This document shows, piece after piece, positions 1 to 22,188 of a DNA stretch of 22,188 nt; position 1 is the stretch's first letter, and every line of letters starts with the position of its first letter. A program made the position numbers and the translations under genes. This DNA is from a virus. The notes below the pieces were generated by a model, which was given only the letters and a program-made list of their open reading frames with translations, was not told where the DNA came from and made no database searches. The DNA lies in IMG/VR virus record IMGVR_UViG_3300047667_000404, positions 1 to 22,188 of that record; one strand, given 5' to 3'.

Positions 1-1862
1 TCAAACGTAGTTTCGTCATGGTACATACACACTTGCTTGAAGTCAACCCCATCTACATATTTCTTTCTAAGTTCTATGTCCTGTAACACTGTTGCTTTTT
101 GCATTGTCAATGCCTCATCTGCTTGTAACATGAATACTAATATGTCCTTCTCATTACGTATTAATATCATCCTCCCATCTAAGCCCTTTATCTTCCCGTT
201 ATAGAACTCTGTCTTCTCTTGCTTACGTCCCTTCCATGTGTACTCCACTTGCTTCCTACGTGCTGTCTTCTTCCACTCAATCTTCAAGTGTTCTTCTAGC
301 TTAACCTGCGCTTGGAATACATCATCTAAGGCAAGCCTAAGCTTTGTTCCTAAGTTCTTAGCAGCCGTTTCATTAACAACACCCGCCATACTCCCTAGCT
401 TCTTGTTACCCGCATTAAACTTATAGGCGTAGTTGAAGTTCTTAGCACCACCCCTTGTGATAAGAGGATAACCTTCTGCTTCAAATACTTTGTTAAGCTC
501 ATCCCTAGCTCTCGTATGTGAGTCTGTACCCTTCTTCTTGTCTCCATTTAATATCATGTCCTCAAATACTTTATCTTCTATACCAGCATCCCTAGCTCTT
601 GAGATGAGCATCCTATCCTGACAACTAGCAGCATCCGCACTTATCAACACCATTCCTTTCTCAGCTATGAAGCACTTCCTCATCTGCATCCCATAGAAGC
701 TTTCTGTGTTAGGAACGTTAGCTATATTAGCATGTCTTACTCTGTACGTATCTGCAAAGCCTGACACTCTTGATTCAAGTCTACCATCTGCTCGTACCCT
801 GTCCAACCAACCCTGAATGTTCGAGCGTCTGTGTACACACTGAACCCGCTTACATATAAGTCTACCCATCTTCCCATCAACGCCAATGAAGCTGTCATCA
901 GAGGAGAGCTTAGGGCTCGTTCTAACAGGATTGCCATCTTCATCTACTTCCTTTTTACTGTAGTTGTATTCTTCTGGTTGCCATCCCAAATCGAGTAGAA
1001 ACTCCTTAACTTCTTTATCAGAGGCCAGATTAACTCTACGGAAATCCACCCTACAGAAAGGGCCACCCACATTGCTACTAAAATCATCCAAATCATTCTT
1101 ATCTATCCATTTTTGTAGTCTCAGTGCCATTGTCCCTGCTTTAGTGAAGGGAGCTTGAACACCCTCGCTCACACCATCTTCCATTCGGTCTTCTTTAATC
1201 GTTGGTATCATAGGTAGTTGGGGATGCAGCACTCTATCTATTCTATCCACCCACGTACTAAGCTGTCTTATGTAACGTTCACATCTAGGAATATCAAGCT
1301 TCCATCCATGCTTCTCTTGTCTACTGATACAATCCATGAAGTCCATGGTGAGCCATACAGCTCTAGGAGGGAAGTTGCCATTCTTGAGCTTCTTCTGCAT
1401 CTCTAAGTACACTAAGTACGTAATCTCTACATCCTCTACACATCTGTGCATCATAGCAGGGCTGTATGCACTCCAATCCTCGTGTTCCACCTTACCTCTA
1501 CCTACCCTATAACCCCAAGCTGCAAGGCTGTGAGGGCCACTGAGCTTCTTCCCATGCTCTTTGCAGTCAAGCTTCATCTGCTCAGGTACAGGTTGATTCT
1601 TATACAACTCTCTTGACAGTAGCACTGTATCTACTACACGTCCCTTGTACTCATAGCCCCATATCTTCTTGAGGAGTGGTACATCATATCCAATACCGTT
1701 GTGCATAATAAGCACTGTTGCCTTATCAAGCATAGCCTCAATCTTAGCTTGTGTTCTAAACCTCCACACTTGTTTTGTTTCTGTGCATTTAAACACAGCA
1801 CACCATATCTGTGTCGCATCTTGATAAAGGCCATCAGCCTCTAGGTCACATACTAATTTCAT
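1..1862 (-). CDS. T7-type family A DNA polymerase (C-terminus beyond window)
   Basis: This is the replicative phage DNA polymerase with 3'-5' proofreading exonuclease; 620 codons are visible and the gene continues past the left edge. Read directly: exonuclease motif I DLEADGL with D6 and E8 (as in T7 gp5 D5/E7), exo II around HNGIGYDVPLL, and exo III in HRCVEDVEITYLVY. The polymerase domain has motif A SADAASCQDRML (D410), motif B with R470, K474 and Y478 in TRGGAKNFNYAYKF, and motif C MYHDE (H615-D616-E617). The T7 protein is 704 residues, so perhaps 50-90 residues are missing. The start ATG has AGGAG seven bases upstream. It is the last gene seen of the leftward operon, 38 bases after its neighbour. 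Oddity: the motif A position normally Glu (steric gate) is Gln415. Family assignment is secure from the ordered motifs. Confidence 0.96.
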   Translation of the reverse strand, partial: MKLVCDLEADGLYQDATQIWCAVFKCTETKQVWRFRTQAKIEAMLDKATVLIMHNGIGYDVPLLKKIWGYEYKGRVVDTVLLSRELYKNQPVPEQMKLDCKEHGKKLSGPHSLAAWGYRVGRGKVEHEDWSAYSPAMMHRCVEDVEITYLVYLEMQKKLKNGNFPPRAVWLTMDFMDCISRQEKHGWKLDIPRCERYIRQLSTWVDRIDRVLHPQLPMIPTIKEDRMEDGVSEGVQAPFTKAGTMALRLQKWIDKNDLDDFSSNVGGPFCRVDFRRVNLASDKEVKEFLLDLGWQPEEYNYSKKEVDEDGNPVRTSPKLSSDDSFIGVDGKMGRLICKRVQCVHRRSNIQGWLDRVRADGRLESRVSGFADTYRVRHANIANVPNTESFYGMQMRKCFIAEKGMVLISADAASCQDRMLISRARDAGIEDKVFEDMILNGDKKKGTDSHTRARDELNKVFEAEGYPLITRGGAKNFNYAYKFNAGNKKLGSMAGVVNETAAKNLGTKLRLALDDVFQAQVKLEEHLKIEWKKTARRKQVEYTWKGRKQEKTEFYNGKIKGLDGRMILIRNEKDILVFMLQADEALTMQKATVLQDIELRKKYVDGVDFKQVCMYHDETTF

Positions 1863-1900
1863 TCTGTTCTCCTGTATCCAAATACAATATCGAATGTTAC

Positions 1901-2071
1901 TTAATCTTCATATCCCCAATTACTTGCAAACTCACGTGCCTCCGTAAGCGTTGAAAAATAGTTGTACTCCACACAGCGAGCACCATTCTTTTTATACTGA
2001 ACGCACCAATACGAAGGTATACCACAATCTGCTTCTTGATGAAATATATCTAATATTTTTATATCATTCAT
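1901..2071 (-). CDS. Hypothetical protein, 56 aa
   Basis: I do not recognise this small gene. The product begins MNDIKILDIFHQEADCG, ends in FASNWGYED, and carries two Cys and several aromatic residues; no membrane segment is visible. Its ATG overlaps the preceding stop codon by one base (TGATG), which supports the start and suggests coupled translation. It sits directly before the DNA polymerase gene in the leftward operon. Composition is that of a soluble phage accessory protein; function unknown. Confidence 0.7.
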   Translation of the reverse strand: MNDIKILDIFHQEADCGIPSYWCVQYKKNGARCVEYNYFSTLTEAREFASNWGYED

Positions 2072-2394
2072 CACACACCTTCCTTTAGTGCTTTGGCTTC
2101 TACTTGCAAGTCAATGGCTTTCACTCTCAAATCAGCAACATCAATCCAATACCTATCCACTAAATAGTACCTTTCCACGCTGCTGAGAGCATCCTCAATA
2201 CCCTTAGCTTGCTGCTCTAATTGCCAAACGTGCAAATCTTTACTAGTAACCCAAAATCCCTTTGGAGCAGGTAACTCCTTCTCAAGCTCTGCAATGTGCA
2301 TAATGGTGGTACTCATTAGCTCGCCTACTTGTAGTTGTCCTGTCTCAAAACAATGCGTTTCAAAGTCTATAAGTTCTTTTTTAATATCACTCAT
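2071..2394 (-). CDS. Hypothetical protein with helical/coiled-coil character, 107 aa
   Basis: Not recognised. The sequence is rich in Glu, Lys, Leu and Ala with long predicted-helix stretches (residues about 1-45 and 55-107, for instance LRVKAIDLQVEAKALKE), suggesting an amphipathic coiled-coil protein. No Cys cluster, signal peptide or membrane segment is seen. The start ATG overlaps the preceding TGA as ATGA, and the stop is overlapped by the next start. It belongs to the leftward accessory cluster upstream of DNA polymerase. Confidence 0.75.
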   Translation of the reverse strand: MSDIKKELIDFETHCFETGQLQVGELMSTTIMHIAELEKELPAPKGFWVTSKDLHVWQLEQQAKGIEDALSSVERYYLVDRYWIDVADLRVKAIDLQVEAKALKEGV

Positions 2395-2570
2395 AACTTA
2401 CCTTCCTCTAGTACTAAATCTGTGGCAGTTGCATCTCTCCAACGTGTGTGCACACCTCTCAAACTAGGTTGTATGTCATCATTCCATGTTTCATCTACCT
2501 CGAAAGCAACTTGCAAAACTAAAATAGACTCCCGCAAAAACCTTTTCTGTTCCCTATAACGTGTCTTCAT
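2391..2570 (-). CDS. Hypothetical protein, 59 aa
   Basis: Not recognised. I place the start at the ATG at 2570 (product begins MKTRYREQKRFLRES) because it overlaps the upstream stop codon as TGATG and follows a purine-rich Shine-Dalgarno stretch (GGAAGGGAA). An ATG 21 bases further upstream in the same frame would overlap the exported-protein gene by 22 bases and is less likely. The N-terminus is basic and the C-terminus acidic (VLEEGKL). Function unknown. Confidence 0.65.
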   Translation of the reverse strand: MKTRYREQKRFLRESILVLQVAFEVDETWNDDIQPSLRGVHTRWRDATATDLVLEEGKL

Positions 2571-2881
2571 CACACAGTTCCCTTCCAACAAGCTATATAA
2601 TATTTATTAGCAAACTCTCTAATAATTCTCTTTCTGTACATGTCTGTCTCATACACCCTTATTTGATAAGCATCAATAACTATGTGCATGTGTGCTCTGT
2701 ACAGCCAATCTTCTGTCACTTGCTTCCCCATGATGTCAACAACATCCTGAGCATCCATACCAGCCTGTCTTGATTGCATTGTAGCACTAGCCACATTCTT
2801 AATATTCAAACACACATCTGGTCTAGCTGCGTGTGCAAAGAGTGGTATCATTAAGGCTGTTAGTAGTATTAGTTTTTTCAT
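2570..2881 (-). CDS. Exported (periplasmic) hypothetical protein, 103 aa
   Basis: The N-terminus MKKLILLTALMIPLFAHA is a textbook Sec signal peptide: basic n-region, hydrophobic core, and an A-H-A motif giving predicted cleavage after residue 18. The mature part is about 85 residues with Cys24 and Cys98, which could form a disulphide in the periplasm; there is no lipobox Cys at the cleavage site, so it is not a lipoprotein. The mature domain has helical segments with Gln, Arg and Ala. The family is not recognised. Its position among replication genes rather than lysis genes suggests an early or middle role such as superinfection exclusion or envelope modification, which is inference only. Start overlaps the preceding stop as ATGA. 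Confidence 0.8.
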   Translation of the reverse strand: MKKLILLTALMIPLFAHAARPDVCLNIKNVASATMQSRQAGMDAQDVVDIMGKQVTEDWLYRAHMHIVIDAYQIRVYETDMYRKRIIREFANKYYIACWKGTV

Positions 2882-3246
2882 AACAACTCCTTATTCTCAT
2901 GTATGTTGCCGATTATTTCCGCATCAAATGATTGCACTGCACTGTAGAGAGAGGAGTATGATTTGACGTTACCAGTCTGAAACTGGTCATGATTAAAGCG
3001 AACCTCTAGATTATGTCTCCCTTCATCCCATAAGCAGTTTAGTTTTTGACTTACAACATCGCCCTCATAAATATCAACGCCATTCTTATCTTGTAGGCCA
3101 GTAAATTGCTCACTCTCCTTCGAAGCAACATTTAAACCCACAGGGGATACAAAGCCGCCATCAATATAACCCCAGTAGTGGAATGTATCCCCATAACCGG
3201 AGACATAAGCATCTTTGAGTTTTTGCCTGTATTTAATCTGTTTCAC
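2878..3246 (-). CDS. YopX-family protein, 122 aa
   Basis: The sequence carries the hallmarks of the YopX protein family (common in phages and prophages, function unknown): an N-terminal IKYR, the central signature EQFTGLQDKNGVDIYEGDVV (residues about 46-65), and the C-terminal EIIGNIHENKELL. The family core is a small beta-rich domain. Translation begins at a GTG (3246) preceded by AAGGGG at suitable spacing; no ATG in the frame would retain the conserved N-terminus. It follows its neighbour by 14 bases and its stop overlaps the exported-protein start. Family assignment rests on recognised motifs; the biological role is not established. Confidence 0.9.
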   Translation of the reverse strand: MKQIKYRQKLKDAYVSGYGDTFHYWGYIDGGFVSPVGLNVASKESEQFTGLQDKNGVDIYEGDVVSQKLNCLWDEGRHNLEVRFNHDQFQTGNVKSYSSLYSAVQSFDAEIIGNIHENKELL

Positions 3247-3260
3247 ACCTTACCCCTTGT

Positions 3261-3515
3261 TTATATTTTATCATTACTGATAATGGAATACGTACTAATT
3301 CTTAGCTTTCTATACCCCTCCTCAGTTCGGAGCTCCTCCCCTATGCTTATGCTTTGCCCTTTATCGTTTTCAATCTCAACGAAGATAGGGTTTTGCGCGT
3401 CTGTGTCATCAATAATTATATTTATAGACATGTCTGCCTCCTCATGGTTATGTAATTTATCAATTACAGCGTTAAAACTTTCTTTTATTGCTATCATTTC
3501 ATCAAATATGTTCAT
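3261..3515 (-). CDS. Hypothetical protein, 84 aa
   Basis: Not recognised. An N-terminal helix (MNIFDEMIAIKESFNAV) precedes a probable beta-strand region with strongly acidic and hydrophobic alternation (MSINIIIDDTDAQNPIFVEI), and a C-terminus resembling TEEGYRKLRISTYSII. No membrane or metal-binding motif. The ATG lies five bases after GGGGAAGG and the gene overlaps the end of the sigma-like gene by 14 bases, so the two are probably translated in a coupled fashion. Confidence 0.75.
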   Translation of the reverse strand: MNIFDEMIAIKESFNAVIDKLHNHEEADMSINIIIDDTDAQNPIFVEIENDKGQSISIGEELRTEEGYRKLRISTYSIISNDKI

Positions 3516-3978
3516 TAGACCTTCCCCTTGTTGCCAACCCTTTCTTATTTCGAATGTAATCAGGACTAAGCCCTACCACTTCCCCTATTTCTCTAAATGA
3601 ATATCCTAATGCTTCCATCTGTTGCACCTCTGTTAGTTTGTAAAACTCTCTCTCAGCATATATCTTATCTTCATAAGCTTCCTCCACTGGTGCATCATGC
3701 CACACTTCCATGTGCTCTGCACTGTTAGTTAGTTTTATATTAGCCTTAATTGGCCTACACACTTCCTGCATCACTAGGAGTTTAATATACACACTCTTAG
3801 AAGCTAGCTCTGGATTATACTTAGGGATGTTCTTTAAGACAGTGAGGACAACATTCTGTACTATGTCTTCGTAATCAGGAGTCCAAGCTTCACATATATT
3901 CCATTTCTTTAATAGATAATGTATGAGCTTCATGTTATCCCCTAGCCATTCTGGTGTTAACGGCTCGTTGTCTTTCAT
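3502..3978 (-). CDS. Sigma-70-family-like small protein (putative transcription switch factor), 158 aa
   Basis: The layout resembles a compact two-domain sigma factor. Residues about 17-80 look like region 2: a helix LIHYLLKKWN, then DYEDIVQNVVLTVLKNIPKY (compare the D-L-V-Q-E-x-F-L core and F-D-P segment of sigma region 2), then a helix with VYIKLLVMQEVCRPIK. After an acidic linker, residues about 115-148 (LTEVQQMEALGYSFREIG, EVVGLSPDYIRNKK) read as a region-4-type helix-turn-helix of the form Leu-x-Glu-x-Gln, Gly-x-S-x-x-E-I, G-x-S-x-x-x-I. Length matches ECF-like minimal sigma factors. It overlaps both neighbours (ATGA upstream, 14 bases downstream). Alternative: a terminase-small-like or other HTH regulator that merely resembles sigma. 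Binding to host RNA polymerase is inference. Confidence 0.6.
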   Translation of the reverse strand: MKDNEPLTPEWLGDNMKLIHYLLKKWNICEAWTPDYEDIVQNVVLTVLKNIPKYNPELASKSVYIKLLVMQEVCRPIKANIKLTNSAEHMEVWHDAPVEEAYEDKIYAEREFYKLTEVQQMEALGYSFREIGEVVGLSPDYIRNKKGLATRGRSNEHI

Positions 3979-4172
3979 ATCCCCTCCAATTCATTATCAA
4001 TTATTGTAAGCCTATGTAGCTCCTTATCAATAGCTACAATCTCAGCATCCATCTCATCTATCTGAGCCATGTATCCGGCTCTGTTGTACTCTATGTTTGT
4101 TGCTCTATCAATCAAGCTTGTACGTCTGGTATCACTAAGTTTTAATATGGCGTGTCTTAGTATGTCATTCAT
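3975..4172 (-). CDS. Hypothetical coiled-coil protein, 65 aa
   Basis: Not recognised. It is a short, mostly helical protein; residues about 28-60 (YMAQIDEMDAEIVAIDKELH) show heptad-like spacing of Ile, Met and Leu typical of a coiled coil. Starts and ends in ATGA overlaps with its neighbours, immediately upstream of the sigma-like gene. No catalytic motif is visible. Confidence 0.7.
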   Translation of the reverse strand: MNDILRHAILKLSDTRRTSLIDRATNIEYNRAGYMAQIDEMDAEIVAIDKELHRLTIIDNELEGI

Positions 4173-4417
4173 TGCTTACGTTCCTTTAATACTTCGTACA
4201 ATCTGACTCGATTGTCTAAATACCTATTATCATAAACTTGCTCATGCAGTTCATGGATTAAGATTTCAGCCCTTGCTTGCTGGGTTTCTAGCTCAACGAT
4301 ACGTTCCTCAAGATTATGTATAATTCCAGTAACTTCTTCTCCGTAAAGCATTCTATTATCTTCATATACTCTCAAATATGTTGCTTTTTGGGATATTTTA
4401 CTGTGGTATCTACTCAT
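4169..4417 (-). CDS. Hypothetical coiled-coil protein, 82 aa
   Basis: Not recognised. The start is placed at the ATG at 4417 (MSRYHSKISQ): AGGAG lies seven bases upstream and the ATG overlaps the end of the preceding 51-residue gene. Another in-frame ATG at 4423 sits only one base from the same Shine-Dalgarno and is unlikely. Residues about 32-60 (GIIHNLEERIVELETQQARA) form a plausible coiled coil. It neighbours another small coiled-coil gene, so the two products might associate, which is inference. Confidence 0.7.
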   Translation of the reverse strand: MSRYHSKISQKATYLRVYEDNRMLYGEEVTGIIHNLEERIVELETQQARAEILIHELHEQVYDNRYLDNRVRLYEVLKERKQ

Positions 4418-4565
4418 CGTCATGCTCCTGTTGTTTAAGTCGAAGAAGCTCAACAACAGCTTCTTCTTCACCATATGGCCCTGCTACACAGTAACAAGCA
4501 TCATTATCAAAGACAAACCACTCACCATCCCCTGTACACCCTTCTTCTACAAAATATTTACTCAT
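4410..4565 (-). CDS. Hypothetical acidic protein, 51 aa
   Basis: A short gene found by direct reading. The product begins MSKYFVEEGCTGDGEWFVFD and ends in a charged helix (LLRLKQQEHDDE). Strands with W-F-V-F-D, then Cys pairs and the phrase GPYGEEEAVVELL, resemble small phage proteins in which a beta hairpin precedes one helix. It overlaps the primase-helicase stop by eight bases and the next gene by eight. Strongly acidic overall. Function unknown. Confidence 0.65.
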   Translation of the reverse strand: MSKYFVEEGCTGDGEWFVFDNDACYCVAGPYGEEEAVVELLRLKQQEHDDE

Positions 4566-6222
4566 AGTTGTCTTCCTGTTCTTCTAGTTTACCTTTAGAT
4601 GGCTTCCACGTTAACGGGATTGCCTCTGCTACACCGAACTCTCTGTCTTCTAGTATGTGTAACACACGTTGAGAGTTTAGATATTCCTTGTCCTCACCTT
4701 CTGTAATCTTCCAAACTTGTAGCCCTATAGCTGCATTACATGTTTGAGCCATAGCACTACTACCTGCAAAATCATCACTTGTTGGTATACGTCCTTGACT
4801 CCATTGCTTATCCCCTTTAGGTGCCTTGTTGTAGTGACAGAATACATGAGCTGTAAATCCGTAGTTAGCTGCATCCTCTGCTAGTTCCCTTGTCATGCTG
4901 ATTAGGAAGTCATTACGCTCACTACTATTCATCTTAGTAGTGAAGTTAGTAATGGGGTCTATGTATACAGTTTTAATTCCCTGTAGCAGCACTTCTTCCT
5001 TAATAAGCTGTCTAGTAGAAGTCCAATCAGGTGTTTGCCACTTGTCAAAGAGATGCACCTTCTCACCTATAATACTCTCTGCCTTGTCTACATCATCAGG
5101 ATTAACCACAATGTTAGGGTCGTGGAACACTTTATTAACCAAACTACCTGCTAGTCTACGTAGTGTGGCTTTAGGTGAAGACTCAGGACTCACAATCAAC
5201 ACCTTCTGATTGTGTTCCATTATGTTCCATCCTGCTAAGTGATTAACAAGTGTTGTCTTCCCTCCCTTTGGTGGTGCGCCCCAATATATAACCTCACCCT
5301 CTCTCTGTCCTCTTGTGAGCTTAGTAAGTGTAGCCCAAGGATAGCTTTTACCAAATGCAAGGGGTACTTTAAGCTCTGCAAACATACCCTTATCAGGTAC
5401 AACAACACCAACAGACAAAGGAACACCAGCATTGTAACAACTGCTAACTAATTCAGCTTCCTTACCTTGCTTCACCATGTCATTAGCATCTTTCTCAGAA
5501 TATTTAGCTATTTTCACAGTATAATCTTCTGGAAATAGAGCGATAATAGCCTTGACAGCTACATCCCCTGCCTTCTCATCATAATCAGGACAGAATACAA
5601 CTTGCTTCCACTTGTCTGTTATGTCTTTCAAGACAGGTTGTAACGTTTTAATTACACTATCAGCACCTTGGGACAGAGAAATAACAGCAACTTTCTGCTT
5701 CTTCTGCCTCACCCATGCTGTGAACATGGCAATTGCGTCTTCTTCCCCCTCTGTTACGTATAAACTATACCCACCTACTTCTAATGCTTCCTTCCATCCA
5801 AATGGCTCCGCATTCTTAACACTACCTACAGTGTAAAACTTCTTCGGGTCGTGCAAACGTACCTTGTATCCAGTGGTATCATGTTTAATTCTACGTGGGT
5901 AATACGTTTCTGTTAATGTCTTTCCGTCCCTTGTACTAACGCCATGCTTAACACCAAAGTGTTCGTAAGCCATCCTCTTTAGACCTCTCTCAGGATGATT
6001 AAACGTACCAAGGTCACCTACCCACTTAATACACTTAGGCTCTTGTGGGATGTACTCAACGTCACTATCAGGCAAAGATGAGAGAGCTTGTGTGTTGTAG
6101 TATGTTTTACATGTAGGTTGGAAACAATATCCCGTCCTTACACCATCTTCTTCAAACACTTGTAAGCTCTTCTCATCTCCACATGTGGGACAAGCTATGC
6201 GAGCTACGCAACTTCCACTCAT
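4558..6222 (-). CDS. Bifunctional DNA primase-helicase (T7 gp4-like), 554 aa
   Basis: This protein makes RNA primers and unwinds DNA at the phage fork. Residues 11-38 form a zinc-binding domain (C11, C14, C33, C38, spacing CX2C-X18-CX4C). A TOPRIM catalytic core follows: VTEGEEDAIAMF with E158 (T7 E157 equivalent), SLSQGADS near 183-189, and CPDYDEKAGD with D213 and D215. The RecA-like helicase has Walker A GAPPKGGKTT (315-324, K322), Walker B VYIDP (419-423), and the downstream HYNKAPKGD and SDDFAGSSAMAQ segments (463-492) that match the H3/H4 region of DnaB/gp4 helicases. Length is close to T7 gp4 (566). The start overlaps the upstream stop as TAATG. It would act with the DNA polymerase encoded downstream in the same operon. 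Confidence 0.96.
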   Translation of the reverse strand: MSGSCVARIACPTCGDEKSLQVFEEDGVRTGYCFQPTCKTYYNTQALSSLPDSDVEYIPQEPKCIKWVGDLGTFNHPERGLKRMAYEHFGVKHGVSTRDGKTLTETYYPRRIKHDTTGYKVRLHDPKKFYTVGSVKNAEPFGWKEALEVGGYSLYVTEGEEDAIAMFTAWVRQKKQKVAVISLSQGADSVIKTLQPVLKDITDKWKQVVFCPDYDEKAGDVAVKAIIALFPEDYTVKIAKYSEKDANDMVKQGKEAELVSSCYNAGVPLSVGVVVPDKGMFAELKVPLAFGKSYPWATLTKLTRGQREGEVIYWGAPPKGGKTTLVNHLAGWNIMEHNQKVLIVSPESSPKATLRRLAGSLVNKVFHDPNIVVNPDDVDKAESIIGEKVHLFDKWQTPDWTSTRQLIKEEVLLQGIKTVYIDPITNFTTKMNSSERNDFLISMTRELAEDAANYGFTAHVFCHYNKAPKGDKQWSQGRIPTSDDFAGSSAMAQTCNAAIGLQVWKITEGEDKEYLNSQRVLHILEDREFGVAEAIPLTWKPSKGKLEEQEDNYE

Positions 6223-6911
6223 TAAACACCCCTAATTAATAATGTAAGCTGTTCATCTGTGTGTGCTGCTCTGAATGCTTTACGTGCAGAATGTGTGTTA
6301 AAGGATATCTTCTCCCAATAATGAGACATATCCATCTGGTAGAAGCTCCCATCATTTAAAAGTATTAAACAATACTCACCACGTACTCCACCATCAGCAA
6401 TCTGAGCACGTCTTAACTCTTGTTCAAGCTTTAAGTACTCAAGATATTTCTCTGCTGAGAGTTCGTCATGGAAGGCTATACCTGCTGCAACCCTTTGGCG
6501 GTCTAAACTCGATACGCAGCTAGATGTGTCTTGGAATACTGCTTGAAGAGTAATCCAATAAACCGTATCCCTTTTTAAATCATCTGGACTCATCACCCTA
6601 CCTGTCTTAGCTTCTGGCTTATCAATAATAGCCTTTAGCTTATCCATCTCTATCTGCATTACTGCCATTTGTTCTTGTGCTGTTTGCTTGTTCATGTCTT
6701 TTCCTAGGAGTTGCATCATTTCTGTGTATGTTACGATTGTTGGGTTGTGTACCCCTGCCCAAGTCCCCCAATTCCCCGCTTCAGTAACACCAATATAAGG
6801 TTCCTTATGTCTAAAATCAAATTGACCAAGAGGTTTTATATAAAGGAGATTATCAATCTGCTCTTGTGTCAAATCCCTCAACCTGCACATTGTATTCCTA
6901 ATGTTATTCAT
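6222..6911 (-). CDS. Hypothetical protein, 229 aa
   Basis: Not recognised despite its size. Three consecutive ATGs (6917, 6914, 6911) follow GAGGGAG; the third is best spaced and overlaps the upstream stop, so I use it. N-terminal part contains EPYIGVTEAGNWGTWAG; the middle (EQMAVMQIEMDKLKAIID) and residues around EKYLEYLKLEQELRRAQIA look helical or coiled. The C-terminal part (GEYCLILLNDGSFYQMDM) looks like beta strands followed by helix. No nuclease, Walker or zinc motif seen. Because it lies between the ligase-like gene and primase-helicase, a replication or DNA-metabolism accessory role is possible, but this is inference from position only. Confidence 0.75.
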   Translation of the reverse strand: MNNIRNTMCRLRDLTQEQIDNLLYIKPLGQFDFRHKEPYIGVTEAGNWGTWAGVHNPTIVTYTEMMQLLGKDMNKQTAQEQMAVMQIEMDKLKAIIDKPEAKTGRVMSPDDLKRDTVYWITLQAVFQDTSSCVSSLDRQRVAAGIAFHDELSAEKYLEYLKLEQELRRAQIADGGVRGEYCLILLNDGSFYQMDMSHYWEKISFNTHSARKAFRAAHTDEQLTLLIRGV

Positions 6912-7005
6912 CATCATCTCCCTCTTGTTCTTCTTCGCCTTCAAAATGAGGGCTACGTGGGTCAGTGGTATCACCATAATAATTCATGTTATCAGGATAA
7001 TTCAT
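6904..7005 (-). CDS. Small acidic protein, 33 aa
   Basis: Found by direct reading. GGGAGG lies six bases before the ATG at 7005; a second in-frame ATG at 6987 is the alternative. The product starts MNYPDNMNYYGDT and ends in an acidic tail (FEGEEEQEGDDDE) of about ten negative charges. It overlaps both neighbours (14 and 8 bases). Acidic C-terminal tails are used by some phage DNA-binding proteins to modulate activity, but nothing specific can be claimed here. Confidence 0.5.
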   Translation of the reverse strand: MNYPDNMNYYGDTTDPRSPHFEGEEEQEGDDDE

Positions 7006-7186
7006 TAATAGCCTCCCATTGTTCAAGGAATTCCACTTGGTCAGGTTTATACACAGACATTGTATGCACACCCTTTAAGTTCAAATGTACAATCAATCCC
7101 ACAACTGCAACATCATCAAAGAATGCAAAATGATTGGGTGTTATTGTGTACAAGTACTCCGTATTACCTAGTTTGGATATCTTCAT
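6992..7186 (-). CDS. Hypothetical protein, 64 aa
   Basis: Not recognised. I place the start at 7186 (MKISKLGNTEYLYTITPNHF) because that ATG overlaps the ligase stop codon as TAATG; an in-frame ATG 15 bases upstream lies inside the ligase gene. The protein is predicted mostly beta (YLYTI, FAFFDDVAVVGLIVHL) with a C-terminal helix (QVEFLEQWEAINEL). No signal peptide. Confidence 0.7.
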   Translation of the reverse strand: MKISKLGNTEYLYTITPNHFAFFDDVAVVGLIVHLNLKGVHTMSVYKPDQVEFLEQWEAINELS

Positions 7187-7716
7187 TACGCCTCCTTCCA
7201 TTTACCTTCTGAGAATTTAAACGTGTACTTCGTCATACACTGCGTAGTGTGAGAGAAAACAACAATACCTTCAGGCTCATATATGGCCTCTGCATCCTCT
7301 TTCAAGGTGAGCATTATATCTTCCACCATATTCTCGTAGTAAGCACCATGATACAGCACAGGAACAACGGCACAGATATTAGGGAGGCTAGGGTCTTGCA
7401 TCCATCTATAAGTATTAAACAAAAAGAATGCCTTCTCCTCAAGGTTGTGTGGGTTCTTCTGTATACCGAGTCCAGCCCATTCCCCATAGTGGTATCCATC
7501 TCCAAGCTTTGCAAGCTCCACATCGTTGCGACTTACCCAACCAGCGAAGCCATAGTTATCTTGCTCTGGTGTAATAAGCCTTTTACGGCTCTGTACCCCT
7601 ACTATCTTGCCATCTTCAATGATGATACAGGCATTTGTACCATCCATCTTCTCTGTCACTGTTACTAAGTCCTTGCCACCTCTAGGTATTTTAGGCCACT
7701 CTTTAAATTGTACCAT
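7186..7716 (-). CDS. Minimal RNA-ligase-like nucleotidyltransferase, 176 aa
   Basis: The covalent nucleotidyltransferase motifs are in order: motif I EKMDGTN with the adenylation Lys23, SRKR at 43-46 (Ia region), motif III GEWAG (78-82), motif IIIa FFLFNTY (97-103), motif IV EPEGIVV (147-153) and motif V TKYTFKF (K163, K167). These match the RNA_ligase (Rnl2-like) family and would allow ATP-dependent sealing of nicked RNA or hybrid substrates. There is no C-terminal OB or other accessory domain, so it is a catalytic core only, far shorter than T7 DNA ligase (359 aa). The start at 7716 overlaps the preceding stop (TAATG) with GGAGAG seven bases upstream; upstream in-frame ATGs would overlap the nuclease gene. 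It occupies the position of T7 gene 1.3 relative to primase. Confidence 0.88.
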   Translation of the reverse strand: MVQFKEWPKIPRGGKDLVTVTEKMDGTNACIIIEDGKIVGVQSRKRLITPEQDNYGFAGWVSRNDVELAKLGDGYHYGEWAGLGIQKNPHNLEEKAFFLFNTYRWMQDPSLPNICAVVPVLYHGAYYENMVEDIMLTLKEDAEAIYEPEGIVVFSHTTQCMTKYTFKFSEGKWKEA

Positions 7717-8030
7717 TAGAAATCTCTCCATTTTGTTAATCCCTTGATACATGTTTTCATATCAAGATTGTTAATAGGATTTTCGATAAGTGATTTTAGG
7801 TGGTTAAAGCTTGTATGACAAGCCACAACATTTCCCTTCACATATCCTTTCGTGTTGTCTACCCTGTCTACTGTACGTGTTGTATTAGATAATGGCAAGC
7901 CTGTAAAATAACATTTCTTAGCCAAACCTATGTTTCTCAGTGTAACGATACTCATACTGAACTCTATCCCTCTCTGTTTTGCGGATGCTGCTTTCCTTAT
8001 GTACCACTTCGCTATGCTTATATCACTCAT
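7716..8030 (-). CDS. HNH-type endonuclease-like protein, 104 aa
   Basis: The central signature is C40-Y-F-T-G, D55-R-V-D58, G62-Y, N67 and C71, N76 with H77 and K79, matching the C-x-x-T-G / D-R-x-D / G-Y-x-x-x-N / C-x-x-x-N-x-x-K arrangement of small phage HNH/His-Me nucleases. The N-terminal helix is basic (YIRKAASAKQRG), typical of DNA contact. It could be a homing-type nuclease, a packaging or host-degrading enzyme, or a junction resolvase replacing T7 gp3; the sequence does not decide. AGGAG precedes the ATG at 8030, and it is the first gene after the AT-rich gap. Confidence 0.7.
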   Translation of the reverse strand: MSDISIAKWYIRKAASAKQRGIEFSMSIVTLRNIGLAKKCYFTGLPLSNTTRTVDRVDNTKGYVKGNVVACHTSFNHLKSLIENPINNLDMKTCIKGLTKWRDF

Positions 8031-8327
8031 GTTGTTCTCCTAACTACCGGCTCTCACTGGTAGCATCATATGTACCGATATTGATACACATTATATCTAT
8101 TTTATTTTCTTATAGTACCCTTATCCATAGTTGCATAATTAGATTGAAATATCTATATTAGAGATATCTTCTTCTTTAAAAAGAAGTATTCATAAATACT
8201 TAAACAGCCTAATTATAATAACCTATTAAATATCTTTTATCTTGTTTATTAATAACAATATTACTAAAGCAATATTATTACCCGTAGGGTATTTAACTTC
8301 TACTTCTTTTACTGCTACTTACTTATA
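8031..8327. other. AT-rich non-coding region, candidate replication origin/control region
   Basis: No credible gene is seen. Bases 8101-8280 hold 35 G/C in 180 (19%). It contains a hairpin ATATCT/AGATAT (8149-8167), a CTTCTTT/AAAGAAG stem (8171-8186), two direct copies of CAATATTA (8256-8263 and 8270-8277, 14 bases apart), and TACCC-GTA-GGGTA (8279-8291), which could weakly terminate the leftward genes above. A CTACC/GGTAG stem lies at 8043-8061 just before the Shine-Dalgarno of the nuclease gene. A perfect TATAAT occurs on the minus strand but without a good -35. T7 has its AT-rich primary origin just upstream of the ligase region; the same relative position here makes an origin plausible (inference). 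Confidence 0.4.
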
Positions 8328-8477
8328 CTAATCTTCTATACTTGTTGTAGTAAAAACATGGAATGCAGGATAAGCATTACATAGTTGTTGTTCGTGTTCT
8401 ACTGCCTCATCCTCTCCTAAGTGCTCTCCCATCACTGATACATTCCCTTTGCTATCTCTTGCTAAGACGTAGTACAT
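8328..8477 (-). CDS. Hypothetical protein, 49 aa
   Basis: Read directly. The product starts MYYVLARDSKGNVSVMGEHL and contains EDEAVEHEQQLCNAYPAFHVF: a beta hairpin, a helix and a final strand. AGGAGAG lies five bases before the ATG. It overlaps the previous gene by 16 bases and is the last gene before the AT-rich gap. Its fold pattern resembles the 51-residue product at 4410-4565, but sequence similarity is too weak to claim homology. Confidence 0.65.
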   Translation of the reverse strand: MYYVLARDSKGNVSVMGEHLGEDEAVEHEQQLCNAYPAFHVFTTTSIED

Positions 8478-8749
8478 GTTGTCTCTCCTGTTGCTATGTA
8501 GAGAGCTTGTTCACGGGTTAGTTGTATACTTAGCTCGTCAGACCACCAGTAGCCCGCATCTCTGCGATTAACAGCAAGGCAATCTTCATCGTGGTTCGTA
8601 AAAAAGTTTCTTTCGGGGTTAAAATACCGACTATCCCGCAAACTATTCTCAACAAATGCCCTCTCATAATAACCATCTAAATCATCAAGCATAACATACA
8701 TGCCATCTTCCCATTGCAAGTATCTGGTATCATCAATATGTTTATTCAT
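8462..8749 (-). CDS. Hypothetical protein, 95 aa
   Basis: Not recognised. It is acidic and rich in aromatic residues (DGMYVMLDDLDGYYERAF, RDAGYWWSDELSIQLTREQA) with no membrane segment or metal cluster. The C-terminal LTREQALYIATG reads as a short helix. The ATG overlaps the preceding stop as TAATG. Confidence 0.72.
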   Translation of the reverse strand: MNKHIDDTRYLQWEDGMYVMLDDLDGYYERAFVENSLRDSRYFNPERNFFTNHDEDCLAVNRRDAGYWWSDELSIQLTREQALYIATGETTCTTS

Positions 8750-8907
8750 TACTCATCCCTCAGTGCTAGGCTGCATACAGGAATCAACACAGCAGTGATG
8801 CTAATATACACACACCACCCTATAGATAGTTGTTCAAAGATTGTGTTAGCTACATCAATGTTCAATAAGCTGGCTATAACGATAAATAGTATTTGTTTAG
8901 TGTTCAT
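8749..8907 (-). CDS. Small two-segment membrane protein, 52 aa
   Basis: Read directly. After MNTKQ come two hydrophobic stretches, ILFIVIASLLNI (about 6-17) and WCVYISITAVLIPVCSLAL (about 31-49), separated by a short polar turn, ending in RDE. This predicts a small inner-membrane hairpin protein. Phage-encoded peptides of this kind include holin-like and superinfection-immunity proteins, but its place in the leftward accessory cluster gives no function. It shares a TAATG junction with the next gene. Confidence 0.6.
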   Translation of the reverse strand: MNTKQILFIVIASLLNIDVANTIFEQLSIGWCVYISITAVLIPVCSLALRDE

Positions 8908-8918
8908 TGATTTACCCC

Positions 8919-9095
8919 TTAAATTTTAGTGATTAGGCTTTGTAATTCTGCAATCCATTCTTTGGGTATACCCTTGTTTGCAGCAAGATATCTTCTCATT
9001 GCTAGTAATATACTGTCAGCCCTCCTGTGGTTGTGAATTTTTATCGGCATTAGCCCTACAGGTGGCGCAGTATTATCTTTATATTCATCTTTCAT
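8919..9095 (-). CDS. Hypothetical protein, 58 aa
   Basis: Read directly. The product begins MKDEYKDNTAPPVGLMPIKI and continues HNHRRADSILLAMRRYLAAN then PKEWIAELQSLITKI. The pattern (Pro-rich N-terminus, basic helix, short Pro-x-x-W-I-x-E-L helix) is one I have seen in small phage proteins of unknown role. It overlaps the end of the preceding gene as ATGA. Function unknown. Confidence 0.65.
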   Translation of the reverse strand: MKDEYKDNTAPPVGLMPIKIHNHRRADSILLAMRRYLAANKGIPKEWIAELQSLITKI

Positions 9096-9313
9096 CGTTC
9101 TAGCTCCACTTTCAAAACCACATCAGGCCTATTACCATACACACAGATGTACATATCCTTCTTAGCTTCTTCTACTGTGTGAAAAGATATAGTAGAATGA
9201 CCAGCCCAATTACCCCCATTATCTACATCATTCCAAATGAATAAAAATCTACGTTGAACAACATAAGATGTAACGCCACTTTGATACCTCATAACTATTC
9301 TATACTTTGCCAT
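9092..9313 (-). CDS. Hypothetical protein, 73 aa
   Basis: Not recognised. Predicted mainly beta: MAKYRIVMRYQSGVTSYVVQ, then RRFLFIWNDVDNG, then a short helix TVEEAKKDMYI and a final strand DVVLKVELE. No signal peptide or metal motif. The ATG is preceded by AGGGTAGGA. Confidence 0.72.
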   Translation of the reverse strand: MAKYRIVMRYQSGVTSYVVQRRFLFIWNDVDNGGNWAGHSTISFHTVEEAKKDMYICVYGNRPDVVLKVELER

Positions 9314-9395
9314 TGTCCTACCCTCTAATGTTTGTTAGACGCACTGTACACAACACAGCTACGCCAAATGTAATGATGCTACCAATGCCCTTGCT

Positions 9396-9470
9396 TTATG
9401 CTTCAAGCTCTTCAAGATGCTGTACAAGCTCTTCTAGTGTGTAGTACTGCCCGTGATGTAAAAAACTCAT
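9396..9470 (-). CDS. Very short peptide gene, 24 aa
   Basis: GGAG lies seven bases before the ATG, which overlaps the upstream stop as ATGA. The product is a polar start (MSFLHHGQYY) and one amphipathic helix (TLEELVQHLEELEA). After its TAA the same frame stays open to 9318 and encodes a hydrophobic segment, discussed as a finding. Too short to assign; either a genuine micro-peptide or the first half of a decayed gene. Confidence 0.4.
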   Translation of the reverse strand: MSFLHHGQYYTLEELVQHLEELEA

Positions 9471-9637
9471 ATCGCTGCTCCAATGTAATCCCTAACTGCC
9501 CGCTTATGTCTAAAGAGAACACCATTTGTATTGTTATTCTCTTTTAATATGTACTCAGTGCCCTTGCTCATGTGACGTATAACAATAATCATGCTACCAG
9601 TGACACGTAATACACGCTCGTTAATTAGTTTAGTCAT
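9467..9637 (-). CDS. Hypothetical basic protein, 56 aa
   Basis: Read directly. Product begins MTKLINERVLRVTGSMIIVI and ends FRHKRAVRDYIGAAI; strongly basic with predicted beta strands and a C-terminal helix. It overlaps the preceding coiled-coil gene by eight bases and the next peptide gene as ATGA. Composition would suit nucleic-acid binding, but no motif supports it. Confidence 0.62.
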   Translation of the reverse strand: MTKLINERVLRVTGSMIIVIRHMSKGTEYILKENNNTNGVLFRHKRAVRDYIGAAI

Positions 9638-9827
9638 TGTCTTGTTCCTCCATACCAGCCAAGCGCATCATTTCTTTTTGCTGCGCTGATGTGAGAACTT
9701 GAACAAAAGGCTCTAGAGATAACAGAACTTTTAATAGTTTATCTTCACGTTCTTGGCATCTAACTTCAAGTTTATTTATCTGATTGCGTAATGCTTTAAC
9801 GTTATGTGTTAGCTCCTGCTTAGTCAT
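9630..9827 (-). CDS. Hypothetical coiled-coil protein, 65 aa
   Basis: Residues about 1-40 (LTHNVKALRNQINKLEVRCQ) have a clear leucine/isoleucine heptad pattern, then FVQVLTSAQQKEMMRLAGM and an acidic tail EEQDND. It is the second gene after the leader at 10165-10230 and overlaps the first by eight bases. Not recognised. Confidence 0.7.
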   Translation of the reverse strand: MTKQELTHNVKALRNQINKLEVRCQEREDKLLKVLLSLEPFVQVLTSAQQKEMMRLAGMEEQDND

Positions 9828-10164
9828 TACATAGCTCCTCTAGTTCTTCTAGTGTATCAATGCCATTCATTAGCTCTTCACCTTGAATATAGACATACAT
9901 ATTCACTACGGATTCAGCGTTGTCTAGCTTTGTAGTCACTTCCCCAAATTGGTCTTGCTCGTACTCCACTATGTCGTGGATTGCTTTAAATGCATGGACA
10001 TCATGCTTGATGAGCCACTGCTCACAATTGTAATAGCCTACTAAATAATAGTCCTCATTGAAGGAATGAAAGTGCCATTCGTCTTGGTTATCAGGTGTTA
10101 ACACACCGTCTTCGATACGGCTAAGGATGTGTGCTTTTAGTTCTGCTTTGATTGAATTGTTCAT
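9820..10164 (-). CDS. Conserved-looking hypothetical protein, 114 aa
   Basis: First gene of the second leftward block. The order is a basic helix (IKAELKAHILSRIEDG), HFHSFNEDYYLVGYYNCEQW, then a helix region ending SVVNMYVYIQGEELMNG. The E-D-Y-Y-L-V-G-Y-Y and V-Y-I-x-G-E-E-L phrases resemble a hypothetical protein family in other tailed phages, but I cannot name a function. It follows a 5' leader carrying a 14-base-pair hairpin about 30 bases upstream. Confidence 0.75.
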   Translation of the reverse strand: MNNSIKAELKAHILSRIEDGVLTPDNQDEWHFHSFNEDYYLVGYYNCEQWLIKHDVHAFKAIHDIVEYEQDQFGEVTTKLDNAESVVNMYVYIQGEELMNGIDTLEELEELCND

Positions 10165-10196
10165 GTTGTTACCTTTTGTGTTAGTCAGTTGATACG

Positions 10197-10225
10197 TTTA
10201 AGAATACTCAATGAATACTCTTAAA
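10197..10225 (-). promoter_or_regulatory. Long RNA hairpin in leftward leader
   Basis: The minus-strand transcript can fold UUUAAGAGUAUUCA against UGAGUAUUCUUAAA with one base between arms: 14 consecutive pairs including two G-U wobbles. On the opposite strand the two wobbles would be A-C mismatches, so the structure favours leftward RNA. Candidate RNase III processing site, stabiliser or attenuator. Confidence 0.55.
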
Positions 10226-10463
10226 GGTATACACCGACGTCATTGCGTGATGTATAACTATTACCGAATTGTTAAAGAACATGTTAGTTAGGTTTCTCTC
10301 TGCCCTTCCAACACCAATAAGACTACAGCATACAATTATTAATGCAACTATAAATATCAATATAAATACAATTAAATGATAAGGTGTTGAAACATAACGA
10401 GTTATACATGCAAATAAACATTAGACATAGACAAAACATGATACCAATCACTTTATTCAAGGC

Positions 10464-10492
10464 AATAAAAAGCCCTAATTAAAGGGCTTATT
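10464..10492 (-). terminator. Rho-independent terminator after first early gene
   Basis: In the leftward RNA, AATAAGCCC pairs with GGGCTT/UUAUU across a short A/U loop, and the 3' arm runs into a U-rich tract (UUUUUAUU). It lies 37 bases after the stop of the 83-residue early gene. In the opposite orientation the trailing sequence is also AT-rich, so it may act bidirectionally. Confidence 0.75.
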
Positions 10493-10528
10493 GTTATGTG
10501 ATTAATTAACCTTAGTATTATCAAGTTA

Positions 10529-10780
10529 CTAGCTAAAGGGTTCCAGCTTAACTTTTATATCCCTCCACATACGCTTTATATCCTCCACTTTGTATTCATT
10601 AGGGTCATATGCAAAATCTATTTCACATACATCACAATCTTCATCAATAAATTCACCCTGCGCCCATTCAACATACCCATACATTTCTTTACTTAACAGC
10701 TCTAATGCCCATTCCATTTCTTCTTTCTCCTCGACTTTACCCGTGAAACCTGCCTGTTGATTAACTACTTGTAATCTCAT
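10529..10780 (-). CDS. Acidic early protein, 83 aa
   Basis: First gene downstream of the tandem leftward promoters, isolated by its own terminator, so likely expressed immediately on infection. About 21 Asp/Glu against 10 Lys/Arg make it strongly acidic (VEEKEEMEWALELL, FIDEDCDVCEIDFAYD). Two Cys lie close together (DCDVCE). No homologous family is recognised. By position it parallels the first early genes of T7-like phages, which often encode host-takeover or anti-restriction DNA-mimic proteins; that role is inference. An ATG start is preceded by weakly purine-rich sequence (AACGGGTAT). Confidence 0.72.
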   Translation of the reverse strand: MRLQVVNQQAGFTGKVEEKEEMEWALELLSKEMYGYVEWAQGEFIDEDCDVCEIDFAYDPNEYKVEDIKRMWRDIKVKLEPFS

Positions 10781-10810
10781 AATATACCCGTTAGTTGTTT
10801 AAGTCATTAC

Positions 10811-10839
10811 AACATAATACCACATCATACATAAGTCAA
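10811..10839 (-). promoter_or_regulatory. Sigma70-type early promoter, leftward
   Basis: Minus strand TTGACT at 10839-10834, 17-base spacer, TATGTT at 10816-10811. It is about 30 bases upstream of the first early gene. -35 matches 5/6 and -10 matches 4/6 of consensus. Confidence 0.6.
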
Positions 10840-10884
10840 GTACTAATTAAAATAAACATACAAATAAATAAACATACCCATACA

Positions 10885-10915
10885 TATATAAGTACATGTA
10901 TGAAGAGCTAGTCAA
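10885..10915 (-). promoter_or_regulatory. Second sigma70-type early promoter, leftward
   Basis: Minus strand TTGACT at 10915-10910 with TTATAT or TATATA 18-19 bases downstream (to 10885). Same -35 hexamer as the neighbouring promoter, 76 bases away. Confidence 0.5.
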
Positions 10916-10951
10916 AGGACAGCTAGCGATAGCTATAGGCTTGTTAGCTTG

Positions 10952-10979
10952 CTAATAAGACTAACTATATACAAATCAA
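10952..10979 (-). promoter_or_regulatory. Third possible early promoter, leftward
   Basis: Minus strand TTGATT at 10979-10974, 16-base spacer, TATTAG at 10957-10952. Weaker than the other two but in register with them. Confidence 0.4.
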
Positions 10980-11055
10980 CCCTTTAGCCATTGTGTTCGT
11001 GTTAGAACGCTAGGCTACACTCGTCCCTCATTCCACCCGTAATTCATGAAGAAGA

Positions 11056-11070
11056 CCCCCACAGGGGGGG
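11056..11070. repeat. GC-rich hairpin, C5-ACA-G7
   Basis: CCCCC, loop ACA, GGGGGGG in otherwise AT-rich DNA. In the leftward direction the G-run is followed by TCTTCTTC, giving a terminator-like outline; it would block rightward-arm antisense transcripts before the early promoters. Alternatives: a protein-binding or DNA-processing site. Confidence 0.45.
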
Positions 11071-11226
11071 AATTGCTTTGTTGAGGGTGTATATGCATAG
11101 CACTCTACAAATTTCTACAAAAAAGAATTCTTTAAGAGTTATATACACTCAGTGGTTGCTGGATAAATCACAGCTCCCTTGCTCATCAGGTCTAAAGACC
11201 ATATTCGCATAGTAGCAGTAGAAGCT

Positions 11227-11256
11227 TTGATGCAGTAAAGTGTTCTTTATTAGAAT
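11227..11256 (+). promoter_or_regulatory. Possible rightward promoter
   Basis: TTGATG at 11227-11232, 18-base spacer, TAGAAT at 11251-11256 (5/6 for -10). It points toward the holin and structural genes about 390 bases downstream. Confidence 0.3.
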
Positions 11257-11295
11257 GTTTGTCTGCTATTAGTGTATGCTAATAGTATAAGTAGA

Positions 11296-11324
11296 TTGCA
11301 TTCTTGTTTCTTAATCTGTATATT
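11296..11324 (+). promoter_or_regulatory. Possible rightward promoter
   Basis: TTGCAT at 11296-11301, 17-base spacer, TATATT at 11319-11324. Good -10 and spacing but weak -35; could be read by an alternative or modified sigma. Confidence 0.3.
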
Positions 11325-11400
11325 AGATGTATGGTTTGCTTTAATGCAGATAAACAATTTAAAGTGTACTCCTAGACAATAGAGACATAAGAACAGTCCA

Positions 11401-11429
11401 TTGGCAGATACAGTACACAACTTTTTAAA
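11401..11429 (+). promoter_or_regulatory. Possible rightward promoter
   Basis: TTGGCA (5/6) at 11401-11406, 17-base spacer, TTTAAA at 11424-11429. The strongest -35 on the rightward side, with a weak -10. Confidence 0.3.
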
Positions 11430-11582
11430 CCTTATGTAAGTAAGGCAGTACAGAATATGTTGGTTACAACCCCTTGCGGAGTTATAAAGAGGACAGGCGT
11501 CTTTACTACGGTTTAGACTTAATAGTGTATCCACCTGTTTAAATTAAATATGTGATAACCCAACCAACATTTAAATTAATAC

Positions 11583-11626
11583 GCCTACCAAGCCTCTTAG
11601 CAATGCTCAAATTGTGTAGGCTTTTT
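11583..11626 (+). terminator. Terminator or attenuator-like leader before late genes
   Basis: AAGCCT (11590-11595) can pair with AGGCTT (11618-11623) followed by UUUU, an intrinsic-terminator outline with a 22-base loop. GCCTAC (11583-11588) can instead pair with GTAGGC (11616-11621). The 3' arms overlap, so the two stems exclude each other. It ends six bases before the AAAGGAG ribosome site of the holin gene. Confidence 0.4.
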
Positions 11627-11642
11627 ATCCTAAAGGAGATGT

Positions 11643-12035
11643 ATGAGTTGGTTTGCAAGTTTGTTTAGTAGCGCAGCAGCAGAGCCTATTACAGCTATTG
11701 GTAATGTTGTTGACTCCTTATTTACAAGTGATGATGAAAGACTTGATAAGGCTATTATTAAACAACGACTAGCTCAACAACCTGCCTTAGTACAAGCAGA
11801 GATTGGTAAGGTACAAGCTTCACATAGAAGTACATTTGTAGCAGGAGCACGTCCTTTCCTTATGTGGGTGTGTGGTGTTGGCTTCTTAATGGCTTTTGTT
11901 GTCAATCCTATTATGCAATGGTTTGGACTTGCATTAGTAATCCTTCCTGTAGAAGTAATGATGGAACTCACATTAGCAATGCTTGGCTTATCTGGCCTTC
12001 GCACAATAGAAAAACTTAAAGGCGTAAGCAAGTAA
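11643..12035 (+). CDS. Holin of the GTA-type three-TM family, 130 aa
   Basis: The sequence fits the GTA_holin_3TM family: a soluble N-terminal part with DERLDKAIIKQRLAQQPALVQ (31-51), then HRSTFVAGARPFLMWVCGVGF (61-81), three close hydrophobic segments (about 72-88, 91-104, 106-119) and the conserved end LGLSGLRTIEKLKGV (114-128). Such proteins are thought to open the inner membrane for release of endolysin. AAAGGAG lies just upstream of the ATG, and it is the first rightward gene, overlapping the first spike gene as TAATG. No endolysin gene is visible in the window; it must lie elsewhere. Confidence 0.85.
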   Translation: MSWFASLFSSAAAEPITAIGNVVDSLFTSDDERLDKAIIKQRLAQQPALVQAEIGKVQASHRSTFVAGARPFLMWVCGVGFLMAFVVNPIMQWFGLALVILPVEVMMELTLAMLGLSGLRTIEKLKGVSK

Positions 12036-13918
12036 TGGCAAACTACACAAGAAATACATTAACAGGGGATTTAGCTCCTGTAAATGCAGAGCTAGAAAAA
12101 GTACAACAGTCTATAGCAGATAAGCTAGATAGAAACCCTTCTACGGGGCAAGCCAATCAACTTGATAATACATTAGATGCCAACAACAATAGAATTATAA
12201 ACCTCCCAGCACCTTCTCATCCTAATGACCCTGCTAGATTAAAAGATTTAACAGCAAGTACTAACAGTTCTATTCTTCCTCCTCAAGAATCACAGACAAA
12301 TAAATATCTAAGAACAGATGGTAGTGCAGCGTATTGGGATGTAATTGTAAAAGCTACTGTTGGTTTGAGTAATGTAGATAATACAAGTGATGTTAATAAA
12401 CCAATCAGTACTCTCACTCAAAATGCTCTGGATTTAAAAACTAATGTAGCTATTACAACAACAAGCTTAATAAGTAGTACTGTTGTATACGAACCAGCTA
12501 CAGTTATTAATACTAGTGGGTTTGCTACAAGCGGAGACACATTAGGTGCAGGTTGGAAACAAAATGGCGTAACAAGTCAACCAGTAAGCCAAAGCCCTGT
12601 ACAGCTTAACGGGTTTACGTTAAATGATGCAAACGGAAATCAATGGTCTTGGGTAGGTGGTGCAGTTGCAAGCAACATGACTATACTAATACCCTCTATG
12701 TTCTCAACTCTTCAAGCTGCTATTGATTTTATTCATCCAAAGGCGAATATATCCACAGGAATATTAGTTAACCTGCAAATAGAATCATCCCATACAGAAG
12801 CAACAGGTCTGCTAATTACTGGCGGGGACTACAGCCACTTTGTTATTACATCGGTTGATGCCACTGTGCCCGTTAGTATTCAAAACAACGGTAATCAAGG
12901 ATTTGACGGAAAGGGTTCACACTTCTTTTTTGAAAACTGTACAACGCCAATATTTTCTTGTTTGTTTGATGCACAGACAAGTGGAGGGAGGTATGCAGCA
13001 GGAATTACTGTTAGAAATGGGGTATTAAGAGTAGACGCGGGAGCGGGTTTAATTAATGTAGGTATGCCACAACTAACAGCATCCCCCGCAAATACCTTGG
13101 AAACACAGTTTGGTTATAATTGTTTAGTATGGAATAACAGCCGCGCTTTGCTGAATGGTGCTGTTTTTACTGGTGCAGCACAAAGAAACCTATGGGTAAC
13201 ACGTAGCAGTTTTGTCACAGCAGCGACAGCAATCTTGTCAGGCTCAAGAGCAGATGGAAGCGTAACAGGTAATGATGGTAATATTTATTGTACTCGTGGC
13301 AGTCACATTAACGCAGAGTATGCAGACCTTAAAAACGCTGCAAATAGGGCAATTACTTGTACACGTTCCTTTGTAAACGCAGAAGAAGCAGACACAAGCG
13401 GCACAACAAACGAAGAATTAGTTGTTGGGCGTGGTGGAGTTATAAATGCTTTTGGTACTAAGACATCAAACGCAACAGGAAGCTCATTTCCATACACTCC
13501 TTCAGTTTTAGATTTAGGTGGTAACTCAGAATTTAACACCCCTAACGGCTCTGGTATAATTTATTCAGAGCAAGCTAGCCAATGGCCTTCAAGATTGTTT
13601 TCTACGCAGACATTAGACGTTAGACAGCCAACAGGCGGTTTAGAAGTTAGCACACGAACAAACATAACATTAGTATTTGTTGACAGTAGTGAGCTTGCGG
13701 GAACAATAACTTTTGCAGATACGTTTTTAGACACAAACTATTCAGCAGTTTCGGCAATGACAGTTGCACCACCATCACCAAGACGTGCAGCAGGTGTAAT
13801 GAGATTTAGAAATAAAACTACAACATCAATAACTGCGTCATTGTTTGCGGAAAGTGGTACATTTGTTTCAGGTGACACTTGCCAAATAACTGCACAGTTA
13901 CTTGGACGCTGGAAGTAG
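12035..13918 (+). CDS. Tail fibre/tail spike protein 1, 627 aa
   Basis: Receptor-binding virion protein. Residues 1-75 form an adaptor seen in several podophage fibres (IADKLDRNPST, LDANNNRIINLPAPSHPNDP, ARLKDL). A fibre repeat of the type L-P-x-Q...K-Y-L-x-T-D-G-x-A-x-W spans 81-101, followed by VGLSNVDNTSDVNKPIS (109-125), a segment common in fibre shafts. The remainder (about 210-550) has the Gly/Asn/Ala-rich short strands of a right-handed beta-helix, consistent with a trimeric spike, possibly carbohydrate-degrading. No catalytic residues can be assigned. C-terminal 60-70 residues (DTFLDTNYSAVSAMTVAP) look like a distinct knob domain. Confidence 0.85.
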   Translation: MANYTRNTLTGDLAPVNAELEKVQQSIADKLDRNPSTGQANQLDNTLDANNNRIINLPAPSHPNDPARLKDLTASTNSSILPPQESQTNKYLRTDGSAAYWDVIVKATVGLSNVDNTSDVNKPISTLTQNALDLKTNVAITTTSLISSTVVYEPATVINTSGFATSGDTLGAGWKQNGVTSQPVSQSPVQLNGFTLNDANGNQWSWVGGAVASNMTILIPSMFSTLQAAIDFIHPKANISTGILVNLQIESSHTEATGLLITGGDYSHFVITSVDATVPVSIQNNGNQGFDGKGSHFFFENCTTPIFSCLFDAQTSGGRYAAGITVRNGVLRVDAGAGLINVGMPQLTASPANTLETQFGYNCLVWNNSRALLNGAVFTGAAQRNLWVTRSSFVTAATAILSGSRADGSVTGNDGNIYCTRGSHINAEYADLKNAANRAITCTRSFVNAEEADTSGTTNEELVVGRGGVINAFGTKTSNATGSSFPYTPSVLDLGGNSEFNTPNGSGIIYSEQASQWPSRLFSTQTLDVRQPTGGLEVSTRTNITLVFVDSSELAGTITFADTFLDTNYSAVSAMTVAPPSPRRAAGVMRFRNKTTTSITASLFAESGTFVSGDTCQITAQLLGRWK

Positions 13919-13970
13919 TTTTATTTGTAAGACTAACTAATAAACTTATATCAAATTTACAGGAAAAAGA

Positions 13971-16085
13971 ATGGCAAGATATACAAAGACAGGAACTCCT
14001 AATACAATAGGAGAATTGGATTCACAATTGGATTTGATATCAACAGCTATAGCAGATACTCTTTCTCGTAAAGGAGATACTCCTAATCAGATGGAAGCAA
14101 GTATTGATATGAATAGCAATTCTATTCTTAATCTACCTGCTCCTGCCTCTGCAAATTCTCCTGTAAGACTTGCGGATTTAAACGCAGCAGAAATTGGAGC
14201 ACTTGCTGGCTTAAACCTACAAAAAGAATTTAGCTACACAATTGGTGCAGGTCAGACATTAGTGTCAGTATCTCTATCTGCATTTAACTCTTCTTATTTT
14301 ATCTCCACACCTAGCACTCTTGGTGGAAAGCTTGTTCTTAATACAGACTACGTAATTGTTAGTGGCAGTCAAATACAATTTCTTAATACATTCCCTGCAA
14401 ACAGCATCCTAACAGAAGTAGGAATTGCTACAGACCAGACAGTTGTAGACAGAGAAGCTACAGCCATTACTAAATACTTCAAAGCAGAAGACTTTGGATT
14501 TACTCATGTAAACTCAGCAGCAGCTAACCTCATAGCCCTTACAGCCGCTTACACAGCTTGTGATGAAGGTGGTGTTGTTACTATCAATCAAAAAGAAAAC
14601 TTTTCTTGTAGTAGACTTAATGTTACAGGTGGTAAAGAGTTTGAAATAGAAATTAATGGTGTAGGTAAGTGGATTGTAGCAACAGAACGAGCTATAACCA
14701 TCGTACAGCCCTTTCAAAATATTCTCTCTGTTAGTGCTATAGACCTTGTTGTTCTTACTGTCAATGGCTCTACAGTTGATGTTATTAGGCTTACAGTAAG
14801 TGATTCTAGTACATACGCTAAAGGGGATGCAGTAAAAGTATTTAATGATGAGCTTGATGTTTTTGACGGTAGAAGTAACAGACGTAAGGGTGAGTTTGCA
14901 GAAGTAATAGATGTAGCAAGTGGCTTTATCTATCTTACTTGCAGACTTGAAGATGTTTATAATACAGCTAACAACGTTCGTGTAGCCCGTATGAGTAAGA
15001 AACGTTTTTCTTTTAAAGGAAACTTTGTAAGCAACATTACTAATACGGAAGATGTTATAAACTTAGAAGGAATATACAAGCCTACTATTACATTAGACGT
15101 TGAGAATCATGGCAAGATTGTAGTTAATTTAAAAAGTAGTTATTTAGGTAATTACTATCTATCAGGTACAGGCTATACAGATAACACAGGAAGTCTTGGT
15201 TATTTAGCTAATGATGCAGCAGGTTATCACAATGTATATCATGCACCTTTTGGTAAGTTCTTTCGTCACGTAGTTACATCTAATGCAACAGGTGTTACAA
15301 GTGGAGTAGATAGCCCTGAAGACTATGGCCCTACTCGTGGTATGACTATACGAGATGGTATTTCTATTGGCGCATTAGGTGCTCCTTGGGATGACCATGA
15401 TGGAGCGAGACGCACACAGTTTATTAATTGTAAGAGTCTTGACCCCCTACGTAGTTCTGCAACCTACCCTTGTACTTTCCAGCTAAGAGGAAGAGATACT
15501 AAGATAATTGGAGGGGAAACTGTTGGGCCTACACCTGTTATAAACAATGATTATGCTCATATTAGATTTGGGGATACAGCATCAGGACAAATTCAGATAA
15601 ATGACCCTACGTGTGTAACTGCTGTTATTGGTTTAACTTTTATTGTACCTCCTTCTTCCAATTTGAGAGGTGAGTTATCTGTAAGTATCAATGGTGGTAA
15701 TGTACGTCTAGTCCAACCACAGAGTTTAGTTGAAATACAGAACATGAATATGCAAATGACAGGCACAACGCTTGAAGCTACAGGTGCTAATGTTAATTTT
15801 ACACAATTGTTTGATTTAACAAACGCAAAGTTATATTTAAGTAATGTAACGGTAAAGGTTACCGGCACAGGTGGTAATGCAAGAGCAGTAAGACTTAATA
15901 CAAATGGTAAGGTGATGGGACAAGTATACTTAGATGTGAGTGGTGTGACGTACACATCAGGTGTCCTTTCTGAAAGCACAGGTAATTCTAGTTTCTTAAC
16001 GCTAGTTAATGCGGGAGGTTCTGCTGGTAGTTTAGTTAATGGCGGTTCTTTTGATTTTGTTAGCAACACTATTGTAACGTTGTAA
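13971..16085 (+). CDS. Tail spike protein 2, 704 aa
   Basis: A second receptor-binding candidate. Residues 1-72 are paralogous to spike 1: IADTLSRKGDTPNQ, IDMNSNSILNLPAPASANSP, VRLADL. Residues 85-160 (FSYTIGAGQTLVSVSL, LNTDYVIVSGSQIQF) resemble the beta domain that follows the tail-attachment region in T7-type fibres. From about 169 (YFKAEDFGFTHVNSAAANL, then AAYTACDEGGVVTIN) the sequence has the entry pattern of a right-handed beta-helix tailspike. The gene begins 52 bases after spike 1 with an AGGA site; nothing else is seen in the gap. Specific enzyme activity cannot be read from the sequence. Confidence 0.85.
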   Translation: MARYTKTGTPNTIGELDSQLDLISTAIADTLSRKGDTPNQMEASIDMNSNSILNLPAPASANSPVRLADLNAAEIGALAGLNLQKEFSYTIGAGQTLVSVSLSAFNSSYFISTPSTLGGKLVLNTDYVIVSGSQIQFLNTFPANSILTEVGIATDQTVVDREATAITKYFKAEDFGFTHVNSAAANLIALTAAYTACDEGGVVTINQKENFSCSRLNVTGGKEFEIEINGVGKWIVATERAITIVQPFQNILSVSAIDLVVLTVNGSTVDVIRLTVSDSSTYAKGDAVKVFNDELDVFDGRSNRRKGEFAEVIDVASGFIYLTCRLEDVYNTANNVRVARMSKKRFSFKGNFVSNITNTEDVINLEGIYKPTITLDVENHGKIVVNLKSSYLGNYYLSGTGYTDNTGSLGYLANDAAGYHNVYHAPFGKFFRHVVTSNATGVTSGVDSPEDYGPTRGMTIRDGISIGALGAPWDDHDGARRTQFINCKSLDPLRSSATYPCTFQLRGRDTKIIGGETVGPTPVINNDYAHIRFGDTASGQIQINDPTCVTAVIGLTFIVPPSSNLRGELSVSINGGNVRLVQPQSLVEIQNMNMQMTGTTLEATGANVNFTQLFDLTNAKLYLSNVTVKVTGTGGNARAVRLNTNGKVMGQVYLDVSGVTYTSGVLSESTGNSSFLTLVNAGGSAGSLVNGGSFDFVSNTIVTL

Positions 16086-16094
16086 AGAGTACTT

Positions 16095-16580
16095 ATGTCA
16101 AAATACAAAGCAGATAATGGAATACAACTAACACAAGGCTTGTTCTATGAGTTTAACAAGCCAGATGCGCCCTACACTCTCCGCTCAGAAGACTACGTAT
16201 CTCAAAAAGGGATAGAGTACAAAAGTGTTAGTGCTTTGTATAGAGACTGTAACAGTGAGTATGAAGCAGCTATTAAGATTGTAGAAAGCTGGGAGCATTG
16301 GAAAAAGCTTTGTTCTTTGGATTGGTTTGTTAAGGGGCATGTGACGAGCGCAGGATTAAAGTATCAAGGGCTTGATGATTGGAAAGAAGAACAAGAGTTA
16401 CGTAAGAAAGCTGAGAGTGAAAGTATTCTTATGAAAGAAGTGGGTAATGGTAATGTTACTGCTGCTAAGTTTATATACGAGCAGCAAGGTAAACAGGCTG
16501 CTAAAGGCAGACCAGAAACAAAGAAGCCTAAAGCGAAGGTAAGTAATGTAGAGAGTTTGTATGCGAAGGTTAAACGATGA
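16095..16580 (+). CDS. Terminase small subunit-like protein, 161 aa
   Basis: Likely DNA-recognition subunit of the packaging motor. The N-terminal half has helices (ALYRDCNSEYEAAIKIVESW) and the middle SLDWFVKGHVTSAGLKYQGL followed by a helix with LRKKAESESILMKEVGNGNV and AAKFIYEQQGKQAAKGRP; the G-N-V-x-A-A-K-F-x-Y-E-Q pattern ahead of a K-G-R-P is typical of phage small terminases. C-terminus is lysine-rich (KKPKAKVSNVESLYAKVKR). It precedes the one-TM protein and the large subunit, the same order as T7 genes 18, 18.5 and 19. Confidence 0.75.
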   Translation: MSKYKADNGIQLTQGLFYEFNKPDAPYTLRSEDYVSQKGIEYKSVSALYRDCNSEYEAAIKIVESWEHWKKLCSLDWFVKGHVTSAGLKYQGLDDWKEEQELRKKAESESILMKEVGNGNVTAAKFIYEQQGKQAAKGRPETKKPKAKVSNVESLYAKVKR

Positions 16581-16906
16581 GTGCTGAAGTGGGAGGACTT
16601 GCTTTACTCCTCAAGTACGTATGGTTGCCTACTATTGGTTTATTAGGTTGGTTTACTAAAGGATATTTAAACAAGTTGGATGCAAGACAGTCTCTCTCTG
16701 AACAGAAACTAGGAGAGCTGGAATTGAAACTTAATAAACACTATTATGATAAAGAGGAAATACAGCAACACATAGTACTTCCTTTACAGACAAGCATTAC
16801 AGAGACAAGAGAAGAGTTAAAAGCCACTAGCAAGATGATTGCTGAGATACATAGTGACATGAGACTCCTTACATTTAAGATACTAGGCAAGGACAGTAGT
16901 GAATGA
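16577..16906 (+). CDS. One-TM coiled-coil protein, possible spanin or lysis accessory, 109 aa
   Basis: N-terminal hydrophobic segment LALLLKYVWLPTIGLLGWF (about 8-26) is followed by basic residues and a long helical region with coiled-coil character (SLSEQKLGELELKLNKHY, TSITETREELKATSKM). The T7 i-spanin (gp18.5, Rz-like) also lies between small and large terminase genes and has one N-terminal TM plus a coiled coil, so this is a candidate. Against that: basic residues follow the TM, which by the positive-inside rule would place the coil in the cytoplasm, and no embedded lipoprotein partner is seen. Overlaps both neighbours as ATGA. Confidence 0.6.
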   Translation: MSAEVGGLALLLKYVWLPTIGLLGWFTKGYLNKLDARQSLSEQKLGELELKLNKHYYDKEEIQQHIVLPLQTSITETREELKATSKMIAEIHSDMRLLTFKILGKDSSE

Positions 16907-18516
16907 GTATTGATAACATAAGAGAAGAGTGTGAAGACAGCTTATACACATACGCTCAAATTATGTTTCCTAATCGGTACTTTGGTGACTTGCACAGAGA
17001 GATGTTTATGTTTTTTGAGCAGTCTCTTAATGGAGCGCTTACAGGCGGTGAAGGTGATAATGCAGCAGCCTTAGTACCTCGTGACCATCAGAAGAGTTTT
17101 TGTATTGCTGTAGCATGTAGTTGGGCTATTACTAAGTTTCCTTGGTTTACTGTTACATATGTTTCTTCTAACCCTACGTTGTCACAAAGACAGCTTACTG
17201 TTATTAAGAATATATTTAAGAGTGAAGCGCATAGAGAGCTATGGCCTGAGATGTTGAATTATGAAATACATCCTAGAACTAAAGACTACGAACATAAGCC
17301 TACAGGCACTTGGACTATTAGTGAAATAGCTATAGACCACCCTGAACGCCCTAAGAGTGAGAAAGACCCTACAGTAGCCGCAACAAGTGCAAAAAGTACA
17401 AACACTGGTGCTCACTACAAGATGTGTATATTTGATGACTTAGTAACTAACGAAAACTACCGAAGTGCAGCAGAGCGAGAAGACATTAAAGAGGTATATC
17501 AGTCTTATGCTTCAATTGCTACAACAGGTAGTATTAAGTGGATGGTAGGGACTAGGTATGGAGATAATGACCTCTACGGAGACTTGAAAGAAAAAGAATA
17601 CGAAGTGTTTGATGATGAAGGTAATTGCACAGAGACAAGACCCCTTTGGAAGTGGTTTGAACGCACAGTAGAAGACAGTAAGCATAAAGATGGGAGTGGT
17701 ACGTTTGTATGGCCTAGACAGCAAATGCCTGATGGCAACTGGTATGGCTTTAACAGAACAGAATTAAGTAAGAAACGTAGTGAAGCATTTAACTTAACAC
17801 TCTATTACTGCCAGTACTACAACGACCCTAATGCAGCAGCCGTAGACAAGATTACTAACGATTGCTTTATGTATATGCAGCCTAAGATGTTAGAACAACG
17901 ACAAGGTAAGTGGTGGTATGGTAATAAAGAACTTAAAGTGTTTTGTGGTATGGATTTGGCTTTTAGTGAAGGCAGCGGAGCTAAGAAAGTTAAACGAGAT
18001 TACACAGCCATTGCAGTTATTGCATGGGATGCAGATGGGTATCTATACGTACTCGACTTACAACGCTTCCAAACAGCAGACGCTAGAGTTTATTACGATA
18101 AAGTAATACAGATGCACCAATACTGGAACTTTAGAGATGTAACTGTAGAGACTAACGCTGGTGGTAATGTAATAGCTAACTTTGTACAGGATGAGATACG
18201 TAAAGCTGGTGAGACTCTTGTAGTTAAGCACCAAACTAAGAACCAAAGGGAAGGAAGCAAGGAGGAGCGTAATGCTCAACTGTTTGAACCTTTGTATCGA
18301 GGTAAGAGCGTCTATCATACTAAAGGTGGATACACCAGACTCTTAGAAGAAGAATTGAGACTAAACAAGCCCCCACATGATGATTTAAAAGATGCCTTAT
18401 GGATAGCTGTTACTAACAGTACACGAATGAGTAAGCCTAAGTTTGCAACTAACAGAAACAAGAACGTAGTAAGTGCAGAGAGTAGGTTTTTAAATAGAGG
18501 AAGAAAGAGAGCTTAA
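16903..18516 (+). CDS. Terminase large subunit, 537 aa
   Basis: Packaging ATPase and nuclease. The ATPase has a Walker A-like VPRDHQKSF (58-66, K64), Walker B MCIFDDL (174-180, D178/D179) and coupling segment VGTRYGDND (215-223). The RNase H-like nuclease shows GMDLAFS (D351), RDYTAIAV (D366), VTVETNAGG (E416) and PHDDLKDALW (D493/D494/D497). The Walker A lacks the classical GKS/T glycine, as is common for terminases of the T7-type and related phages. Length is normal (T7 gp19, 586). Starts by an ATGA overlap and ends in TAATG with the portal gene, so packaging motor and portal are co-expressed. Confidence 0.96.
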   Translation: MSIDNIREECEDSLYTYAQIMFPNRYFGDLHREMFMFFEQSLNGALTGGEGDNAAALVPRDHQKSFCIAVACSWAITKFPWFTVTYVSSNPTLSQRQLTVIKNIFKSEAHRELWPEMLNYEIHPRTKDYEHKPTGTWTISEIAIDHPERPKSEKDPTVAATSAKSTNTGAHYKMCIFDDLVTNENYRSAAEREDIKEVYQSYASIATTGSIKWMVGTRYGDNDLYGDLKEKEYEVFDDEGNCTETRPLWKWFERTVEDSKHKDGSGTFVWPRQQMPDGNWYGFNRTELSKKRSEAFNLTLYYCQYYNDPNAAAVDKITNDCFMYMQPKMLEQRQGKWWYGNKELKVFCGMDLAFSEGSGAKKVKRDYTAIAVIAWDADGYLYVLDLQRFQTADARVYYDKVIQMHQYWNFRDVTVETNAGGNVIANFVQDEIRKAGETLVVKHQTKNQREGSKEERNAQLFEPLYRGKSVYHTKGGYTRLLEEELRLNKPPHDDLKDALWIAVTNSTRMSKPKFATNRNKNVVSAESRFLNRGRKRA

Positions 18517-20276
18517 TGATTACACTCAATTACAGCAAAAAACCCAAATTAGCAAATGAGATTGCATTGTATAAGCACGAATGGAACAGTGTACGTACAA
18601 GTGCTTGTGATATGTGGGCAGAGATTGATAGTTACATACACGCTACAGATACTTCTATGCTAGAAGGTGGTGAGTTCTTTGACCACAAGACGTTTATTCC
18701 TATTATATCTGAGATACATGAAGACCTAATAGCTATTATATTCTCCACTGTATTTCCACATGAGGATTGGCTTAGTTGGAAAGGTTATGATGCTAAGGCT
18801 ATTGCTACAGAGAAACGTAGAAAGCTTATTTCCATGATTAAACAAGTACATGCACTTAACGGATTTAGTACTACTTTCCGTAAAGTTATTGATGACTTAG
18901 TGCGGTATGGCAACTGCTTTGTAAAGGTGGATTTTGTTAATGAAACAGAAATGGAAGAAGGGAAAATTGTTACTGGTTTCCTTGGCCCTAAACCTGTTCG
19001 TATTAGCCCTTATGATATTGTTTTTAATCCAACTTTTTCAGAATTTAAGAAGACACCGAAAATCATCACAAGCCTCCTCCCAACAGGAGAGTTTAAAGAG
19101 TTCATAGATAACTTAGGCGATAAGAGTGAGATAGATGATGCAAAGCTTAGTCTCTTACTTAATCGTAGAGCAGGAGCTAGTACAGACAACTCAGACAGAT
19201 ATAAAGATGCACAATACCTGCCAGCAGGGTTTGGTACTATTAAAGAATACTACACAAGTGGCATGATTGAGTTGTTGTGGTTCTATGGGGACATATACGA
19301 TGAAGAAACACAAAAAGTACACAAGGGTAGATGCGTTATAGTTGTTGATGGCAACACTGTTGTATATGACGGATTTGAACCTAAGACTAAAATATTTAAA
19401 GGTAGCTGGAAGCCTCGTCCTGATAGTTTGTGGAGTCAAGGCCCGTTAGACAATCTAATTGGTATTAACTACATGATTAACCACAGAGAGAACTCTAAGA
19501 ACGATTCGATTGATAAGTTTGCCAATCCAGATAGAGCTTATGTAGGTGATGTAGAAGAGATATATGACGAAGTAACAGGTCAAACTAAGTACATTATGCC
19601 TGAAGGTGGAAGTGTACAAGACATTGTTCCTGATGCAACTGTATTGACGTATGACAACCAAATAACAATGCACACGGAGATGGCACGTAGAGCAGCACGT
19701 ATTCCTCAACAGTTAACAGGCTTTAAGACTTCAGGAGAAAAGACAGCTTTCGAAGTACAGAACTTAAATGATGGTGCTTTTAGAGGCTTTATTAATAAGG
19801 CTATGCAGTTTGAAGAAGATGTTATTGAGCCTTGTGTTACAGCAGAGTTACGGGTGGCAAGAGAAAACTTTAGTACGGTTATTAGTGTCTTAGAAGAAGA
19901 TGAAGAAGGTATTATTAGTGTATTAGAAGTGACAGAGGAAGACCTTAGCAGTAATGGTAAGCTTATACCCTTTGGAGCAAGACGCTTTGCACGTAACCTA
20001 CAACAGCTTGCAGCATTACAAAACTTACAACAAAGTGGTATGTATCAGATATTTGGTAAGCACTTCAACACATACGATTTAGCTCGTGTATGGGAGACTT
20101 TGAATGGCTTTGAGAACTATCAAGTAATTAAGAAGTTTGCTGCTATAGATGAAGCTATGGAAGAGGAGGAAGCAACAATGCTTGCACAGCAAGAGATGGA
20201 GCAGAATATGTCACAACCAAGTCCAATAGAAATGCAGATGGATGCTGAGATGGAACAGGAGATGGGTAATGAGTGA
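18516..20276 (+). CDS. Portal (head-tail connector) protein, 586 aa
   Basis: Assigned as the dodecameric portal through which DNA enters the head. Supporting features: position immediately after large terminase and before scaffold and capsid, length, an N-terminal wing region (ALYKHEWNSVRTSACDMWAE, LIAIIFSTVFPHEDWLSW), a central part with PDSLWSQGPLDNLIGINYMI (matching portal stem/crown helices) and RIPQQLTGFKTSGEKTAFEV near 395-415, and an acidic, Met/Gln-rich C-terminus (EEEEATMLAQQEMEQNM) after the barrel region. Such M/Q/E-rich ends are typical in podophage portals. Confidence 0.9.
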   Translation: MITLNYSKKPKLANEIALYKHEWNSVRTSACDMWAEIDSYIHATDTSMLEGGEFFDHKTFIPIISEIHEDLIAIIFSTVFPHEDWLSWKGYDAKAIATEKRRKLISMIKQVHALNGFSTTFRKVIDDLVRYGNCFVKVDFVNETEMEEGKIVTGFLGPKPVRISPYDIVFNPTFSEFKKTPKIITSLLPTGEFKEFIDNLGDKSEIDDAKLSLLLNRRAGASTDNSDRYKDAQYLPAGFGTIKEYYTSGMIELLWFYGDIYDEETQKVHKGRCVIVVDGNTVVYDGFEPKTKIFKGSWKPRPDSLWSQGPLDNLIGINYMINHRENSKNDSIDKFANPDRAYVGDVEEIYDEVTGQTKYIMPEGGSVQDIVPDATVLTYDNQITMHTEMARRAARIPQQLTGFKTSGEKTAFEVQNLNDGAFRGFINKAMQFEEDVIEPCVTAELRVARENFSTVISVLEEDEEGIISVLEVTEEDLSSNGKLIPFGARRFARNLQQLAALQNLQQSGMYQIFGKHFNTYDLARVWETLNGFENYQVIKKFAAIDEAMEEEEATMLAQQEMEQNMSQPSPIEMQMDAEMEQEMGNE

Positions 20277-20547
20277 GTTTAAGATTCCTAAGTTTCTATC
20301 AAAAGAATTTAATAGTTCAACACCTGAAATGCAAACAGAATTAGTAGCTGATTATAAAGCATGGTATGACAAAGATATGACTGCTATGTGGATTAGAGGG
20401 TTTAATGCAAGGATTGAAGATTTGATTAGTCAAGAAGAGTCTCTTGCTCCTACTACAAGTTTTGAATTTCAACATCAAGTAATTGCTAATCGAGCAGAGC
20501 GATTAATACTACGTTCTTTAATCAAAGAAATGAATTACAAAGTATAA
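20269..20547 (+). CDS. Hypothetical head-module protein, 92 aa
   Basis: The start at 20269 (MSEFKIPKFLSKEF) has GGAGA seven bases upstream and overlaps the portal stop by eight bases; an ATG 27 bases upstream would sit deeper in the portal gene. Mostly helical (MQTELVADYKAWYDKDMTAM, FNARIEDLISQEESL, RAERLILRSLIKEM). Not recognised; position suggests a virion or assembly role. Confidence 0.7.
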   Translation: MSEFKIPKFLSKEFNSSTPEMQTELVADYKAWYDKDMTAMWIRGFNARIEDLISQEESLAPTTSFEFQHQVIANRAERLILRSLIKEMNYKV

Positions 20548-20557
20548 CAGAGGTAAT

Positions 20558-20704
20558 ATGTCTAAAGGTTTATACGCAAATATAAATGCAAAGAAAAAAA
20601 GAATCGCTGCTGGTAGTGGTGAGAAGATGAAGAAGAAAGGAGCTAAAGGCGCTCCCACCGATAAACAATTTACTAGGGCTGCTAAAACAGCTAAGAAGAA
20701 ATAA
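20558..20704 (+). CDS. Small lysine-rich phage protein, 48 aa
   Basis: Read directly; GAGGT precedes the ATG. The product begins SKGLYANINAKKKRIAAGSG, contains EKMKKKGAKGAPTDKQF and ends AAKTAKKK: 16 Lys/Arg against two acidic residues. The phrase K-G-L-Y-A-N-I-x-x-K-x-x-R-I-x-x-G-S-G-E-K-M with a following K-G-A-P-T is recurrent in small proteins next to the portal/capsid genes of many phages; role unproven. Likely binds DNA or head components. Confidence 0.8.
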   Translation: MSKGLYANINAKKKRIAAGSGEKMKKKGAKGAPTDKQFTRAAKTAKKK

Positions 20705-20706
20705 TT

Positions 20707-20811
20707 ATGATGGGTAAAAAGACTACATACAAACCAGCTAAGAAGGCTCCTGCTCCTAAAGCAAAGAAGCCAGCTATGTCTAAAACTTCAATGAAAATGA
20801 AAAAGAAATAG
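20707..20811 (+). CDS. Histone-H1-tail-like peptide, 34 aa
   Basis: Read directly; two adjacent ATGs (20707, 20710). The product has 13 Lys, no acidic residues, and a K-P-A-K-K-A-P-A-P-K-A-K-K-P-A stretch like the tails of H1-type proteins. It begins three bases after the previous stop and ends nine bases before the scaffold start. Weak ribosome site (AAGAAG). Probably disordered and nucleic-acid-binding. Confidence 0.55.
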   Translation: MMGKKTTYKPAKKAPAPKAKKPAMSKTSMKMKKK

Positions 20812-20820
20812 GAATTATTA

Positions 20821-21528
20821 ATGTCTGACCAAGACTTGAAAACCGATACACCCGCTGACCAAGCACAACCATTATTTACTATTGGTGAGAGAAACTTTAG
20901 TAAGGATGATGCAGTAAATAAAATTACAAGTGCTGATTCTTTTATTGAACAACTTAAAGCTGAAGGTAAAACTAAAGACGCTGAACTAGCTCAACTGAGA
21001 GCGCAGATAGACCAATCTACGAAGTTAGACGATGCCTTGGCACGTATGAATTCTCAGGGAACAAGTGAAACGCCAAATCGAGAAGCACCGACCAGTGCCA
21101 TTGATATAGAGGCTCTAAAGAAAGAACTATTAGGTACGATGTCCGCAACCCTTTCAAAGAAAGAACAGGACACACTATCTCAGAAGAACCAAGAGGATAG
21201 CATTAGTGCTGCTCAGGCGGTTTATGGGGATTCTTATGAGAGTAAATTAAGGGAGAGAGCAAAGCAACTAGGTATGTCTGATGCAGATATTATCTCTGAA
21301 GCAAGTGCTAATCCTATTAAATTTAAGTCCTTGTTTGGCTTAGATAAACAAAATTCAACATCACCCTCTCTCAATTTTGGTGGCAGTGTACCTCGTAATA
21401 ACAACGAAGCAACTGTTCTTAAACTTGGTGGATTTAGTACTACAGAGCGAGTAAACAACATGAAAGAAACATTCGACTCTTATGCTAAAAAACATGGTGT
21501 TGACCCTGAATCACTGTACAAATTCTAA
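20821..21528 (+). CDS. Capsid scaffolding protein, 235 aa
   Basis: Internal assembly scaffold of the procapsid. The layout matches podophage scaffolds: N-terminal PLFTIGERNFSKDDAVNKI, a helical/coiled-coil part (SFIEQLKAEGKTKDAELAQL), a low-complexity linker (NSQGTSETPNREAPTSA), another helical part, and a C-terminal helix (TTERVNNMKETFDSYAKKHG) that would contact capsid protein. It is Lys/Glu/Gln-rich without Cys and lies directly before the major capsid gene. AGGA precedes the ATG. Confidence 0.88.
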   Translation: MSDQDLKTDTPADQAQPLFTIGERNFSKDDAVNKITSADSFIEQLKAEGKTKDAELAQLRAQIDQSTKLDDALARMNSQGTSETPNREAPTSAIDIEALKKELLGTMSATLSKKEQDTLSQKNQEDSISAAQAVYGDSYESKLRERAKQLGMSDADIISEASANPIKFKSLFGLDKQNSTSPSLNFGGSVPRNNNEATVLKLGGFSTTERVNNMKETFDSYAKKHGVDPESLYKF

Positions 21529-21537
21529 GGAATAAAT

Positions 21538-22188
21538 ATGTCTTACGTATCTTCACAAAACCCCAATATAATCCGTCAGGAAATTTATGACGCTGCACTA
21601 GTAAAATCATTAGATGATTGGCTAGTAGGTCGTCCTTTATTTGATGACAAGACAGGCATTTTTGGTGATGGTGACACATTAAAGATTACCAAAACTGGTG
21701 ACAGAGCCTTGTCTAACTACTCCGAAGACACTGGTGTAGATTTTAGTAAAATGGCTACTAGCCGCGTTGAGCTTGCAGTAACAGACTATAAGCAAGACGG
21801 TTGGTACATGACTGACAAGCAGAAGCAAGACGGGCATCAAGCCATGGCTTTCTTTGCTGAAAACGTTCGTAAAAGCTCTATTGCTTTTGAGCGTGACATT
21901 GAGAAGTCAGTATTAGCAGTTGCTAACCAACAGACTATAGGTGGACGTAACCTAATCAATGGTCAACCTCACCGTTTTGCTGGTAGTGGCACGAGTGGTA
22001 ATTTAGCATTACAAGATATTGCTAACTTAAAATTGTCTTTTGACTTAGCTTTAGTTCCTGAAGGTAATCGTGTGTTAATTATTAACCCACAGCAGGAATT
22101 TGAAATTAACAAGTTGTTAAACATTGTTGCAGTTGCAGATGGTAGTACTTTCAACAAAGACTTTGATGGCCTTATCCAAACTGGTTTT
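21538..22188 (+). CDS. Major capsid protein (N-terminal 217 aa; continues past window)
   Basis: Starts at ATG 21538 (MSYVSSQNPNIIRQEIYDAA) after AAGGAATAA and stays open to the window end. Typical capsid N-arm and spine-helix pattern: LDDWLVGRPLFDDKTG, VELAVTDYKQDGWYMTDKQK, FAENVRKSSIAFERDIEKSV, and a later strand-rich part GNRVLIINPQQEFEI. HK97-fold membership follows from position after scaffold and from these helices; exact family not named. The remaining C-terminus and downstream tail genes lie outside the window. Confidence 0.85.
   Translation, partial: MSYVSSQNPNIIRQEIYDAALVKSLDDWLVGRPLFDDKTGIFGDGDTLKITKTGDRALSNYSEDTGVDFSKMATSRVELAVTDYKQDGWYMTDKQKQDGHQAMAFFAENVRKSSIAFERDIEKSVLAVANQQTIGGRNLINGQPHRFAGSGTSGNLALQDIANLKLSFDLALVPEGNRVLIINPQQEFEINKLLNIVAVADGSTFNKDFDGLIQTGF

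Follow-up and report, generated by a model that had tools for sequence, protein, structure and literature searches.

A divergent sigma70-family protein encoded between the helicase and DNA polymerase genes of a marine phage

Our analysis of a viral record of 22,188 bases (the whole stretch is called the window below), which comes from a marine virus of bacteria, showed that the 158-amino-acid product of an open reading frame at 3502-3978 on the minus strand is a divergent, ECF-like protein of the sigma70 family, the assignment of its region-4-like helix-turn-helix (HTH) being the weaker part. We consider it probable that this protein is a small phage sigma factor with regions 2 and 4, which takes the host core RNA polymerase to phage promoters, most likely those of the late operon. 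The initial annotation of this DNA had called the product sigma-like, and the 158 residues and the motifs quoted there were present, on the minus strand.

The open reading frame is a real gene, because its start and stop overlap both neighbour genes, its ATG is preceded by GGAGG, a good ribosome-binding site, the differences from the homologue in viral contig L001 are skewed to third codon positions (20/17/44), and dN/dS is low. The plus strand across 3502-3978 contains many stops. Homologues were found in two viral contigs with the same gene neighbourhood (L001, 77%; L002, 49%), and none was found in bacterial genome contigs. The dN/dS values against these two relatives were 0.13/0.58 = 0.22 (L001) and 0.43/1.39 = 0.31 (L002), so that the gene is under purifying selection with a ratio of about 0.2-0.3.

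Searches with profile libraries gave sigma-family matches from four independent sources, namely PHROGs, Pfam, NCBIfam and the PDB sequences. The profile PHROG_1740, 'RNA polymerase sigma factor', matched residues 35-145 (E = 8e-8), and all seven of the NCBIfam families listed as matches were sigma factors, including TIGR02937 (sigma70-ECF; 5.5e-6, below its curated cut-off). The region-2-like domain (residues 15-72; 3763-3936, minus strand) matched Pfam Sigma70_r2 at 2.1e-4, below the gathering score, and the same stretch was recovered in a genome scan. In the profile search against PDB sequences, sigma-H (3mzy) was matched at 2.4e-5; the entry 8vd6 ranked above it, but this match is a short repeated HTH-like stretch with five weak copies summed. 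The region-2 similarity is thus beyond chance, though it lies under the curated Pfam and NCBIfam cut-offs. PHROG_1740 also matches phiEco32 gp36 (1.9e-45), PA11 gp12 (3e-37) and CW02 gp21 (2e-28), and a profile-profile comparison with the factors of PA11, CW02 and T2S1 aligned both domains (probability 84%, E 8e-6). The best conserved part across all homologues was the EDIVQ stretch in the core-binding part of region 2. As for the region-4-like HTH proposed initially (about residues 115-145; 3544-3636, minus strand), it stands at the expected place, inside both the PHROG_1740 match and the profile comparison with PA11, CW02 and T2S1, but this part gave no significant match of its own to a region-4 family in Pfam. 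A defence-gene reading of the protein was rejected, as PADLOC returned no match.

The structure of the protein alone was predicted with AlphaFold from four sequences. The model is of middling confidence (mean pLDDT 63), with residues 1-70 at 72-85 by block, the region-4-like helices at 60-72 and a disordered linker. In Foldseek the best E was only 0.011, and the rows were sigma factors or transcription initiation complexes. A structural second look gave the same classes in 50 of 50 rows, over model residues 1-88, and in the best alignment to sigma region 2 this middling-confidence model reached Z 8.0 (3.2 A over 79 residues), where a Z near 8 alone is no proof for a helical fold. An earlier model, built from only three sequences, was not good enough (pLDDT 58), but even so its best rows in Foldseek were sigma factors. 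The sigma identity holds because fold, sequence and gene order agree.

The gene order is that of Zobellviridae. In the window, the genes for primase/helicase (4558-6222; PHROG_239, 1e-112), the sigma-like protein and family A DNA polymerase (3-1862, truncated at the window end; PHROG_17, 4e-77) follow each other on the minus strand, and the same order is found in RIO-1, PA11 and CW02. In RIO-1, the product of the slot gene, gp19, carries the GenBank annotation 'putative sigma factor ... there is a clear sigma factor in this position in related phages', and slot sigma factors are also annotated in PA11, CW02, T4S1, T2S1 and all-k141. HMM searches confirmed those of PA11, CW02, T2S1 and all-k141, did not confirm the slot proteins of RIO-1 and T4S1 as sigma factors, and gave weak support for the one of KZY1. 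No sigma gene was detectable in VpV262, ICP2 and SIO1; the gene is common in Zobellviridae but not universal, or it has sometimes diverged past recognition. The window protein shares with PA11 gp12, CW02 gp21, RIO-1 gp19, T2S1 ORF5 and T4S1 ORF25 the size class (theirs are 161-221 amino acids), the position between primase/helicase and DNA polymerase in a podovirus lineage without RNA polymerase and, with the clear cases, the combination of region 2 and a C-terminal HTH. However, it is only 15-18% identical to them in the alignment, and the W-F/L...N signature that follows their region 2.2 is replaced (Y64, M70). In another phage, PQ867850, two sigma-like proteins were observed, at 7216-7983 (minus), in the slot, with Pfam region 2 only, and at 18084-18557 (minus), elsewhere in the replication arm, with Pfam region 4 only.

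The terminase large subunit and portal (16903-20276, plus strand; PHROG_38 and PHROG_332) place the phage near Zobellviridae; the portals nearest to that of the window share 44-49% identity with it and belonged to Zobellviridae wherever the record was opened. As in RIO-1, the replication arm and the structural arm lie on opposite strands, and the rightward late operon begins with a holin gene (11643-12035, plus strand; PHROG_3427, 3e-31). The early arm also carries an RNA ligase (7186-7752, minus; PHROG_548, 3e-28) and a 104-aa HNH-type protein (7716-8030, minus) which matches two kinds of PHROG, one named Srd anti-sigma factor (2e-19) and one named decoy of host sigma70 (7e-11). These matches possibly reflect only a shared HNH-like domain, while a protein that binds sigma70 would be in keeping with a sigma switch. 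In the late arm, tail-fibre-like genes stand in succession (12035-13918 and 13971-16085, plus), and their products have similar N-terminal parts of about 70 residues and different C-terminal parts.

The absence of a T7-type RNA polymerase, on which the initial annotation had relied, holds for nearly the whole genome. A search with PF00940, which found the T7 control at 1e-110, gave no match in the window, in eleven named Zobellviridae or in two long relatives (G1, 40 kb; G2, 45 kb). The same phage is also represented by another contig of 36 kb (IMGVR 3300047666_000470), which agrees with the window at 99.97% identity over 12.8 kb; it covers nearly all of the remaining genome and was likewise free of PF00940 matches. 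When the genome is projected onto G2, only about 1.1 kb stays uncovered, which would be too little for a 2.6-kb polymerase gene. The further claim that the factor replaces the usual phage RNA polymerase switch is not supported in that form, because the polymerase is missing from all 11 Zobellviridae and the slot is occupied by a sigma factor in several of them; the arrangement is normal for the family and not a swap in this phage. The lack of a polymerase in Zobellviridae has already been compared to the sigma strategy of phiEco32 (PMC9960094).

Between the two arms lies a non-coding junction (10781-11642), which is conserved in G1 and G2 and corresponds to the genome-ends region of RIO-1, where terminal repeats are found. 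Within it, a block at 11344-11420 (plus strand) is invariant at 72 of 77 positions in the alignment of the three phages with this type of sigma protein (the window, G1 and G2), and G8 and L006, whose slot protein is a different one, gave no match to it. We regard this block as the candidate site at which a late promoter should be sought, and its conservation could also reflect genome ends, packaging or an RNA. The poor sigma70 promoters that had been ascribed to the late genes are not special to that side, as a scan of 10100-12100 found none convincing on either strand (4 found, against 8.0 +/- 3.6 in shuffles). The phiEco32 motif tAATGTAtA (13, shuffle mean 14.2) and the 7-11 motif GTAATG-16-ACTA (34 against 30.5) occurred at chance level. 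No late-promoter motif was found by motif discovery, for which the late operon offers too few gaps, and the block before the operon has no second copy for comparison.

Several hairpins occur in the junction, whose non-coding sequence shows strong conservation. Two of the hairpins keep their pairing across lineages (GTTC/GAAC, GTCC/GGAC, ATCC/GGAT; GGTCT/AGACC, TGACT/AGTCA), with double changes in 8 of 40 predicted pairs among five sequences (window 10970-11230; L041 2670-2970; L044 340-620; L046 9980-10320, minus; L006 3400-3750, minus), and they could be a structured RNA or a genome-end or packaging signal. The junction also contains a solitary abiF RNA at 11584-11621 (plus; Rfam RF03085, 44.3 bits with gathering at 37, E 2e-7) with no AbiF gene beside it. 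It sits in a segment of about 200 bases that G1 and G2 lack; TTTTT and then the first late gene come directly after it. AbiF RNAs neutralise the AbiF toxin (PMC12373285), and a cyanophage abiF RNA is on record (PMC9964418); the RNA of the window might serve the phage as a decoy antitoxin against an AbiF system of the host.

In a sister lineage (G8 and L003-L007), whose helicases are still 55-72% identical to that of the window, the slot just before DNA polymerase holds a conserved protein of 173-175 amino acids with a C-terminal HTH-like stretch and no clear family (L003 3655-4176; L006 10177-10698; L007 3750-4277; L008 12478-12999). Its alignment had no Pfam or PDB match, the hints from phrog_351 (0.015) and TIGR02937 (0.08) were slight, and the profile comparison with the sigma-like protein of the window failed (3% probability); we therefore refrain from naming it a sigma factor. 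Tentatively, and with some doubt, the slot may have diverged or been exchanged between the window, G1 and G2 on the one side and G8 and L003-L007 on the other until the slot proteins became mutually unrecognisable, with different blocks before the late operon, as a fast-evolving or swappable pair of phage sigma factor and promoter might do.

The phage sigma factors phiEco32 gp36 and 7-11 gp47 use the host core polymerase and drive middle and late promoters (PMC8948821). By analogy, the sigma-like gene would share the leftward transcription of the replication genes, for which the host RNA polymerase and a host sigma factor would presumably serve at first. Its product would then use region 2 to bind the host core enzyme and would guide it to phage promoters; the likeliest of these would lie in the 10.8-11.64 kb junction and start the rightward late operon. 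The late genes, named as targets initially, are thus plausible ones. The reading builds on the homology, the region-2 fold of the model, the conserved slot, the purifying selection and the absence of a phage polymerase, while core binding, promoter use and timing would follow phiEco32 and 7-11. As in phiEco32 and Salmonella phage 7-11, the factor occurs in a podovirus with opposite replication and structural arms and without its own RNA polymerase, and it falls in the same PHROG as phiEco32 gp36. In contrast, those phages belong to another family, the gene has another genome position, its function is proven there (PMC8948821) and proposed here, and at the place of region 4, which gp36 lacks, the window protein carries an HTH. 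Bacterial ECF sigma factors (SigW, RpoE, SigK and SigH) resemble the protein in size, two-domain plan and the region-2 fold of the model (Z 7-8), but are only 6-18% identical to it in structural alignments, and no anti-sigma partner was recognised in the window. Phages with the T7-type single-subunit polymerase switch have head/tail genes and replication proteins related to those of the window phage, which unlike them has no polymerase gene anywhere in the testable part of its genome. Counting against the reading are the sub-cutoff Pfam and NCBIfam scores, the missing region-4 domain match, the middling model, the fruitless search for a cognate promoter motif, and the fact that VpV262, ICP2 and SIO1 manage without a detectable sigma gene.

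The great distance of the sequence from the sigma family, with its low scores and weakly supported region 4, would also suit a sigma-derived regulator which no longer initiates transcription and either serves as a decoy, for core polymerase or for an anti-sigma factor, or binds DNA and has retained the HTH. We think this rather improbable, since the core-binding EDIVQ part is the best conserved across all homologues and the slot of the relatives holds clear sigma factors. A true sigma factor might instead serve middle or replication genes or the leftward arm, leaving the late operon to host sigma70 or antitermination, as the activity of the phiEco32 factor at middle as well as late promoters and the failure to identify a late promoter in the window would allow; this is quite unlikely, because the factor can only appear once the replication arm has been transcribed, the late operon lacks a convincing sigma70 promoter and a conserved block lies directly ahead of it. 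That this is an HTH protein from outside the sigma family, whose likeness to region 2 arose by chance, is barely credible, for only the missed curated cut-offs speak for it, and independent libraries concur while the gene order matches that of annotated sigma factors.

The protein of the window is probably a new, divergent example of a known phage sigma strategy, which is already annotated in relatives and ordinary for the family. It extends the pattern of Zobellviridae without RNA polymerase, with a sigma factor beside the replication genes, to a further marine lineage, and the compact set of divergent factors with their matching junctions offers material on the joint change of phage sigma factors and promoters.
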